Below are positions 1 through 64,000 of a stretch of DNA of 64,000 nucleotides, one piece after another. This DNA comes from an uncultured Erysipelotrichaceae bacterium. Its GTDB lineage: Bacteria > Bacillota_I > Bacilli_A > Erysipelotrichales > Erysipelotrichaceae. Below the pieces are notes generated by a model. The model was not told the origin of the DNA. It searched no databases and saw only the letters and a program-made list of their open reading frames with translations. Each line of letters opens with the position of its first letter. The stretch's first letter is position 1. A program made the position numbers and the translations under genes. The stretch spans positions 1-64,000 of the forward strand of contig CALVBC010000025.1 in assembly GCA_944325685.1 (NCBI GenBank), in the 5' to 3' direction.

Positions 1-521
1 AATCATCAGACATGAGTAACTCTGGATGGTCTAATATCTCAGGAGCGATATAGTCTTGCGATTCAGCGATATCCCGTCGAACAAAGTATAATGGATCGAT
101 ATCTTCTTTGGCGCATGAAGTTAAGACGCAGTGGTACCATCACCGTTTAAAAGACTCTTTGGGCTTCACTATCTAGAGGATCTCCCGGGGTAAGATCATA
201 TATCCTTCGCTCCATCTATCTGCCACATTTACTATAAGTGATATCCGTGACTATTTAAGGTTTGTGTTGTTTAGCACACTCGCCTTTCACTTATAGCCTT
301 ATATGTGATTTCTATTCGTCAGATCGGAGCTTTGCCTTGTCCTTCTTTCAGATTCCACATTACTATGGACACCCTTGGACTAAGCTAGTGATAACGCGGT
401 CACGATGATACGCTCTCACAGTGGACTTTCACCACCAAGATATCGCTTCTTGCTTTGTTTTTTGATCGATTTCTATAGTGATTTGAACAGCGCCACTACG
501 ATATTAAAGACAATATCACAC
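1..521 (-). mobile_element. Group II intron, 5' RNA domains (partial, runs off left edge)
   Basis: Read on the minus strand, this segment carries landmarks of the bacterial group II intron ribozyme 5' half. They are a likely GTGTG 5' end at 521-517, TTGGTGGTGAAAGTCCAC at 438-421, CAAGGGTGTCC, GAAATCACATATAAGG, CTAAACAACACAAA, and CTTACCCCGGGAGATCCT near 200-183. This order is what I know for domain I of introns that carry a reverse transcriptase/maturase. Such an ORF would lie left of the window. The last ~130 bases keep an open minus-strand frame, but its translation does not look like the start of a maturase. Family recognition is firm. The exact 5' splice junction and the class are inferred. 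No host gene is obviously interrupted; the 5' exon is the promoter side of the permease gene. Confidence 0.82.
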
Positions 522-566
522 AAAAATCACATTATTTACTGGCATATCCTAATTATTGTGTTATTA

Positions 567-599
567 TATACGCGTAAATCGGACTATATATCGTGTATA
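567..599 (+). promoter_or_regulatory. Hairpin in the permease leader
   Basis: TATACGCG (567-574) pairs with CGTGTATA (592-599) with one G-U pair, closing a 17-nt loop. It sits 20 bases before the AGGAGGAG ribosome binding site of the nucleobase permease. It does not match the conserved core of the purine, 2'-dG or preQ1 riboswitches that I know. It may be a regulatory leader or chance. Confidence 0.3.
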
Positions 600-628
600 G
601 CCCGCATTTTATTTTTTAGGAGGAGAAA

Positions 629-1984
629 ATGGAAAAACTGTTCAAACTGAAGGAGAATGGTACAACGGTCTCAACTGAGATCTTGGCTGGTCTCACAACT
701 TTCTTTGCGATGTCTTACATCATCGTCGTCAACCCAAGCATCTTGTCACAATCCGGTATGGAGTGGGGTGCAGTATTCTTAGCGACGATCATCGCTAGTA
801 TCATCGGTACCCTTATCATGGGCCTTGTGGCAAATGTTCCTTATGCGCAAGCACCAGGTATGGGCCTTAATGCTTTCTTTGTCTATACAGTCTGCTTTGG
901 CTTAGGTTTTACTTGGCAACAAGCATTATCGATGGTCTTTATCTGTGGTCTATTCAATATCCTTATCACCGTAACTAAGATCCGTAAGTATATCATCAAA
1001 GCGATCCCATTAAGTCTACAAAATGCGATCGGTGGTGGTATCGGTATCTTTGTCGCTTATATTGGTCTATTAAATGTCGGCTTTATCAACTTCGATGGTG
1101 GTGTTCCTGCTTTATCAACACTTAACCAACCATCATTCTGGGTCTTCCTTATCGGTCTATTATTAGCGATCGTTTTAACAGTCAAGAATGTCAAAGGTGG
1201 TATCCTTATCGCTATCGTCATCACGACGATCATCGGTATCCCATTCGGTGTCACATCAATGCAAGATACGACATCATTCTCAGAAGCTGTGGCTTTATTA
1301 CCAACGACATTTGGTGCCATCTTCACTGAAGCTGGTATCCCAAGCTTATTTAATGATATGGGTCAATTACCACTTGTCCTCATCACGATCTTCTCATTCT
1401 CGATCACTGATACCTTTGATACGATCGGTACATTTATCGGTACTGGTAGAAGAAGCGGTATCTTCAGTGAAGAAGATGAAAGAACGATGGAGACATCAGC
1501 TGGCTTCAAATCACGTCTAGATAAAGCCTTATTCGCTGATGCGACTGCTACTAGTATCGGTGCTATTTTCGGTACATCTAATACAACGACTTTCGTTGAA
1601 TCAGCATCAGGTATCGGTGCTGGTGGTAGGACAGGTCTTACATCAGTAGTCGTAGCTATCTGTTTTGCCTTATCGGCATTCCTTGCATCTTTCATCAGTG
1701 CTGTCCCATATGCAGCAACAGCACCAGCGCTTGTCATCGTCGGTGTCATGATGACATCATCATTCAAGGACATCAAATGGGATGACTTGTCGGAAGCTGT
1801 ACCTGCTTTCTTCGCTGGCCTATTCATGGCTCTTTGCTACAGCATCTCATATGGTATCGCCTTTGGTTTTATCACTTACTGCATCGTTAAGATCATCAAA
1901 GGTAAAGCTAAAGAGATCCATCCGATCTTATGGGTATGCACCTTATTATTTGTCTTAAACTTTGTCTTATTAGCTCTATTATAA
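629..1984 (+). CDS. NCS2-family guanine/hypoxanthine-type permease
   Basis: This 451-residue polytopic membrane protein belongs to the AzgA/PbuG branch of the NCS2 family, proton-coupled importers of adenine, guanine or hypoxanthine. Supporting features are the N-terminal motif AGLTTFFAMSYIIVVNPSIL, the glycine-rich APGMGLNAFF segment near residue 80, and the signature FDTIGTFIGTGRRSGI near residue 260 that marks this branch rather than uracil/xanthine carriers. Length is normal. The start is set by a strong AGGAGG eight bases upstream. It is a single-gene unit ending in a terminator. The exact base transported cannot be read from sequence. Confidence 0.9.
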   Translation: MEKLFKLKENGTTVSTEILAGLTTFFAMSYIIVVNPSILSQSGMEWGAVFLATIIASIIGTLIMGLVANVPYAQAPGMGLNAFFVYTVCFGLGFTWQQALSMVFICGLFNILITVTKIRKYIIKAIPLSLQNAIGGGIGIFVAYIGLLNVGFINFDGGVPALSTLNQPSFWVFLIGLLLAIVLTVKNVKGGILIAIVITTIIGIPFGVTSMQDTTSFSEAVALLPTTFGAIFTEAGIPSLFNDMGQLPLVLITIFSFSITDTFDTIGTFIGTGRRSGIFSEEDERTMETSAGFKSRLDKALFADATATSIGAIFGTSNTTTFVESASGIGAGGRTGLTSVVVAICFALSAFLASFISAVPYAATAPALVIVGVMMTSSFKDIKWDDLSEAVPAFFAGLFMALCYSISYGIAFGFITYCIVKIIKGKAKEIHPILWVCTLLFVLNFVLLALL

Positions 1985-2009
1985 TAAGCACAAGATAAAT
2001 AGATATACT

Positions 2010-2040
2010 AAAGCTCTTGGGTTTCCCTTGAGCTTTTTTA
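2010..2040 (+). terminator. Intrinsic terminator of the permease gene
   Basis: AAAGCTC and GAGCTTT form a stem around an inner GGG/CCC pairing, followed by a T-run. The apparent open frame that begins inside this hairpin is therefore unlikely to start there. Confidence 0.85.
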
Positions 2041-2303
2041 TTCCGCCAATAAAAGGCAGACTAAATGGCAGAGTAAATGGCAGAGTAAACAAAGGGGAAT
2101 TAAGTGAAAGGGATACGACGATATATAAAGTCGTTAAAGCTTATCCTGGTCTTAGGACACCTAAACTTTTAGAGATAGTAAAAGAGATCGATCCATCGAT
2201 CAATGAGAATATTTTATATAAGCGACTAAGGGCTCTTTCAGATATTATTGAATTTGTCGGACCAAGTAAAACCGGTGGTTATTACATCAAAGGTGATCTA
2301 TAA
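2041..2303 (+). pseudogene. C-terminal remnant of an AlbA_2/COG2865-type regulator
   Basis: The frame reads about 85 residues with no ATG, a TTG only inside the upstream terminator, and no ribosome binding site. It contains three 12-bp units (GGCAGAGTAAAT-like, coding N-G-R-V/L) and then a winged-helix-like stretch ending KTGGYYIKGDL. The intact AlbA_2 gene at 9892-11247 has the same architecture at its C-terminus: 12-bp tandem repeats coding DQIN, a winged helix, and the ending KKTGGYFFTI. The AlbA_2 and ATPase domains are missing here. I infer a decayed paralogue that kept only its repeat linker and DNA-binding end. Confidence 0.6.
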
Positions 2304-2316
2304 AACCAATTTAAAA

Positions 2317-2346
2317 AGCTGTGCATTTTGAACACAGCTCTTATTT
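2317..2346. terminator. Bidirectional terminator
   Basis: AGCTGTG (2317-2323) pairs with CACAGCT (2333-2339). A/T tracts flank both sides, so it can end the plus-strand remnant and the minus-strand fucosidase transcript. The minus-strand reading has the better U-run. Confidence 0.75.
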
Positions 2347-3587
2347 TACTCAAATTCGACTTTGGCGATCCTGACGATCAGATGCGTACCGTAGTAGAAG
2401 CCAGTAGCTCTGAAGTCAACTTTATCACCATCTTGGCTAAAGACGAGTTCTTCATCATTGTCGACCCAGTGCATTGACTTAACTTTCTTTTTGACACCAG
2501 TTAGTGAATGACCTTTATCTTCACTTTCATAAGCGACGACGACATCTTTTGGTCCAAGTAGTGGTAGATCATGTACATAGACATAGGCTGTACCATCTTT
2601 CATCAAGACAAAGTCTTTTTCGTGGTTACATCCGATATCACATGGTTTACCTTCATATAGTGACTCCTTAGCCATATCAGTCCATTTACCGATGATCTCA
2701 AGTAAGGCTTCGGTGATCTTTGTGATACCACCAGTACCGGTAGGACCGATATTTAAAAGGTAGTTAGCCCCAACTTTTCTAGCATGACATAACCTTTCGA
2801 TCATCTGTCTTGGACTCTTATAGTCAAGGTCATTATCCGCAATACCCCAGTGGCGATTCATCGTTTGGCACATTTCAGCCGTGACATATTTATCCATGCC
2901 TTCTCTATTCATCGGTGTCGCTTGTCCTTGTTCGAAGGTGACACTATCGATCTCTGGATGACCTGTTTTACCCTGTTGTGACAAGCCGGTATTATTGATG
3001 ATCATCGCTTCTGGTTGCAGTCTTCTGATCATGCCATATAGTTCATCTAACTTCCAATCAGCTTCTTTCTTTGACCAGTTACCATCAAGCCACATACCAC
3101 CGATCTTGCCATAGTTTTTGCATAAGATCTCTACTGACTTACGGATATACTCTAAGTATGCATCCCAATCAGTATCAAACTCTGGTCTTGACCAATCTAG
3201 TGTCGCATGATAGAAGATCGGTAAGATATCTTCTTCTCTACATGCATCGACAAACTCCCTTACTAAGTCCCTTTTAGCTGGCGTATGCATGACATCATAG
3301 TCACTAAAGCCACAGGTATCATATAAGAAGAAACCATCGTGGTGCTTAGTAGTCAAAGTGATATACTTCATACCTGCTTTCTTAGCTACAGCCACTAGTT
3401 TCTTCGCATCGAAATCACAAGCGGTAAAATTATCAAAAAGCTTGCGATATTCATCCTTTGGTATATGATGCAGATCTAAGGTCCATTCACCTTGAGCTAG
3501 GCTTGAATATAAGCCATAGTGTACAAACATACCAAAGCCGCGTTTTTCAAAATCAGCGATATATTTTGCTGGTACAGGAATACTCAT
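2346..3587 (-). CDS. GH29 alpha-L-fucosidase, no signal peptide
   Basis: A 413-residue glycoside hydrolase family 29 enzyme that releases alpha-L-fucose from glycans with retention of configuration. Visible family marks are FVHYGLYS (residues 21-28), KHHDGF with the substrate-binding histidine pair at 82-83, and GGMWLDGNW carrying the expected nucleophile Asp168. A C-terminal beta-rich part follows from about residue 320. There is no signal peptide, so it probably acts on imported fucosylated oligosaccharides in the cytoplasm. AGAGAGG lies eight bases before the ATG. The AraC-type gene just upstream on the same strand is a plausible regulator. The general acid/base residue was not identified. 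Confidence 0.9.
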   Translation of the reverse strand: MSIPVPAKYIADFEKRGFGMFVHYGLYSSLAQGEWTLDLHHIPKDEYRKLFDNFTACDFDAKKLVAVAKKAGMKYITLTTKHHDGFFLYDTCGFSDYDVMHTPAKRDLVREFVDACREEDILPIFYHATLDWSRPEFDTDWDAYLEYIRKSVEILCKNYGKIGGMWLDGNWSKKEADWKLDELYGMIRRLQPEAMIINNTGLSQQGKTGHPEIDSVTFEQGQATPMNREGMDKYVTAEMCQTMNRHWGIADNDLDYKSPRQMIERLCHARKVGANYLLNIGPTGTGGITKITEALLEIIGKWTDMAKESLYEGKPCDIGCNHEKDFVLMKDGTAYVYVHDLPLLGPKDVVVAYESEDKGHSLTGVKKKVKSMHWVDNDEELVFSQDGDKVDFRATGFYYGTHLIVRIAKVEFE

Positions 3588-3644
3588 TTTCGATCCTCTC
3601 TTTCTTTCCTTAATTGTACTCTATTTACCTTAAAAATAGATGTA

Positions 3645-3672
3645 TAAAACAAAGAAAAGAGCCTGAGCTCTT
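3645..3672 (-). terminator. Terminator, minus strand
   Basis: AAGAGC (3657-3662) and GCTCTT (3667-3672) with a CTGA loop. On the minus strand a TTTTCTTTGTTTT tract follows. It would end transcripts from the AraC-type gene before the fucosidase gene. Confidence 0.65.
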
Positions 3673-3698
3673 CCTTTGATGCAATGTTTTCTGAGGTA

Positions 3699-3726
3699 AT
3701 CTATTTGAAGGTCATCCTTCGAGTAA
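3699..3726. repeat. 28-nt hairpin motif shared with the small RNA at 39.1 kb
   Basis: ATCTATTTGAAG-5nt-CCTTCGAGTAA occurs here and at 39152-39179. The 23 flanking bases are identical and all five central bases differ (GTCAT versus AGTTA). GAAGG/CCTTC can pair. This copy lies between the AraC-type and fucosidase genes. Confidence 0.6.
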
Positions 3727-3773
3727 ATATTATGACATCTTAAAGATCATAAATAGTAATATAAGGTCATATT

Positions 3774-4631
3774 TTATCGATATCGTGCCATTTCTCTAAA
3801 TTTAAGGGGTGATATCCCTGTATCATCCTTAAAGACCTTACAAAAATAACTGACACTATTGAAACCACAATCGATGGCGATATCGGTTATCTGATCACCG
3901 GTCTCGATAAGTCTCCTTCGTGCTTCTTTGATCCGGTGGAGGTTCAAAAAGCTCGTTGGCGTCATATCTAATGAGGTCTTAAATAGACGATATAGAGCTC
4001 TTTTAGAGATACCTAAAGACATAGCCATATCATCCACATCGATATCGTCACTAAAATGGGCATAGATATATGACAAGACTTCTTTGATCTTGGTGTCATT
4101 GTGTCTAAGGTCTTTACTATCCATGATCTTATCTTTATATAGGTCTAGATAGATATCAGCTATATACTCACGCAAGATGATCTCATAACCGATCTCTCTA
4201 TCATCGATCATAAATGAATCCTTGATCTTATCAGTGATCTTTTGATCGGTGATCTTTATATACTTGATACTAGAGTTTATAAAAGGGGAGATATAGCGCT
4301 TATAGATGATCCCTTGGATATCATCAAGAAAGTATGGGCTGAATAAATGGACTTCTTGTGTCGTCTTTTCTAAAGCCTTGGTCATATGGAGGATATTAGT
4401 ATTGATGATACCAGCATCACCTTGTGTGAAGATCACCGGTCCCATCCCTTCGATCGTATATTCGACTTTTCCTTCATCCACATAGAAAAGCTCAAAATAA
4501 GGATGCCAATGCCAAGCTACTTCATCGTGACCATCAAAAAAGATGACCTTTTCTTTACTATAGGGGAATTCTTTATCAACAGGCACTTCTTCTCTTTTGG
4601 TCTTTATATCAACATGATTACGATTAGCCAT
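3774..4631 (-). CDS. AraC-family transcriptional regulator
   Basis: About 285 residues. The N-terminus is a cupin-like sensor with the run EVAWHWHPYFELFYV. The C-terminus is the two-helix-turn-helix AraC DNA-binding domain, with MAMSLGISKRALYRLFK then ITDIAIDCGFNSVSYFCKVF and the family ending TGISPLKFRE. It probably controls the downstream fucosidase in response to a sugar, as AraC proteins next to glycoside hydrolases often do. I set the start at 4631: TATCAT (4643-4638) stands six bases upstream with no Shine-Dalgarno, matching the leaderless pattern of this window. A TTG at 4655 would add eight residues but also lacks a ribosome binding site. Confidence 0.85.
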   Translation of the reverse strand: MANRNHVDIKTKREEVPVDKEFPYSKEKVIFFDGHDEVAWHWHPYFELFYVDEGKVEYTIEGMGPVIFTQGDAGIINTNILHMTKALEKTTQEVHLFSPYFLDDIQGIIYKRYISPFINSSIKYIKITDQKITDKIKDSFMIDDREIGYEIILREYIADIYLDLYKDKIMDSKDLRHNDTKIKEVLSYIYAHFSDDIDVDDMAMSLGISKRALYRLFKTSLDMTPTSFLNLHRIKEARRRLIETGDQITDIAIDCGFNSVSYFCKVFKDDTGISPLKFREMARYR

Positions 4632-4683
4632 GACTATATGATACACCAATATCAAAGTTTTGCTATCGATCGATCTTTAATGA

Positions 4684-5175
4684 TCAATATTCAAAATAGG
4701 TATTACCAGCTCTTTGTGTCCTATTTATTAGAAAACTATTGTGATAATTTAAAGCAGCATTAGCTGTGCCTCTTTGACCTGTATAATCCTTTTTAGCATA
4801 TGCCTTTATCTCTACTTTAGTGATCGCATCAAGACCATCACGACTTTTGATCTCACTATACAAGACACCACGTACATCTTCATATCCTGTGATCTCATAG
4901 TTATCGTATTCGATCTTCTTATCACCATAATAAGCGACTAGTTTTGTATCATATGGTTCAAATCCATCGGACCAAGAAAGCTCAAAATTATTATTAGACA
5001 AGAAGAAAGGCCTACCATCATATGTGATATCCGCCTCAAATAACATCACGATATCTTCATCACGACTTACTTCATCAGCTGATACTTTGATATCGACTTC
5101 ATCATTATAAAGGTTTGGTAATATCAGTACCAAGATGACAAATGCCCAGAATATACAAACAAGCGTTATTATCAC
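4684..5175 (-). CDS. Membrane-anchored extracytoplasmic protein of unknown function
   Basis: No family recognised. There is one N-terminal hydrophobic segment (IITLVCIFWAFVILVLILP), then about 135 acidic, Tyr/Asp-rich residues with a beta-like pattern, so the bulk should lie outside the membrane. The start is odd. The GTG at 5175 has its nearest good Shine-Dalgarno (AAGGA) 18 bases away, but that element is ideally spaced from an ATA at 5187, which would give an N-terminus reading I/M-K-K-K-V-I-I-T, typical of a signal anchor. Either ATA is used as a start, or a former ATG has mutated. It is a single gene read away from hsp20. Confidence 0.6.
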   Translation of the reverse strand: MIITLVCIFWAFVILVLILPNLYNDEVDIKVSADEVSRDEDIVMLFEADITYDGRPFFLSNNNFELSWSDGFEPYDTKLVAYYGDKKIEYDNYEITGYEDVRGVLYSEIKSRDGLDAITKVEIKAYAKKDYTGQRGTANAALNYHNSFLINRTQRAGNTYFEY

Positions 5176-5253
5176 TTTCTTCTTTATGGTCTTTCCTTCA
5201 TTTATATATCTATGATATCAAAAAAAACGACCATGTAAAAAAAGATGAACTTT

Positions 5254-5295
5254 TTAGCACTCTATACTTGACAGTGCTAGAAAAGGGACTATAAT
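5254..5295 (+). promoter_or_regulatory. CIRCE operator overlapping a sigma-A promoter (hsp20)
   Basis: TTAGCACTC (5254-5262), a 9-base spacer, then CAGTGCTAG (5272-5280) matches CIRCE (TTAGCACTC-N9-GAGTGCTAA) with two changes, both in the second half. The -35 TTGACA (5268-5273) lies inside the operator. A 16-base spacer leads to a perfect TATAAT (5290-5295). HrcA bound here would block the promoter, which implies heat-shock derepression of Hsp20. hrcA itself is not in the window. Confidence 0.92.
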
Positions 5296-5340
5296 GACAA
5301 TTGAAGATAGAAATAAGGATATCTTCAGGAGGTAATTGTT

Positions 5341-5760
5341 ATGAGGTATCAACCTACAAGAAGAAGTTATGATCTATTTGATGGGATGTTTGATGATCTC
5401 TTTAATGCACCATTTATTTCCACCAACACCGCTATGCGTACCGATATCCATGAGAATGAAAATGGGTATACATTAGATATTGAACTACCTGGTTATAAGA
5501 AGGAAGATGTTATGATCGACCTAGAAGATGGTTATCTTAATATCAGTGCTAAACACGAGACCAGTGATGAAGAAAGAGATGCTAAGGGCAATGTCGTCAG
5601 GAACGAAAGATACTTCGGCTCTTGCTCAAGAAGTTTCTATGTCGGTAATAAGATCACCGAAGAAGATATCAGAGCTAAGTTTGACAATGGTATCTTAGAG
5701 ATCTCTATACCAAAAGAGACAAAGAAGATCGAAACTAAAAAGACGATCAGCATCGAATGA
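5341..5760 (+). CDS. Hsp20-family small heat-shock protein
   Basis: A 139-residue alpha-crystallin-domain chaperone that holds unfolding proteins in an ATP-independent way. The domain spans about residues 35-128 (TDIHENENGYTLDIELPGYK through FDNGILEISIPKE), with the conserved A-x-x-x-n-G-v-L-type motif FDNGILEISIPK near the end and a short basic tail. AGGAGG lies seven bases before the ATG. It is expressed alone from the CIRCE promoter and ends in its own terminator. Confidence 0.95.
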   Translation: MRYQPTRRSYDLFDGMFDDLFNAPFISTNTAMRTDIHENENGYTLDIELPGYKKEDVMIDLEDGYLNISAKHETSDEERDAKGNVVRNERYFGSCSRSFYVGNKITEEDIRAKFDNGILEISIPKETKKIETKKTISIE

Positions 5761-5776
5761 TCATGACTAAATTAAA

Positions 5777-5805
5777 AGGATGGTAAATTGCCATCCTCTT
5801 TTTTA
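5777..5805 (+). terminator. Terminator of hsp20
   Basis: AGGATGG (5777-5783) pairs with CCATCCT (5791-5797), followed by a T-run. It abuts the 3' end of the convergent small gene. Confidence 0.9.
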
Positions 5806-6054
5806 TCCCTTTAATCCGCGTGATTGACGATCCATATCCTCAACAACGATATCATATATCTCACCTAATGTACTGCAATACTCTAGTACTTCCCATGGCT
5901 TATTAGTGTGGAAATGGATCTTGATGAGATCTTCATCACCGACCGCAAGCAAACAATCACCTTCAAAGTGCTCATTGAAGTAATCGGTTATCTCATCCTC
6001 ATCTAAGCCTTCACCTTCGATGAGCAGTTGTGTATCATATCTATATTCAAGCAT
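5803..6054 (-). CDS. Stand-alone small domain resembling the middle/C-terminal part of FakA (YloV)
   Basis: An 83-residue soluble acidic protein. The core GDCLLAVGDEDLIKIHFHTN followed by PWEVLEYCSTLGEI resembles the segment of fatty-acid kinase subunit FakA (DAK family) that reads GDSLVVVGDDDLVKVHVHTN-x-P-G-x-V-L. FakA is normally ~550 residues, so the kinase domain is absent. AGGAGG seven bases before the ATG and a good frame argue for a real gene, not a relic. The function of such isolated domains is not known to me. It is divergent from the sortase gene with a shared intergenic region. Confidence 0.6.
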   Translation of the reverse strand: MLEYRYDTQLLIEGEGLDEDEITDYFNEHFEGDCLLAVGDEDLIKIHFHTNKPWEVLEYCSTLGEIYDIVVEDMDRQSRGLKG

Positions 6055-6158
6055 TTTCGATCCTCCTTCTTCTATATATTATAGGCTTTTTACAGTATTT
6101 TTTAGAAAAAAGACCGCTTATTGGTCTATAATATCACCGACAAATAAGGAGGGGGCAT

Positions 6159-6941
6159 ATGAAAAAGAAGACCTTGATCATCGGCTTATGTGTGATCATC
6201 GCTGTATCGGCTATCATCGCTTATGGCAGCATGAGTTTGAGTAATAACAGCACAAAAGCTGAAGTCATAAGTGCAGATATAAATGCCTTCAATGAATTAG
6301 TTGAAGCTAGTAAAGATGAAGAATTATATGAGACAGTCCGTCTAGATCAAAAGATCGTCTATAAGAATAAGGAAACAGAAGGGACCCTAGCACAGGTCAT
6401 CAATAAAGCCAGTGGCACTAAGGTCACCTATAAACCGATCGATCCTGCAACATTCATCGAAACAGAGACTGGTTCACTATCAAATGCTTATACAAGTGGC
6501 TACATCGGTACAGTGACCATCCCTGATGCGAATGTCTACAGTGCTTCACTATACAGGTCATCTGATCCAACTTATATCGATGCCAATATCTATGCGACAG
6601 AAGTCCTTGATTGGAGTGGTATCATCGGTGTCGATGGTTCACCAGCTGTCGTCGCTGGCCACAACAACATCGGTGTCTTTGGTGGCTTTGGTGGCTTGAG
6701 TGCAGGTAGTCAGATCTACTTTGATCTAAGCTATGGTGAATTCATCTATGAAGTAACTGGCTTTGCGGTCGGTGATGCGATGGATGGTAATATCTATTTC
6801 AGTGGTACTGATGTCATCACCTATGGTCAAGGTGGTGGATCACAACTCATCTTCTATACTTGCTATCCACTAAATGCTTACCCAGCAAGCCAAAGATATA
6901 TCGTCTACTGTTCACTAGTAGATGGCACAGAATTAAGCTAA
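6159..6941 (+). CDS. Sortase (class undetermined, class D-like length)
   Basis: A 260-residue membrane-anchored transpeptidase that joins secreted proteins to the cell wall. There is an N-terminal signal anchor (MKKKTLIIGLCVIIAV), and the sortase fold covers roughly residues 115-258. The catalytic triad is visible: His in VVAGHNN (~167), Cys in LIFYTCYPL (~234) and Arg in SQRYIVY (~247). No LPxTG-type substrate is encoded nearby. A ribosome binding site (AAGGAGG) precedes the ATG, and TATAAT (6127-6132) lies in the divergent region. Class assignment needs alignment. Confidence 0.88.
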   Translation: MKKKTLIIGLCVIIAVSAIIAYGSMSLSNNSTKAEVISADINAFNELVEASKDEELYETVRLDQKIVYKNKETEGTLAQVINKASGTKVTYKPIDPATFIETETGSLSNAYTSGYIGTVTIPDANVYSASLYRSSDPTYIDANIYATEVLDWSGIIGVDGSPAVVAGHNNIGVFGGFGGLSAGSQIYFDLSYGEFIYEVTGFAVGDAMDGNIYFSGTDVITYGQGGGSQLIFYTCYPLNAYPASQRYIVYCSLVDGTELS

Positions 6942-6942
6942 A

Positions 6943-6968
6943 AAGATCCAAAAATGGATCTTTTTTTA
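6943..6968 (+). terminator. Terminator of the sortase gene
   Basis: AAGATCC (6943-6949) pairs with GGATCTT (6956-6962), followed by seven T's. Confidence 0.9.
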
Positions 6969-7036
6969 GGAATATCGTAATTTCATGCCTTATATAGAAG
7001 TGAAGATGGTTAGACTTTCCTTCTCCCCCTCAACTT

Positions 7037-7825
7037 CTAGTCGACCATCTTTATTGCTTTAAAGGCTTTATAGAAACCATCATCACTGATATCATCAGTC
7101 ACATAGGTGGCCTTTTCTTTGACATAGTCATATCCTTGACCCATGGCGATACTATAAGCACATACCTCAAACATACTGACATCATTAGGACTATCCCCAA
7201 CACAGATGGTGTTAGTTATATCAATGATACCCATATCAGCTAGCTTCTTGATGGCACTGCCTTTAGAGACATTCTTTGGTGATACTTCTGTCAAATACAA
7301 GGCTTTATTCGTTGAACGACAGAATTCATAACGATCTTTGAATAGCTCGATGAATTCGATGAATTCTTCCTTGTGTTTGGCTTCGACCATCATCTTATAG
7401 ATATATTCACCCTTATATTCACTTCTATCCTTCCAATATTCACTATTGGTCTCAAAAGCTTGGTGTGGTCTTTGTTTCATCCTTTCGATAAAGCTCTTGT
7501 GACAATAGGCATTATCAGCACATTCAAAGGTCACATCAAGACCTAAGGTATTGATCTCATCTAATAGTTCACGCATCTCTTCATACTTGTATGGTCGATG
7601 ATAGATCATCTTGGCATCTTGATATATCATCGCCCCTAATGAACAGATGTAGTTATTGAATTTAAGACCTAGGTCTAATTGAGCTGAATTATATACCCGT
7701 CCTGTACAAAACCAAATATCGTGATCTTTAGCTAAAGCCTCGATCGTCTTTAAAGTATTGGGATGGATACAGTGCAAAGAATGATCAACGATCGTTCCAT
7801 CGATGTCTAAAAAGATATGTTTCAT
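7037..7825 (-). CDS. Cof-type HAD-superfamily phosphatase
   Basis: About 262 residues. HAD motif I is FLDIDGTIVD (nucleophile and acid Asp), motif II lies around WFCTGR, and motif III/IV is CVGDSPNDVSMFEVCAYSIAM, with the GDS-x-ND signature of the IIB (Cof/YbiV) subfamily. These dephosphorylate sugar phosphates, FMN or similar small molecules. The substrate cannot be told from sequence. I chose the ATG at 7825 over the GTG one codon earlier: TAAAAT (7838-7833) stands seven bases upstream and there is no Shine-Dalgarno, so the mRNA may be leaderless. Confidence 0.88.
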   Translation of the reverse strand: MKHIFLDIDGTIVDHSLHCIHPNTLKTIEALAKDHDIWFCTGRVYNSAQLDLGLKFNNYICSLGAMIYQDAKMIYHRPYKYEEMRELLDEINTLGLDVTFECADNAYCHKSFIERMKQRPHQAFETNSEYWKDRSEYKGEYIYKMMVEAKHKEEFIEFIELFKDRYEFCRSTNKALYLTEVSPKNVSKGSAIKKLADMGIIDITNTICVGDSPNDVSMFEVCAYSIAMGQGYDYVKEKATYVTDDISDDGFYKAFKAIKMVD

Positions 7826-7910
7826 CACTAATATTTTACTGAATTAACATCACTTTACAAGCTATCATCAAGATTCTTAGGTATAATATACGGGTTAAGA
7901 GAGGTATATT

Positions 7911-9809
7911 ATGGAAGAGAAATTAAATGACCAACAGTTAGTAAGAAGACAGAAGATGCAAGACCTCAAAGACAAAGGTATCGATCCTTTTGGTCATGCG
8001 TACAAAGTTGAAAGTCACAGCCAAGGATTAAAAGATAAATACAGTGAAAATACCAAAGAAGAATTAGAAGAGAAAAATATCATCACCAGTGTAGCTGGTA
8101 GGATCATGTCTAAAAGAAGGATGGGTAAGCTTGGTTTTATGCACATCCAAGATAAAGAGGGGATGATCCAGATCGTCGTCAACAAGGCGGTCGTCGGTGA
8201 TGATGTATATGAGATATTCAAAGCTAGTGATATCGGTGATATCATCGGTATCAAAGGGCAAGTCGTCAAGACGGATAGTGGTGAACTATCGATCAAAGCT
8301 AATGAATATACTCATTTAGCTAAAGCACTAAGACCATTACCTGAGAAATATCACGGCTTTAAAGATGTCGAAGAAAGATACAGGAGACGTTATGTTGACC
8401 TCATCATGAATGAGGATGCTAAAAGGATCGCCTTTTTAAGGCCAAGGATCATCAGAGCGGTCCAAAGATATCTTGATGGTCTAGGACTTGTGGAAGTAGA
8501 GACACCGGTATTACAGGCAACAAACGGTGGTGCTGCTGCTAGACCATTTATAACCCACCACAATGCCTTAGATCGTGATTTCTTTCTTCGTATCGCTACT
8601 GAATTACCACTAAAGAGGCTTATCGTCGGTGGTATGGAAGGTGTATATGAGATCGGTCGCTTGTTTAGGAATGAAGGTATGGATACTAAACACAATCCTG
8701 AATTCACGACCGTTGAAGCTTATATCGCCTATAGTGATATGTATGGCATGATGGAGCTTGCCGAAGGCTTATTCACCTATGTTCTAAAAGAGACGATCGG
8801 AAGGAATACCGTCACCGTCGACGGTAAAGAGATCAAGATCGAAGCACCATTCAGACGCGTCAATATGACCGATGCGGTAAATGATAAGACCGGTAAAGAC
8901 TTTAGGAATATCACCTTAGAAGAAGCTGTTGAAGTAGCTAAAGAAAAGGGTGTTGAACTAGAGAAACATGAGATGACCGTTGGTCATATCATCGCTAAGT
9001 TATTTGATGAGCTATGTGAAGAAGATATGATCGAGCCGACATTTGTCTATGGTCATCCACTTGAGATCTCGCCATTAGCTAAAAAGAACAGCGAAGATCC
9101 AAGGTTCACCGACCGTTTTGAGCTCTATATCAACGGCACTGAGTATGGCAATGCCTTCAGTGAATTAAATGATCCGATCGATCAAAAAGAACGCTTTGAA
9201 GAGCAATTAAAACTAAAGGCTTTAGGTGACCAAGAAGCTGGTGATATGGATACTGACTATGTTGAAGCATTAGAATATGGTCTTCCACCAACTGGTGGTA
9301 TCGGTATTGGTATCGATAGGCTAGTGATGCTAGTAGCAGAAGTTGATTCGATCAGGGAAGTATTGTTGTTCCCACATATGAAAGATCGTAATGCTAAGAC
9401 ATCAGAAACAGTTGAAAAGAAAGAGACTAATACTGACTTTAGTAAAGTAGAAGTCGAAGATCTAAATACCGTTATGATCGACTATGATGAATTCGCAAAG
9501 AGCGATTATCGTGTCGTCAAAGTAAAGGATTGTAAAGCAGTCGAAAAGAGTAAGAAATTACTAGCCTTCACCTTAGATGATGGTAGTGGTAATGATCGTA
9601 CGATCTTAAGTGGCATCCACGATTACTATGAACCAGAAGAATTGATCGGTAAGACATTATTAGCGATCACCAATCTTGCCCCACGCAAGATGATGGGCAT
9701 CGATTCATGTGGTATGCTTATCAGTGCTATCCACCATGAAGAAGGGGAAGAAAGATTACATCTGATCATGCTTGATGATGATATCCCAGCAGGTGCTAAA
9801 CTTTACTAA
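7911..9809 (+). CDS. lysS: Lysyl-tRNA synthetase (class II) with C-terminal EMAP-II-like tRNA-binding domain
   Basis: 632 residues; ordinary bacterial LysRS is about 500. Residues ~60-160 are the OB-fold anticodon-binding domain. The class II core follows, with motif 2 FRNEGMDTKHNPEFTTVE and motif 3 GGIGIGIDRLVM near residue 460. A linker rich in Lys/Glu/Thr (~500-520) leads to ~110 residues (IDYDEFAKSDYRVVKVKDC to DIPAGAKLY) that match the tRNA-binding domain at the end of MetRS and in EMAP-II/Arc1p. The extra domain should raise tRNA affinity. AGAGGT precedes the ATG and TATAAT lies about 25 bases further up. No T-box is seen. Confidence 0.95.
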   Translation: MEEKLNDQQLVRRQKMQDLKDKGIDPFGHAYKVESHSQGLKDKYSENTKEELEEKNIITSVAGRIMSKRRMGKLGFMHIQDKEGMIQIVVNKAVVGDDVYEIFKASDIGDIIGIKGQVVKTDSGELSIKANEYTHLAKALRPLPEKYHGFKDVEERYRRRYVDLIMNEDAKRIAFLRPRIIRAVQRYLDGLGLVEVETPVLQATNGGAAARPFITHHNALDRDFFLRIATELPLKRLIVGGMEGVYEIGRLFRNEGMDTKHNPEFTTVEAYIAYSDMYGMMELAEGLFTYVLKETIGRNTVTVDGKEIKIEAPFRRVNMTDAVNDKTGKDFRNITLEEAVEVAKEKGVELEKHEMTVGHIIAKLFDELCEEDMIEPTFVYGHPLEISPLAKKNSEDPRFTDRFELYINGTEYGNAFSELNDPIDQKERFEEQLKLKALGDQEAGDMDTDYVEALEYGLPPTGGIGIGIDRLVMLVAEVDSIREVLLFPHMKDRNAKTSETVEKKETNTDFSKVEVEDLNTVMIDYDEFAKSDYRVVKVKDCKAVEKSKKLLAFTLDDGSGNDRTILSGIHDYYEPEELIGKTLLAITNLAPRKMMGIDSCGMLISAIHHEEGEERLHLIMLDDDIPAGAKLY

Positions 9810-9821
9810 TCACTAAATATC

Positions 9822-9870
9822 AAAAGAGTGAGATAAGATCATTTCCGATCTTCTCACTCTTTTCTTTTTT
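9822..9870. terminator. Bidirectional terminator between lysS and the AlbA_2 gene
   Basis: AAAGAGTGAG (9823-9832) pairs with CTCACTCTTT (9853-9862), with an inner AAGATC/GATCTT pairing. T-tracts on both strands serve the two convergent genes. Confidence 0.9.
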
Positions 9871-9891
9871 GATCATTCATCAATATAGCGA

Positions 9892-11247
9892 TCAGATAGT
9901 GAAGAAATATCCTCCTGTCTTTTTAGATCCTCTATATTCGATCTTATCATTGATCTTTCTTTTGATCGAATTTCTTATTTTATCTTCACTTGCAATTATA
10001 CCTTCTGTTGCGAGCTTATTTTTGATCTCAGAAACTTTTATTCCTTGGTTTTCATATATCACCTTTAGGATGCTGAGATCGAAGTCATTTATTTGGTCAT
10101 TTATTTGGTCATTTATTTGGTCATTTATTTGGTCATTTATTTGGTCATTTATTTGGTCACCATTTGAATACAATAAATTTGGTAATGTTACATAGAAAAA
10201 ATTATGTGTTGCTTCAAATATTGGCTGTTTTTCTTGATCTTTATATGCATCAAGTGTCCTAGGTATTCCAGTTCCAAAATTTTCGATCAAACCTAACTTA
10301 TCAAAAATATTTACCAACTTATGATTGCGGTATGTTTGTGTTCCTTTCATTATTTCTTCCATGGTAGCATTAAAGATCCCACCTGGGCTCATTATCCTAC
10401 AGTGATCAGCATAAAACTCTATTTTGATATTTGACCTTATAAAATAATCAGCATGTACAAAAGCATTTAAGATCATTTCTCTTAGTGATGCTCCTGGATA
10501 TGACGCTATTTCTTTTCTTTTAAAGGTCCTAAAATCGATCTTGGCGGAGATATTATTTAATCTATCTGCTTGCTCTTTTACTTTATCATATATATCGATA
10601 AGTGATCCTGTGAATTGTTTTTTCAGAATAAAGTTCCTATCTTTATCGTATTCAGCGAATTTAACAGTCACATCTGATTGATCTGATAAAATAAAGCCCA
10701 AATTAGAAAATCTCCCATCATGTTTTTTTATCCCTAAAGAAACCATATTCCTATCAGTTAGTTCAATATTGTTTTCTTTAAAAGCTCTGTCTAATGCTTT
10801 AAATGTCAGATCTTGCTCTTGCGATACATCTTCTTCATAGATGTAATTTTTAGATTGCATGATCATTGTTAATATTTCATCTTCAGAAGCTTTTCTAGTA
10901 CTTCTTCCAAGACGCACATATACACTTGCTGGTCTAGGTCCTTTTTCTCTTAAATAATAAGGACGAGATCTCCCCATCTTAACATCAATAACCAAAACAC
11001 CGTCACTATTAAAGCGATACTTGATCAGTCCTGTTGGTAGTGGATAAATAACATCATGCATCCAATTATCTATCTTTGTATCATTTATATCTTGGTCTTC
11101 TTTGATAAATGGTTCATAAAGACTACCATCATCATTAACACCGACATATATGGTACCATCCATAGTATTTAAGAAAGCAACGATAGCATTCTTAACACCT
11201 TCTGATAGATCTTTTTTTAGTTCATTCTTTTCATTTTCTACATACAT
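9892..11247 (-). CDS. AlbA_2 (Schlafen-type) / HATPase_c_4 regulator with DQIN repeats and winged helix
   Basis: A 451-residue protein of the COG2865 type. The N-terminal AlbA_2/Schlafen-like domain (ELKKDLS, then AIVAFLNTMDGTIYVGVNDDG) is followed by a GHKL-like ATPase part (REMILNAFVHADYF, SPGGIF, NFGTGIPRT), a linker of six DQIN units, and a C-terminal winged helix (residues ~375-451). Such proteins are usually treated as transcriptional regulators or stress/defence-associated. The 12-bp DNA unit behind DQIN equals each arm of the perfect 13-bp inverted repeat in this gene's promoter, which suggests autoregulation. GGAGG precedes the ATG at an ideal distance. It is alone in its transcription unit. 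Confidence 0.85.
   Translation of the reverse strand: MYVENEKNELKKDLSEGVKNAIVAFLNTMDGTIYVGVNDDGSLYEPFIKEDQDINDTKIDNWMHDVIYPLPTGLIKYRFNSDGVLVIDVKMGRSRPYYLREKGPRPASVYVRLGRSTRKASEDEILTMIMQSKNYIYEEDVSQEQDLTFKALDRAFKENNIELTDRNMVSLGIKKHDGRFSNLGFILSDQSDVTVKFAEYDKDRNFILKKQFTGSLIDIYDKVKEQADRLNNISAKIDFRTFKRKEIASYPGASLREMILNAFVHADYFIRSNIKIEFYADHCRIMSPGGIFNATMEEIMKGTQTYRNHKLVNIFDKLGLIENFGTGIPRTLDAYKDQEKQPIFEATHNFFYVTLPNLLYSNGDQINDQINDQINDQINDQINDQINDFDLSILKVIYENQGIKVSEIKNKLATEGIIASEDKIRNSIKRKINDKIEYRGSKKTGGYFFTI
10088..10159. repeat. Six perfect 12-bp tandem repeats inside the AlbA_2 gene
   Basis: TTTATTTGGTCA is repeated six times without a mismatch and encodes N-D-Q-I in register on the minus strand. 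The same 12 bases form both arms of the promoter palindrome at 11262-11309. Perfect conservation at synonymous positions implies either recent expansion or selection on the DNA itself. Confidence 0.97.
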
Positions 11248-11261
11248 AATGTTTCCTCCGT

Positions 11262-11309
11262 TTTATTTGGTCATATTTATATTTATATTATAACAGATGA
11301 CCAAATAAA
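11262..11309 (-). promoter_or_regulatory. AlbA_2 gene promoter with a 13-bp inverted repeat equal to its coding repeat unit
   Basis: TTTATTTGGTCAT (11262-11274) and ATGACCAAATAAA (11297-11309) are a perfect inverted repeat 22 bases apart. On the minus strand a consensus TATAAT (with TGT before it) lies between the arms. A weak -35 (TGAATT) is close to the upstream arm. A protein bound to both arms would cover the promoter. Confidence 0.85.
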
Positions 11310-11330
11310 TTCATATATATATTCTTATAT

Positions 11331-11357
11331 TTTTAAAGGTTGCCGTTTGGCAACCTC
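11331..11357 (-). terminator. Terminator of the feo operon
   Basis: AGGTTGCC (11337-11344) pairs with GGCAACCT (11349-11356). The minus strand then reads TTTAAAAAT. It lies just past the small Cys-rich gene. Confidence 0.75.
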
Positions 11358-11365
11358 TTCATTGA

Positions 11366-11530
11366 TCATAGATGATTTTGTTTTAGTTCGTTTAAGGAGT
11401 TTTTGAAATCAGTGGCTTTACATCCGGAACACCCACTACAATTTCCACCACAACTCTTCTTTTTAAGGACGTTTTTGATCGCGATCGCAACTAAGGCGAT
11501 CAAGATGATAAGGATGATAGCTGTACCCAT
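11366..11530 (-). CDS. FeoB-associated Cys-rich membrane protein
   Basis: 54 residues. The N-terminal membrane helix (MGTAIILIILIALVAIAI) is followed by a short Lys-rich turn and a cluster of four cysteines, KSCGGNCSGCSGCK. This is the small partner protein commonly found behind FeoB in Firmicutes, thought to bind iron or a cluster beside the transporter. The ATG overlaps the feoB stop codon by one base (TAATG), so translation is coupled. Confidence 0.88.
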   Translation of the reverse strand: MGTAIILIILIALVAIAIKNVLKKKSCGGNCSGCSGCKATDFKNSLNELKQNHL

Positions 11531-13656
11531 TAAGCTCTGATCGCTCCTTTCACTGTGCTTGTTGTGTTAGCTGGTCTTCTTACTAGTAAGTAGATAATAA
11601 CCGCTACAAGTAAGATCGCCACAATAGTGAAGACGTTGAATGTGCCATAAATAGCTAATGTTCCGAGTTGATAAATGATCAATGATATGACATATGCGAA
11701 TAGACATTGATAACCGATCGCAAATAAAGTCCATTTTGCATTGTTCATCTCTCTTTTGATAGCACCGATCGCCGCAAAGCAAGGTGCACATAATAGGTTA
11801 AAGGCAAGAAGTGAATAAGCACCGACAGCTGTCATCATACCTGGTAATAGGCTCCAGAATTCTTCGCCTGCTTCACTAGCTTCAGCGATACCCATTGATA
11901 TACCAAAGGTAGCGACTAAGTTTTCCTTAGCGACAAGGCCCATGATGGTGGCAAGTGCTGATTGCCAATTACCGAAGCCAAGTGGTGTGAAGATAAAGGC
12001 GATAGCGCCACATACGACAGCACCGATACTATATTCGATCTCAAGTGGATCAAGCATCCTGAAGGTCCCATCAACAAAACCAAAATTAGTGACAAACCAG
12101 ATGATGATCGTCGATAAGAAGATGACAGTGCCAGCTTTTTTGATAAATGACCAACCACGCTCCCACATCGATCTTAAGACAGCACCGATCGTAGGGATGT
12201 GATATTCAGGAAGTTCCATGACAAATGGTGCTGCTTCACCTTCAAACATCTTGAACTTCTTTAACATGATCCCAGAGATAATGATCGAGAAGACACCTAA
12301 GAAGTAGGCGCTAGTTGCGACCCACCAAGCATTGCCAAAGAAAGCACCAGCGATCATTGCGATGATCGGCAGTTTTGCACTACATGGGATAAAGGTCGTC
12401 GTCATGATAGTCATCCTACGATCTCTTTCATTTTCGATCGTCCTTGATGCCATGACCGCTGGTACACCACAACCAGTACCGATGAGCATCGGGATAAATG
12501 ACTTACCACTTAAACCAAACTTTCTGAAGATCCTATCCATGATAAAGGCGATACGAGCCATATACCCACATTCTTCTAATATAGCTAATAAGATGAATAA
12601 GACTAGGATCTGTGGTACAAAGCCAAGCACAGCACCAAGACCGGCAACGATACCATCTAAGATCAGACTTTGTAACCAACTAGCACAGTTGATACTAACT
12701 AGGAAGCTTTCGATAGCTGGTGGGATGATCTCTGTGAATAAGACATCATTGACCCAGTCAGTAGCCATCGTACCGATCGTTGTCACGGAGATATAGTAGA
12801 CAAGGCCCATGATGACCACAAAGATCGGTAAAGCTAAGATCCTATTGGTGACGATGCGGTCGATCTTATCAGAGATCGTATCCTTGTGTTCGCTTTTCTT
12901 TGTATAGCACTTCTTAGTGATCTTTTCGATGAGGTCATAGCGACTAGATGTGATGATCGATTCGATATCATCATCATATTTAGTCTCTAATGTTTTAGTC
13001 TTAGCTTTGATCGTATCATTTGTATTGACCTTTTCTAAGATCTTCTCATCGCTTTCTAATAGTTTTATCGCATAAAAGCGTTTAAAATCTTTGACACTTA
13101 ATGCATCTTCGATATCCTTGATCTCTTTTTCGATATCTCCATTTAGATAAACACTGTTTTTCGGTGTGCTCTTTTTATTGATAGCTTCCATCAAACTCTT
13201 GATCGGTGCTTCGATATTGTCTTTATTAGCTGCACTGATCAAGACGACTTTGACCCCTAATTCATTTTCTAAGCTTTGGATATCGATCTTATCACCGCGT
13301 TTTTCGATGACGTCGCTCATATTGATAGCGACGACCATCGGTAAGCCGAGGTCTTTGATCTGGGTGGTCAAATATAGGTTACGTTCTAAGTTTGAACCAT
13401 CGACGATATTCAAGATACCATCAGGTCTTTCCTCTAAGATGTAATTTCTCGCGATCACTTCTTCTAATGAATATGGTGATAATGAGTAGATACCAGGTAG
13501 GTCGATGATCGTGACCTCTTTGTTTCCTTTGTATCTACCCTCTTTCTTTTCGACCGTTACTCCTGGCCAGTTACCAACATATTGATTAGAACCAGTCAAG
13601 GCGTTGAATAGGGTGGTCTTACCACTATTCGGATTACCTGCTAATGCAATTCTCAT
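11530..13656 (-). CDS. feoB: Ferrous iron transporter FeoB
   Basis: A 708-residue G-protein-coupled Fe(II) importer of the inner membrane. The N-terminal GTPase has GNPNSGKTTLFNALTG (P-loop), TVEKKEG (switch I), DLPGIYS (G3) and INMSD (G4). A helical linker (~165-265) and the polytopic core with the FeoB gates GTGCGVPAV and CSAKLPI follow. Length is at the usual size. AGGAGG lies upstream. It is third in a feoA-feoA-feoB-Cys-rich operon preceded by a palindromic operator. Confidence 0.97.
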   Translation of the reverse strand: MRIALAGNPNSGKTTLFNALTGSNQYVGNWPGVTVEKKEGRYKGNKEVTIIDLPGIYSLSPYSLEEVIARNYILEERPDGILNIVDGSNLERNLYLTTQIKDLGLPMVVAINMSDVIEKRGDKIDIQSLENELGVKVVLISAANKDNIEAPIKSLMEAINKKSTPKNSVYLNGDIEKEIKDIEDALSVKDFKRFYAIKLLESDEKILEKVNTNDTIKAKTKTLETKYDDDIESIITSSRYDLIEKITKKCYTKKSEHKDTISDKIDRIVTNRILALPIFVVIMGLVYYISVTTIGTMATDWVNDVLFTEIIPPAIESFLVSINCASWLQSLILDGIVAGLGAVLGFVPQILVLFILLAILEECGYMARIAFIMDRIFRKFGLSGKSFIPMLIGTGCGVPAVMASRTIENERDRRMTIMTTTFIPCSAKLPIIAMIAGAFFGNAWWVATSAYFLGVFSIIISGIMLKKFKMFEGEAAPFVMELPEYHIPTIGAVLRSMWERGWSFIKKAGTVIFLSTIIIWFVTNFGFVDGTFRMLDPLEIEYSIGAVVCGAIAFIFTPLGFGNWQSALATIMGLVAKENLVATFGISMGIAEASEAGEEFWSLLPGMMTAVGAYSLLAFNLLCAPCFAAIGAIKREMNNAKWTLFAIGYQCLFAYVISLIIYQLGTLAIYGTFNVFTIVAILLVAVIIYLLVRRPANTTSTVKGAIRA

Positions 13657-13699
13657 AAACCCCTCCTAGTTAGTTATACCTAACATATAAGTAAAAAAA

Positions 13700-13921
13700 T
13701 TATAGGACTTCGATAAGCTCAGCATCCTTTTTGCGGATGGAGAGTTCATATCCTCTAACTGTAAGTTCGATCGGATCACCAAGTGGTGCGACTTTTCTCA
13801 CTAACACTTTGACGTTTTTGACAAGTCCCATGTCCATGATACGTCTTTTGGTAGCACCTTCACCAGTGATCTTACTGATGGTGACTGTTTCACCTATCCC
13901 TACTTCATTTAACCTTCGCAT
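13700..13921 (-). CDS. feoA: FeoA-domain protein (second in operon)
   Basis: A 73-residue SH3-like FeoA protein needed for FeoB activity. The family pattern R-R-I-M-D-M-G-L-V-x-G/N-x-x-V-x-V and the ending RGYELSIRKKDAELI are clear. A good AAGGAGGG ribosome binding site is present. It differs from its upstream sibling, so the pair is likely an old duplication with the two subunits working together rather than a recent copy. Confidence 0.93.
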   Translation of the reverse strand: MRRLNEVGIGETVTISKITGEGATKRRIMDMGLVKNVKVLVRKVAPLGDPIELTVRGYELSIRKKDAELIEVL

Positions 13922-13931
13922 CTTTCCCTCC

Positions 13932-14144
13932 TTAGATCATGATCTTCATCGCGGCATCCTTAGCGATCGCGATCCGACTATCTTTGACCATCACGATCAC
14001 ATTGCCTTGGATCTTGGAAACGACTTCCACCATAGCACCTGGCACAAAACCAAGTTCGTTAAGTCTTTGTTTTTGCGATGAAGAACCACCGACTTTTTTT
14101 ATCGTGTTCTTTTCACCGATATTCGCAAGTGTAAGTGGCATCAT
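13932..14144 (-). CDS. feoA: FeoA-domain protein (first in operon)
   Basis: A 70-residue FeoA-like protein: QKQRLNELGFVPGAMVEVVSK, then VMVKDSRIAIAKDAAMKI. It is the promoter-proximal gene of the Fe(II) operon. Two adjacent ATG codons follow AGGAGG; the second (14141) has the better spacing. Its role is presumably to assist FeoB, as for the other FeoA. Confidence 0.9.
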   Translation of the reverse strand: MMPLTLANIGEKNTIKKVGGSSSQKQRLNELGFVPGAMVEVVSKIQGNVIVMVKDSRIAIAKDAAMKIMI

Positions 14145-14177
14145 ATTCCTCCTTTGCTAGTCTTAACTAACAAATGT

Positions 14178-14206
14178 ATGTTAGCACTAGCTAACTTAGT
14201 TGTCAA
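14178..14206 (-). promoter_or_regulatory. feo promoter with palindromic (DtxR/IdeR-like) operator
   Basis: On the minus strand TTGACA (14206-14201), a 17-base spacer and TAACAT (14183-14178) form a good sigma-A promoter. A perfect palindrome GTTAGC-actA-GCTAAC (14180-14195) sits between and over the -10. A second imperfect CTAAC/GTTAG pair follows downstream. The GTTAG/CTAAC arms resemble half-sites of DtxR/IdeR-type metal repressors, which fits control of iron uptake. The repressor is not encoded here. Confidence 0.8.
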
Positions 14207-14335
14207 TAGGTGTTGCTTATTTTATCGATCAAATGGTCCCTTTCTATATCTATGTATTTGGTTAAGATATCGTTAAGATGTGGTGTGTTATGTTAAGTCC
14301 TATATAAATTGATGATCTATATTGCCTAGAAAATA

Positions 14336-14612
14336 TGTGGATAACTTATCTTACGATGATGTGGATAATCGTGTTTATTATTTAAATTTATGATGTGGAT
14401 AAATAGCACACTTATCAACATCCACAAAAGCCACTTATCAACATATGTAGATAATTGTGGATAAGTCGATTTCTCCTTGATATTTCAATAAATATGGCAT
14501 TATATTTATCCACATTTAACGTGGATATACACATTTAAATCCACGCAATCCACAGTGAATAAAATTATCAACATTTTATCCACGTATAAATGTTGTGGAT
14601 AAGTGTGGATAA
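14336..14612. other. oriC, upstream DnaA-box cluster
   Basis: This intergenic region upstream of dnaA (14207-14730) holds a dense array of DnaA boxes. Perfect TGTGGATAA/TTATCCACA copies are at 14336, 14360, 14394, 14456, 14506, 14594 and 14604. One-mismatch forms are TTATCAACA at 14412, 14435 and 14565, TGTAGATAA at 14446 and TTATCCACG at 14576. An AT-rich tract follows (14613-14640). A weak dnaA promoter with TATAAT at 14702-14707 completes the region. The array probably also autoregulates dnaA. Confidence 0.95.
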
Positions 14613-14730
14613 GTCTATTTTAACTATTATTTTACATACATTGATAAGGCGATGTCTTGTTGATGGAGAAAATTCACTCTTTTATTATCGGGTGATTTCA
14701 ATATAATAAAAAAGCACAAGGAAAGTTTCT

Positions 14731-16065
14731 ATGAATGATTATTATTTAACTGATGTGTGGCGCAAGGCGATCGCATGGTTGATCGATCATGGAGTCATCA
14801 TGAATGACTCGATGGTACAAACGGTGTCGGATTATAGTTATATCTTATCTTTGAACGAGAACACTATCGTGATATCTTGTCAGATCTTCTTGGCCGAACT
14901 TATCATCAATGAACACAGAGAAAAGTTTGAAGAAGCACTAGCTTCAGTCGTCCATCATCCAGTGACGATCAAAGTCATCAAGGGTGATGATATGAATCGC
15001 AACACCAATAAGAAGATCGATAATATCGAAGTCTTTTATCACACACAATGTGATAAGAATTACAACTTTGAGAACTTTATCGTCGGAAGAAGTAATATCC
15101 AAGCCCAAGTATCAGCACTTACTGTCGCCAATAATCCAGGGCTTGCTTATAACCCACTATTCATCTATGGTAATTCTGGCTTAGGTAAGACGCATTTATT
15201 GAATGCGATCGGCAATAAAGTCCGGGAATTATTCCCCCATTTTAAGATCGGATTTATATCAGGGTTAGATTTTGTGGAAGGAGTGGCGTCATCGATCAAG
15301 AATCACACGATCAATGACTTCAAAAAGCAATTCCAAGATCTTGATATCTTACTTGTTGATGATATCCAATTTATCGCTGGTAAAGAAAAGACGCATGAGA
15401 TCTTCTTTAGCATCTTCAATGGTCTTGTCAACGCCAAAAAGCAGATCTGTTTGACCTGTGATCGATTACCAAAGGATATCGAAGGATTAGAAGAAAGGAT
15501 CATCTCCCGTTTCAATCAAGGTCTAAATGTCAATATCGAAGCACCGGAGTATGAGACTAGTATCAATATCTTAAAAAAGAAATTGACCTTATCCACTATC
15601 CAAAGTATCGATGATGATGTCTTGAGTTATATTGCTACTAATTTTTCCCAAGATGTCCGCCAATTAGAAGGTGCGTTAAATAGGTTACTATTCTATGCGA
15701 TCGACTTTGCTTCTACTAACCACATCACCCTAGATATCGCGATGGAGGCTTTCCAAGGACAGGTAACTGATAGTAATGATGATATCGATATCAATATCAT
15801 CAAAAAAGCCGTCTGCAATTACTATGGTGTCACCAAACAGCAGCTAAACTCAAAGATCAGGACCAAGAATATCGCGATCCCACGTCAGATCGCTATGTAT
15901 CTCTGTCGTAAATATCTTGATCTACCTTATAAGGATATCGGATATAACTTCGGTAAACGCGATCACTCAACTGTCATCAACGCCTGTGATCGAGTCGAGG
16001 AGATGATCAGAAAAGAGCCTTTATACCAAAAGGCGATCCAAGAGATCGAAAAAGGACTCAAATAG
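14731..16065 (+). CDS. dnaA: Chromosomal replication initiator DnaA
   Basis: A 444-residue AAA+ initiator that binds DnaA boxes and melts the origin. Domain I occupies ~1-85, with a short linker. The AAA+ domain has Walker A GNSGLGKTHLL and Walker B LLVDDIQF, and the arginine-finger region is ERIISRF. C-terminal domain IV carries the signature GKRDHSTVINACDRV. Start chosen at the ATG with AAGGAAAG nine bases upstream. It is flanked on both sides by DnaA-box clusters. Confidence 0.98.
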   Translation: MNDYYLTDVWRKAIAWLIDHGVIMNDSMVQTVSDYSYILSLNENTIVISCQIFLAELIINEHREKFEEALASVVHHPVTIKVIKGDDMNRNTNKKIDNIEVFYHTQCDKNYNFENFIVGRSNIQAQVSALTVANNPGLAYNPLFIYGNSGLGKTHLLNAIGNKVRELFPHFKIGFISGLDFVEGVASSIKNHTINDFKKQFQDLDILLVDDIQFIAGKEKTHEIFFSIFNGLVNAKKQICLTCDRLPKDIEGLEERIISRFNQGLNVNIEAPEYETSINILKKKLTLSTIQSIDDDVLSYIATNFSQDVRQLEGALNRLLFYAIDFASTNHITLDIAMEAFQGQVTDSNDDIDINIIKKAVCNYYGVTKQQLNSKIRTKNIAIPRQIAMYLCRKYLDLPYKDIGYNFGKRDHSTVINACDRVEEMIRKEPLYQKAIQEIEKGLK

Positions 16066-16190
16066 TTATCCACATATATCCACTATCTATACACAGTTTA
16101 TCAACACGCGTTATGTCATTATCTATAAGGCACATATATGTGGTTATCCACATATCAACAGCCTTAATAATAATGATAATAGTTACTATA
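16066..16190. other. oriC, downstream cluster with candidate DnaA-trio/unwinding tract
   Basis: The dnaA-dnaN gap contains TTATCCACA at 16066-16074 and 16144-16152, and TTATCAACA at 16098-16106. After the last perfect box come a short GCC and a run of TAA/GAT triplets (TTAATAATAATGATAATAG, 16164-16182) before AT-rich sequence. That order, box then GC then triplets, is what is described for the basal unwinding system in B. subtilis, so melting probably starts here. Confidence 0.8.
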
Positions 16191-16216
16191 AAAAGTAAAA
16201 AAAAGGAGGAACCGTC

Positions 16217-17332
16217 ATGGAATTTCAGATCTCAACTTCAATTCTCGCTAGTGCGCTCAATACTGTCTCTAAGGCTATCTCATCAACTGCACCGATACCT
16301 GCTCTTAGTGGTGTCAAGTTCGATATATATGATGATCGGATCGAATTAACTGGTTCAGATTCAGATATCTCGATCTTAAAGACTTTATATACCAAAGATG
16401 AAGAAAATAAACTTGAGATCATCGAAACTGGTAGTATCGTCTTAGATGCTCGCTATATCAATGAGATCGTCAAAAGGATGGATAGTAATATCGTCAAATT
16501 CGAATTAGTCGATGGTACATTCATCAAAATATCAGGTAATAGCGCTGAATTTAAGATCAATGGGATCAGAGCTAATGATTATCTAACGATCGATTTTGAT
16601 ATCACGACTGAAAAAAATAAGATGAGTGTCTCAACTTTTGAAAAGATCGTTAGACAGACGACGTTTGCTTGTTCGGATAAGGAAACTAAGCCAGCTTTGA
16701 TGGGTGTTAATTTTAAAGCGAGTGGTAATGTCTTGACCTGTAATGCCACTAATTCTTTTAGACTAGCAACTAAAAAGATCATCTTAGATAAAGCACTCAA
16801 CTTTGATATCACGATCCCAGCGAGGACCTTATTAAGCGTCTCATCGATATTAAGTGATAACCTCGAATTTGAGATGGCTATCGATATGACTAAGGTATCC
16901 TTCATCTTCGATGACACGATCGTAAGAGGTAGACTTATCGATGATATCTACCCTGATGTATCAAGGCTCATCCCACCGGCTTATTCCTATACTCTAGAGA
17001 TAAATAGAAGGGAACTACTTGATGCAGTCGATAGGACAAGCTTCATCAAATCAGAAGGTAAGAATGTCGTCAAGATGACGATCGATAGTGATCATATCGA
17101 TATCTCATCATCATCACAAGAGATCGGCTCATCACACGAAACGATCGATGTCATATCCTTCAAAGGTGATACATTGACGATCTCATGCAGTGGTAAATAT
17201 CTATATGACGCTTTAAGGACCATCGATTCTGATATCGTCATCCTATCCTTCAGTGGTGAATTAAAACCGATCGTCATCAATGGTAAGGATGATGAATCAC
17301 TGATCCAATTGATATCACCGATCAGAAGTTAG
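16217..17332 (+). CDS. dnaN: DNA polymerase III beta sliding clamp
   Basis: A 371-residue ring-forming clamp that tethers the replicative polymerase. The three repeated clamp domains are recognisable: start MEFQISTSILASALNTVSKAI, middle part VRQTTFACSDKETKPALMGV, and C-terminal PIVINGKDDESLIQLISPIR. Length and gene order dnaA-dnaN are normal. AAAAGGAGG lies eight bases before the ATG. A terminator follows, separating it from yaaA-recF. Confidence 0.97.
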   Translation: MEFQISTSILASALNTVSKAISSTAPIPALSGVKFDIYDDRIELTGSDSDISILKTLYTKDEENKLEIIETGSIVLDARYINEIVKRMDSNIVKFELVDGTFIKISGNSAEFKINGIRANDYLTIDFDITTEKNKMSVSTFEKIVRQTTFACSDKETKPALMGVNFKASGNVLTCNATNSFRLATKKIILDKALNFDITIPARTLLSVSSILSDNLEFEMAIDMTKVSFIFDDTIVRGRLIDDIYPDVSRLIPPAYSYTLEINRRELLDAVDRTSFIKSEGKNVVKMTIDSDHIDISSSSQEIGSSHETIDVISFKGDTLTISCSGKYLYDALRTIDSDIVILSFSGELKPIVINGKDDESLIQLISPIRS

Positions 17333-17356
17333 TAATAAGATCATCATTTTAGACAC

Positions 17357-17403
17357 AAGATCGCTTATAAGCCCCTTTTTAGGCAAAATAAGCGATCTTT
17401 TAT
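17357..17403 (+). terminator. Terminator after dnaN
   Basis: AAGATCGCTTA (17357-17367) pairs with TAAGCGATCTT (17389-17399), followed by TTTTATAAT. This is a long 11-bp stem. Confidence 0.9.
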
Positions 17404-17469
17404 AATATAAGTATCCCACTATTACTGTATAGATCGTGCGTTTTATGGTATAATATCTTCGATAATATT

Positions 17470-17694
17470 ATGGAAAGAGAAAGAGTTGTTATTAAGGAAA
17501 GCTATATAACATTGAGCCAATTATTAAAGGCTGTCGATATTATCGCCACTGGTGGTGAAGCCAAGTGGTTTTTAATGGAGAATGATGTCTTTTTAAATGG
17601 CGAAAGAGAGACGAGAAGAGGTAAGAAACTATATCCTGGTGATATCATCGAAGTCGATGGTAAAGGATATGAGGTCACTGATGAAGATAGATAA
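17470..17694 (+). CDS. yaaA: S4-domain RNA-binding protein YaaA
   Basis: A 74-residue S4-like protein of the YaaA/RlbA type that regularly precedes recF in Firmicutes. The S4 core is visible: TLSQLLKAVDIIATGGEAKW, then VFLNGERETRRGKKLYPGDIIEV. No Shine-Dalgarno is seen. TATAAT at 17449-17454 leaves a leader of roughly eight bases. The 3' end overlaps recF by 14 bases. Confidence 0.92.
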   Translation: MERERVVIKESYITLSQLLKAVDIIATGGEAKWFLMENDVFLNGERETRRGKKLYPGDIIEVDGKGYEVTDEDR

Positions 17695-18745
17695 TATCGA
17701 TCTGACTAATTTTCGTAACTACAAAAGGACCAACCTCAAGTTATATCCTTCCAAGAATATTATCATCGGTAATAACGGTACTGGTAAGACCAATATCTTA
17801 GAAAGTATCTACTTAGTGGCAAATACACGCTCTTTTAGGGCGAATGACGATAGTGAGATGATCTTAAAGGGAGAAGAGAGCTCTAGGGTCATCATAAATA
17901 CTGAAGGTCATGACTATAAAGTGATCATAACTAAAAACGGCAAAAACCTCTTTATTGATAATACCAATATCAAAAAAGCCAGTGACTTTATCGGTCATAT
18001 CAATGCGGTGTTATTTAAACCGGATGACCTTGAACTATTTAGTCATGGACCAAGATATAGAAGAAAGACCATCGATCTTGAACTTAGTAAGATATCAAAA
18101 GAATACTTAAATGCGATCCTTACATATAATAAGCTCATCAAAGATAAAAATGCGCTATTAAAGGAAAATGTCATCGATGATATCTATTTAAATACTCTAG
18201 AAGATAGGATGATAAAACCGATATCGGTGATCATAAAAGAAAGGGAATTATTAATTGATCACCTTGATCATAATATCAAAGAATACTATGCCAAACTCAG
18301 TGGTCATCATGAAGATATCAAGATCGAATATAAGAAATGTTCAGAAGCAGATTATGATAGTATCAAGAAGATGATCAATGATAATCATCGTCGTGATCTC
18401 TTTTATCACTATGCAGTAACTGGTCCACATAAGGATGACTATATCTTCTATTTCAATGGCTCAGAAGTGATCAATTATGCATCACAAGGTCAAAAACGCT
18501 TATTGATGCTTAGTTTTAAACTCAGTATCGTCGACTATATCATCAAAAGGACTGATGAAAGACCGATCTTATTATTAGATGATATCTTATCAGAATTAGA
18601 TATCGATAATAAACGACGGTTATTATCGATATTACCTAACAATATCCAAACGATCATCACTGCGACTGATATCAAAGATATCGACCTAAAGGAAGATCAT
18701 CGTTTGTTTAAATTAGAAAGAAGGAGGAACGAGAATGGTCAATGA
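17681..18745 (+). CDS. recF: DNA replication/repair protein RecF
   Basis: A 354-residue SMC-like ATPase that loads RecA at gaps. The typical start is [19 protein letters not shown]. Walker A is [11 protein letters not shown], the signature stretch is [16 protein letters not shown], and Walker B is [12 protein letters not shown] use the ATG at 17681 (GAGGT six bases upstream) rather than earlier in-frame codons inside yaaA. It overlaps yaaA upstream and gyrB by 11 bases downstream, so the block is translationally coupled. Confidence 0.96.
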
Positions 18746-20663
18746 GAAGAATGCCCACTATACCGATTCTGATATCCAGGTCTTAGAAGGTTTAGAAGCT
18801 GTTAGAGTAAGACCGGGTATGTATATCGGTTCTACATCAGAAAAAGGGTTACACCATTTAGTATGGGAGATCGTCGATAACTCGATCGATGAGGCTTTAG
18901 CTGGTTATGCAACAACGATCAATGTCAACGTCGACAAGGAAGGTGTCGTGACCGTTCGTGACGATGGTCGTGGTATGCCGGTGGGTATCCATGAAAAGAC
19001 TGGCGTCTCTACTGTTGAGACGATCTTTACGGTATTGCATGCCGGTGGTAAATTTGGCGGTGGTGCTTATAAGGTATCTGGTGGTCTTCATGGTGTCGGT
19101 GCATCAGTCGTCAACGCCTTGAGTGAATGGCTAGAAGTAAGGGTCTATTTAGGTGGAGAGATCCACTATATCCGCTTTGAAAATGGTGGTCATACTAAAG
19201 AACCACTTAAAGTGATCGGTACATGTCCAAAAGAAGTCACTGGCTCAGAAGTGCGTTTTAAGGCTGATCCAGAGATTTTTAAAGAAGGTACAGATTATGA
19301 TTATCAGACCCTTTATGAGCGTTTTCGTCAGCTCGCCTTTTTGAATAAAGGGATCAAGATCGTCTACACTTTTGAAGATAAAGATGGTGAAAAGAAGGAA
19401 CATACCTTCCTTTATACCGGTGGTCTAAAGGAATATGTCCACTTCTTAAATCGCAATAAAAACGTCCTACATCAAGATATGATCTACGTCGATGAACTTG
19501 ATAAAGATACCAATATCACTGTTGAAGTAGCGATGCAATATAACGACTCTTATGTCGCAAACATCTATTCCTTCTGCAACAATATCAACACCGTTGAAGG
19601 TGGTACACATGAAGAAGGTTTTAGACTAGCTTTAAATAGGGTCATCAACAAATACGCTAAAGACAATAAATTCTTAAAGGATAGTGATGAAAATTTCCAG
19701 ACCGATGACTTAAAAGAAGGGTTAACGGCTGTCATCTCGATCAAACATCCTAACCCACAATACGAAGGACAGACTAAAGGTAAACTAGGTAACAGTGAAG
19801 TCAGAAAGGTCGTCTCTAATATCTTAGGTGAAGGGATTGAGAGATTCTTATTAGAACACCCACAAGAAGCTAAGCAGATCATTGAAAAGGCACAACTCGC
19901 ATCAAAAGCTAGGATCGCCGCTAGAAAAGCGCGAGAAGCGACGAGAAAAGACCCACTAGATGTCGGTTCATCATTGCCGGGGAAATTAGCTGATTGTTCA
20001 TCTAAAGATCCAACGATCTCTGAGATCTACATTGTCGAGGGTAACTCCGCTGGTGGTAGTGCTAAGATGGGAAGAAATTCAACTTTCCAAGCTGTCTTGC
20101 CTTTAAGGGGTAAGATCTTGAATGTTGAAAAGGCAAGGATCGATCGGATCTTCGATAATGCGGAGATCAGATCGATGATCACCGCCTTTGGCTGTGGTGT
20201 TGGTGATGATATCGATATCAATAAACTAAGATATCACAAGATCGTCATCATGACTGATGCGGATGTCGATGGTGCTCATATCTGTACACTGATGTTGACA
20301 TTCTTATTCAGGTTCTTAAGACCAGTCATCGAAGGTGGCTATGTCTATATCGCGATGCCACCACTATTCAAGGTGCAAAAGGGCAATGCGGTCAGATATG
20401 CCTATTCTGATGAAGAATGTGAAGAATATAAAAAGGAATTCGTTACCAACTTCAAGATCCAAAGGTATAAGGGTCTTGGTGAGATGGATCCGGAACAACT
20501 TTGGGAAACGACCCTTGATCCTAAAGTCAGGACTTTAAAACGGGTAACGATCGAAGATGCGATGGAAGCTGATGAAGCCTTCAGCATGCTGATGGGTGAA
20601 GAAGTAGAACCAAGACGCAATTTCATCGTTGAGAATGCGCACTTTGCGACATTGGATATCTAG
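18735..20663 (+). CDS. gyrB: DNA gyrase subunit B
   Basis: A 642-residue GHKL ATPase subunit of gyrase. The features are [19 protein letters not shown] and [15 protein letters not shown] in the ATPase, Toprim marks [13 protein letters not shown] and DADVDGAHI, and the tail [24 protein letters not shown] precedes the ATG within recF. gyrA follows nine bases later. Only this one type II topoisomerase pair is in the window. Confidence 0.98.
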
Positions 20664-20671
20664 GAGGTATT

Positions 20672-23158
20672 ATGGCAGATAATAACTATGTAGATGATAA
20701 TAGCTATATCGAGAATTTCAATCACGGTAAGATCGAAGAGGTCAGTATCGCCAAAGAGATCCGTAAAGACTTCTTAGACTATTCGATGTCCGTCATCGTA
20801 TCAAGGGCTTTGCCTGATGTGCGTGATGGTTTAAAGCCTGTCCATAGACGTATCTTATATGATATGTATGATCTTGGTATCACCAGTGATAAACCACATA
20901 AGAAATCAGCGCGTATTGTCGGTGACGTCTTAGGTCGTTTCCACCCACATGGTGATTCAGCGGTCTATGAATCGATGGTCAGGATGGCACAGACCTTCTC
21001 ATATCGTTATCCACTAGTCGACGGTCATGGTAACTTTGGTAGCCTTGATGGTGATGAAGCGGCAGCGATGCGTTATACCGAAGCGCGTATGAGTAAGATC
21101 GCTGCTGAACTATTGCGTGATATCCAAAAAGATACTGTTGATTTCAGTGATAACTACGATGCCGAAGAAAAAGAACCGGATGTCTTACCAAGTAAGTTCC
21201 CTAATCTTTTAGTCAATGGTTCAATGGGTATCGCTGTTGGTATGGCTACTAATATGCCACCACACAACCTAACAGAAGCGATCAATGCGACGATCGCGAT
21301 GATCGATGATCCTGAAATAACAGTTGATGAACTTATCAATAACTATATCAGTGGTCCAGATTTTCCAACTGGTGCTTATATCGTTGGTCGATCTAGTATC
21401 AGAAAAGCATATGAAACCGGAAGAGGAACGATCGTTTGTCGTTCAAAGATCGATGTCCAAGAACATAAAGATGGTCGTAAGACCCTGATCGTCAAAGAGA
21501 TCCCGTATCAGATCAATAAGGCTAATCTTGTTTCTAAGATCGCTGAGCTTGTCAAAGACAAGCAGATCGAAGGTATCGCCCATCTATCTGATGAATCAAA
21601 CAAAGATGGGATCAGGATCGTCATCGGTGTCAAAAAAGATGTTCAAGTCGATGTCTTGATCAATCAACTATATCGTTTGACCCCACTTCAATCATCTTTC
21701 AATGTCAACAACGTCGTTCTAGTTAAAAATAAACCAGTCTTATTAGGTCTTAAAGGATTGATCCAAGAGTATATCGATCATGAGATCGATGTGATCGAAA
21801 GAAGGACACGTTATGACCTTAAGAAAGCGCAAGAAAGATGTCATATCTTAGAAGGTCTAAAGATCGCCATCGATAATATCGATGAGATCGTCAATACGAT
21901 CAAGACTTCTAAGGATAATGCGGATGCGATGCATAATCTCATGGATCGCTTTGGTCTCGATGAAGTCCAGGCAAGGGCGATCTTAGAGATGCAACTAAGG
22001 AGGCTTACTGGTCTAGAACGCGATAAGATCCTCGATGAGATAAGACAACTGACTGCGGCGATCAACGATTATAAGGATATCCTCGCTAATCACAGTCGTG
22101 TCCTTGAGATCATCAAGACAGAACTAACTGAGATCAGAGACAAATACGGTGATAAGCGGATGACAGAGATCATCGATGGTGATGTGGATGTTGAAGATGA
22201 AGATCTCATCCCGGTTGAAGATATCATCATATCTATGACCAATAACGGCTACATCAAACGTCAACCGATCGATACCTATAGGACCCAAAATAGAGGTGGT
22301 CGCGGTATCAAGGGTATGGGACTAAATGAAGATGATGTCGCTTATCTCAATATCACAATGTCAACACATGATGACTTACTATTCTTCACTAATAAAGGTA
22401 AGGTCTATCGCACAAGAGGTTATCGGATCCCTGAGGCATCGAGGAATGCCAAAGGTCTACCTGTCATCAATCTTCTCAATATCGAAAAGGATGAAAAGGT
22501 CAAAGCCTTTATCAATATCCATAAGGATGATGTCGATGATAGTAAGTACTTATTCTTTGTCACAAGAGAAGGCTTGTGTAAGCGCGTATCGATCGAAGAA
22601 TTCAAGAATATCCGCCAAAACGGTAAGATCGCGATCAGCCTAAGGGAAGAGGATGAACTAGTATCGGTATTATTGACTGATGGTCACAATGAGATCATCA
22701 TTGGGGCATCAAATGGTAAAGCTGTCCGCTTCAAAGAAGATGATGTCAGAGCGATGGGAAGGACCGCTAGTGGTGTCAAAGCAATGAACACCGATGGCAG
22801 TGAGATCATCGGAGCATGTACGGATAAAGATGGTGAATATATCCTTGTCGTATCATCGAATGGTTATGGTAAGAAATCCCATATCGAAGATTACCGTTTG
22901 ACCAACCGTGGTACAAAGGGCGTCAAGACGATCAATCTATCTGAGACGATCGGTGATCTTGTCAGCTTAAAGGCTGTTCATGGTGATGAGGATTGTATGA
23001 TCATGACTAATGATGGCATTATCATTAGGATCAGCTTGTCCAATGTATCAACTCTATCACGCAATACTAAAGGTGTTAGGATGATCAAACCACAAGCTGG
23101 TACGGTCGTCAGTGAAGTAACGATCATCGATAAAATGGAGGAAGAGGAGGCTGAATAA
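20672..23158 (+). CDS. gyrA: DNA gyrase subunit A
   Basis: An 828-residue breakage-reunion subunit. [20 protein letters not shown] is the N-terminal signature. The quinolone-determining region [17 protein letters not shown] has the wild-type Ser and an acidic Glu at the usual positions. The active-site Tyr lies in the [10 protein letters not shown] segment, and the GyrA box of the C-terminal wrapping domain is [17 protein letters not shown] is seven bases upstream. The last codons and stop lie in a 10-bp hairpin. Confidence 0.98.
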
Positions 23159-23167
23159 GCCTCCTCT
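23143..23167 (+). promoter_or_regulatory. Hairpin across the gyrA stop codon
   Basis: AGAGGAGGCT (23143-23152) pairs perfectly with AGCCTCCTCT (23158-23167) around GAATA. There is no T-run, so it is not a terminator. It ends one base before the next gene's first possible ATG and contains the only AGGAGG nearby, so it could control reinitiation or mRNA decay between gyrA and the acetyltransferase. Confidence 0.6.
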
Positions 23168-23173
23168 ATGCAT

Positions 23174-23632
23174 ATGATAAGAAAAGCAGAACTAAAAGAC
23201 TTTGATACCATCAAACACTTTGAAGATGAATTATTAAAGATCCATCGTCTAAATCGACCTGATATCTTCACTAATGGTGATCCATTACCCTATGGATCAT
23301 ATCAAAAGAAGATACAAGATGATCGTTTCATCTACTTGGTATATGAGAAAGATAATGAAGTCATCGGTTATATCACGGCATCCTACTTTGAATATCGAAA
23401 TGAACTACTCAAGCCATTAAAAGGTTTTCATATCAATGAGATCTATGTCGAAGAAGATATGCGTCACAAGGGTATTGGTCATAAATTGATCAAAACACTA
23501 GAAGATATGATCAAAGAAAATGGTATTGATCGACTAGAATTATCGGTCTGGGCTTTTAATGCTGAAGCGATCAAATTCTATGACCATATCGGCTTTTCGA
23601 TCAAAAACTACGCTTTAGAGAAGAAGATATAG
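23174..23632 (+). CDS. GNAT-family N-acetyltransferase
   Basis: About 152 residues. The GNAT acetyl-CoA loop is visible as EDMRHKGIGHKLI (R/Q-x-x-G-x-G/A). Before it comes the hydrophobic beta strand HINEIYV, and near the C-terminus comes LSVWAFNAEAIKFYDHIGF. The substrate is unknown. The ATG at 23174 (MIRKAEL, the usual GNAT opening) is more likely than 23168. Neither has a free Shine-Dalgarno; the only purine-rich element is locked in the hairpin that spans the gyrA stop. Confidence 0.85.
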   Translation: MIRKAELKDFDTIKHFEDELLKIHRLNRPDIFTNGDPLPYGSYQKKIQDDRFIYLVYEKDNEVIGYITASYFEYRNELLKPLKGFHINEIYVEEDMRHKGIGHKLIKTLEDMIKENGIDRLELSVWAFNAEAIKFYDHIGFSIKNYALEKKI

Positions 23633-23664
23633 TTGTCTTTTGGTGGTTATTACTTTAAAATACA

Positions 23665-23870
23665 GACGTGCAGATCGAAGGATAGTAAGTGATCGTTGGT
23701 CTTATAGAGAGATGATGGCTGGTGTAAATCATCAGAGCAAGTTCACTGAACCACTTTCGAGCATGACCTCATCAAAAAGGGTCACGGATCGTCCCGTTAT
23801 CGACTTAAGAAGTAAAAAAGGTGGCACCACGGTTAATATCGTCCTTTAAAAGGTGCTTTTTTATTTGGAG
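23665..23870 (+). promoter_or_regulatory. T-box riboswitch leader of serS
   Basis: The promoter is TTGTCT (23633-23638), 17 bases, TAAAAT (23656-23661). Stem I contains a 7-bp base helix (TCGAAGG/CTTTCGA), an AGTA loop-E element opposite GAACCA (23748-23753), and the distal loop GGCTGGTG. The T-box AGGTGGCACCACGG (23819-23832) has UGGC, which should pair with a tRNA having discriminator G, as tRNA-Ser does. A terminator stem GCACC/GGTGC and T-run (to 23863) precede the serS ribosome binding site. Uncharged tRNA would allow readthrough. The specifier triplet is not clearly a Ser codon by eye. Confidence 0.95.
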
Positions 23871-23875
23871 GTAAT

Positions 23876-25156
23876 ATGATCGATATCAATTTGATCCGAC
23901 AAGAACCAGAACTTGTCAAAGAAAACATTCGTAAAAAATTCCAAGATGAGAAATTAGTCCTCGTCGATGAAGTCAAAGCATTTGATGAAGAGTATCGCAG
24001 CATCCGCAAAAAGGCAGATGACTTAAGGAGTGAAAGAAACAGAGCTTCTAAAAACATCGGTCTTTTGATGCGCGAAGGCAAAAAAGAAGAAGCAGAAGCG
24101 ACTAAAGCCAAAGTATCTTCGATCGGCAGTGAGATCGAAGCGATCGAAAAGAAAGAGACTGAGCTTGAATCGGAGATCAACAAGCGTATGATGGTCATCC
24201 CTAATATCATCGATCCATCAGTACCGATCGGTAAGGATGACTCAGAAAATGTCGAGATCGAACAATTCGGCACCAAGAGAACTTTTGATTTTGAGATCCC
24301 ATATCATACAGAGATCATGGAAAAGTTAAATGGTATCGATCTTGATAGTGCAAGAAAGACCAGTGGTAATGGTTTCTATTATCTGACTGGTGATATCGCA
24401 AGACTACATAGTGCGATCCTATCCTATGCTCGTGACTTTATGATCGATCGTGGCTTTACCTATGTCATCCCACCGTATATGATCCATGGTGATGTCGTCA
24501 AAGGTGTCATGTCTTTCAAAGAGATGGAAAACATGATGTATAAGATCGAAGGGGAAGATCTCTATTTGATCGGTACATCAGAACACTCAATGATCGGTCG
24601 TTTTATCGATACGATAATCAAAGAGGATGAATTACCATATCGTTTAACTTCTTATTCACCATGTTTCCGTAAAGAAGTCGGTGCTCATGGTATCGAAGAG
24701 CGTGGTGTATATCGTGTCCATCAATTTGAAAAACAGGAGATGATCGTTGTCTGCCGACCAGAAGAGTCGATGAAATACTACGACACCCTATGGAAGAACT
24801 CTGTTGATTTCTTCTTGAGTTTGGATATCCCAGTTAGGACTTTAGAGTGCTGCAGTGGTGATCTAGCTGATCTTAAGATCAAGTCGTGTGATGTTGAAGC
24901 GTGGTCACCAAGACAACAGAAATATGCAGAAGTATGTTCGTGTTCAAACTTAGGTGATGCGCAAGCTAGACGTCTCAAGATCCGTATCGAAGACAAGGAT
25001 GGTAAGAAGTACTTTGCCCATACACTAAACAATACCGTCGTCGCTCCACCAAGGATGCTGATCCCATTTATTGAAAACAACCTCAATCCAGATCTCTCAG
25101 TCAACATCCCTAAGGCCTTAAGACCTTACGTGGGTGGTAAAGAGATCATCAAATAG
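23876..25156 (+). CDS. serS: Seryl-tRNA synthetase
   Basis: A 426-residue class II synthetase. The N-terminal coiled-coil arm for tRNA-Ser (~residues 25-105) is rich in Lys/Glu heptads. The core has TSEHSMIGRF, FRKEVGAHGIEERGVYRVHQF (motif 2; also the serine-binding region) and HTLNNTVVAPPRMLIPFIEN (motif 3 area). GGAGG lies six bases before the ATG. It is expressed behind the T-box leader. Confidence 0.97.
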   Translation: MIDINLIRQEPELVKENIRKKFQDEKLVLVDEVKAFDEEYRSIRKKADDLRSERNRASKNIGLLMREGKKEEAEATKAKVSSIGSEIEAIEKKETELESEINKRMMVIPNIIDPSVPIGKDDSENVEIEQFGTKRTFDFEIPYHTEIMEKLNGIDLDSARKTSGNGFYYLTGDIARLHSAILSYARDFMIDRGFTYVIPPYMIHGDVVKGVMSFKEMENMMYKIEGEDLYLIGTSEHSMIGRFIDTIIKEDELPYRLTSYSPCFRKEVGAHGIEERGVYRVHQFEKQEMIVVCRPEESMKYYDTLWKNSVDFFLSLDIPVRTLECCSGDLADLKIKSCDVEAWSPRQQKYAEVCSCSNLGDAQARRLKIRIEDKDGKKYFAHTLNNTVVAPPRMLIPFIENNLNPDLSVNIPKALRPYVGGKEIIK

Positions 25157-25171
25157 TTATCCTTATGAATA

Positions 25172-25187
25172 TGTTCCACGTGTAACA
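25172..25187. other. parS-like centromere site (one mismatch)
   Basis: TGTTCCACGTGTAACA differs from the Bacillus-type parS consensus TGTTNCACGTGAAACA at one base. It lies 12 bases before a perfect copy and about 9-10 kb from oriC, as expected for ParB/Spo0J loading sites. Confidence 0.9.
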
Positions 25188-25199
25188 TCACCAACAATA

Positions 25200-25215
25200 T
25201 GTTCCACGTGAAACA
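25200..25215. other. parS centromere site (perfect)
   Basis: TGTTCCACGTGAAACA matches the parS consensus exactly. The paired sites are 28 bases centre to centre, just upstream of a HAD-phosphatase gene. The cognate ParA/ParB pair is at 37.4-39.0 kb. Confidence 0.97.
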
Positions 25216-25225
25216 TTGAGGAAAA

Positions 25226-25891
25226 ATGATGTTTAAAGCGGTGATATTTGATTTTAATGGCACATTATTCGATGATAGTGCTATCCACATCAAGATTTGG
25301 GAGAAACTCTATGATGAGATTACCGATCACAAAGGTGACTATAAAGAGTTTTCGAAAGATCTATTAGGTGCCCACAATAAGACTTTGATCGATAAGATGT
25401 ATCAAAGTGTTGGTAAGACCGTTACCGAAGAAGAAAATGATCGTCTATCTGAGCGTAAGGAAGCCATGTATCGGGAGTATTCTATTGATCATGATCTATG
25501 TCATCTGATCAAAGGCGCTGATGTGCTGATGGATGAGATCAAAGATCGCGGTCTTAAGATGAACTTATGCAGTGCATCGATCAAAGCCAATATTGATTTC
25601 TTCTTTAAAGAATTCCATGTCGATCATTGGTTTGATAAAGATCTTGTCGTCTACGATGATGGATCGATGCATGATAAGGTCATCATGTATCAAAAGGCAG
25701 CAACTAATATCGGTGTCGATATCAAAGATTGTCTGATCTTTGAAGATAGCGATTATGGGGCAGAATGTGCGATCAAGGCTGGCGCTAAAGTCATCTTAAT
25801 CGATCGTTTTAAAACCAAATCACTAAAAGATGGCATCATCCAGATCGTCTATGATTTCGATGAAGTCGATCGAAAATCATTATTTGCTTAG
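25226..25891 (+). CDS. HAD-family phosphatase (beta-phosphoglucomutase-like)
   Basis: A 221-residue subfamily IA HAD hydrolase. Motif I is VIFDFNGTLFDD, motif II is LCSASIKANIDFF, and motif III/IV is KDCLIFEDSDYGAECAIKAGAKVI. The motif I residue after the nucleophile is Phe-Asn rather than Leu/Met-Asp (D-F-N-G-T), so the acid/base Asp of typical phosphatases is replaced by Asn, a variation seen in some subfamilies. The substrate is unknown. Of two adjacent ATGs, the second (25229) is better spaced from GAGG. The parS pair lies directly upstream. Confidence 0.83.
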   Translation: MMFKAVIFDFNGTLFDDSAIHIKIWEKLYDEITDHKGDYKEFSKDLLGAHNKTLIDKMYQSVGKTVTEEENDRLSERKEAMYREYSIDHDLCHLIKGADVLMDEIKDRGLKMNLCSASIKANIDFFFKEFHVDHWFDKDLVVYDDGSMHDKVIMYQKAATNIGVDIKDCLIFEDSDYGAECAIKAGAKVILIDRFKTKSLKDGIIQIVYDFDEVDRKSLFA

Positions 25892-25919
25892 ATAGTAGAA
25901 ATATGTTATGATTTCTAGC

Positions 25920-25992
25920 GGTACAACAGCTATGATCTAATCTGGTCAGGTCCGGAAGGAAGCAGCCATACGACCCTCTAGTTGTGTGTACC
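25920..25992 (+). ncRNA. ffs: Signal recognition particle RNA, short bacterial (4.5S-like) form
   Basis: The apical domain signature GGTCAGGTCCGGAAGGAAGC is intact and sits in a single hairpin closed by GGTACAAC/GTGTGTACC. The RNA is about 75 nt, so it lacks the Alu domain of the long Bacillus scRNA. The promoter is TTGCTT (25884-25889), 17 bases, TATGAT (25907-25912). A T-run follows directly as terminator. tadA begins 13 bases later, so some readthrough is likely. Confidence 0.96.
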
Positions 25993-26005
25993 TTTTTATT
26001 TAGTT

Positions 26006-26458
26006 ATGGAAGATAAGTATTATATGGAACTAGCCCTCAAAGAAGCGAAGAGGGCATATGAAGAAGATGAAGTGCCAGTGGGTTGTGTCATCACTATAAA
26101 TGATGAAGTGATCGCTATGACGCACAATGAAAAAGAAAAGCGCCAAGATACGATCGCCCACGCTGAGATCTTAGCGATCAAAAAGGCTGAAGAGGTATTA
26201 AAGACCTGGCATTTAGAAGAGTGCACCCTATATGTCACTTTAGAACCGTGTATGATGTGTACAGGAGCGATCATCCACAGTCGTATCAAAAAGGTCGTCT
26301 ATGGTACAGAAGATCCTAAAGGGGGCGCTCTTGTCAGTAATATCCGCTTAAATGAGATCAAAGGGATCAATCACTATCCTGAGATAGTTGGTCCAGTAAA
26401 TAAGGAAGAGTGTAGTGCCATCCTCAAGGATTATTTCAAAGGCAAGCGTCACAAGTAA
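26006..26458 (+). CDS. tadA: tRNA adenosine(34) deaminase TadA
   Basis: A 150-residue zinc deaminase that converts A34 to inosine in tRNA-Arg(ACG). Catalytic HAEILAI (zinc His and Glu proton shuttle) and PCMMC (two zinc Cys) are present, with EVPVGCV near the N-terminus. Start at 26006; codons further upstream lie inside ffs. No Shine-Dalgarno is visible between the ffs T-run and the ATG, so translation initiation is unusual. Confidence 0.94.
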   Translation: MEDKYYMELALKEAKRAYEEDEVPVGCVITINDEVIAMTHNEKEKRQDTIAHAEILAIKKAEEVLKTWHLEECTLYVTLEPCMMCTGAIIHSRIKKVVYGTEDPKGGALVSNIRLNEIKGINHYPEIVGPVNKEECSAILKDYFKGKRHK

Positions 26459-26482
26459 GCTAGCTATGATATAATTGTCCAT

Positions 26483-28105
26483 ATGGCATATCAAGTATTA
26501 TATCGTAAATATCGACCACAGACTTTTGATGAAGTCGTTGGTCAAGATCATATCGTCAAGACTTTATTAAATGCAGTCCACAAAAACAAGATATCACATG
26601 CATATCTTTTTTGTGGTCCAAGGGGTACGGGTAAGACCTCGATCGCTAAGATCTTCGCTAAAGCTCTAAATTGTATAAGCGAAGATAAGATCCCTTGTGG
26701 GGAGTGTGAAAATTGTAAAGCGATCGCTGATGGTAGTTTCCCTGATCTTTTTGAACTCGATGCGGCTAGCAATAACTCTGTCGACAATATCCGTGATCTC
26801 ATCGAAGGGGCATCATATCAACCACTTCAAGGGAGATATAAGATCTATATCCTCGATGAGGTACATATGTTGTCAGCGAGTGCCGCTAATGCGCTATTAA
26901 AGACACTAGAAGAGCCACCAGCTCATGTCATCTTCATCTTAGCGACCACTGATCCCCAAAAATTACTACCGACGATCCTTTCAAGATGCCAACGCTATAA
27001 CTTCACCAAAGTATCTGATGAAGATATGAAAAGAAGGATCAAAGAGATATTAGAAAAAGAAAAGATCGAATATGAAGAAAAAGCTTTAGATATCATCTGT
27101 GATCTAGCGGATGGTTGTGTTAGAGATGCTTTGTCATATCTAGATGAAGCCTTAGCTTATGGTGATTATACATTAAAGACCGCCGATCTCATCCAGATGT
27201 TTGGTTTACTTACTAAGGATGCGAAAGTTGAACTTTTGATCGATATGCGCTCAAGACGCATCGATGATGCGATAACTAAGACGAAAGCTTTATATCGTGA
27301 AGGTGTCGACATCAAAGCTCTTACCCAAGATCTCATCAAGATCTTCAAAGATCTTGTCATCTATAACGAGACTCAAAGCGAACGACTACTAGTGACCATC
27401 GCAAAAGAAGATGCGGATAAGTTAGCTACGGTTTATACCAATGAGGAAGCTTTGACAGCCATCGATATCTTGATCCGAGCTTTAGAGGTCTATCGTAAAG
27501 GTCAAGACCAATTGTCTTATTTTGAGATCGTGATCTTAAAGATCGCTGATCTTAAGACAGATAAAAAGGAAAGACCTAAGACATCAAGTGTCTTCGATGA
27601 AGAGATCAAACTAGTTGAAAAGAAACCAGATGTCAAATTAGAGCTTGATGAAGTCAAGATGAAAAAGGATGATATCATCGCTGTTTTAAAGACGGCAAGC
27701 CGTGAACAAAAATCCCAAGATGTCATCATCTATGAAAGACTACGCGATTTTAGCTTTGATGAAAATAAACGCAGATATTTCGCCTTATTAAAGGATACTG
27801 AGATCTTTGCCTCATCAAAAGATATGATCGTCTTTGGTGCTTATACTGAAAGTGGTGCCCATCAGATCAATGATATCGACAATAATAAGGATCTTTACTA
27901 TTTCTTGATCGATGAATTCGGTATCGACAAGATGGTCTATGCTTTAGGACCAAGCGAAAAAGAAACAGTAATTAGATCGTTTAGAGCTAGTGCTGATGAA
28001 GAGTTTATCCCTTATGAAGTGGTCCGCTACCCAAAGCGCGAAAATAAAGACCTTGTCAGTAAATTGGAAGAGACCTTTGGCAAGGTGGAGGTGATCGATG
28101 AGTGA
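26483..28105 (+). CDS. dnaX: DNA polymerase III subunit gamma/tau
   Basis: A 540-residue clamp-loader ATPase. MAYQVLYRKYRPQTFDEVVG opens the AAA+ module. Walker A is GPRGTGKTSIAK, the zinc Cys cluster is CGECENCKAI, and DEVHMLS and the sensor region ILSRCQRYNF follow. The C-terminal tau part (~370-540) is short and divergent. No Shine-Dalgarno; TATAAT at 26470-26475 is seven bases from the ATG, so the mRNA looks leaderless. It overlaps recR by eight bases. Confidence 0.96.
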   Translation: MAYQVLYRKYRPQTFDEVVGQDHIVKTLLNAVHKNKISHAYLFCGPRGTGKTSIAKIFAKALNCISEDKIPCGECENCKAIADGSFPDLFELDAASNNSVDNIRDLIEGASYQPLQGRYKIYILDEVHMLSASAANALLKTLEEPPAHVIFILATTDPQKLLPTILSRCQRYNFTKVSDEDMKRRIKEILEKEKIEYEEKALDIICDLADGCVRDALSYLDEALAYGDYTLKTADLIQMFGLLTKDAKVELLIDMRSRRIDDAITKTKALYREGVDIKALTQDLIKIFKDLVIYNETQSERLLVTIAKEDADKLATVYTNEEALTAIDILIRALEVYRKGQDQLSYFEIVILKIADLKTDKKERPKTSSVFDEEIKLVEKKPDVKLELDEVKMKKDDIIAVLKTASREQKSQDVIIYERLRDFSFDENKRRYFALLKDTEIFASSKDMIVFGAYTESGAHQINDIDNNKDLYYFLIDEFGIDKMVYALGPSEKETVIRSFRASADEEFIPYEVVRYPKRENKDLVSKLEETFGKVEVIDE

Positions 28106-28700
28106 TATCTATCCAAAGAGTTTAGGCCGTCTTATCGAAGACCTTAAACATTTACCAGGTGTTGGTGAAAAGACAGCCCAACGCTATGCTTTTTCACTTT
28201 TAAAAGAAGATCATCTCTTTATCGAATCCCTTGCCCAAGATCTAAGGGATGTAAAAAGAGAGATCATAAGCTGTCCAAAGTGCGGTTTTATCAGTGAAAA
28301 GGGCAGATGCATGATCTGTGATGATCTATTACGCGATCATACCACGATCATGGTCGTATCTTATGATCAAGATGTGATCGCGATGGAAAAGACCGATACA
28401 TATCACGGTCTATACCATGTCTTAAAAGGGGTCATCTCATCATCGAAGGGGATATATCCAGAAGACCTTAATATCACCTCATTATTAGATCGTCTAGATG
28501 GGGTCAAAGAGGTCATCATCGCGATATCACCGACGATCGATGGGGAAACGACAGCCTTGTATCTAGAAAAGATCCTAGCCAAATACGATGTTCTAGTCAC
28601 TAGGATCGCCCACGGTCTACCGATGGGAGCTAGCTTAGATTACGCTGATGAATTAACGCTTATCCAAGCTTTGAATAATCGTCGTTCGATAAAGGAGTGA
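28098..28700 (+). CDS. recR: Recombination mediator RecR
   Basis: A 200-residue partner of RecF/RecO. It has a helix-hairpin-helix LKHLPGVGEKTAQRYAF, a four-Cys zinc finger CPKCGFISEKGRCMIC, and a Toprim domain beginning VVSYDQDVIAME. GGAGGTGATCG lies upstream within dnaX. The dnaX-recR pairing is usual in Firmicutes. Confidence 0.96.
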   Translation: MSDIYPKSLGRLIEDLKHLPGVGEKTAQRYAFSLLKEDHLFIESLAQDLRDVKREIISCPKCGFISEKGRCMICDDLLRDHTTIMVVSYDQDVIAMEKTDTYHGLYHVLKGVISSSKGIYPEDLNITSLLDRLDGVKEVIIAISPTIDGETTALYLEKILAKYDVLVTRIAHGLPMGASLDYADELTLIQALNNRRSIKE

Positions 28701-28704
28701 AGTC

Positions 28705-30354
28705 ATGAAGAAAGATATTGAGATAGCACAAGAAAATGAGATGTTGCCGATCATCGAGGTAGCTAAAAAACTCGGCATCAGTGAAAGTGACATCGACCTA
28801 TATGGCAAATACAAAGCGAAGGTGAACTTGAAGGCGGAAGATTTTGATGATAAAGATGGCAAACTCATCTTAGTCACAGCGATCAACCCAACCGCCGCCG
28901 GCGAAGGGAAATCGACGGTCACGATCGGCCTTGCGGATGGCCTAAGTAAGATCGACAAGCGCGTATGTGCTTGTCTAAGAGAGCCATCGATGGGACCGGT
29001 CTTTGGTCGAAAGGGCGGCGCTACCGGTGGTGGTTATGCCCAAGTAATGCCGATGGAAGATATCAATTTACACTTCACCGGTGATATGCATGCGATCAGC
29101 GCTTGCAATAATCTGATATCAGCGGTATTAGATAATTCCTTGTATCAAGGCAATCCTTTAAATATCGATCCCGAAAAGGTCGTTTGGTCAAGATGTCTTG
29201 ACCTAAATGATCGAAGTTTAAGAGAGATAACGATCGGTCAAGGTAAAAAGATCAATGGCGTAGAAAGGAAGGATCACTTCTGCATCACCGTCGCCACTGA
29301 GATCATGGCGATATTATGCTTAAGTAAAGACCTTGAAGATTTTAGAAAGCGGGTCGAAAGATGTATCGTCGCTTATACCTATGAAGGAAAAGAAGTGACG
29401 GTCAAAGACCTCGATATCGCTGGTTCTTTATGTACCCTAATGAAGGATGCGATCAAACCAAACCTCGTCCAGACCCTTGAACATACGCCAGTCTTAGTCC
29501 ATGGTGGTCCGTTTGCGAATATCGCCCATGGTTGCAATTCCTTGATCGCGACAAGATTAGCCCAAAAGCTCGCTGACTATGTCGTCACTGAAGCTGGTTT
29601 TGGTAGTGACTTAGGGGCAGAGAAATTCCTCGATATCAAGTCACGGATCGGTGGTCTAACACCAGATGCGATCGTCATCGTCGCTACGATCAGAGCTCTT
29701 AAATACAATGGTGGCTTAAAAGAAGATGAACTACAAACAGAAGACCTTGAAGCATTAGCCCAAGGTATCGGTAATCTCGATAAGCATATCGATTCGATGA
29801 GCAAATTTGGCGTTCCGATCTGCGTTGCGATCAATCACTTTGAAAGCGACACCCAAAAAGAGATCGACTATTTAGCCGATCATGTAAGAAGCCAAGGTGT
29901 TGATGTCGTCTTTGCGGATGGCTATATGCGCGGTGGTGAAGGGATGATCGAGCTTGCCCAAGAGGTCGTCAAACTATGTAAAAAAGAGACTCACTATCAT
30001 CCGATATATGATATCGATGCACCGATAAAAGAGCGTATCGAAACGATCGCTAGAGAGATATATGGGGCAAGAGGTGTCGTCTATAGTGAAGAAGCGGAAA
30101 GAAAGATCGCGATGTATGAAGATCTTGCCTTACCGATCTGTATGGCAAAGACCCCAAATTCTTTGACTGATGACCCTAAGATCTTAGGTAGACCAACGGA
30201 TTTCGATATCCATGTGCGCGATATAAGCTTGAGCGCAGGTGCTGGGTTCTTGGTTATCTACACCGGTAATATCTTGACTATGCCTGGTTTACCAGCTCAT
30301 CCAAATGCGATCGATATCGATATCATCGATGATAAGATCATCGGTCTATTCTGA
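28705..30354 (+). CDS. fhs: Formate--tetrahydrofolate ligase
   Basis: A 549-residue ATP-dependent enzyme making 10-formyl-THF from formate. The P-loop-like segment NPTAAGEGKSTVTIGLADGL, the family stretch LREPSMGPVFGRKGGATGGG and the later TEAGFGSDLGAEKFLDIK are unmistakable. It feeds one-carbon units to purine and fMet-tRNA synthesis. An AAGGAGTGA ribosome binding site lies four bases after recR. It heads a close-packed run of genes to 35.1 kb. Confidence 0.97.
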   Translation: MKKDIEIAQENEMLPIIEVAKKLGISESDIDLYGKYKAKVNLKAEDFDDKDGKLILVTAINPTAAGEGKSTVTIGLADGLSKIDKRVCACLREPSMGPVFGRKGGATGGGYAQVMPMEDINLHFTGDMHAISACNNLISAVLDNSLYQGNPLNIDPEKVVWSRCLDLNDRSLREITIGQGKKINGVERKDHFCITVATEIMAILCLSKDLEDFRKRVERCIVAYTYEGKEVTVKDLDIAGSLCTLMKDAIKPNLVQTLEHTPVLVHGGPFANIAHGCNSLIATRLAQKLADYVVTEAGFGSDLGAEKFLDIKSRIGGLTPDAIVIVATIRALKYNGGLKEDELQTEDLEALAQGIGNLDKHIDSMSKFGVPICVAINHFESDTQKEIDYLADHVRSQGVDVVFADGYMRGGEGMIELAQEVVKLCKKETHYHPIYDIDAPIKERIETIAREIYGARGVVYSEEAERKIAMYEDLALPICMAKTPNSLTDDPKILGRPTDFDIHVRDISLSAGAGFLVIYTGNILTMPGLPAHPNAIDIDIIDDKIIGLF

Positions 30355-30356
30355 TC

Positions 30357-31490
30357 ATGGAACTCATCAAAGTCTATGATACTGAGAAATATCTAAATAA
30401 CGTCATCATCCCTTTATCCTTGGGGATCGAACACGTTATTTTTGTCACGCATGATAAGTTAAATCCTAAACAAAAAGAAGCCATGATCAAATTACTCCAA
30501 GATCATGGCATCAAAGTTGATATCCATACCCTAAGTGATGATGATAAAGAAGCTGAGGATATCTTTAAAGTCTATCCTGATATCATCGTCGATATTTCCA
30601 GCAATCGTTATCTAAACTTCTATCTCTTTGAAAAGGCGATAAATGCTGGTAATACCATCTTGTATTATGATGAAAGAGAAAATGTCATCAAAGACTATCG
30701 AAGCCACAAGGTCTATAAAAAGGATCTCTATCGCTTTTCGATCAAAGAGATGGTCGAATTAGCTGGTGGTCAGATCAAGACGACGATGCATACAGCACCT
30801 GATCTTAATGACCAAGACTTTATCTATAAAATAAAGATGGTGATGAAAGAAGCTATCGATGATTATGGCTTGTTTGCAAACTTCATCTCAAGGATCATGC
30901 AGGCGCTAAGAGGTAATGATAAAGCGACCTTATCCAAGAAACAACAAGCATCCCTAAAGACATCACCGTTTTATCCTTTGTTTGATAGTTTACACATCAT
31001 CGACATCAATAAGGGCATGCTCAATATCGATAAGCGCTTTAAATTACAACTCATCAATGTCGGTAGTTGGTTAGAGTCATATCTTTATATCTTGATCAAA
31101 GAAAGTGGCTTATTCGATGACTGTATCATGAGTGCTAGTATCGATTTTTCAGCTAGGGAAGATTACTTCCCTGTCGTTTGTGAGATCGATATGATCGTCG
31201 CTTATAATAATCACACCGCTTTTATCTCTTGCAAGTCAAATAAAGTCGATACTACTGCCCTAAATGAGATCAAGGTCCACAACCTGATGTTTGGCAGCAA
31301 CCTATCAAAAGCCATCGTCTTTACCGCCGATGATCTAAATATCAATAATCCACCGATCTTTGAGAAAGCCCAGGAATTGGATGTCGCGATCATCGACAAG
31401 ACAATGATCAAAAATAACACTGTTCCTTTAGTTTTAAAGAAGATCTTCAATGATGAATATATCTATGAAAAGGTGATCATAAATGGCTAG
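30357..31490 (+). CDS. DUF1887 / Card1-like protein: CARF-like Rossmann domain plus PD-(D/E)XK-type nuclease
   Basis: 377 residues. The N-terminal ~150 residues have a Rossmann-like alternation (HVIFVTHD, DIIVDISSNRYLNFYLFEKA). The C-terminal half has GSWLESYLYILIKESGLFDD, then CEIDMIVAYNNHTAFISCKS, which fits the D-x(n)-E/D-x-K nuclease core of DUF1887. That family includes Card1/Can2, cyclic-oligoadenylate-activated nucleases of type III CRISPR. No CRISPR array or cas gene is in this window. It follows fhs by two bases and overlaps the next gene by eight, so it belongs to a housekeeping operon. A weak ribosome binding site suggests coupling. Confidence 0.75.
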   Translation: MELIKVYDTEKYLNNVIIPLSLGIEHVIFVTHDKLNPKQKEAMIKLLQDHGIKVDIHTLSDDDKEAEDIFKVYPDIIVDISSNRYLNFYLFEKAINAGNTILYYDERENVIKDYRSHKVYKKDLYRFSIKEMVELAGGQIKTTMHTAPDLNDQDFIYKIKMVMKEAIDDYGLFANFISRIMQALRGNDKATLSKKQQASLKTSPFYPLFDSLHIIDINKGMLNIDKRFKLQLINVGSWLESYLYILIKESGLFDDCIMSASIDFSAREDYFPVVCEIDMIVAYNNHTAFISCKSNKVDTTALNEIKVHNLMFGSNLSKAIVFTADDLNINNPPIFEKAQELDVAIIDKTMIKNNTVPLVLKKIFNDEYIYEKVIING

Positions 31491-32328
31491 TATCGCATAT
31501 ATAACCGACCCTAAATTACTTGAATACCACCGTCTCAATCAAAACCACGAGATGAATTTTTGGCGTCTAGCAACGAATTTTCATTTCAGTGCCTTTCAAA
31601 ATGGTGACCTCTTATTCTTCTTAAGTAAGGACAAGGAATACCAAAGGCATAAAGAAAAGGGGATCTTAGGTTATGGTCGCTGTGTAAACTTCCACAGTGC
31701 ATCGATCGAAACAATGTGGAAAAGATACGGCGCTAAAAATGGCTATCTATCTTTAAAGGAATTCAAAGAAGCGATCATCAAAGTCACCAAAGATCATAAA
31801 GCTCCACGCAAGATCAGCTCGATCTATCTTGAAGATGTCGTCTTTTTCTCAAGTCCCATCTACTTGAGCGATCATGGTAAAAAGATATCCAAAGCCACTG
31901 AGAGCTATCTTTATATCGACAGTGAAACGACGATCAGCATCCTAGAAGAAGCCAAGGATGTCTTAGATGTATGGAGTGGTAGTGAAGATGTCTCTTTATT
32001 AGAGAAAGAAGCTATCCGTCATAGCCTATTTACGATCTACGACAAGATCGCCATCGACTATCCTGATAAAGCCAAAGCGCGTAAGCTCATCAAAGAACTG
32101 ATCCAAAAAGATGATGATTATAAATATATCCGCGATAGTAAGACCGACGCTTATAAGATCGATCGTGATGACCTTTATATCGCGATGCCATCTTTCGATC
32201 TCAAAGACAAGATGATGGAAAAAAGGATCATCTTAGGTCAAGAAGAGTTATATCGAAGATCATTTGATGAACTATATCCATATAATTTGAATATAATATT
32301 TAACGTTATAGAGAAGGTGAATGAATGA
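31483..32328 (+). CDS. Putative EVE/PUA-like domain protein
   Basis: 281 residues. The N-terminal ~130 residues (NEMNFWRLATN-like opening, then FQNGDLLFFLSKDK, KGILGYGRCV, the aromatic-rich NFHSASIETMWKRYGAKNG) resemble EVE/ASCH-type PUA-like folds that read modified bases in DNA or RNA. The C-terminal part is charged, helical and unrecognised. It overlaps the Card1-like gene by eight bases and the next gene by four, which argues for a joint function. Family assignment is by eye and tentative. Confidence 0.5.
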   Translation: MASIAYITDPKLLEYHRLNQNHEMNFWRLATNFHFSAFQNGDLLFFLSKDKEYQRHKEKGILGYGRCVNFHSASIETMWKRYGAKNGYLSLKEFKEAIIKVTKDHKAPRKISSIYLEDVVFFSSPIYLSDHGKKISKATESYLYIDSETTISILEEAKDVLDVWSGSEDVSLLEKEAIRHSLFTIYDKIAIDYPDKAKARKLIKELIQKDDDYKYIRDSKTDAYKIDRDDLYIAMPSFDLKDKMMEKRIILGQEELYRRSFDELYPYNLNIIFNVIEKVNE

Positions 32329-32633
32329 GAGATATTATAGATGATATAACCGTACTAGATAAAAAGACTGATCCAATGGTCATCAAAGCATATCTAGAAG
32401 ATGAATTCTTTGAAGGCATCGGTGATTATCTAAAAAAGGAAGATTATGCCTTAGCGAAAGATGCGACTAAAGGCCTTTATATCTTAGCTAGTGAACTAGC
32501 GCTTTTTGGCTTATATGATCGTTTATTAGATCTTTATGAAGATCTTGAATATGAAGAGTATAACCATGTCTTAGAACACTATGAAGCGATGTATCAAGAA
32601 TACAAGAGATTGAAAGAGGCTTACCATGACTGA
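32325..32633 (+). CDS. Small helical protein, HPt-like fold without the phospho-histidine
   Basis: 102 acidic residues, predicted almost wholly helical. The pattern KEDYALAKDATKGLYILASELALFGLYDRL resembles the central helices of histidine-phosphotransfer domains (H-x-L-K-G-x-s-x-x-l-g), but the position of the phosphorylatable His is Asp. It may be a protein-interaction module. AAGGTGA lies upstream. It overlaps both neighbours (Card1/EVE side and mnmG) by four and eight bases. Confidence in the gene is high; confidence in the fold is low. Confidence 0.55.
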   Translation: MRDIIDDITVLDKKTDPMVIKAYLEDEFFEGIGDYLKKEDYALAKDATKGLYILASELALFGLYDRLLDLYEDLEYEEYNHVLEHYEAMYQEYKRLKEAYHD

Positions 32634-34488
32634 TGTCGTGATCATTGGTGCTGGTCATGCGGGTGTTGAGGCAACTTATGCCCTAAGTAAAAATGGCTAT
32701 CATGTCACCCTTTTAGTCATCGACAAAGACCATGTGGCTAAGATGCCCTGTAATCCAAGTATCGGTGGTCCAGCTAAGGGCATCGTCGTAAGAGAGATCG
32801 ATGCCTTAGGTGGTCTGATGCCTAAGATCGCTGATAAGACAGCTTTACAATTCAAGATGCTGAATACGACTAAAGGACCAGGCGTTTGGTCATTACGCAC
32901 CCAAAATGACAAACTAGCCTACTCAAGGGAGATGCGCAAAGCTATCGAAGCGATAGATAATATCGATTTAGTAGAAGACATTGCCGAGGAAATCATAGTA
33001 GATGAGAACAGGGTCAAAGCGGTCAAGTTAGAGAAAGGTGGTATCATCGATTGTAAAGCCATCATCCTAACGACAGGGACCTATCTTGATAGTAGTATCC
33101 TCGTATCTAAAAACGTCACTAAGATGGGACCAGATGGTGATAGGACCACATCAAAGCTCAGTGATTCCTTAAGGGCTAATGGTCTTAGATTATTTAGATT
33201 AAAGACCGGTACACCACCTCGGATCAAGACCTATTCGATCGATCACAGTAAGACTTCTTTAGAAAGGGGCACTGATGACTTTATCACCTTTTCCGATAGC
33301 ACAAAGAAGATCAGGTCTTTTGATGAACAATTGCCCTGTTATTTGACCTATACGACGGATGATACATTAAAGATCATCAGGGAAAACCTCGATAAGTCAT
33401 CGATGTATTCAGGGGTCGTCAAAGGAGTTGGACCAAGATATTGTCCATCGATCGAGGATAAGATCGTCCGCTTTGCGGATAAGGAAAGACATCAGATCTT
33501 CTTAGAACCAGAGAGCTTAGAGCTAGATACGACCTATATCCAAGGCTTTAGTACCTCGATGCCACATGATGTCCAAGAGAATATGGTCCATAGTATCATC
33601 GGCTTAGAAAACGCGGTCTTTGATAAATATGCCTACGCCATCGAATATGACGCAGTCGATCCATTAGATGTCAAGATCAATTTAGAATCAAAGTATATCG
33701 AAAACCTCTTCTTCGCTGGTCAGATCTTAGGGACATCAGGATATGAGGAGGCAGCAGGTTTGGGGGTCATGGCTGGTATCAACTGTGCCAATAAACTAAA
33801 TGGTGATGAACCTTTTGTCTTGAGACGTGATGAAGCTTATATCGGAGTCATGATCGATGACCTCATATACAAAGGGACTAAAGAGCCATATCGTCTTTTA
33901 ACTTCAAGGGCTGAATATCGCTTATTATTAAGACATGACAATGCTGATCAAAGGCTCACGCAATATGCTTATCGCTATCATCTAGTCGATCAAAAACGCT
34001 TTAAAGAGGTAAATGATAAAGTTAAGACCCTAGCTTTAGATAAAGAACGCTTAAAGGAATATAAGATCAGTCCTGATCAAAAGATCAATGACTATTTAAA
34101 TAGTATCGGTGAATCAGCACTCACAAATGGCACCAACCTATTTGACCTTATCAAAAGACCTAAGGTAAAGCTTACTGATATCAACCGTATCTATGACCTA
34201 GGGATGACAGATGTCATCGCTAAACAGAATGAGATCGAGATCAAGTATGAGGGCTATATCGATAAAGCTAAAAAGGAAGCCCATCGGATGGTCAAGATGG
34301 AAAAGATGCGCTTAGATCAAGATATCGACTATTCTAAGATCGATAACTTATCTTTAGAGGCAAGACAGAAGCTAAATGAGGCAAGACCGCTCACCATCGG
34401 TCAAGCCAGTCGTATATCAGGGATCAACCCTAGTGATATCCAGGTATTAGCGATCTATATGAAGGAGAGAAAAGATGGAAATAAATGA
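32626..34488 (+). CDS. mnmG: tRNA uridine-5-carboxymethylaminomethyl modification enzyme MnmG (GidA)
   Basis: A 620-residue FAD enzyme that with MnmE modifies U34 of several tRNAs. It has the dinucleotide fold VVIIGAGHAGVEATYAL, the family motif PCNPSIGGPAKG, a Cys-containing segment near the middle (PRYCPSIEDK), and a helical C-terminus for MnmE and tRNA contact. Length is normal. mnmE is not in the window, although the two are often neighbours. Confidence 0.97.
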   Translation: MTDVVIIGAGHAGVEATYALSKNGYHVTLLVIDKDHVAKMPCNPSIGGPAKGIVVREIDALGGLMPKIADKTALQFKMLNTTKGPGVWSLRTQNDKLAYSREMRKAIEAIDNIDLVEDIAEEIIVDENRVKAVKLEKGGIIDCKAIILTTGTYLDSSILVSKNVTKMGPDGDRTTSKLSDSLRANGLRLFRLKTGTPPRIKTYSIDHSKTSLERGTDDFITFSDSTKKIRSFDEQLPCYLTYTTDDTLKIIRENLDKSSMYSGVVKGVGPRYCPSIEDKIVRFADKERHQIFLEPESLELDTTYIQGFSTSMPHDVQENMVHSIIGLENAVFDKYAYAIEYDAVDPLDVKINLESKYIENLFFAGQILGTSGYEEAAGLGVMAGINCANKLNGDEPFVLRRDEAYIGVMIDDLIYKGTKEPYRLLTSRAEYRLLLRHDNADQRLTQYAYRYHLVDQKRFKEVNDKVKTLALDKERLKEYKISPDQKINDYLNSIGESALTNGTNLFDLIKRPKVKLTDINRIYDLGMTDVIAKQNEIEIKYEGYIDKAKKEAHRMVKMEKMRLDQDIDYSKIDNLSLEARQKLNEARPLTIGQASRISGINPSDIQVLAIYMKERKDGNK

Positions 34489-35080
34489 AGTGATATCTAA
34501 TGTCCATGTATATGGACTAGAAGAAGCGATCAAAGGCAGTAAATATCCAATGGCTACCGATCTATCAAAAGTCACTGATGAATTGAAGCCGACCCAGATC
34601 AAACTAGCCCAATGTGGTTTAGGTGAAGGTCATGATAATTTCTTGAATGGCATCTTAGTTCAATTTGATCTTACATTATCTAATAAAGCGTGGGTCGAAG
34701 CAGAGCGTTATCACTTTTTAGATTTCATCTCTAGTCAATCGACGATGCATCGCATCTGTCGCTTTGACCTTGATAAAGCCTATATCAAGTATGTCGATAA
34801 ACGGATGATCGATATCATGAAGAAAAAGGTCAATAGCTATAATGAATTAGAAGCTAAGGATAAAAACGATCCAAGGCTCAAAGAGATGTATCTTGAGATC
34901 TTATATTCCAACCCTTGTGGATTTAGACTAACGGCTAAGATGACCACTAATTATCGACAACTCAAGACCATCTATAAACAAAGACGTCACCACCGTTTAC
35001 CAGAGTGGCAAGCGTTCTGTGATTGGATCTTGACTTTACCGCATGCAGAACTGATCACCAAAGACGCCCAAGGCGAATGA
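34475..35080 (+). CDS. ThyX-like protein of uncertain activity
   Basis: 201 residues. The segments LVQFDLTLSNKAWVEAERYHFLDFISSQST and the later TTNYRQLKTIYKQRRHHRL with PEWQAFCDWI resemble the general layout of FAD-dependent thymidylate synthases (ThyX). The defining R-H-R-x7-S motif is not intact, so catalysis is doubtful. AAGGAGAG lies seven bases before the ATG. It overlaps mnmG by 14 bases and is the last gene of the operon. Alternatively it is an unrelated conserved hypothetical. Confidence 0.45.
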   Translation: MEINEVISNVHVYGLEEAIKGSKYPMATDLSKVTDELKPTQIKLAQCGLGEGHDNFLNGILVQFDLTLSNKAWVEAERYHFLDFISSQSTMHRICRFDLDKAYIKYVDKRMIDIMKKKVNSYNELEAKDKNDPRLKEMYLEILYSNPCGFRLTAKMTTNYRQLKTIYKQRRHHRLPEWQAFCDWILTLPHAELITKDAQGE

Positions 35081-35088
35081 TCATAAAG

Positions 35089-35122
35089 AGATCTCTATCG
35101 ATGATAAGAGATCTTTTAGTTT
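35089..35122 (+). terminator. Terminator of the fhs-mnmG gene block
   Basis: AGATCTCTATC (35089-35099) pairs with GATAAGAGATCT (35103-35114, one bulged A), then TTTAGTTT. It is placed directly after the ThyX-like gene. Confidence 0.8.
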
Positions 35123-35175
35123 GGTTAGATCTTGGTTAGGTCAGATTTGTCGAATCAGATAGATGGTGTTATAAT
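35121..35175 (+). promoter_or_regulatory. Promoter with 11-bp direct repeat
   Basis: TTGTCG (35147-35152), 17 bases, TATAAT (35170-35175) is a good promoter for the secreted protein gene. Upstream, TTGGTTAGATC and TTGGTTAGGTC lie one base apart (35121-35143), placed as for an activator or repressor site just above the -35. Confidence 0.65.
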
Positions 35176-35201
35176 ATGCACTAGACCCAAGGAGGAAGGG
35201 A

Positions 35202-35876
35202 ATGAAGAATAAATTTCTGATCGCTCTTGTGCTCTTAGCTAGTATCTTATTGAGTGGTTATTCCGGTAGTGTCCAAGAATTAGCTACCGATGATATATTA
35301 GATCTTGATGCCTTAGTTGATTATCAAAAGGTCTACCAAAGTGAAGATGTCGGTGTATGTGCTGTCAGTTCATCAAAGACCTATATGGATTATCGGGCTA
35401 TCACCGCTAAAGGATCACGCCAATATCGCTTTATCCAAGAGGAGATGGTCATCGATGAAAAGACTGGCTTCCTCGTTGATGAAGATGGCTTTATCGGTGT
35501 TGCCTTAGGTTCATACTATGGTGAGATCGGTGATCGTTATTATGTGACACTTGAAAGTGGCGTCGTCTTGCCGCTTGTCAAAGTCGAAGAAAAGGCGGAT
35601 AGCGATACAGTGAATGGCTGTTACCACCTAAGCGATGGCAGTGTCATCGAGTTTGTCGTCGATACTGATTATGCCAAGGCATCAGACAGTTTTGGGCTAT
35701 CAGGTAATGGTCTGATCGGTTCTGGTAACTACAACAACTTCGAACTGTTCAGTGGTAATATCGCCAAAGTTGAAAAAGCGACTGATGATCTAAATCCATA
35801 CTATGTCGAGTATGTGACCAATGATCAGATCAATATAAACAACCACAACATCTTCAATTACGCTAGTGGTTATTAG
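35202..35876 (+). CDS. Secreted protein with degenerate lipobox, unknown function
   Basis: 224 residues. The signal peptide MKNKFLIALVLLASILLSG is followed by Y-S-G where a lipoprotein would have Cys (LLSG-Y). The codon is TAT, one base from TGT. The mature part is acidic and beta-rich with no recognised domain. AAGGAGGAAGGG precedes the ATG, and it has its own promoter and terminator. It is probably cleaved by signal peptidase I or left membrane-anchored. Confidence 0.7.
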   Translation: MKNKFLIALVLLASILLSGYSGSVQELATDDILDLDALVDYQKVYQSEDVGVCAVSSSKTYMDYRAITAKGSRQYRFIQEEMVIDEKTGFLVDEDGFIGVALGSYYGEIGDRYYVTLESGVVLPLVKVEEKADSDTVNGCYHLSDGSVIEFVVDTDYAKASDSFGLSGNGLIGSGNYNNFELFSGNIAKVEKATDDLNPYYVEYVTNDQININNHNIFNYASGY

Positions 35877-35896
35877 GAGCTTAGCTCCTTTTTTCA
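35875..35896 (+). terminator. Terminator overlapping a stop codon
   Basis: AGGAGC-tta-GCTCCT followed by six T's. The stem begins within the TAG stop of the secreted-protein gene. Confidence 0.85.
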
Positions 35897-35950
35897 TTTG
35901 ACTTGGAAATATTTCCCATAACGATATAGCTTTGTAGTATAATGGCTTAG

Positions 35951-36646
35951 ATGGATGCAATGATCTTCAAAGAAAAAGCAATGGATCTTGGCTTAGCGCT
36001 TGATGATGATAAGTTAGCTAAGTATGAACGATACAAAGATCTTTTAAAGCGAGCCAATGAGACGATGAACCTCACAGCGATCGATGATGATGAAGGGATA
36101 TATGAAAAACACTTCTATGACTCTTTACTATCAGTCAAGTACTTCAAGTATGAAGGGTCATTGTGCGATGTTGGTAGCGGGGCAGGATTTCCCGGGATCG
36201 TTTTAAAGATCGCATATCCTGATCTAGAGGTGACTTTACTAGAGCCCCTACAAAAAAGATGCCGGTTCTTACAAAGCGTCATCGATGAATTAAAGCTCAA
36301 CAAGATAAAAGTCATCAATAAACGCGCTGAAGAGTATAGCGAAAAAAGAGAAGGCTATGATATCGTCACTGCGCGAGCGGTCAAAAGCTTAGATATACTC
36401 AGTGAGCTATGTATCCCTTTATTAAAAGTCGATGGTCATTTTGTGATCTTAAAGGGAAGCAGTGGCTTAAAGGAGATCGATGAAGCAGCTAATGCCTTAA
36501 AGATACTGCATATGCAAAGTGAAGGCATCTATGAAGATAAACTGCCAAATGGTGACCAAAGGGTCATCGCCATATATAAGAAGACGGAAAAGACCAATAA
36601 GAAATATCCAAGACACTATAGTGTTATAAAGAGTAAACCATTATGA
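35951..36646 (+). CDS. rsmG: 16S rRNA (guanine527-N7) methyltransferase RsmG (GidB)
   Basis: A 231-residue SAM-dependent methyltransferase. Motif I is LCDVGSGAGFPGIVLKI, the family start is NLTAIDDDEGIYEKHFYDSL, and ARAVKSLDIL and the catalytic-loop Lys/Gly region VILKGSSG follow. No Shine-Dalgarno; TATAAT (35938-35943) is seven bases from the ATG, so the mRNA looks leaderless. noc overlaps by four bases. In Bacillus rsmG follows mnmG directly; here two genes intervene. Confidence 0.96.
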   Translation: MDAMIFKEKAMDLGLALDDDKLAKYERYKDLLKRANETMNLTAIDDDEGIYEKHFYDSLLSVKYFKYEGSLCDVGSGAGFPGIVLKIAYPDLEVTLLEPLQKRCRFLQSVIDELKLNKIKVINKRAEEYSEKREGYDIVTARAVKSLDILSELCIPLLKVDGHFVILKGSSGLKEIDEAANALKILHMQSEGIYEDKLPNGDQRVIAIYKKTEKTNKKYPRHYSVIKSKPL

Positions 36647-37401
36647 GAGAGATAAGAGAAATAGACATAAACAAGATCATCCCTAATCGTAATCAACCAC
36701 GATTAGAGTTCAGTGAGGATTCGATCAAATATCTAGCCGATTCGATCATGGAAAACGGTTTGATCCAACCGATCACCGTTAGACCATTCCATGATCAGTA
36801 TGAGATAATTGCCGGGGAAAGAAGATATCGAGCTTATAAGACCTTAGGATATGAGACGATCCCAGCGATCATCGCCGACAAGGATGATAATGAGAGCGCC
36901 AATTTGGCCCTCATCGAAAATACTCAAAGGGAGAACCTCAATGCGATCGAAGAGGCTTTAGCGATCTTAAAGATGATGGAAACGCAAAAGAAGACCCAGA
37001 TCGAGATCGCTAGAGAGCTTGGCTATAATCAATCGACAGTGGCCAATAAGTTAAGGCTTTTGAAACTACCTGATTATATCCGCGATGCGATCGCCAGTGG
37101 TGAGATAACAGAAAGACATGGTAGAGCACTATTAAATGTCGATCCTGATAAACAAAAGGACGCCTTTGAGACGATACTTAGACGTGGCTATAATGTCAAA
37201 AAGACGGAAGAGTATCTCAAAGCATTAAAGACCAAGGATGAGAGGCATTTTAAACCAGTGACCAATAGTGTCATCTTAGGTGTTAATACTATCAAGGATG
37301 CTTATGAGTTATGTAAGAAAAGTGGCCTTGATGTCTCATGGAATGAGACAGAATATCAAAATGAAGTCAAAGTGACGATCAGATTCAATAAGGTGGGGTA
37401 A
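36643..37401 (+). CDS. noc: Nucleoid occlusion protein Noc (ParB family)
   Basis: 252 residues, ParB/CTPase-fold N-terminus (IIPNRNQPR, IAGERRYRAYKTLG, ENTQRENLNAIEEA) plus a helix-turn-helix ELGYNQSTVANKLRLLKLPD and a C-terminal dimerisation domain. The position between rsmG and parA, as in Bacillus, identifies it as Noc rather than a second segregation ParB. It blocks septation over DNA through NBS sites. An NBS-like sequence lies inside rsmG at 36187. The start overlaps the rsmG stop (ATGA). Confidence 0.88.
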   Translation: MREIREIDINKIIPNRNQPRLEFSEDSIKYLADSIMENGLIQPITVRPFHDQYEIIAGERRYRAYKTLGYETIPAIIADKDDNESANLALIENTQRENLNAIEEALAILKMMETQKKTQIEIARELGYNQSTVANKLRLLKLPDYIRDAIASGEITERHGRALLNVDPDKQKDAFETILRRGYNVKKTEEYLKALKTKDERHFKPVTNSVILGVNTIKDAYELCKKSGLDVSWNETEYQNEVKVTIRFNKVG

Positions 37402-37404
37402 TAT

Positions 37405-38175
37405 ATGGGAAAGATAATCGCGATAGCTAATCAAAAAGGTGGTGTCGGTAAGACGACTACCAGTATCAATCTAGCAGCTGGCTTAGCCTATCTCAATAAG
37501 CGAGTCCTTTTAGTCGATTTTGACCCCCAAGGTAATGCCACCCAAGGGATCGGATACTCAGTGAAGAATAGTGAGACGACCGTCTATGATGTGATCTTAG
37601 GTGATGAAGATATCAAGGGTTGTATCAAACACTTAAGAAAGCCACCACTTGATCTATTACCAGCATCACTTACATTAGCTGGCGCCGATCTTGAGATGGC
37701 AACGATCGAAGATGGTAGAGAACAATTACTCAAAAACGAATTGAAAAAGGTCAAAGACGATTATGATTTCATCATCATCGATTGTCCACCATCACTTGGT
37801 CTATTAAATACCAATGCCCTAACAGCAGCGGATTCAGTCATCATCCCAGTCCAATGTGAGTACTATGCCTTAGAAGGTGTCACCCAATTACTCCAGACGA
37901 TAAGACTAGTCCAAAAATTGTTTAATCCCGATCTCAGGATCGAAGGGGTGTTACTAACGATGTTTGATGCAAGGACCAATCTATCCGTCGAGGTCCAACA
38001 AGATGTCCACCGTCATTTCAAAGAAAAAGCGTATCGGACTTATATCCCGAGGAATATCAAGTTATCAGAAGCACCATCACAGGGTAAATCGATCTACGAT
38101 TATGCCCTTACAAGTGAAGGGGCTAGATCATATGCAGCACTTACCAAAGAAGTCATAGAGAATAATAGAGGTTAA
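37405..38175 (+). CDS. parA: Chromosome partitioning ATPase ParA (Soj)
   Basis: A 256-residue deviant-Walker ATPase. The P-loop NQKGGVGKTTTSINLAAGLA carries the signature Lys, followed by VDFDPQGNATQGIG and IIDCPPSLGLLN. It works with ParB and parS in origin segregation and probably influences DnaA. GGTGGGG lies upstream, one base-pair scale gap to parB. Confidence 0.97.
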   Translation: MGKIIAIANQKGGVGKTTTSINLAAGLAYLNKRVLLVDFDPQGNATQGIGYSVKNSETTVYDVILGDEDIKGCIKHLRKPPLDLLPASLTLAGADLEMATIEDGREQLLKNELKKVKDDYDFIIIDCPPSLGLLNTNALTAADSVIIPVQCEYYALEGVTQLLQTIRLVQKLFNPDLRIEGVLLTMFDARTNLSVEVQQDVHRHFKEKAYRTYIPRNIKLSEAPSQGKSIYDYALTSEGARSYAALTKEVIENNRG

Positions 38176-38176
38176 G

Positions 38177-39034
38177 ATGGCAGAGAGAAAGAAAAAATTA
38201 GGTAAAGGATTAGAGGCGATCTTCGGTAGTGATATCGATAGTGTCTTAAACGATATCGATCATCACGATACAGGAAGTACCAATATCAAGGTCGATGATA
38301 TAAGACCTAACCCATATCAACCGCGTAAGCATTTTGATGATGAGAGCTTAAAGGAATTAGCCGATTCGATAAAAGAACACGGTGTCTTCCAACCGATCAT
38401 CGTCCGCAAAAGCAATATCTCCGGCTATGAACTGATCGCCGGTGAAAGAAGGCTTAGAGCTAGTAAACTAGCAGATAAGAAAGATATCCCTGCGATCATC
38501 GTCGAGATGGATGATACCCAGATGATGGAGATATCCCTATTAGAGAATATCCAAAGGGAAGATCTATCAGCGATCGAAGAAGCAGAGGCTTATGATAGTC
38601 TTATAAATAAGCTTGGCTATACGCAAGATGAACTAGCAAAGCGTATCGGTAAATCAAGGGTCCATGTGACCAATATGCTCCGTCTATTAAAACTACCACC
38701 AGAGATCAAGACAATGGTCAGTGATGGTAAATTATCCTATGGTCAAGCTAGGACCATCCTAGCGATCGATGATGAAGAAAAAGCCATCGCTTTAGCCAAA
38801 AAAGCAGTCAAAGAAGGTCTTACAGTAAGACAACTCGAAAAGATGACCTCTAGTAGAAAGGATGAAAGACCTAAAGTAGAAGAGCCTGATATCTACCTTG
38901 ATAATGTCCGAAGGATCATGGAAGAAAAACTAGCGACTAAAGTCGAAGTCAAAAAACACAAGATCACCATCAGTTTCACCGATGATGATGATTTAAATCG
39001 CATCTTAGAAAAGATCGATTGTCTAGATAAATAA
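38177..39034 (+). CDS. parB: Chromosome partitioning protein ParB (Spo0J)
   Basis: A 285-residue parS-binding CTPase clamp. LGKGLEAIFGSDID opens the protein, then IRPNPYQPRKHFDDESLKEL, the CTP-binding box AGERRLRASKLA, ENIQREDLSAIEEA, and the helix-turn-helix KRIGKSRVHVTNMLRLLKLP. Its target sites are the two parS copies at 25.17-25.22 kb. AGAGGTTAAG lies before the ATG. Confidence 0.97.
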   Translation: MAERKKKLGKGLEAIFGSDIDSVLNDIDHHDTGSTNIKVDDIRPNPYQPRKHFDDESLKELADSIKEHGVFQPIIVRKSNISGYELIAGERRLRASKLADKKDIPAIIVEMDDTQMMEISLLENIQREDLSAIEEAEAYDSLINKLGYTQDELAKRIGKSRVHVTNMLRLLKLPPEIKTMVSDGKLSYGQARTILAIDDEEKAIALAKKAVKEGLTVRQLEKMTSSRKDERPKVEEPDIYLDNVRRIMEEKLATKVEVKKHKITISFTDDDDLNRILEKIDCLDK

Positions 39035-39076
39035 AATTTGTAAATAAGACTAGTAAGTAATCGATCATAGATCGGG

Positions 39077-39092
39077 ATTGTTTAGTTAAACA
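39077..39092. promoter_or_regulatory. 16-bp palindrome upstream of the small RNA promoter
   Basis: TTGTTTA-GT-TAAACAA is a perfect inverted repeat centred 19 bases upstream of the small RNA -35. No T-run follows, so it looks like a protein-binding site rather than a terminator for parB. Confidence 0.5.
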
Positions 39093-39138
39093 ACATATCT
39101 CGTATTGACAAAATAGCGTTTTATGATAGTATTATGTC

Positions 39139-39292
39139 AAGAAATAGAGAGATCTATTTGAAGAGTTACCTTCGAGTAACACCTAGCGATCATATCATAT
39201 GGTGTGATCGTTGCTTGAAGCGGAAAACGATCCGCAACTATAGATCGTGAAAGCGATCTACGAAGAAGTGGATACCTTGGTATCCTTTTTTT
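39139..39292 (+). ncRNA. Candidate structured small RNA with own promoter and terminator
   Basis: TTGACA (39104-39109), 17 bases, TAGTAT (39127-39132) predicts transcription from about 39139. The terminator GGATACC-TT-GGTATCC plus seven T's ends it at 39292, about 154 nt. Inside are GTTAC/GTAAC, CGATCA/TGATCG, GCGGA/TCCGC and TAGATCG/CGATCTA hairpins, with CTTCG/CGAAG able to close a multi-branch. No coding frame fits. It contains one copy of the 28-nt motif also found at 3699. It does not match riboswitch cores I know. It lies immediately before the MazF-like gene. Confidence 0.65.
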
Positions 39293-39314
39293 GTACATGT
39301 CAAATAAGTGTAAA

Positions 39315-39928
39315 ATGGATAGAAACAAAATAAGAAATGGTGGTTTATACCTGATAGATCTTAAAGGGAATATCAATCCAGAATTCGGATTAAAACACTA
39401 CTGTGTTTTGATAAGTACAGAAGATCGAGATCTTTTTCTCGCATTCCCGACTACAACTTCTAAAAAAGAACAACAGAGAAATATCACTATAAGCTAAATA
39501 TCGATGATTCCATTGTGTTATTTAAACATACTAGGATCATTTCTCGTTATCGTATCATAGGCGAACAAACTAGAGAAGGTATATTATCAGTATTGAGTGA
39601 AGAAGAACTAAATGGCCTTTTAACTGAATATCGCGAATATATCCAAGAAACATGTAAACGTGCTATCGCTTCTGTACATAGCTTTCATGAATCTAAAAAG
39701 AAGTCTAAAGAGGGCCTACAGTTAGAATGTTTAGATCATGTCGAAGTTATGGTCGGTGATGAATTAGATTATCTAAAATTGGTAAAAAGTTATTCTGGCA
39801 ACAAATTGACCCATACTGAAATCAGCACAAAAACCACAGGTACAAAAAGCGTCAATGTGATCGTTAAAGATAAGTATGGACAACGCATTACAAAAACGGT
39901 GATCGTAAATGTGAAGGAAAGAAAATAG
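39315..39928 (+). pseudogene. PemK/MazF-like toxin with Ig-like C-terminal tail, frameshifted
   Basis: The first frame (NGGLYLIDLKGNINPEFGLKHYCVLIS... to a stop near 39497) matches the start of MazF/PemK-fold toxins. The second frame continues it (LNIDDSIVLFKHTRIISRYRIIGE...) from about 39492. Adding one A at ATAAGC (39489-39494) would give ITIKLNIDDSIV and join both into ~204 residues. The last ~65 residues (VMVGDELDYLKLVKSYSGN..., TGTKSVNVIVKDKYGQ) look like a bacterial Ig-like/DUF5011 repeat, odd for a cytoplasmic toxin. No Shine-Dalgarno. No antitoxin protein gene is adjacent; a structured RNA is. Confidence 0.65.
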
Positions 39929-39974
39929 GTATTTAATAGAACGATGATCTCAAGGTTTCAGTGATGAACCGACT

Positions 39975-40220
39975 TTAGTCTTTTTTTCTCTTAATAATGA
40001 TGTATATCAATAGTCCGATGATGATCAAATTCATCAATAAGATCGATACTGCATCGATATCACCACCTTTAAGATCATTCAAGAAGCTCATAAAAGCGAT
40101 ATATTCGCGATTACTTTCAATTTCTACTGGTGGCGCATAATTAAAAAGACTACAAAGATCATATATCAAAAGAAAGATGACCAATATAATAGCGATAATA
40201 AACCTTCGTATCTTTTTCAT
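39975..40220 (-). CDS. Small two-helix membrane protein, unknown function
   Basis: 81 residues: MKKIRRFIIAIILVIFLLIY is the first membrane helix, then ~35 polar residues, then LLMNLIIIGLLIYIIIKRKK as the second. The positive termini suggest both ends are in the cytoplasm with an outside loop. No family recognised. It is divergent from nadD. Confidence 0.55.
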   Translation of the reverse strand: MKKIRRFIIAIILVIFLLIYDLCSLFNYAPPVEIESNREYIAFMSFLNDLKGGDIDAVSILLMNLIIIGLLIYIIIKRKKD

Positions 40221-40277
40221 ACTCTAACTATAACAAAAAATGTTTCACAACAAGAAAAAAAGAAGTATCATCTAGCT

Positions 40278-40832
40278 ATGAGTATCCTATATCCCGGTAG
40301 TTTCAATCCGATTACTAAAGCACATATCGATATCGCCAAACGGGTGGCTGATCATTTTGATGATGAAGTGATCTTTATCCCGGCAACTAACGCCTATAGG
40401 AAGGATAGTTTATTGACACCATTTTGTGTAAGGTATGATCTCATCAAAGAGACGATAGAAGGTATCAAAAGACTAAAAGTATCCGACATCGAATATCGCT
40501 TATTAGATATATTAGGACATCAACCTAAGACGGTCGAGACATTAGACTATAACAAGGCTAACTATCTATTAGTCGGGGCTGATAATTTTAAGTATATGGA
40601 TAAATGGTATAAAGCTGATGAATTATTCGCAAAGATCAAAGTAGTCGTCTATCCACGTCGTGGCTACGATATAAGGGATAGTAAATACTATGATCAAGCA
40701 ATCATCTTAAAAGAAGACCTCTTTGATATATCATCGACCGATATAAGAGCGAACTTAGAAGACACAAAAACATCACTTCATCCTAAGACCTACGATCTCA
40801 TCATGACCAAATACAAAAGGTATTTTCAATAA
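40278..40832 (+). CDS. nadD: Nicotinate-nucleotide adenylyltransferase NadD
   Basis: A 184-residue nucleotidyltransferase making deamido-NAD. It opens with YPGSFNPITKAHIDIAKRV, where the usual H/T-x-G-H reads T-K-A-H. GADNFKYMDKW and the C-terminal ISSTDIR are the NadD form rather than CoaD. Promoter TTCACA (40244-40249), 16 bases, TATCAT (40266-40271), then only six bases to the ATG and no Shine-Dalgarno: probably leaderless. Whether the Gly-to-Ala change in the nucleotide-binding motif affects activity is unknown. Confidence 0.85.
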   Translation: MSILYPGSFNPITKAHIDIAKRVADHFDDEVIFIPATNAYRKDSLLTPFCVRYDLIKETIEGIKRLKVSDIEYRLLDILGHQPKTVETLDYNKANYLLVGADNFKYMDKWYKADELFAKIKVVVYPRRGYDIRDSKYYDQAIILKEDLFDISSTDIRANLEDTKTSLHPKTYDLIMTKYKRYFQ

Positions 40833-40861
40833 GGATGACATGTTTTATAATATTAGGGCAT

Positions 40862-40935
40862 GCAGGTGTAGTTCATCGGTAGAACGAGGCCTTCCCAAGG
40901 CTTAAAGGTGGGTTCGATTCCCATCACCTGCTCCA
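40862..40935 (+). tRNA. tRNA-Gly (anticodon CCC)
   Basis: The acceptor GCAGGTG pairs with CACCTGC, the discriminator is T, and CCA is encoded. The D-loop has AGTTCATCGGTAGA, the anticodon stem is AGGCC/GGCTT with loop TTCCCAA, and the T-arm is GGTTCGATTCC. Promoter TTTTCA (40823-40828), 17 bases, TATAAT (40846-40851). A terminator follows. Confidence 0.96.
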
Positions 40936-40946
40936 TATGTCATTAC

Positions 40947-40974
40947 AGCCTTATTTACGAAGGCTTTTTATTTT
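40947..40974 (+). terminator. Terminator of the tRNA-Gly gene
   Basis: AGCCTT (40947-40952) pairs with AAGGCT (40960-40965), then TTTTATTTT. Confidence 0.85.
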
Positions 40975-41009
40975 GCTTGGAAAGGTTTTGGAATGATTTA
41001 TTTAAGTAT

Positions 41010-41249
41010 TCATTCAAGTGGTCCGTATATCTCTTCGATAGCTTGTGCTAGATCATACGGTATATAACTAACAGCGATCTTAGAACTATCAGGCAAAGGG
41101 TTGAATTTCTCTAGCCATTCGATCGTTTCTTCCGAAAGCATGCTTTTGGGAATGGAATATTCATAATAATTGATCATTTCCTCTTTCTTGTTTGTGGTGC
41201 ATGATGTGATCATTACGATCATAAGACACAATATAACTATTCTTTTCAT
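41010..41249 (-). CDS. Small lipoprotein, unknown function
   Basis: 79 residues from the ATG at 41249. The signal MKRIVILCLMIVMITSC ends in a lipobox (I-T-S-C), so it should be a lipid-anchored surface protein. The remaining ~60 residues are acidic with no recognised domain. An in-frame start 12 codons earlier would spoil the signal peptide. AAAGGAT lies 13 bases upstream, rather far. The region 41286-41513 beyond it shows no gene or clear signal. Confidence 0.6.
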   Translation of the reverse strand: MKRIVILCLMIVMITSCTTNKKEEMINYYEYSIPKSMLSEETIEWLEKFNPLPDSSKIAVSYIPYDLAQAIEEIYGPLE

Positions 41250-41513
41250 ATTACGTTGCAGATCCTTTCTCTTGCGATAAGCCATATGTTTTAAGATTCA
41301 ACTGTCATCTGTTGAAGCTAATGCATATAAAACACGAGCAGTTTCAACTATTCGACTTTGCCGCTCTTGTATCGTGATGGAATATAACATATTATGATCA
41401 CAGTTATCTCCTTCAATAATATGGTAAGGATAAAATCAAAACAAAACAATCTTTTAATTCAATTATCATGTGATACTATGGCAGATGGAGTTATAAAACA
41501 TACATTATGATCT

Positions 41514-41552
41514 AAAAAAGCCTCTATCTTTTCGATAAAGGCTTTTGTTTTA
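41514..41552 (-). terminator. Terminator of the telA-gph-GNAT operon
   Basis: AAAGCCTCTATC pairs with GATAAAGGCTTT (one bulge). The minus strand then reads CTTTTTTAG. The stem starts at the stop codon of the acetyltransferase gene. Confidence 0.8.
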
Positions 41553-41993
41553 TTGTAGGTATTTTTCCATCTTGATATAAGGTATATTCGTAAAGCTCAT
41601 CTCCTTTGATGCCTTGGTATAGCTGCATCTAGCAAATAGATCATAAGCACTCACGAAGACATCAGCGATGATATGATCATAGGAGCGATTGTAGTAGAAG
41701 TATTCGATCATCCTTAAGGTCATCGTCCCAATACCTTGACCTCGATATTCTTTCAAGATACCAAAGCGACTGATATCGATCGTCTTTTTATCTTCTTTGA
41801 TGACACGGATATTACCGATATTCATGCCATTATATTCAATAAGAAAGTGATCAGCTCTGAGATTGATATTGTCATAGCCATCTCTTTCAGTATAAGGATC
41901 GATATGTAGTTCATCGATAAAGATGAGCTTACGTAAAGCCAAACACTTGATAAAGAGATTGGGATCATTTACCTTGATCAGACGGATATTCAT
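41550..41993 (-). CDS. GNAT-family acetyltransferase (ElaA-like)
   Basis: 147 residues. ALRKLIFIDELHIDPYTERDGYD near the N-terminus, then DISRFGILKEYRGQGIGTMTLRM with the acetyl-CoA loop R-G-Q-G-I-G. The layout is like ElaA/YjcF-type proteins whose substrates are unknown. It overlaps the phosphatase gene by four bases (ATGA). Confidence 0.85.
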   Translation of the reverse strand: MNIRLIKVNDPNLFIKCLALRKLIFIDELHIDPYTERDGYDNINLRADHFLIEYNGMNIGNIRVIKEDKKTIDISRFGILKEYRGQGIGTMTLRMIEYFYYNRSYDHIIADVFVSAYDLFARCSYTKASKEMSFTNIPYIKMEKYLQ

Positions 41994-42640
41994 TTTGTGA
42001 CGATATCAAAGATCTCACTTGGGTCTTTGACGATATAGTCAGCGCCAGCTTCCTCTAATTCCTTTAGATCTCTAAAGCCCCAAAGGCAACCGATCGTCTT
42101 TAAACCAGTGTTTTTACCAGTAGCGATATCGACTTTAGTATCACCGACAAAGATCACATCTTCCTTTTTGATGCCCATCTCTTTTAAGATCATCAAAGCA
42201 CCATCAGGTGCTGGTTTTGCTGGTACACCATCGATCTGACCAACGACCTTTTTGAAGGTGATATCAGAAAAGAGATGTTTGATAAGTGAATGGGTATAGT
42301 CATCACGCTTGTTGGAATTGACTCCGATCATGATATTAGCTTCATTGAGCCTTCTTAATAATTCCTTGATCCCATCATAAGGATGTGACTTATCCATATA
42401 GTGTTTATCATAATTTTCGACAAAACCAGCATAGGCCTTATCGACTTCTTCTTCACTTACACCTTCTGGTAGTGCTCTTTCACAGAGCTTTCTAAAGCCA
42501 TTGCCGACCATTTGTTTGTATTCAGCTAGGTCATATGTCGGATAACCTAAGCTTTCTAAAGCGAGATTAGTACTAAGACCGATATCATCGATCGTATCGA
42601 TCAGTGTACCATCGAGGTCAAAGATGATCCCTTTAAGCAT
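41990..42640 (-). CDS. HAD-IA phosphatase, phosphoglycolate phosphatase-like
   Basis: 216 residues: GIIFDLDGTLIDTIDD (motif I), IGVNSNKRDDY (motif II), a conserved Lys in the VPAKPAPDG segment, and DVIFVGDTKVDIATGKNTGLKTIG (motif IV). This is the Gph/PpaX type. The true substrate could be phosphoglycolate, pyrophosphate or another small phosphate. It overlaps telA by eight bases. Confidence 0.85.
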   Translation of the reverse strand: MLKGIIFDLDGTLIDTIDDIGLSTNLALESLGYPTYDLAEYKQMVGNGFRKLCERALPEGVSEEEVDKAYAGFVENYDKHYMDKSHPYDGIKELLRRLNEANIMIGVNSNKRDDYTHSLIKHLFSDITFKKVVGQIDGVPAKPAPDGALMILKEMGIKKEDVIFVGDTKVDIATGKNTGLKTIGCLWGFRDLKELEEAGADYIVKDPSEIFDIVTK

Positions 42641-43781
42641 TCTTTTGCAGTTCCTTTCTTGTATCTGTCATTTTTTGGTTTAATTCTGTTTCGATCTTGC
42701 GCAGTTCAACTTGGGCTTCAGCGCGTTTAGCTCTTCCTTCCTCTTGGATGCGTTTGACTTCATCTAAGGTCTCGATGAGCTTAGCGTTGGTCTCTTTTAA
42801 GGTCTCGATATCGACGATACCACGTTCAGTCTCCTTAGCTGTTTCGATCGTTGCGCTCTTGAGCATGTCAGCATTTTGTTTTAGGAGCTTGTTGGTCATC
42901 TCAGTGACTTCATTTTGCGCCTTGATCGCTTCTTGTGAGTGGGATACACCCATTGCGATGACCATCTGTGACTTCCAGAGTGGGATCGTATTGACTAAGG
43001 TCGATTGGATCTTTTCGACCATCATCGTGTCGTTATTTTGGACAAGCCTGATCTGTGGTGCCATCTGGATCGAAATGACTCTTGTGAGCTCTAGATCATG
43101 TAATTTCTTTTCAAAGCGGTTGATCGCATTCTCAAGGTCATTCAATGCTTGACCATCTTCAGGAAGACCACTAGCTTGGGCTTTGTTTCTAAGAGTGACT
43201 AGTTCATTGTTTTTGACATCTTCAAGCTTCTTTTGACCAGCTAAGATATACATCGATATCTCTTTATAGTTGATGAGGTTTTTTTCATATAGTTGGTCTA
43301 ATAGAGCGATGTCTTTCATCAAAGTGATTTGATGATCCTCTAGGGCATTAGCGATCTTTTCGACGTTGTCACTGGCTTTATCGTATTTTACCTTTAGATT
43401 AGCTACTTTATTAGCGCCCTTTTTAAAGAAGGATAAGATCCCTGATTCTTTTTCTTCGATCTCAAAGCCTTTTAGTTCGCCGATGAGTTCACTGATCATA
43501 TCACCGATATCACCAAGGTCTTTAGTCTTGACGCTCTTTAGGGCGTTCTCGGAAAAATCAGCCATCTTGTTTTGGGCAGTGGAGCCATATTGTAAGATCG
43601 TATTGGTTTCCATGATATCGATCTTCTTGGCAAATTCATCGACCATCTTCTCTTCTTCAGGTGAGAGTTTGGTCTTTTTGATATCTTCAGTCGTAACGAC
43701 TTTAGCCTCTTCTTCTTTGACCTCTTCTTGGACAGGTCCATTATCTAGCGTTAGCTGTATCGCTTGTTTTTCTTCTTGCAT
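42633..43781 (-). CDS. TelA/KlaA family protein (toxic anion resistance)
   Basis: 382 residues, largely helical and coiled-coil, with the family core ITLMKDIALLDQLYEKNLINY, LVTLRNKAQASGLP..., QMAPQIRLVQNNDTMMVEKI and PLWKSQMVIAMG. TelA homologues are linked to tellurite/antimicrobial tolerance and cell-envelope stress, with the mechanism unsettled. The N-terminus is acidic. It is the first gene of a three-gene operon with the phosphatase and acetyltransferase; the usual partner XpaC is absent. AGAGG lies nine bases before the ATG. Confidence 0.9.
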   Translation of the reverse strand: MQEEKQAIQLTLDNGPVQEEVKEEEAKVVTTEDIKKTKLSPEEEKMVDEFAKKIDIMETNTILQYGSTAQNKMADFSENALKSVKTKDLGDIGDMISELIGELKGFEIEEKESGILSFFKKGANKVANLKVKYDKASDNVEKIANALEDHQITLMKDIALLDQLYEKNLINYKEISMYILAGQKKLEDVKNNELVTLRNKAQASGLPEDGQALNDLENAINRFEKKLHDLELTRVISIQMAPQIRLVQNNDTMMVEKIQSTLVNTIPLWKSQMVIAMGVSHSQEAIKAQNEVTEMTNKLLKQNADMLKSATIETAKETERGIVDIETLKETNAKLIETLDEVKRIQEEGRAKRAEAQVELRKIETELNQKMTDTRKELQKNA

Positions 43782-43844
43782 GTCACATACCTCTTTTTCT
43801 CTTTCCCTATTTTATCATAGGTCACTTTGATTATAATTGGTTAT

Positions 43845-44378
43845 ATGGAAATTTATAACTTTAAAGAAGAAAAGTCTTCATTATATGATATCGATGCCAA
43901 GATACTTGCGATCTTGCCTTTTGTGGTCTTAGTGTTATTTAGGTTTATAAGGACCGTGATCTTTTTATTCAACAGTGGTTATCTTGCTGAATATGGTTTT
44001 ATCGATCGATTGAGTGCTTATCTATCGATCTATATCAATTGGTGGGAGCTGCTTATCGCGATCATCCCGGTCTTTTTGATCATCTTAGAGAAGAGATCAA
44101 AGAAGGTCATCTACTATAACTTCCAGTATTTGATCATCAACTTATTCATCCCTCTTATCTATGTGACTATCGTCATGATCATCTTTATGATCTTAGGGAT
44201 AGCTCAAGTATCATGGGTCACCAGTATCATCTATATGTATGGGGCGATGATGCTTTATGGGATGTATGCGATCTTTATGACGATCATGAGTTTTTATATC
44301 ATCTACTGTGGTTGGCATGATCGGACTACTAATTTATCCCTTATCTCATCTATATCAAAAAGGCTAGCTAAACTATGA
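43845..44378 (+). CDS. Polytopic membrane protein, unknown function
   Basis: 177 residues with four hydrophobic segments (LAILPFVVLVLF, WWELLIAIIPVFLIIL, YLIINLFIPLIYVTIVMIIF, SIIYMYGAMMLYGMYAIFM). I place the start at 43845 (MEIYNFKEE) because TATAAT (43832-43837) lies seven bases upstream, with no Shine-Dalgarno; an upstream ATG would overlap the promoter. No family recognised. It overlaps the lipoprotein gene by four bases, suggesting a functional pair. Confidence 0.6.
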   Translation: MEIYNFKEEKSSLYDIDAKILAILPFVVLVLFRFIRTVIFLFNSGYLAEYGFIDRLSAYLSIYINWWELLIAIIPVFLIILEKRSKKVIYYNFQYLIINLFIPLIYVTIVMIIFMILGIAQVSWVTSIIYMYGAMMLYGMYAIFMTIMSFYIIYCGWHDRTTNLSLISSISKRLAKL

Positions 44379-44863
44379 GAAAGATAATGATCATTTTATT
44401 GTGTCTTATCCTTGTGGGTTGTGATGAAAAGACAGTCTATGTCGATATGCTCACCTATGATATCGATATGAGTGGCTATATAGCTATGAAGGATATAAAA
44501 GATGACCACTTTGTCGGCATCATGCCAGAAGAGATGCTGGAAGCGAAAGACGAAGGAGGATCAGGGATCTTCTATATGGGCAATATCGATTGTGTCCATT
44601 GTCAAAATATCGTCGGTATCTTAGAAGAAGTAGCTACCGATATGGATATGACCATCAACTATATCAATACCGCCAATGATATATCGCCAGTCAAAGAAGA
44701 GCTAATATCTACATTCTATGATCATCTACCCGAAGATGAAAATGGTGAAAAAGAGATCCGACTACCTTTAGTCACCTGTATCAAAAATGGCAAAGTGCTA
44801 GATACTTTGATCGGTGAAAAGGACTACGATACATATCGAGCCCTATTTGAACTTCTAGTTTAA
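44375..44863 (+). CDS. Thioredoxin-fold lipoprotein
   Basis: 162 residues. The lipoprotein signal MRKIMIILLCLILVGC (lipobox L-V-G-C) is followed by a ~120-residue domain in which IFYMGNIDCVHCQNIV supplies a C-x-x-C active site after a beta strand. RLPLVTCIKNGKV has the cis-Pro-like strand expected of thioredoxins. It is probably an extracellular thiol-disulfide protein. It is coupled to the preceding membrane-protein gene. Confidence 0.7.
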   Translation: MRKIMIILLCLILVGCDEKTVYVDMLTYDIDMSGYIAMKDIKDDHFVGIMPEEMLEAKDEGGSGIFYMGNIDCVHCQNIVGILEEVATDMDMTINYINTANDISPVKEELISTFYDHLPEDENGEKEIRLPLVTCIKNGKVLDTLIGEKDYDTYRALFELLV

Positions 44864-44926
44864 AATTCATTATTCTCTTAACAAGCCTTTTTCAGTATAA
44901 TACTAGTGTTAAAAAGGGGAATATAT

Positions 44927-46396
44927 ATGGGTCTATTTTCACATGATGCAAGGTTATTCAAATTCGATGTCTTACGCTACGTATCTAAACTAGCATATGA
45001 CAAAGAAGAGATCACTGATGAGAAATTACAAGCTTTCTATAAGCAATTAGTGCCAAATGGCAAAGCGCATTTCCGTTGTTGTATATATAAGGAAAGAGAA
45101 GTATTAAGACAAAGAGGACGTTTAGTCTGTGGCAAGATGGCCAATGATGAGACAGAAGTAAACATGCGTCAAGTCGTCCAGGTCATCGAAGCAGCTTGTG
45201 ATGGTTGTAGTATCAAAAAGATCCACGTCACTGACAACTGCCGCAAGTGTATGGCTAAAGCCTGCCGCAGCGCATGTAAGTTTGGGGCGATGGAGATCGG
45301 TCCAGAAAAGGCGACGATCGACTATGACAAGTGTGTTGAATGTGGTGCTTGTGCAAGAGCTTGTCCATATAGTGCGATCGTCATGACACAAAGGCCATGT
45401 AAAGCAGCATGTCCAGTCGATGCGATCTCATGGAATGAGAATGATATCGCCGTTATCGATGAAAAGAAGTGTATCAACTGTGGTCGTTGTGTATCGGCAT
45501 GTCCATTTGGCGCCATCGAAGATATCTCTTGGATCGTGCCGGTCATCCAAGATATCGTCGCTGGTAAGAAGGTATATGCCATCGTTGCACCATCGATCCA
45601 AGGACAATTTGACAACGTCTTATTGACCCAGATCAAAGCTGGTATCAAAGAGCTTGGCTTTGCGGATGTCTTTGAAGCAGCCTTAGGTGCTGATGTCGTC
45701 GCAAAGGAAGAATATGCGGAATTAAAGAAACACAAGGAAGAAGGTATCCCAATGACAACTTCTTGTTGTCCAGCCTTTGTCAATATGGCTAAGATCCACT
45801 TTCCAACCGTTTATGAGAAAAACGTCTCGACGATGGTCAGTCCGATGATGGCTAGAGCTGCGATCTTAAAGAAGGAAGATCCTGATTCAGTGATCGTCTT
45901 TATCGGTCCATGTATCGCTAAAAAACAAGAAGCCATGGAAGAGCATACCAATATCGACTATGTCATCACCTTTGAAGAGCTAGCCGCGATGTTTATCTCA
46001 CAAAAGATCTACCTCAAGGATTACGCTGATGACAACGATGAATGGGAAGCATCGATCTATGGCCGAAACTTTGCCCAAGGTGGTGGTGTATCTAAAGCGG
46101 TCATCCAAGCGGCAAGTGAAGCTGGAGAAGAAGGGGTCACGGCATACTACGCTGATGGTGCCTTTGAATGTAAGAAACAACTCATGCTGATGAAGCTTGG
46201 TAAATTCACCTATGATATCTTAGAGGGTATGTGTTGTGATGGTGGTTGTATCGGTGGTCCATCAACGATCAGTGATGCCTTTGAAGTAAGGAAGCGCATG
46301 AACAAGGAAAACGAAAAACATGTGCTCAAAATCAATGAAGCATTGCTCAAAAGCGATATCGATACATCCAAGTATCATATCCACCGCGATAAGTAA
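44927..46396 (+). CDS. [FeFe]-hydrogenase homologue (group B-like) with ferredoxin domains
   Basis: About 489 residues. Several C-x2-C-x2-C-x3-C-type clusters lie at ~100-200 (CRKCMAKACRSAC, CVECGACARACPYSA, CINCGRCVSACPFGA). The H-cluster ligands follow as TTSCCPAF (~277), GPCIAKKQEA (~327) and GMCCDGGCIGGP (~435), the three L-motifs of HydA in the form typical of group B. A role in H2 production or electron balancing is likely; group B function is little studied. No HydE/F/G maturases or electron-bifurcating partners are nearby. AAGGGGA precedes the ATG; TATAAT is at 44896-44901. Confidence 0.85.
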   Translation: MGLFSHDARLFKFDVLRYVSKLAYDKEEITDEKLQAFYKQLVPNGKAHFRCCIYKEREVLRQRGRLVCGKMANDETEVNMRQVVQVIEAACDGCSIKKIHVTDNCRKCMAKACRSACKFGAMEIGPEKATIDYDKCVECGACARACPYSAIVMTQRPCKAACPVDAISWNENDIAVIDEKKCINCGRCVSACPFGAIEDISWIVPVIQDIVAGKKVYAIVAPSIQGQFDNVLLTQIKAGIKELGFADVFEAALGADVVAKEEYAELKKHKEEGIPMTTSCCPAFVNMAKIHFPTVYEKNVSTMVSPMMARAAILKKEDPDSVIVFIGPCIAKKQEAMEEHTNIDYVITFEELAAMFISQKIYLKDYADDNDEWEASIYGRNFAQGGGVSKAVIQAASEAGEEGVTAYYADGAFECKKQLMLMKLGKFTYDILEGMCCDGGCIGGPSTISDAFEVRKRMNKENEKHVLKINEALLKSDIDTSKYHIHRDK

Positions 46397-46400
46397 TAAC

Positions 46401-46437
46401 AAAGTGTCATCCTCTATCTTAGATGATGACACTTTTT
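46401..46437 (+). terminator. Terminator of the hydrogenase-like gene
   Basis: AAAGTGTCATC (46401-46411) pairs with GATGACACTTT (46425-46435), then T's. The stem is 11 bp. Confidence 0.92.
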
Positions 46438-46457
46438 AAATATGCTAAAATATGGCG

Positions 46458-48944
46458 ATGAAAACCGAGAAGAATATCGTCGGTCTATTAGCGCATGTGG
46501 ATGCTGGTAAGACGACTTTAAGTGAAGCTTTACTATATATGACAAGTTCGATCACTAAATTAGGTCGTGTCGATCAAAAGACCAGTTTATTAGATAATGA
46601 TCCGATCGAAAGGAAAAGAGGGATCACGATCTTCAATAAGGAAGCGCGTTTTGATACTAGTGATCATTCCTATATCATTGAAGATACACCAGGGCATATC
46701 GATTTTTCGATGGAGATGGAAAGGGTATTACCGATATTAGATATGGTGATCTTATTAGTCGATGTGTCCAGTGATATCAAAGCCTATACTAAAAGGCTAT
46801 TTTCTCTTTTAAAGGCCTATGATATACCGACGATCATCTTTTTGAATAAATTTGATCTAGCCTATACGACAAAAGAAGACATCTATAAAAAGGTCAAAGA
46901 AGAGCTAAGTGATGCGATAATTGACTTCACTAGTGATGAAGATAAGATAAAAGAAGATATCGCGACTTTAGATGAGATGCTATTTGATAAGTACTTAAAT
47001 GGTGTCACGATAACTAAAGATGATATCAAAAGATCATTTATAAATAGGAAGTTCTTTCCCTGTATCCATGGTTCAGCCCTAAAGCATACCAATATCCAAA
47101 GACTATTAGATACTCTAGACTACTTATATATCGATAAGGAATATCCTGATGACTTTAAGGCTTATGTCTATCGGATAAGCTATGATAAAAGAAAAGAGAT
47201 GCTGACAGCTATCAAGATAAATGGTGGCATATTAAAGGTCAAAGACAAGATCTTAAATGACAAGGTCGATGAGATAAGGGTTTATAATGGGCCAGAATAT
47301 AAAGCCTTAAATGAAGCTAAAGCCGGTGATTTAGTGACTTTAAAAGGTCCTAATACACTTCTTATCGGTGAATATATCAATGATGATCAAAAAGATAAGG
47401 CTAAAGTAATGGTACCTTATTTAGACCGTGAGATATCTAGTCCTAATACCGATAAGGCCATCCTTTATAAGCGTCTATTAGCTATGCAAAAGGAAGACCC
47501 TTTATTGAATGTAAGAAGCGATGATGACCGTATAACGGTCTCCCTTATGGGTGATATCCAAATGGAAGTCTTAACGACTAAATTAAAAGAAGAAGGGATC
47601 GATGTATCCTTTAGTGATAGTAAGGTCACCTACAAAGAGACGATCACAAGACAGAGCTATGGTATCGGTCACTATGAACCTTTAAGGCATTATTGTGAGG
47701 TCCATCTAAAGGTCAGACCATTAAAAAGAGGACAAGGAAAAAGTGTCATCGATCCAAATAAGATCGGGGGCAATCACTTTGAGGTCATAAGCGAATATCT
47801 GACTAGTAAGACGATCAAAGGTGTACTAATTGGGGCGGAAGTCATCGATATCGAGATCGCGATATTAGCTATAAAGACTTCATTAAGTCATACTACTAAT
47901 GATGATATCAGAAAGGCCTGTGACTTTGCGCTTCGTAATGCCCTATTAGATAATGAGATGATATTACTTGAACCTTATGAGCGCTTTAGGATCAAGGTCG
48001 ATACTAGTGATCTATCTAGCGTCATATATAATATCGAAAAGCTAGGGGGAACATATAAAGTCAGTGATGATATAAGTGGCACGATGAGTGCCATCGATAT
48101 CCAAGAGCTCATGAAGACCGATGTGATAAAACGCAAAAACATCTATATCGAGCATAGCTTTGATGGTTATGATATCGCTAAAAATATGGATATGATCATA
48201 AATGAAAAAGGCTATGATCCATATAATGATCCTGATGAGATGAGTGGCTCGATCTTCTTTAAAAATGGGGCTGGTTATTATGTCGATCTTGATGACACCT
48301 ATGAGCTTGCCCATATCAAGCCTTTGATCGATCATAAAGAGACGACGACCTATAGTTATAATCGTCTAAAGATCGATGATGAAGAGGTCAAAAGGGTCTT
48401 TGAAAGGTCAAATCCAAAAAAGAAGGATCCTTATATCAGAAAAACCAAGAAGGAAGATAGTAAGTATGTTTCTAAGGAAGTAAAGAAACCACCGCTTTAT
48501 ATCGTCGATGGTTATAATGCCTTATATACGCAAAAGAAAGATCCCGATATGAATGGTGACATTGAATGGTTACTAGATGAACTTAGCTACTATCAAAGCA
48601 TGAAAAACGTCACCATGTGGGTAGTATTTGATGCCTATAAAGTCGATAATCCATCTAATAAAGGTCATGATCTAAAGGTCATCTATACTGATAAAGATGA
48701 GACAGCTGATGCCTATATCCAAAGGATGGTCCGTGAATTAAAAGATCAGTATAGTATCACAGTCGTCACATCGGATAAATTGATCCAAGTTGCGATCTTC
48801 TCTTTTGGTGCTTATCGTAAATCATCAAGGGCACTATTTGATGAGATAAGAAGGATGAAGGAAGATCATCCGATCCAAAATACCAAGACCAAGAATACCC
48901 CATTAAAAGACCTCTTAAAAGATATCGATGTCGATGATGAGTGA
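46458..48944 (+). CDS. TetM/EF-G-like translational GTPase fused to a Rae1-like NYN/PIN nuclease
   Basis: 828 residues. Residues 1-~650 follow ribosomal protection proteins: GLLAHVDAGKTTLSEALL (P-loop), RKRGITIFNK (switch I), EDTPGHIDFS (G3) and FLNKFD (G4), then EF-G domains II-V including a domain IV-like segment. A charged linker (~640-675) leads to PPLYIVDGYNALY, then VVFDAYKVDN, KDETADAYIQRM and TVVTSDKLIQVAIF, the pattern of YacP/Rae1, a ribosome-associated endonuclease that cuts mRNA in the A site. The fusion suggests GTP-dependent A-site entry followed by mRNA cleavage. TAAAAT (46446-46451) is six bases from this ATG with no ribosome binding site. Confidence 0.88.
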   Translation: MKTEKNIVGLLAHVDAGKTTLSEALLYMTSSITKLGRVDQKTSLLDNDPIERKRGITIFNKEARFDTSDHSYIIEDTPGHIDFSMEMERVLPILDMVILLVDVSSDIKAYTKRLFSLLKAYDIPTIIFLNKFDLAYTTKEDIYKKVKEELSDAIIDFTSDEDKIKEDIATLDEMLFDKYLNGVTITKDDIKRSFINRKFFPCIHGSALKHTNIQRLLDTLDYLYIDKEYPDDFKAYVYRISYDKRKEMLTAIKINGGILKVKDKILNDKVDEIRVYNGPEYKALNEAKAGDLVTLKGPNTLLIGEYINDDQKDKAKVMVPYLDREISSPNTDKAILYKRLLAMQKEDPLLNVRSDDDRITVSLMGDIQMEVLTTKLKEEGIDVSFSDSKVTYKETITRQSYGIGHYEPLRHYCEVHLKVRPLKRGQGKSVIDPNKIGGNHFEVISEYLTSKTIKGVLIGAEVIDIEIAILAIKTSLSHTTNDDIRKACDFALRNALLDNEMILLEPYERFRIKVDTSDLSSVIYNIEKLGGTYKVSDDISGTMSAIDIQELMKTDVIKRKNIYIEHSFDGYDIAKNMDMIINEKGYDPYNDPDEMSGSIFFKNGAGYYVDLDDTYELAHIKPLIDHKETTTYSYNRLKIDDEEVKRVFERSNPKKKDPYIRKTKKEDSKYVSKEVKKPPLYIVDGYNALYTQKKDPDMNGDIEWLLDELSYYQSMKNVTMWVVFDAYKVDNPSNKGHDLKVIYTDKDETADAYIQRMVRELKDQYSITVVTSDKLIQVAIFSFGAYRKSSRALFDEIRRMKEDHPIQNTKTKNTPLKDLLKDIDVDDE

Positions 48945-49056
48945 TACTCGATATTCGAAAAATCCTAAACAAATCATTCGAATTATTCAAAATAGACAAT
49001 ACAAAGATAATGATGATAGTGAATATAAATAACTAATTCACATAGAGTTCATTATT

Positions 49057-49074
49057 ATCACACAAAAATCACAT
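49057..49074. repeat. 18-bp copy of the group II intron 5' junction sequence
   Basis: ATCACACAAAAATCACAT is identical to 515-532, which spans the predicted intron 5' splice site. On the minus strand it reads ATGTGATTTTT followed by GTGTGAT. The gap 48945-49193 also holds a terminator hairpin and an A/T-rich tract, with no gene seen. Confidence 0.6.
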
Positions 49075-49146
49075 AATTGCTTGCGATAATATAGATGTAA
49101 AAATAGATGCGTTCTCACTTATCGCATTATAAACGTTCTCTCCACC

Positions 49147-49180
49147 AAGATACAGGCCTTTATAATCTGTATCTTTTTTA
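49147..49180 (+). terminator. Terminator hairpin upstream of the HAD gene
   Basis: AAGATACAG (49147-49155) pairs with CTGTATCTT (49167-49175), followed by T's. It cannot end the GTPase gene efficiently from 200 bases away, so it more likely ends a short leader or small RNA starting around 49090. The HAD gene's own -10 begins two bases after it. Confidence 0.7.
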
Positions 49181-49193
49181 TTATAATGGCCAC

Positions 49194-49841
49194 ATGATCA
49201 AGGCAGTATTATTTGATTTAGATGGTGTCCTTATCGATTCAGAACACCTATCACAAAAGATATATGAAGAATTTATCCAAGAGTTTCATTATGATATCCC
49301 TGTAGAAAGGTTTTATCTTTTGATCGGCTCCCATAAAAGATGGGATCCTTTTAGAAAGGTCATCGAAGGTTATGATATCGGTCTAACACCAGAGGAGTTT
49401 GAAGAGAAGATCGTCAAATATCGCTTAGATAAATTTAATGCGTATGATATCAGTACTTTAGGATTCAAGGATGCGAAAGAGACCCTTTTATATCTAAAAG
49501 AAAAGGGGATCAAGACGGCTGTCGCTTCTAGCTCTAGTATCGACTATGTGGAAAGGATGCTGGTGGCAAATGGTATCGATCATCTATTTGATCTAAAGAC
49601 CACCGGTGATGATTTTAAAAGGCCAAAACCTGAACCTGATATCTATCTCTATTGCAAGGACAAACTAAATGTCGATATCGATGAATGTCTAGTAGTTGAA
49701 GATTCACCTTTAGGGATCAAAGCAGGTAAGAACGCTAAGATGAAGGTCATCGCTAAAAGAGATGACACCTTTGGTTTTGATCAAAGTGAAGCGGACTTCT
49801 TTATCAATGATCTAAGTGAATTAAAGAGGATCTTAAGATGA
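49194..49841 (+). CDS. HAD-IA phosphatase (beta-phosphoglucomutase-like)
   Basis: About 215 residues: AVLFDLDGVLIDSEHLS (motif I), TAVASSSSIDYVERML (motif II), RPKPEPDIYLYCKDKL (conserved Lys), CLVVEDSPLGIKAGKNAKMKVI (motif IV). The D-L-D-G-V-L-I-D-S-E opening is typical of beta-PGM/sugar-phosphate phosphatases. The start at 49194 is supported by TATAAT (49182-49187) six bases before it; an upstream frame would run through a terminator. It overlaps the next GNAT gene by four bases. Confidence 0.88.
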   Translation: MIKAVLFDLDGVLIDSEHLSQKIYEEFIQEFHYDIPVERFYLLIGSHKRWDPFRKVIEGYDIGLTPEEFEEKIVKYRLDKFNAYDISTLGFKDAKETLLYLKEKGIKTAVASSSSIDYVERMLVANGIDHLFDLKTTGDDFKRPKPEPDIYLYCKDKLNVDIDECLVVEDSPLGIKAGKNAKMKVIAKRDDTFGFDQSEADFFINDLSELKRILR

Positions 49842-50317
49842 TCAGAAAGGCTAAGATCGAAGAATTAGAAGAGATCAAAGAGATATTTGAAGAAGCTAAG
49901 AAGATCATGCGCCAGGATGGTAATATGCTGCAATGGAATGATGGCTATCCACAAGATGAAGTACTAATAAGCGACATCGATAAAGGTCAACTATATGTGA
50001 TCGAAGATGGAGAGATCAATGCTTGTTTTGTCTTACAACTTGGTGAAGATCCGACATATAAAGTTATCGATGGCAAATGGCAAAGCGATAGCCCTTATAT
50101 AACGATCCATCGGATCGCTAAAAGAAGTGGTAAGCATATCTTTGATCAAATGTTTTCTTATGTCAAAGAAAGATATGATCATATTCGTATCGATACCCAT
50201 AAAGACAATAAGATCATGCAACATCTATTAGCGATACATGGATTCAAATATTGTGGCATCATCTACCTATTAGATGGTGATCCAAGACTTGCTTATGAAT
50301 ATATCAAGAGATACTAA
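49838..50317 (+). CDS. GNAT-family acetyltransferase
   Basis: 159 residues: IRKAKIEELEEIKEIFEEAK opening, then LQWNDGYPQDEVLISDIDKG, and ITIHRIAKRSGKHIFDQM as the degenerate acetyl-CoA loop (the usual G-x-G is R-S-G-K-H). The ending HGFKYCGIIYL fits GNAT beta 6-7. The substrate is unknown. It is coupled to the HAD gene. Confidence 0.8.
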   Translation: MIRKAKIEELEEIKEIFEEAKKIMRQDGNMLQWNDGYPQDEVLISDIDKGQLYVIEDGEINACFVLQLGEDPTYKVIDGKWQSDSPYITIHRIAKRSGKHIFDQMFSYVKERYDHIRIDTHKDNKIMQHLLAIHGFKYCGIIYLLDGDPRLAYEYIKRY

Positions 50318-50367
50318 ATGACTTAGAATTAAGGTATACTTTAGATATATACATAGCGAGGGACAAT

Positions 50368-51363
50368 ATGAAAAGACATTGGATAATGATCGTTTTAGTC
50401 ATCCTTATGTTGGCTGGCTGTAGTAGAGAATTAAATGTCATCGCAAATGATGATATCGTTATCGAATATGGTGATGATCTAAGCGATGATGTAGTTATAG
50501 CTCAAGGTTCGGATGAAATCAGTATCAAGGATATCCAAGGTTTTGATAATATGGCTGTTGGCAAACAAACAGTCACTATCACCTTTACTGATGGTGAGAT
50601 AGATAAAGAAATTGATGTCTATCTTGAAGTTAAAGATACTAAAGGTCCTGAGATCAAGATAAAAGAAGATAAGATCGAGATCGAAGAGGGAAATGATATC
50701 GATCTTATCGCTAATGTATCATGTCGTGATGAAGTAGATGGTGATATCAAATATCATGAAGAAAAGATCACTAAGGATGGTTTTAATATCGACTTAACAG
50801 ACTTTGACAAAGATATACCAGGTACATATGAGATAAAGGTCATCGCTTATGATAGAAATGGTAATCAAGATGAAGGATCTTTTGAAGTGACGGTACTAGA
50901 AAAGCCTGAACCAATTATCGAAACGCCTATCAAAGAAACGACAAAAGCCCCAGAACAAGCACCTACACCAAGCCTAGAGCCAGTCGTATCTGATTCACCG
51001 ATCGTCAAGGCAGCCTTAGCGGAAGTCGGTGGCCATAATAATTGTAGTGGTCTAGCTGAGATCGCCATCAATGCCGTTGGTAAAAGCGCATGGACCACTG
51101 ATCGGATCGATGTGGATGGTGGTTATTATACGATGTCTAAACTATCACCAGAGAACTTTGTTGAATTAGGTCAAAGTATTAATATCAGTGATATGCGTCC
51201 TGGTGATATCTTATATTACGCTGATGGTGGGGCTGGTGTATCGCATGTTGCGGTATATATCGGCAATGATGAAGCAGTCCATGGTGGTTGGATGGGGGAT
51301 AATACCGTCGTTGAGACGATCGATATCGGTAGTGGAGTCACTGGTGTTTATCGTTTTGATTAA
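50368..51363 (+). CDS. Cell-wall lipoprotein with Ig-like domains and NlpC/P60 peptidase
   Basis: 331 residues. The lipoprotein signal MKRHWIMIVLVILMLAGC is followed by two Ig-like (DUF5011-type) repeats (~25-180; ending GTYEIKVIAYDRNGNQDE), a Pro/Thr/Glu linker, and an NlpC/P60-type domain. In that domain NNCSGLAE carries the catalytic Cys (~225) and SHVAVYIGNDEAVHGG the catalytic His (~291). It probably cleaves peptidoglycan stem peptides. GCGAGGG lies eight bases before the ATG. Confidence 0.9.
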   Translation: MKRHWIMIVLVILMLAGCSRELNVIANDDIVIEYGDDLSDDVVIAQGSDEISIKDIQGFDNMAVGKQTVTITFTDGEIDKEIDVYLEVKDTKGPEIKIKEDKIEIEEGNDIDLIANVSCRDEVDGDIKYHEEKITKDGFNIDLTDFDKDIPGTYEIKVIAYDRNGNQDEGSFEVTVLEKPEPIIETPIKETTKAPEQAPTPSLEPVVSDSPIVKAALAEVGGHNNCSGLAEIAINAVGKSAWTTDRIDVDGGYYTMSKLSPENFVELGQSINISDMRPGDILYYADGGAGVSHVAVYIGNDEAVHGGWMGDNTVVETIDIGSGVTGVYRFD

Positions 51364-51390
51364 AAAAAGATATCAGTTTCCTGATATCAA
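51362..51390. terminator. Bidirectional terminator
   Basis: GATATCAG-tttc-CTGATATC (51369-51388), with seven A's on the left giving a strong U-run on the minus strand for the chrA pair. It also ends the NlpC/P60 gene on the plus strand. The second chrA stop codon lies in the stem. Confidence 0.8.
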
Positions 51391-51941
51391 AAGATAAAGC
51401 TTACTATTAGATTGATGATGCCACAGGCGACCATCACTAAGATCGGATTGAATTTAAACTTCCTCAAACAGAAGAAAGCTAAGATGAAGATCACGATCGA
51501 AGTGATACTGATGCCATACATCATGACTTCACCAGTACTTACCGCCGTTATAAGCATCGCGATACCAGCTGATGCGATAAGGGCCACGACGGCTGGTCTA
51601 AGACATGATAAGATCGAATCAAGACCTTTGGCGCTCTTGTATTTGCGATAGATATAAGCGAGTAGTGATACGATGAAGATCGAAGGTAAGATGACACCGA
51701 TCGTAGCGATCACCGCTCCTGGAAGCCCGGCGATCCTGATCCCGACGAAGGTCGCTGAATTGACAGCGATCGGACCTGGAGTCATCTCAGCAATGGTCAC
51801 AAGATCAGTGAATTCGCTCATCGATAGCCAATTGTGGATCTCAACGGTCTGTGTTTGGATCAAAGGTATCGCAGCATAGCCACCACCGATCGAGAAGAGA
51901 CCGATCTGGATAAATGACCATAATAACTCTAGGTATATCAT
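51387..51941 (-). CDS. chrA: ChrA-type transporter half, second gene
   Basis: A 184-residue single-CHR-domain membrane protein: LFSIGGGYAAIPLIQ, LVTIAEMTPGPIAVNSATFVG, and further hydrophobic helices. Short-chain ChrA proteins work as pairs of unlike halves exporting chromate or an unknown anion. It overlaps its partner by four bases. Confidence 0.9.
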   Translation of the reverse strand: MIYLELLWSFIQIGLFSIGGGYAAIPLIQTQTVEIHNWLSMSEFTDLVTIAEMTPGPIAVNSATFVGIRIAGLPGAVIATIGVILPSIFIVSLLAYIYRKYKSAKGLDSILSCLRPAVVALIASAGIAMLITAVSTGEVMMYGISITSIVIFILAFFCLRKFKFNPILVMVACGIINLIVSFIF

Positions 51942-52504
51942 TCGATCACCTCCCTTTTGACTTTATCATAGATGATCTTGATGATACCGATGAGGGCACA
52001 TGATAAGATCGTGATGATGACATTCACATTGAAGACCATATCGGCGATAAAAGCACCGACGATGATAAGGATAAACAGGATATTCTTCTGTTTGACGACA
52101 TTGATACCAAGGTCGATCGAAACACTTAAGATCACCGCTGCAACACCGATCTGCATCCCTTCAAGGACTAATTTGACGATCGGATTGGTGATAAAGATGT
52201 CATAGATGAAAGAGATGATACTGATGATGATCATCGGTGGTAGGATAGTTGCCAGTACTGCCACTAGCATCCCGATCAAACCACACACTTTCCACCCAAC
52301 TAATATCGCCGCATTGACCGCGATCGCACCAGGTGAAGATTGCGCTAATGCTGCATAATCAAGCATCTCTTCATCGCTTATCCACTTTAATTCATCAACA
52401 AACTTCTTCTTCATGAAGGTCACGATAACAAAGCCACCTCCGAAGGTAAAAGCGCTGATGTAGAAACACGTAACGAATAACTTCCCTAACTTTTTGATGT
52501 CCAT
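51938..52504 (-). CDS. chrA: ChrA-type transporter half, first gene
   Basis: 188 residues, CHR domain: FYISAFTFGGGFVIVTFMKK, YAALAQSSPGAIAVNAAILVG, five to six membrane helices. It is the other half of the two-gene ChrA transporter. The start ATG at 52504 has no Shine-Dalgarno and TAATAT (52517-52512) seven bases upstream, a possible leaderless start. It is divergent from rpmH. Confidence 0.9.
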   Translation of the reverse strand: MDIKKLGKLFVTCFYISAFTFGGGFVIVTFMKKKFVDELKWISDEEMLDYAALAQSSPGAIAVNAAILVGWKVCGLIGMLVAVLATILPPMIIISIISFIYDIFITNPIVKLVLEGMQIGVAAVILSVSIDLGINVVKQKNILFILIIVGAFIADMVFNVNVIITILSCALIGIIKIIYDKVKREVIE

Positions 52505-52526
52505 GCATGATATATTATTACATTAT

Positions 52527-52555
52527 TTGACAAAAAGGTGTTAAATCTTTATCAT
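52527..52555 (+). promoter_or_regulatory. rpmH promoter
   Basis: TTGACA (52527-52532), 17 bases, TATCAT (52550-52555). It gives a leader of about 27 nt with AAAGGAG before the rpmH ATG. Confidence 0.85.
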
Positions 52556-52588
52556 TATATAGCGATTTATTGAAAGGAGCCGTATAAA

Positions 52589-52723
52589 ATGAAAAGAACA
52601 TATCAACCTAGTAAGCGTAAACACCAAAAAACTTGTGGTTTTAGAGCTCGTATGAAAACAGCTGGTGGCCGTAAAGTACTAGCAAGAAGACGCCAAAAAG
52701 GCAGAAAGGTATTGTCAGCTTAA
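52589..52723 (+). CDS. rpmH: 50S ribosomal protein L34
   Basis: 44 residues. The strongly basic protein begins [20 protein letters not shown] and ends [18 protein letters not shown], the canonical L34 sequence. AAAGGAG lies about ten bases upstream of the ATG. It is the first gene of the rpmH-rnpA-yidC-jag block. In Bacillus this block is divergent next to dnaA; here it lies 38 kb away in the same orientation as dnaA. Confidence 0.98.
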
Positions 52724-52724
52724 T

Positions 52725-52747
52725 AAGTCACTTCGGTGACTTTTTTA
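52725..52747 (+). terminator. Attenuating terminator between rpmH and rnpA
   Basis: AAGTCAC-TTCG-GTGACTT is a UUCG-capped stem followed by T's. rnpA starts nine bases later without a visible promoter, so partial readthrough likely sets the L34:RnpA ratio. Confidence 0.85.
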
Positions 52748-52755
52748 TTAAAGCC

Positions 52756-53088
52756 ATGAAAAAAGCTTATCGTGTTCGTAAAAACGAAGAATTCACTAGG
52801 ATCATCACCAAGAAGCATTCCAAGGCTTCAAGGTGTTTTGTCGTATACTATGACCTTAAAAAAGAGGACCATACAAGAGTAGGTATCAGTGTATCTAAAA
52901 AGCTCGGCAATGCGGTCGTCAGGAATAAACTGAAACGACAACTCAGGGAGATGGTCCGGATGGTGATCGACTTTGATGATAGTGCACTTGACTACATCAT
53001 CATCATCAAACAGGGATTTCTCGATAATAGCTTTGGTGACAATAAAAAAGACTTGGAAAAGACTATAAAAGCTTGTAAAATTGTTTAG
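52756..53088 (+). CDS. rnpA: Ribonuclease P protein component
   Basis: A 110-residue basic cofactor of RNase P. MKKAYRVRKNEEFTRI opens, and the RNR signature lies in GISVSKKLGNAVVRNKLKRQLRE. No Shine-Dalgarno is seen in the short gap after the terminator stem, unusual for this gene. yidC follows by 21 bases. Confidence 0.97.
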   Translation: MKKAYRVRKNEEFTRIITKKHSKASRCFVVYYDLKKEDHTRVGISVSKKLGNAVVRNKLKRQLREMVRMVIDFDDSALDYIIIIKQGFLDNSFGDNKKDLEKTIKACKIV

Positions 53089-53109
53089 TGTTTTAAAAGG
53101 AAAGAAAAG

Positions 53110-54018
53110 ATGAATAAAAAGAAAGTTCTATTATTACTGGCGATCTTAGTATTGCTGGTCACGATGAGTGGTTGTTCGATACCACGAGAAAACGATTTAA
53201 ATGTCCTCTTCGCATTAGATGAAGTAGAAGGTATCAAGAATACCGTCCTTACATCCTTTAGCGAAGTATGGGATAAAGAAGGTTTCTTCTCAGCGATCTT
53301 CATCTATCCGATCTCTCAGTTTATCAACTGGTTAACACCATATACCAATGTCGGTGTCGCGATCTTACTTGTCACTTTGACGATCAATGGTGTCTTATTA
53401 CTTGTGACTTTCAAGCAGAATGTCGCGATGCAGAGGATGCAACAGATCCAACCAGAAGTTGAAAGGATCCAAAGGAAATACGAAGGTAAGACCGACCAAG
53501 CATCACAGCTCAGGATGTCGACCGAGATCCAAAGACTATACAAGAAGTACAATGTCAATCCATTTGGTTCATTAGTTGTCACCTTTATCCAATTCCCGAT
53601 CATCATCGCGATGTATCAAGCTGTCCAAAGGGCTTATGCCGTAGCTTATGGTACGTTCATGGGTGTATCACTTGAGCTGACACCGATCGAAGGTATCCAA
53701 TCGGGTGAATGGGTATATATCTTATTCTTTGCGGTCATGTTAGTGTTCCAGGTGGCTAGTATGTTACTACCACAGTGGTTAAATAAGCGCAGAGCGAAGA
53801 AAGAAGCTGAACTACATCATCGTCCTTATAAAGAGACTAAGAATCCAATGATGTCATCGATGTATATCATGATGGCAGTCATCCTCATATTAGCCCTCAT
53901 GTGGCCAACAGCGATGTCATTCTATTGGATCATCTCAAGTGCGATCAGTATCGTGAAGACATTACTCATCCAATACATCATGGATCGCTCTAAAAAGAAG
54001 GAGGAAGCTACACTATGA
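53110..54018 (+). CDS. yidC: Membrane protein insertase YidC/Oxa1 (SpoIIIJ type)
   Basis: 302 residues. The lipoprotein-type signal ends LVTMSGC. Five membrane segments and the family core follow: NVGVAILLVTLTINGVLLL, then MQQIQPEVERIQRKYEGKTD and PFGSLVVTFIQFPIIIAMYQ. The basic tail is KKKEEATL. It inserts small membrane proteins with or without Sec. AAGGAAAG lies upstream; it overlaps jag by four bases. Confidence 0.96.
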   Translation: MNKKKVLLLLAILVLLVTMSGCSIPRENDLNVLFALDEVEGIKNTVLTSFSEVWDKEGFFSAIFIYPISQFINWLTPYTNVGVAILLVTLTINGVLLLVTFKQNVAMQRMQQIQPEVERIQRKYEGKTDQASQLRMSTEIQRLYKKYNVNPFGSLVVTFIQFPIIIAMYQAVQRAYAVAYGTFMGVSLELTPIEGIQSGEWVYILFFAVMLVFQVASMLLPQWLNKRRAKKEAELHHRPYKETKNPMMSSMYIMMAVILILALMWPTAMSFYWIISSAISIVKTLLIQYIMDRSKKKEEATL

Positions 54019-54626
54019 AGAAGTACACAGGAAAGACATTAGATGAGGTCTTACAAGAGATCGCTAGTGCACAGGGGTGTGAAAAAGAGGATATCAAATA
54101 CAATGTCCTAGAAGAATCAAAACACCTATTCGGTATCGGTAATTCGATCACGATCGAAGCCTATACTAAACAAGATATCAAAGAGTTCATCTTCGATTAT
54201 CTAGGTGGTTACTTCAGTGAATTGAATCAAGGTGTATCCATTGAGATCATCACTCGTGATGAAGGTGGATTCAAGGTCATCTTAGAAGGTGAGAATAATG
54301 CCATCCTCATCGGTAAAGGTGGTCAAACACTAAAGGCGATCTCCACGGTCTTAAGGGCAGCAGTCAATACGGAATTCAAAGAGAGGATCGATGTCCTAGT
54401 CGATGTCGGTCACTACAGAGAAGACCGTTATCGCAAGGTCAAAAGGATCGCGATGCGCGTAGCTAAAGAAGTCCAAAAGACCCATATCGATGTTGCCTTA
54501 GATCCTATGAGCAATGATGAACGTAAAGTCATTCATGAATATCTCAAAGGCATGAAAAACATCAAGACGGAGTCTGAAGGCGAAGGCAAAGAAAGACGCT
54601 TAGTCATCAAATACAACGAAGAATAG
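54015..54626 (+). CDS. jag: RNA-binding protein Jag/KhpB
   Basis: 203 residues. The Jag_N domain (KKYTGKTLDEVLQEIASAQG) is followed by a KH domain with the IGKGGQTLKAI loop and an R3H domain ending SNDERKVIHEYLKGMKNIKTES. KhpB with KhpA binds RNA and affects cell elongation. It is coupled to yidC and followed by a terminator rather than mnmE. Confidence 0.94.
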   Translation: MKKYTGKTLDEVLQEIASAQGCEKEDIKYNVLEESKHLFGIGNSITIEAYTKQDIKEFIFDYLGGYFSELNQGVSIEIITRDEGGFKVILEGENNAILIGKGGQTLKAISTVLRAAVNTEFKERIDVLVDVGHYREDRYRKVKRIAMRVAKEVQKTHIDVALDPMSNDERKVIHEYLKGMKNIKTESEGEGKERRLVIKYNEE

Positions 54627-54647
54627 GGCAATGTCCCTATTTTTTTA
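54622..54647 (+). terminator. Terminator after jag
   Basis: AATAGGG-caatgt-CCCTATT with seven T's; the stem includes the jag stop codon. Confidence 0.88.
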
Positions 54648-54666
54648 TCTGTGCTATACTTATTTT

Positions 54667-55302
54667 ATGAGATATGATGCGATCGTACTTGCCTATGGGC
54701 AAGGAAAAAGGATGGGTCTTGATTATAATAAGGTCCTATATAAGGTTGATGATAAGACCGTCTTAGATAAAGCATTAGACCCTTTTAAAGAAGATGATGA
54801 TTGTCAAAAGATCATTGTCGTCTTAGAAGAGAAAGCCCGTCATTTGATAAGCCAGGATCAAAAGATCATCTTTTGTGATGGTGGTGATGAACGATACAAG
54901 AGCGTGTATGAAGCTCTTAAATATGTCAAAGAAGACTATGTCATGATCCATGATGGAGCTAGACCTGATATATATATCGAAGACCTTATCAATATCAAAG
55001 AAGCTCTAAAGGAAGATGACGCGTGTCTATTAGCCAGTAAAGTAAAAGATACCGTCAAAAAGGTCAAAGACGGTTATATCGAAAAGACCATCGATCGCAG
55101 TGACCTATATCTAGCTAAAACACCACAAGCTTTCAAGGCTGATATCATCAAAGACGCTTATGACAAAGCGATCAAAAGCAGTGATATATATACCGATGAT
55201 ACCCAGGTATTAAATGCCTTTTATGACATCAAGATCAAGGTCGTTGAAAGTCATGGCTTAAATAATAAGATCACCTATAAAGAGGATCTAAGATACCTAT
55301 GA
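54667..55302 (+). CDS. ispD: IspD/TarI-type cytidylyltransferase
   Basis: About 211 residues: DAIVLAYGQGKRMGLDYNKV (nucleotide-binding loop, with Tyr where Gly or Ala is usual), VMIHDGARP, VKDTVKKV, AKTPQAF and DDTQVL. This is the IspD pattern (CDP-ME synthesis in the MEP isoprenoid route). TarI (CDP-ribitol) cannot be fully excluded. Start at 54667: TATACT (54655-54660) is six bases upstream with no ribosome binding site, a leaderless candidate. Confidence 0.85.
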   Translation: MRYDAIVLAYGQGKRMGLDYNKVLYKVDDKTVLDKALDPFKEDDDCQKIIVVLEEKARHLISQDQKIIFCDGGDERYKSVYEALKYVKEDYVMIHDGARPDIYIEDLINIKEALKEDDACLLASKVKDTVKKVKDGYIEKTIDRSDLYLAKTPQAFKADIIKDAYDKAIKSSDIYTDDTQVLNAFYDIKIKVVESHGLNNKITYKEDLRYL

Positions 55303-55787
55303 AAAGAGTCATCATCATCGGTTGTCCTGGTAGTGGTAAAAGTACCTTTTCTTTGAAGTTATCAAAGCTTTTGGATATCCCGATATATCATTTAGACAAC
55401 ATATATTGGAAAGCGGATAAGACCACGATCACAAGAGATGAGTTTGATCAAAGATTAGATGAGATATTAGCTAAAGATATTTGGATCATCGATGGAAATT
55501 ATCTAAGGACGATGGAAACAAGGATCAAGGAAGCTGATACGGTCTATTTCCTTGATATCGATACTAAGACTTGTCTTGATAGTATAAATGAGCGTATCGG
55601 TAAAAAGCGCGTCGATATGCCTTGGATCGAAGATGAGCTAGATCAAGAATTAGTCGATCAAGTCAAAGCTTTTGATAAAGTCGAAAGACCTAAGATCATC
55701 GCTTTACTTACCAAATACGACGATAAAGATATCCACATTTTTAGAGATCGCGATGAATTAAATGCTTATTTAGAAAACTTTAGTTAG
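55299..55787 (+). CDS. P-loop kinase, adenylate kinase/FlaR-like
   Basis: 162 residues: IIIGCPGSGKSTFSLKLSKL (Walker A), IYHLDNIYW, IIDGNYLRTM, then a lid-like helical part. Such proteins are annotated as DNA topology modulation FlaR-related or nucleoside kinases without proven substrate. It overlaps ispD by four bases. Confidence 0.8.
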   Translation: MKRVIIIGCPGSGKSTFSLKLSKLLDIPIYHLDNIYWKADKTTITRDEFDQRLDEILAKDIWIIDGNYLRTMETRIKEADTVYFLDIDTKTCLDSINERIGKKRVDMPWIEDELDQELVDQVKAFDKVERPKIIALLTKYDDKDIHIFRDRDELNAYLENFS

Positions 55788-55819
55788 GAATTTTAGATAT
55801 TTGGCCCTTATATAGATAT

Positions 55820-56965
55820 GTGAAGTGTCCAAGGTGTTCAAATACCGATCCTAACTATTTTTATAAAGGGTCAAGAGGTTATTATTGTCGTAAGTGCATA
55901 GCTTTTAAAAGAGTTTTGATCAAAGAAGAGATCGAACCTGAACCATATACGATAAGCGGTGATGGGGAATATCAATTAGCTTTTGAACTTACGCCTTTTC
56001 AAAAGGAAGTCGTCAAAGATCTGATCACCTCGGTCAAAGAAACAGATGTCCTACTTTATACCATAACCGGCGCTGGTAAGGGAGATCTTGTGATCCCACT
56101 TATCAGTGAATATCTAAAAGAGAAGAAAAGGGTCTGTTATGCGATCAGCCGTAGAGAAGTGGTCATCGAATTAGCTGAGCGCTATAAAAGGGCTTTTAAA
56201 GGCAGTAAGGTCGTCAAGGTTTGCGAAGGATATACCGATGAATTATATGGTGATCTTATCGTCTGTACGACACATCAACTATATCGCTACTTAAAGCTAT
56301 TTGATCTTATCATCTTAGATGAAGTCGATGCCTTTCCCTTTCGTGGTGATGAAGTACTAAACAATATCGCCTTAAATGCATTGAATAGTGATGGTAAGAT
56401 CGTCTATTCAACAGCCACTATCGATGAAGAGATCGAAAAGCTGATGAATAAAAGACCACTAAGGGTCTTGCGTTTAGACCGAAGACCACATGGTAAACCA
56501 CTAGTAAGACCTAAGGTCATCGTTGGACCAGATGTCATATTGTATATGGTACTAGTCTATATCATGTATAAGGAAAAGAAACAGGTGATCATCTTCGTTG
56601 AATCGATCAGATCATGTAAGAAGTTGTATCACATCTTAAAGCTCTTTTTCTCGGTGACTTTAGTCTATAGCTCTTTAGAGGAAAGGAATATCAATATCCA
56701 AGCCTTTAAAGCTAAGAAGTATCAATTCATCATTGCGACATCAGTCTTAGAAAGAGGGATCACGATCGAAGGGGTCGATATCGTGATCTTCAAACGCTTT
56801 GATAAGATCTTCAATAAAGCCGCGATCATCCAGATGGCTGGAAGGGCAGGAAGATCATTTAAAGACCCCTATGGTAAGGTCTATATCTTGACTAAGGATA
56901 ATGATAAAGAGATCAAAGGAGCTTTAAAGGAGATCGATGATGCGAACAAGGTGTATCTATTGTGA
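55820..56965 (+). CDS. comFA: Competence helicase ComFA with altered Walker A
   Basis: 381 residues: an N-terminal four-Cys zinc finger (CPRCSNTDP...YYCRKC), then DEAD-type helicase motifs. Motif I reads TGAGKGD, where Thr of G-x-G-K-T is replaced by Gly (codon GGA). Motif II is LDEVDAFP, motif III YSTATID, motif VI QMAGRAGRS. ComFA drives DNA uptake during transformation. The start is GTG at 55820 with TTATAT (55808-55813) six bases upstream and no ribosome binding site. It overlaps comFC by 29 bases. Confidence 0.9.
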   Translation: MKCPRCSNTDPNYFYKGSRGYYCRKCIAFKRVLIKEEIEPEPYTISGDGEYQLAFELTPFQKEVVKDLITSVKETDVLLYTITGAGKGDLVIPLISEYLKEKKRVCYAISRREVVIELAERYKRAFKGSKVVKVCEGYTDELYGDLIVCTTHQLYRYLKLFDLIILDEVDAFPFRGDEVLNNIALNALNSDGKIVYSTATIDEEIEKLMNKRPLRVLRLDRRPHGKPLVRPKVIVGPDVILYMVLVYIMYKEKKQVIIFVESIRSCKKLYHILKLFFSVTLVYSSLEERNINIQAFKAKKYQFIIATSVLERGITIEGVDIVIFKRFDKIFNKAAIIQMAGRAGRSFKDPYGKVYILTKDNDKEIKGALKEIDDANKVYLL

Positions 56966-57566
56966 CGAAAAGTATGACTACAATAATAGTCTTATCGACA
57001 TGTATCTAAGTGATGATATGTTGTGTACTAAATGTCGTAGTGAACTTATCATCAAAAGGAAAAGGACCAAGCTTGATGGTTTAAAAGTCACATCTTACTA
57101 TCCTTATGAAGGACTGATAAAGGATCTATTATTACAGTACAAGGAATGCTTTGATGAAGCCTTGTGCGATGTCTTTTTTCATCATATCAAAGATGAGATA
57201 AGGTTTTTGTATCATGGCTATACACTGATCCCATGTCCTAGTTCTAGGTCAAAAAAAGAAAGAAGAGGCTTTGATCATATGGTCACGATGTGTGGATGTT
57301 TAAAGATGCCGATCTTAGATTGCCTATATATGCAAGATGATATATCACAAGTAAATAAAGACCAAAGAAAACGCAAGCGGATGATCGATAATATAAAGGT
57401 CAAAGAAGATATAGTGATACCTGATAAGATCTTATTAGTCGACGATGTGATCACCACAGGGTCAACATTACTAGGAGCTTATAAAGCACTAGGTAAAGAT
57501 AAACTTAAAGCCATCACTTTATGTTTTGTGAACAAAGACGCTCATTCAGACAAATTTCAGTTATAA
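56937..57566 (+). CDS. comFC: ComFC/phosphoribosyltransferase-like competence protein
   Basis: 209 residues: two Cys pairs at the N-terminus (CIYC, CTKC), LIPCPSSRSKKERRGFDHM, and the PRPP-binding motif ILLVDDVITTGSTLLGAYKAL. Partner of ComFA in DNA uptake. Together they suggest a competence apparatus elsewhere in the genome. Confidence 0.93.
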   Translation: MMRTRCIYCDEKYDYNNSLIDMYLSDDMLCTKCRSELIIKRKRTKLDGLKVTSYYPYEGLIKDLLLQYKECFDEALCDVFFHHIKDEIRFLYHGYTLIPCPSSRSKKERRGFDHMVTMCGCLKMPILDCLYMQDDISQVNKDQRKRKRMIDNIKVKEDIVIPDKILLVDDVITTGSTLLGAYKALGKDKLKAITLCFVNKDAHSDKFQL

Positions 57567-57632
57567 TTAAGGTGTAATATCTAACATCCAACCACTATAG
57601 ATATTCAATTCAGATATATGAGGAGCGATACT

Positions 57633-57830
57633 ATGGAAGGAACAGTAAAGAGCTTTAACCATAAGCGAGGCTATGGCTTTATCGATCATGACGGCCAAGA
57701 TGTCTTTTTTCATTATAGTGATCTTGTGATGGAGGGATATCGCAAGATCAGACCGAATAAAAAGGTGACTTTCGATATCATCGAAACAGATAACGGACTT
57801 AGAGCGACAAATATAAAAGTCGTCAAGTGA
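57633..57830 (+). CDS. csp: Cold-shock protein
   Basis: 65 residues, OB-fold with RNP1-like KRGYGFIDHDG and RNP2-like DVFFHYSDL. The N-terminal MEGTVKSFNHKRGYGFI is diagnostic. GAGGAGCG lies upstream of this ATG, so a start five codons earlier is less likely. The leader has an AATATCT/AGATATT hairpin (about 57575-57606), which might act in cold control. Confidence 0.93.
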   Translation: MEGTVKSFNHKRGYGFIDHDGQDVFFHYSDLVMEGYRKIRPNKKVTFDIIETDNGLRATNIKVVK

Positions 57831-57876
57831 TCTATATGTGGTATAATAACCACGTTTATTAAAAAGGAGGTCACAA

Positions 57877-60237
57877 ATGGGCTTTATTTCTAACTTATTC
57901 AACCCCGATAAGAAGATCTTACAAGAGGTCGAAAAAGCAGTAAAACCAGTTGAATCATACTCTAAAGAGATGGAAGCATTAAGCGATGAAGAGCTTAAAG
58001 CGAAGACCACAGAATTCAAAGAACGTTTAGCTAAGGGTGAGACCTTAGATGACATCATGTGTGAGGCCTTTGCGGTCGCAAGGGAAGCAGCGCGCAGGGT
58101 CATCGGCGAATATCCTTATTTTTGTCAATTAGAAGGTGCTTGTGTCTTACACCGTGGCGATATCGCCGAGATGAAGACCGGTGAAGGTAAGACCCTTACC
58201 AGTGTCATGGCGGTATATCTCAATGCCTTAGAGGGCAAAGGTGTACATGTCATCACCGTCAATGAATACTTGGCTAGCCGTGATGCGGAGTGGATGGGAC
58301 AGATCCACCGTTTCTTAGGTTTGACTGTCGGTCTTAACCTAAGACAGCTTACACCAGCACAAAAAAGAGCGGCTTACAATTGTGATATAACCTATACGAC
58401 AAACAGTGAAGTCGGTTTTGACTATCTTCGTGACAACATGGTCACAAGAGTTGAGGATAGAGTATTAAGAGAGCTCAATGTCGCTTTTGTCGATGAAGTC
58501 GACTCGATCTTGATCGATGAATCAAGGACGCCACTGATCATCTCCGGTGGTGAAAGAAAGACCGCTAATCTCTATCAGAACGCTGACCGTTTCGTCAAAC
58601 GCCTTAAAGCGGATGAAGATTATCAGATCGATGTCAAAGACCGCAGTGTCCATTTAACAGAAGCTGGTATCGCTAAGGGTGAAAAAGCCTTTGGTATCGA
58701 AAATCTCTATGATGTCGAAAATACGAGCTTAGTCCACTATATCAATCAAGCTTTAAAGGCTAACTACATCATGAAGAAGGATGTCGAATATGTCGTTGAA
58801 GAAGGTGAAGTGGTCATCGTCGATCCTAATACCGGTCGTAAGATGCCAGGAAGAGAATACTCTGATGGTCTCCATCAAGCCTTACAAGCTAAGGAAGGCT
58901 TAAATATCCGTCAAGAATCAACCACTCTAGCGACGATCACCTATCAGAATTTCTTCCGTCTTTACAACAAGCTCGCTGGTATGACTGGTACAGCTAAGAC
59001 TGAAGAAGAGGAATTCTTATCGATCTACAATATGCGCGTCGTTGAGATCCCAACAAATAGACCAGTCGCTCGTATCGACTATCCTGATCTCATCTTCGGC
59101 AATAAGAAGGCTAAATACGAGGCTTTGGTAAATGAAGTCGCGGAATTATACGAAAAAGGTCAACCGGTATTAGTCGGTACGATCGCCGTTGAAACATCAG
59201 AACTCATCTCTAAGATGCTCAAACAAAGACGCATCCGCCATGAGGTCTTGAATGCGAAAAACCATGCGCGTGAAGCGGATATCATCGCTAAAGCTGGTCA
59301 ATTTAAAGCGGTCACCATCGCTACTAATATGGCTGGTCGTGGTACTGATATCAAGCTCAGTGATGAGACAAGGGCGCTAGGTGGCTTAGCGGTACTCGGT
59401 AGTGAACGCCATGAATCAAGGCGTATCGATAACCAGTTACGCGGTCGTTCAGGTCGTCAAGGTGACCCAGGTTTCTCGCGTTTCTATGTCTCTTTAGAAG
59501 ATGATCTGATGGTCAGGTTCGGTAGTGACAGGATGCAGGGCATGTTTGATATGATGGGCACTGATGCGCCGATCGAAAACAAGATGATCACTAAATCGAT
59601 CACCCAAGCGCAAAAGCGTGTTGAAGGTATCAACTTCGATATCCGTAAGACCTTATTAGATTACGATGATGTCCTTCGCCAACAACGTGAAACGATGTAT
59701 GGACAGAGGAATTTCCTACTTGAGAATGATGATGTCCATGGTGTTATCGAAGAGATGTTCAAAAGGGTCATCCACAACCTCGTCTTAAATCACTCCACTA
59801 AAGATCACAATAAAGATGTGATCGATACTGAGTCACTGATAAATGCCCTAAAGTCGATGGGTCTAAATAGTGAGATCAAAAAAGAAGACCTTGAAGGTCT
59901 AAGTGTTGAAGAAGCCAGTGCTAAATGCAAGGATATCGCTTGGTCATACTACGAAGATAAGATCGCGCCGGTCAAAGCGCAGATCTTGCCAGCGGAAAAG
60001 ACGATGGCCCTAAGGGTCATGGATAGGGCATGGATCAACCAGATCGATATCATGTCTAAGTTAAGAGAGGGTATCGGGTTAAGGTCTTATGCCCAAAACA
60101 ATCCGCTTCAAGCATATGTCGAAGAAGGCTTTGCCCTCTTTGAAGAGATGATGAATACGATATCCGAGGAAACAGTCCGTTTCTGTCTCAATGTCAGGAT
60201 CATCATCAAGGATAGAGAAGAAGATAAGGAGAAGTAG
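57877..60237 (+). CDS. secA: Protein translocase ATPase SecA, lacking the C-terminal zinc motif
   Basis: 786 residues. MGFISNLFNPDKKIL opens; Walker A is MKTGEGKTLTSVMAVYLNAL, DEVDSILIDESRTPLI is motif II, and the later motifs include ATNMAGRGTDIKL and QLRGRSGRQGDPG. The protein ends RIIIKDREEDKEK, without the usual linker and C-x-C-x-S-G zinc tail, so it is of the short kind. TATAAT (57842-57847) sits inside a small GTGG/CCAC palindrome; AAAGGAGG lies before the ATG. Confidence 0.97.
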   Translation: MGFISNLFNPDKKILQEVEKAVKPVESYSKEMEALSDEELKAKTTEFKERLAKGETLDDIMCEAFAVAREAARRVIGEYPYFCQLEGACVLHRGDIAEMKTGEGKTLTSVMAVYLNALEGKGVHVITVNEYLASRDAEWMGQIHRFLGLTVGLNLRQLTPAQKRAAYNCDITYTTNSEVGFDYLRDNMVTRVEDRVLRELNVAFVDEVDSILIDESRTPLIISGGERKTANLYQNADRFVKRLKADEDYQIDVKDRSVHLTEAGIAKGEKAFGIENLYDVENTSLVHYINQALKANYIMKKDVEYVVEEGEVVIVDPNTGRKMPGREYSDGLHQALQAKEGLNIRQESTTLATITYQNFFRLYNKLAGMTGTAKTEEEEFLSIYNMRVVEIPTNRPVARIDYPDLIFGNKKAKYEALVNEVAELYEKGQPVLVGTIAVETSELISKMLKQRRIRHEVLNAKNHAREADIIAKAGQFKAVTIATNMAGRGTDIKLSDETRALGGLAVLGSERHESRRIDNQLRGRSGRQGDPGFSRFYVSLEDDLMVRFGSDRMQGMFDMMGTDAPIENKMITKSITQAQKRVEGINFDIRKTLLDYDDVLRQQRETMYGQRNFLLENDDVHGVIEEMFKRVIHNLVLNHSTKDHNKDVIDTESLINALKSMGLNSEIKKEDLEGLSVEEASAKCKDIAWSYYEDKIAPVKAQILPAEKTMALRVMDRAWINQIDIMSKLREGIGLRSYAQNNPLQAYVEEGFALFEEMMNTISEETVRFCLNVRIIIKDREEDKEK

Positions 60238-60239
60238 TC

Positions 60240-61340
60240 TTGGAATTATACGAGCTCAAACAAACACTAGAAGATAACCTACAAAAGCTCACCCAACTTG
60301 GTAATTCACTCGATCTCAATAAATTAAAGGAAGAGATCGATGAATTTGACCAAAGACAGGCTGATGAGCACTTTTGGGATGACCCTCAAAGCGCTCAACA
60401 CTTGATCCGGGAAGCTAACACCAAAAAAGAGCTCTATGATGACTATTTCAAAAACGAAGCAGCGATCAAAGATCTTCTTGTCACCTGTGAAGAGCTCAAT
60501 AAGACCTATGACGATGATATGTTTGCCCTGCTCAATGAAGAGTATGGTGATGTCTTAAAGAACTTTGAAGATTATGAGATCAAAGTACTACTGTCTAATG
60601 ACTATGATCACTCTAATGCCATCTTAGAGATCCATCCGGGTGCTGGTGGTACCGAATCACAGGATTGGGCCCAGATGTTATATAGGATGTATCAAAGATA
60701 TGCGGCTAAAAATGGCTTTAGCTTTGAAGTATTGGATTATCAAGATGGTGATGAAGCTGGTATGAAGTCATGCTCAGTGCTGATCAAGGGTGATCTAGCA
60801 TATGGCTATCTAAAAGGGGAAACAGGTGTCCACCGCTTAGTCAGGATCTCACCATTTGACGCCTCAGGGAGAAGACATACGAGCTTTGCCTCGGTGGAGA
60901 TCGTCCCCGAATTCAACAATGAGATCGAGATCAATATCGATGAGAAAGACATCGAAGTTGAGACCATGCGTTCAAGTGGCGCTGGCGGCCAACATATCAA
61001 TAAGACCGACAGTGCCGTGAGGATCAAACATATCCCAACGGGTATCGTCGTCTTCTCGCAAACGGAAAGATCACAGATCATGAACCGTGAGCGCTGCATG
61101 AACATGCTCAAAAGTAAGCTATACCAAAGGGCGATCATCGAAAAGGAAAATCAGATGAAAGCCTTAAAGGGTGAACAGAAGTCCATTGAATGGGGATCAC
61201 AGATAAGGTCCTATATCTTCTGTCCTTACACCCTAGTCAAAGACCATCGGACCAACTACGAAGAAGGCAATGTCGATAAGGTCATGGATGGTGATATCAG
61301 TGGTTTTATCTTCGCTTATTTAAAAAGCCAGATCGAATAG
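60240..61340 (+). CDS. prfB: Peptide chain release factor 2, without programmed frameshift
   Basis: 366 residues in one frame. The UGA/UAA-recognition tripeptide appears in VRISPFDASG (S-P-F), and the catalytic GGQ in SGAGGQHINKTDSAVRI. In many bacteria the prfB message has an in-frame UGA near codon 25. Here LGNSLDLNKLKEEI runs straight through, so this autoregulation is absent. The start is TTG, two bases after the secA stop, with AAGGAGA seven to eight bases upstream. Confidence 0.95.
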   Translation: MELYELKQTLEDNLQKLTQLGNSLDLNKLKEEIDEFDQRQADEHFWDDPQSAQHLIREANTKKELYDDYFKNEAAIKDLLVTCEELNKTYDDDMFALLNEEYGDVLKNFEDYEIKVLLSNDYDHSNAILEIHPGAGGTESQDWAQMLYRMYQRYAAKNGFSFEVLDYQDGDEAGMKSCSVLIKGDLAYGYLKGETGVHRLVRISPFDASGRRHTSFASVEIVPEFNNEIEINIDEKDIEVETMRSSGAGGQHINKTDSAVRIKHIPTGIVVFSQTERSQIMNRERCMNMLKSKLYQRAIIEKENQMKALKGEQKSIEWGSQIRSYIFCPYTLVKDHRTNYEEGNVDKVMDGDISGFIFAYLKSQIE

Positions 61341-62009
61341 TCAATGTAAAGACCAGTCTATCGGATCAAGACCATTATTGATGAGATAGGCATTGGTCTT
61401 TTTAAAATGGCCACAACCAAAAAAGCCATTATAAGCGCTTAGTGGTGAAGGGTGAGCAGCTTCAAGGATCAGATGTTTACTATTTTTAAGATAGACCTTT
61501 TTTCCTTTGGCATTTCTACCCCAAAGGATAAAGACTAAAGGTCCTTCCTTTTGATCTAAGGCTTTGATCATCGTATCGGTGACCATATCCCAACCGATAT
61601 CCTTATGGGAATTAGCTTTGTGCTCTTCTACCGTCAAGACGGTATTAAGCAAAAGGACGCCCTGTTTAGCCCAAGCGGTAAGGTCACCGGTATTTGGTAT
61701 ATCATAGCCATATTCATCCTTGATCTCTTTGTAGATATTGATCAGTGATGGTGGGATCTTCACACCTTTATCGACACTGAAAGCTAAGCCGGTCGCTTGA
61801 CCTATCTCATGATAGGGGTCTTGGCCAAAGATGACGACTTTAGTGTCTTTATAAGAGGCCAAACGCAAAGCCCTGTAGAGGTCTTTGGCTTTAGGAAAGA
61901 TGACCTTGGTCTTATAGGCTTCATCTAAAAAGTGACGTAAGTCTTGATACGCTTTAGATGTGAACACATCACTTAATACTTCATCCCAATCATTGCCGAT
62001 GATCTTCAT
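61341..62009 (-). CDS. ung: Uracil-DNA glycosylase (family 1)
   Basis: About 222 residues: VVIFGQDPYHEIGQATGLAFSV (water-activating GQDPYH), GVLLLNTVLTV, and HPSPLSAYNGFFGC (active-site loop). It removes uracil from DNA. I use the ATG at 62009: TATAAT (62021-62016) stands six bases upstream, and a longer frame would cover the promoter. It is convergent with prfB with no intergenic base and no terminator between them. Confidence 0.95.
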   Translation of the reverse strand: MKIIGNDWDEVLSDVFTSKAYQDLRHFLDEAYKTKVIFPKAKDLYRALRLASYKDTKVVIFGQDPYHEIGQATGLAFSVDKGVKIPPSLINIYKEIKDEYGYDIPNTGDLTAWAKQGVLLLNTVLTVEEHKANSHKDIGWDMVTDTMIKALDQKEGPLVFILWGRNAKGKKVYLKNSKHLILEAAHPSPLSAYNGFFGCGHFKKTNAYLINNGLDPIDWSLH

Positions 62010-62080
62010 GGCTTTATTATAGACTATTTGCATAGATCATGGCTCTTTAGTTTAGGGGATGTTTGTTTTATAATAGCGAG

Positions 62081-63295
62081 GTGCAATTTAAAAAGATCGA
62101 TGAAGCATTAGTTTGGATCATGCAAAGGCGTAAAGCCCAGGGCTTTGCGCATTTTTCAGAGGTCATCGAAGATCTAGGTCATCCAGAAAAGGACTTTAAA
62201 CTGATCCATGTCGCTGGCACTAATGGCAAAGGTTCCTGTGTCACCTATATCAGGGATGGCTTGATGGCTTTAGGATATAAGGTCGGTACTTTACAATCAC
62301 CTCATTATAAAACGCATCTTGATCGGATCCGGATCAATGGGGTCGATATCGATGAAAGGTCATTTTTAGATATCCTCAATGAAAAGGTCGACTTCTTTAT
62401 CGATCATGACCTCAATATGTTTGAGATGGACTATCTCATCATGTGCGAATACTTCAAAAGGGAAAAGGTCGATCTTGTGATCACGGAAGTCGGGATGGGT
62501 GGAAGGCTTGATTCGACTAATGTCGTAAGACACCCTCTTTTAACCATCATCGTCACGATCGGTCATGACCATATGGAAGTACTAGGTGACACCTTAGAAG
62601 ATATCACCTATGAGAAGTGTGGGATCATCAAGGATGAAAGTGCGGTCTTAGTCGGTGATCTAGATAGCGATCTAAAGGATATCGTCAAAGAAGAAGCTAA
62701 AAGGCATAACGCAAGATATATCGAGACTTTACCCTATATCGACCTATTAGATCGCTCCTTTATCTATCGTGATCATATATATGACCTCTATTCCTATGCC
62801 AAATACCAAAAGCACAATGCCTCAGTGGCTTTAGAGGCCCTATACTATCTTGATGAGATCGAGATGATCAAGATGGATGAAGACAAGATCTATGAAGCAT
62901 TTAAAAAGACCATCTGGCAGGGGCGCTTTGAGATCATCAAAGAAGAGCCATTAGTCATCATTGATGGAGCTCATAATATCGAAGGGACCAAAGCCTTGAT
63001 CTCTAGTCTCGCTGATATCGATCTACCAAAAGGGATCTTATTCAGTGCGATAAAAGGGAAGGAATATGATAAGATGTTAAGACTACTCAAAGATAACGCG
63101 GATGAAGTGGTCTTGACGACATTTGATAGTCCTAAAGGACTAATGGATATCGAAAAGGAAAGTACAGAACTAGATATCAAGGTGATCAAGGATATGAAGG
63201 AAGCCTATGACTACTTATATGGTCGTTATAGCTGTATCGTCGTCTGTGGTTCTCTATATTTCCTCAGTGCATTTAATGAAGTGGTGAAAGTATGA
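62081..63295 (+). CDS. folC: Folylpolyglutamate synthase/dihydrofolate synthase
   Basis: About 404 residues: [17 protein letters not shown] opens, with P-loop [48 protein letters not shown]. It adds glutamate to folates and fits with Fhs in one-carbon metabolism. The start is GTG at 62081, six bases after TATAAT (62069-62074), with no ribosome binding site: a leaderless GTG start. An upstream ATG would include the -10. Confidence 0.95.
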
Positions 63296-64000
63296 AAGAT
63301 GAAATAGTGATCAAAGGGGCAAGGGTCAACAATCTAAAGAATATCGACTTAACGATACCCCGTAATAAGCTCGTCATCATGACGGGATTAAGTGGCAGTG
63401 GTAAGACATCACTGGCTTTTGACACGATCTACGCCGAAGGACAAAGGCGTTATGTCGAATCCTTGAGCTCTTATGCAAGGCAGTTTTTAGGTGGTCTTGA
63501 AAAGCCTGATGTCGATGAGATCAGCGGTCTATCACCAGCGATCTCGATCGACCAAAAGACCACTGGCAATAACCCAAGATCGACCGTTGGTACGGTCACT
63601 GAGATCTATGACTATTTGAGGTTACTATATGCAAGATGTGGGATACCTTATTGTCCTAATCACCATACGCCGATCGTCGCTCAGACCATCCCCCAGATGG
63701 TCAAAAGGATCATGGCGTTAGATGATGAGATGCGCCTTGAGATCTTAGCGCCGGTGGTCAGTAATAAAAAAGGGACCTTTAAAGATCTCTTTGATAAGTT
63801 GCGTAAAGATGGTTATATGCGTCTATATATCGATGGCGAGATGGTCATGATCGAAGATGTCAAACCACTAGAGAAGAATAAAAAGCACGATATTGAAGTC
63901 ATCGTCGACCGTCTTAAAAAAAGACCAAATATCGAGACTAGATTATCGGACTCTTTAGAGACGGCATTACATCTAGCGGATGGGATCGCGATCTGTAAGA
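63292..64000 (+). CDS. uvrA: Excinuclease ABC subunit A (N-terminal part, runs off the edge)
   Basis: The first ~236 residues are present: [20 protein letters not shown], Walker [38 protein letters not shown] and [20 protein letters not shown], all canonical for Uvr[14 protein letters not shown] is the first part of the usual Cys/His region. ATGA overlap with folC. The rest lies beyond 64000. Confidence 0.97.

Follow-up and report, generated by a model that had tools for sequence, protein, structure and literature searches.

Operators can lie inside coding sequences. Intragenic auxiliary operators such as lacO2, for instance, consist of one site within the target gene and can form a loop with the promoter. 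In the F plasmid, RepE binds inverted repeats located between the promoter and the repE reading frame, through which it represses itself, as well as direct iterons that titrate and loop (PMC13028717). The O protein of phage lambda, which consists of a DNA-binding domain, a flexible linker, and a partner domain, has four of its binding sites inside its own coding sequence, the lambda iteron being an 18-bp hyphenated palindrome that is bound by a dimer and starts replication (PMC6022878).

The gene described here lies in a stretch of 64,000 nt analyzed as a whole (the window). TrlG of Photorhabdus (PMC7554251) and DIP2311 of C. diphtheriae (3lmm) share its AlbA_2 plus HATPase_c_4 core, 3lmm being the closest solved architecture. 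TrlG mediates growth arrest at raised temperature and belongs to an operon with a predicted separate regulator, TrlR (PMC7554251); we found no description of an array there. The winged helix is missing from the sampled relatives that adjoin TrlF or belong to comparable operons on plasmids (L246, L249), the ATPase domain being the last one in these proteins. In the literature on COG2865, AlbA_2, HATPase_c_4, and intragenic operators, covered mostly outside subscription journals, we found no report of such an array, nor of coding tandem repeats that equal a gene's own operator and co-evolve with it.

The gene, its repeats, and its promoter

The gene occupies positions 9892–11247 on the minus strand, as do all its features below, and encodes a protein of 451 residues with AlbA_2 (Schlafen-type), HATPase_c_4 (GHKL), and C-terminal winged-helix domains, as judged from the open reading frame, Pfam, AlphaFold, and Foldseek. 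SLFN_AlbA_2 (PF04326; E 5.9e-15, 56.3 bits, cut-off 25.3) covers residues 4–120 (10888–11238) and HATPase_c_4 (PF13749; E 9.9e-17, 61.2 bits, cut-off 26) covers residues 272–355 (10183–10434). These are the sole Pfam domains reaching the cut-off in the protein; neither a winged-helix match nor a Rep-family initiator domain was found at that level. In the AlphaFold model, computed together with 18 relatives, the winged helix spans residues 388–449 (9901–10086) and consists of three helices and two strands, with block mean pLDDT values of 84–90 over residues 391–450. The third helix, residues 421–430 (9958–9987), is the putative recognition helix, assigned from the model and from the sequences of relatives. 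Linker residues 363–384 have a pLDDT below 50 and correspond almost exactly to the repeat array. The clear Foldseek match is 3lmm (E 4e-19), also reached by a profile search (E 1e-4). The domains, the winged helix, and the similarity to a solved structure all place the protein among the COG2865-type SLFN_AlbA_2/HATPase_c_4 regulators.

The 12-mer TTTATTTGGTCA occurs exactly eight times in the 64 kb, compared to a mean of 0.02 in shuffled windows, none of the 100 shuffles reaching eight. Six copies lie head-to-tail at 10088–10159 and two are inverted, at 11262–11273 and 11298–11309. The preliminary description had counted the same eight copies, six in frame and two as promoter arms, and an exact search confirms this number, although they lie within 1.22 kb rather than 1.4 kb. 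On the sense strand of the gene, the unit is TGACCAAATAAA, which is read as (N)DQI, and the six perfect direct repeats encode a (DQIN)6 linker. The inverted arms extend to 13 bp and flank the TATAAT −10 box (11287–11292). The upstream arm (11297–11309; TTTATTTGGTCAT on the gene strand) lies just upstream of the −10 box, with a spacing that is kept in close relatives, and the downstream, inner arm (11262–11274; ATGACCAAATAAA on the gene strand) lies between the start site and the ribosome-binding site, in the same sense as the coding repeats, its end being 2 bp from the GGAGG box (11255–11259). The arms had been taken as the only inverted repeat of the promoter, but there is a second one upstream: a GGTTGCC/GGCAACC hairpin at 11338–11355, between the feoB-like gene and the AlbA_2 gene and 28 bp beyond the outer arm, which is probably the terminator of the upstream feoB-like gene.

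In the host genome (1.36 Mb), a single further exact copy of the 12-mer was found; it lies where two convergent genes meet rather than at a promoter, so that the exact 12-mer reveals no second target or regulon in this genome. The paired operator pattern TTTGGTCA-N18-34-TGACCAAA is unique in the host genome. When one mismatch is allowed, the genome contains 27 copies including these eight, versus 7 for the reversed pattern, and the 19 copies outside the gene are possibly weak extra sites or an effect of base composition.

The gene is chromosomal and stands alone between lysS and feoB. Congeners retain the feoB-like gene, and the stretches retrieved from them showed neither lysS nor a copy of the AlbA_2 gene next to it. 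This absence, together with the patchy distribution of relatives (129 of 273 family genomes have one), fits horizontal acquisition. Of 268 family genomes, 10 contain the array pattern (control: 0); two of the matches fall outside the known members and are remnants of this gene. Many relatives are frameshifted or fragmentary (L032/L076, L074, L085, and L261, among other loci), some of them keeping the array or the operator, and these remnants reflect a fast turnover of the gene. A phage origin was considered and rejected: viral contigs contained neither a relative nor the array, and 10 unannotated faecal phage-like contigs contained distant homologues only. PADLOC returned only partial Argonaute-associated matches, through the shared domain. 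The distant homologues L246 and L251, on plasmids of E. coli and Pseudanabaena, lie inside type I restriction-modification/methyltransferase operons with TrlF-like, HsdS/HsdM, or toxin-antitoxin genes as neighbors, and the E. coli homologue has no winged helix.

Coding units and promoters among relatives

All 20 testable repeat-bearing genes of the window's clade have their coding unit, or a visible variant of it, in their own promoter. The units differ within this clade (DQIN, DPIN, DSIN, and SPNK) and the arms shift along with them. In DQIN genes (TGACCAAATAAA), the arms follow the pattern TGAC[CTA]AAATAAA; DPIN, DPIT, and DPVN genes, whose coding units begin with TGACCC, have TGACCC arms; and the two arms of the DSIN gene L062 are exactly its two coding units, TGACTCGATAAA and TGACTCTATAAA. 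In the SPNK gene (L077/L028), the array consists of TCGCCAAATAAA and the arms are TCGCCAAATAGA/TCGCCAAATAAA, the latter being the inner arm; DQIN and SPNK are encoded by nearly the same DNA in different reading frames. TGA is a stop in the SPNK frame, which may be the reason why the site became TCG there. The variant TGACTAAATAAA, present in several promoters, would read as a TAA stop in the DQIN frame, and a decayed gene copy in genome G237 carries such in-frame stops. Throughout the window and its close relatives, the arms are 24–26 bp apart with the −10 element between them, forming a candidate inverted operator that overlaps the core promoter. In L053, L054, L055, and L057, the coding units keep the consensus whereas the promoter arms deviate. 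L157, also from this clade, has neither coding repeats nor operator.

We extended the comparison to 68 full-length genes with coding tandem repeats, taking 200 bp as the promoter of each gene and at least 11/12 identities as a match. A match to the own promoter was found in 28/68 genes, all with a shuffle p≤0.05 (3.4 expected), versus 3/68 for the downstream 200 bp, 1/64 for the region from −400 to −200, and 7/340 for other coding windows; these counts involve predicted start codons, many draft genome bins, relatives that are not independent, and thresholds that we chose. On the tree of the repeat genes, the window's clade shows a match or weak match in 20/20 genes and the NVRL/NVGL/GAIS clade in 9/9, the other matches being scattered. 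Independent lineages with a match have other units, namely NVRL, NVGL/NVGV, GAIS, DTVS, KVGD, and NDKI. The sequence shared between the coding array and the promoter is AATGTCCGTTTG in L111, ATGTCGGT with its continuation in L112, L114, and L216, ATGGCGCAATAA in L115 and L137, CTGTAAGTGATA in L118, GTGGGTGAT in L237, where it forms inverted arms in the promoter, and AATGATAAGATA in L240 and L241, which have several promoter copies (five near-identical ones in L240). The array period is 12 bp in 80 of the 85 arrays in the family.

The match is absent in the large sister clades GTVN/GEIN, GEEN/DTEN/EHPD, GTQD/VPQD, and VTEK, and the restriction-modification-operon relatives L250 and L251 have coding repeats with no matching site nearby. 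The preliminary description had proposed this comparison of COG2865 relatives and had regarded homologues without a promoter match as evidence against its idea. Such homologues make up about half of the repeat-bearing ones, all of them in other clades, whereas within the window's clade the match is complete. At the sequence level, the correspondence between promoter and coding array is clade-wide and recurrent, but not family-wide.

An unselected test of exact 12-mers common to promoter and coding sequence in 182 genes placed 29 of 47 shared events in the linker, a window representing 15% of the coding sequence, versus 3 of 29 for the downstream-region control. A hold-out set defined beforehand gave mixed results. 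The close NVGL members L291 (10/12) and L292 (11/12) agree, L291 being a weak hold-out because it is nearly the same gene as L213/L293, seen earlier; the distant L310, L316, and L318 show no promoter match, and the L305 gene is truncated.

Promoters can also carry direct-repeat arrays (period 8–12 bp, p about 0.01), which are present in 32 of 102 genes without coding repeats versus 6 of 80 with them (Fisher 8e-5). L170 has AAATGTCACC three times in its promoter and two copies in its linker, 10 bp apart, read as MSPN and then VTK. In L236, L243, and L321, TTTTCTGGTTG forms arrays in the promoter, and the linker contains its reverse complement; these reversed sites read T-R-K and Q-P-E (L236, L243) or T-T-K and Q-P-E (L321). 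Linker sites in two frames and in both orientations exclude a protein-level cause in those relatives. Promoter arrays of 9–12 bp direct repeats, such as GATTGACCC (three copies), CGAGATTTCC (six copies), and ATTACTAGGAAA (three copies), were seen in relatives without coding repeats (L037, L040, L041, L044, L045, L048–L051, L224, L229, L298, L322, and L329).

Codon constraint and covariation with the recognition helix

Codon use was compared between the repeats and the rest of the same genes in 26 near-clade genes and fragments. Asp is encoded by GAC in 91/91 cases in the repeats versus 134/636 elsewhere, and Ile by ATA in 79/80 versus 299/874; copies within one gene are not independent and slippage, which homogenizes tandem arrays, inflates within-gene identity, but the bias is nonetheless present in nearly every gene. 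The constraint lies on the DNA rather than on the encoded residues.

The sequence of the recognition helix in the window's clade is [IV]RN..KR where base 6 of the unit is A, and [IVL]KN..KR where it is C; SPNK genes have RYSLKT. The residue that tracks specificity in this way is Arg425 of the window's protein (9973–9975). In the inner promoter arm, base 6 is A in 14/14 Arg genes and C in 10/10 Lys genes, and in the frameshifted L076, whose best-paired arm is TGACAC, it is still C. On the tree, Arg/Lys changed twice (bootstrap range 2–2), both times together with base 6. The covariation is perfect, yet it rests on two events and is not strongly replicated. More broadly, the array unit correlates with the winged helix when core identity is controlled (partial Spearman 0.30, p 0.0005), a value that linkage alone could give, as the array adjoins the winged helix, and that is not proof of binding.

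L197, L200, and L205 have cores that are 95–96% identical, winged helices that are only 45–58% identical, and different arrays. When L233 is included, the cores are 87–96% identical, the winged helices and arrays differ, and the promoters share an unrelated conserved ..GGTTATAATTAACCTAGCTAAGAAAGCAGGTG.. sequence. This pattern looks like the swapping of cassettes at the linker.

The perfect synonymous identity of the repeats had been seen as fitting selection on DNA or recent copying from the operator. The GAC and ATA counts support the former, while recent copying is not favored, given that arrays and arms have co-diverged over proteins of 50% identity. The idea that DQIN is a by-product is strengthened by the same codon constraint and by the independence of the sites from frame and orientation. 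As for the central idea, that repeats and arms are DNA sites of one kind, which the gene's own winged helix most likely reads, it agrees with the promoter matching, the codon constraint, the helix covariation, and the frame and orientation independence, but it does not extend to the clades without a match.

Proposed mechanism, alternatives, and known systems

We consider it probable that the gene encodes an autorepressor whose operator array lies partly inside its own linker-coding DNA, the sites being read by its own winged helix. From the sequence comparisons we infer binding, repression, looping, and relief of repression as follows. The C-terminal winged helix would bind TGACCAAATAAA, and a dimer bound to the inverted pair, whose members flank the −10 box at a distance of about 24 bp from each other, would block RNA polymerase. 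The six linker-coding copies would add cognate sites to this system and would most likely serve as an auxiliary intragenic operator, reinforcing repression either by a loop to the promoter, with which the separation of 1.1 kb is compatible, or by blocking elongation. The DQIN repeat would largely be a by-product of DNA sites kept in a disordered linker. Repression would presumably be relieved when the ATPase or AlbA domains sense a stress. Since TrlG, the one studied relative that we located, mediates growth arrest (PMC7554251), tight self-repression of a costly effector seems plausible.

Our second choice for the coding array is pure titration, in which it would serve as a decoy for the repressor, setting a threshold or acting as a copy-number sensor, with no part in repression itself. 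This appears rather unlikely. The four genes with consensus coding units and deviating arms would be expected if decoys bind tighter, and RepE is reported to be titrated by the F iterons (PMC13028717), but the coding CAA/GAA may be kept simply because TGACTAAATAAA gives an in-frame TAA stop, as in the G237 remnant. Moreover, genes lacking a coding array more often have one in the promoter (32/102 versus 6/80), suggesting that the two kinds of array have interchangeable operator roles, which slightly favors an auxiliary operator over a pure decoy. A cause at the protein level, i.e., a four-residue linker repeat expanded by slippage with a coincidental or only historical resemblance to the promoter, would account for the 12-bp period (80/85 arrays) and for the many clades whose repeats have no promoter match. 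It is nevertheless improbable in view of the same DNA being read in different frames (SPNK and DQIN; L170, L236, L243, L321), the codon constraint, the promoter-specific matching with flat controls, and the disorder and variable copy number of the linker.

That gene conversion merely transfers sequence between promoter and linker, without any regulatory role, is very improbable: the near-identical multi-copy arrays of some promoters (five copies in L240) point in this direction, but passive copying is expected to produce neither the constant 24–26 bp inverted arms around the −10 box over proteins of about 50% identity nor the covariation with the recognition helix. AlbA-type domains are capable of RNA binding, and in the window's clade the downstream arm, as part of the leader, has the same sense as the transcribed array, so that the protein might bind its own mRNA. 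We regard such RNA sites as equally remote, as the upstream arm is conserved yet not transcribed, the promoter copies of L111 lie upstream of the likely −10 box, and the linker sites of L236, L243, and L321 are reversed relative to the promoter array. Another host factor might read both sites in place of the encoded winged helix, and distant clades in which the arrays change under a shared promoter could be controlled by another regulator. This is scarcely probable, since the site is confined to this gene genome-wide, the units vary from gene to gene both inside a genome and across genomes, and the site is tracked by the Arg/Lys residue of the recognition helix that the gene itself encodes.

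Beyond the preferred autorepressor reading, we tentatively suggest a portable specificity cassette, in which each winged helix would carry its own cognate operator array in the linker DNA. If so, a cassette exchanged between near-identical cores would bring its autoregulation along even ahead of any adaptation of the promoter. This would account for the clades with a conserved but unmatched promoter in which the array and the winged helix differ jointly.

If the autorepressor reading is true, the DNA and not the protein would explain one class of tandem protein repeats found in a widespread bacterial family: the repeats would be regulatory sites concealed in a reading frame that stay matched to a promoter at a distance of 1 kb and to one residue of the recognition helix. 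The relatives would provide natural matched pairs of protein and site for reading the winged-helix recognition code, replacement of Arg425 by Lys being predicted to shift the site preference toward TGACCCAATAAA (base 6, A to C). Coding tandem repeats elsewhere would also be worth checking against their own promoters.

As with RepE and the F iterons, an inverted operator is paired with a direct array; however, the F iterons lie outside the reading frame and serve replication, whereas here the gene is a chromosomal AlbA_2/GHKL/winged-helix gene with no sign of a replicon in the list of open reading frames. The locus resembles lambda O in having repeated candidate sites for its own protein inside its own coding sequence, and the lambda O/iteron principle would, if our reading is true, extend to chromosomal regulators. 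Unlike in lambda O, these candidate sites are direct 12-bp repeats that equal the arms of the gene's own promoter, and the units diverge together with that promoter. Compared to lacO2, the putative auxiliary operator is a tandem array, and it lies in the regulator's own gene, where it encodes the linker.
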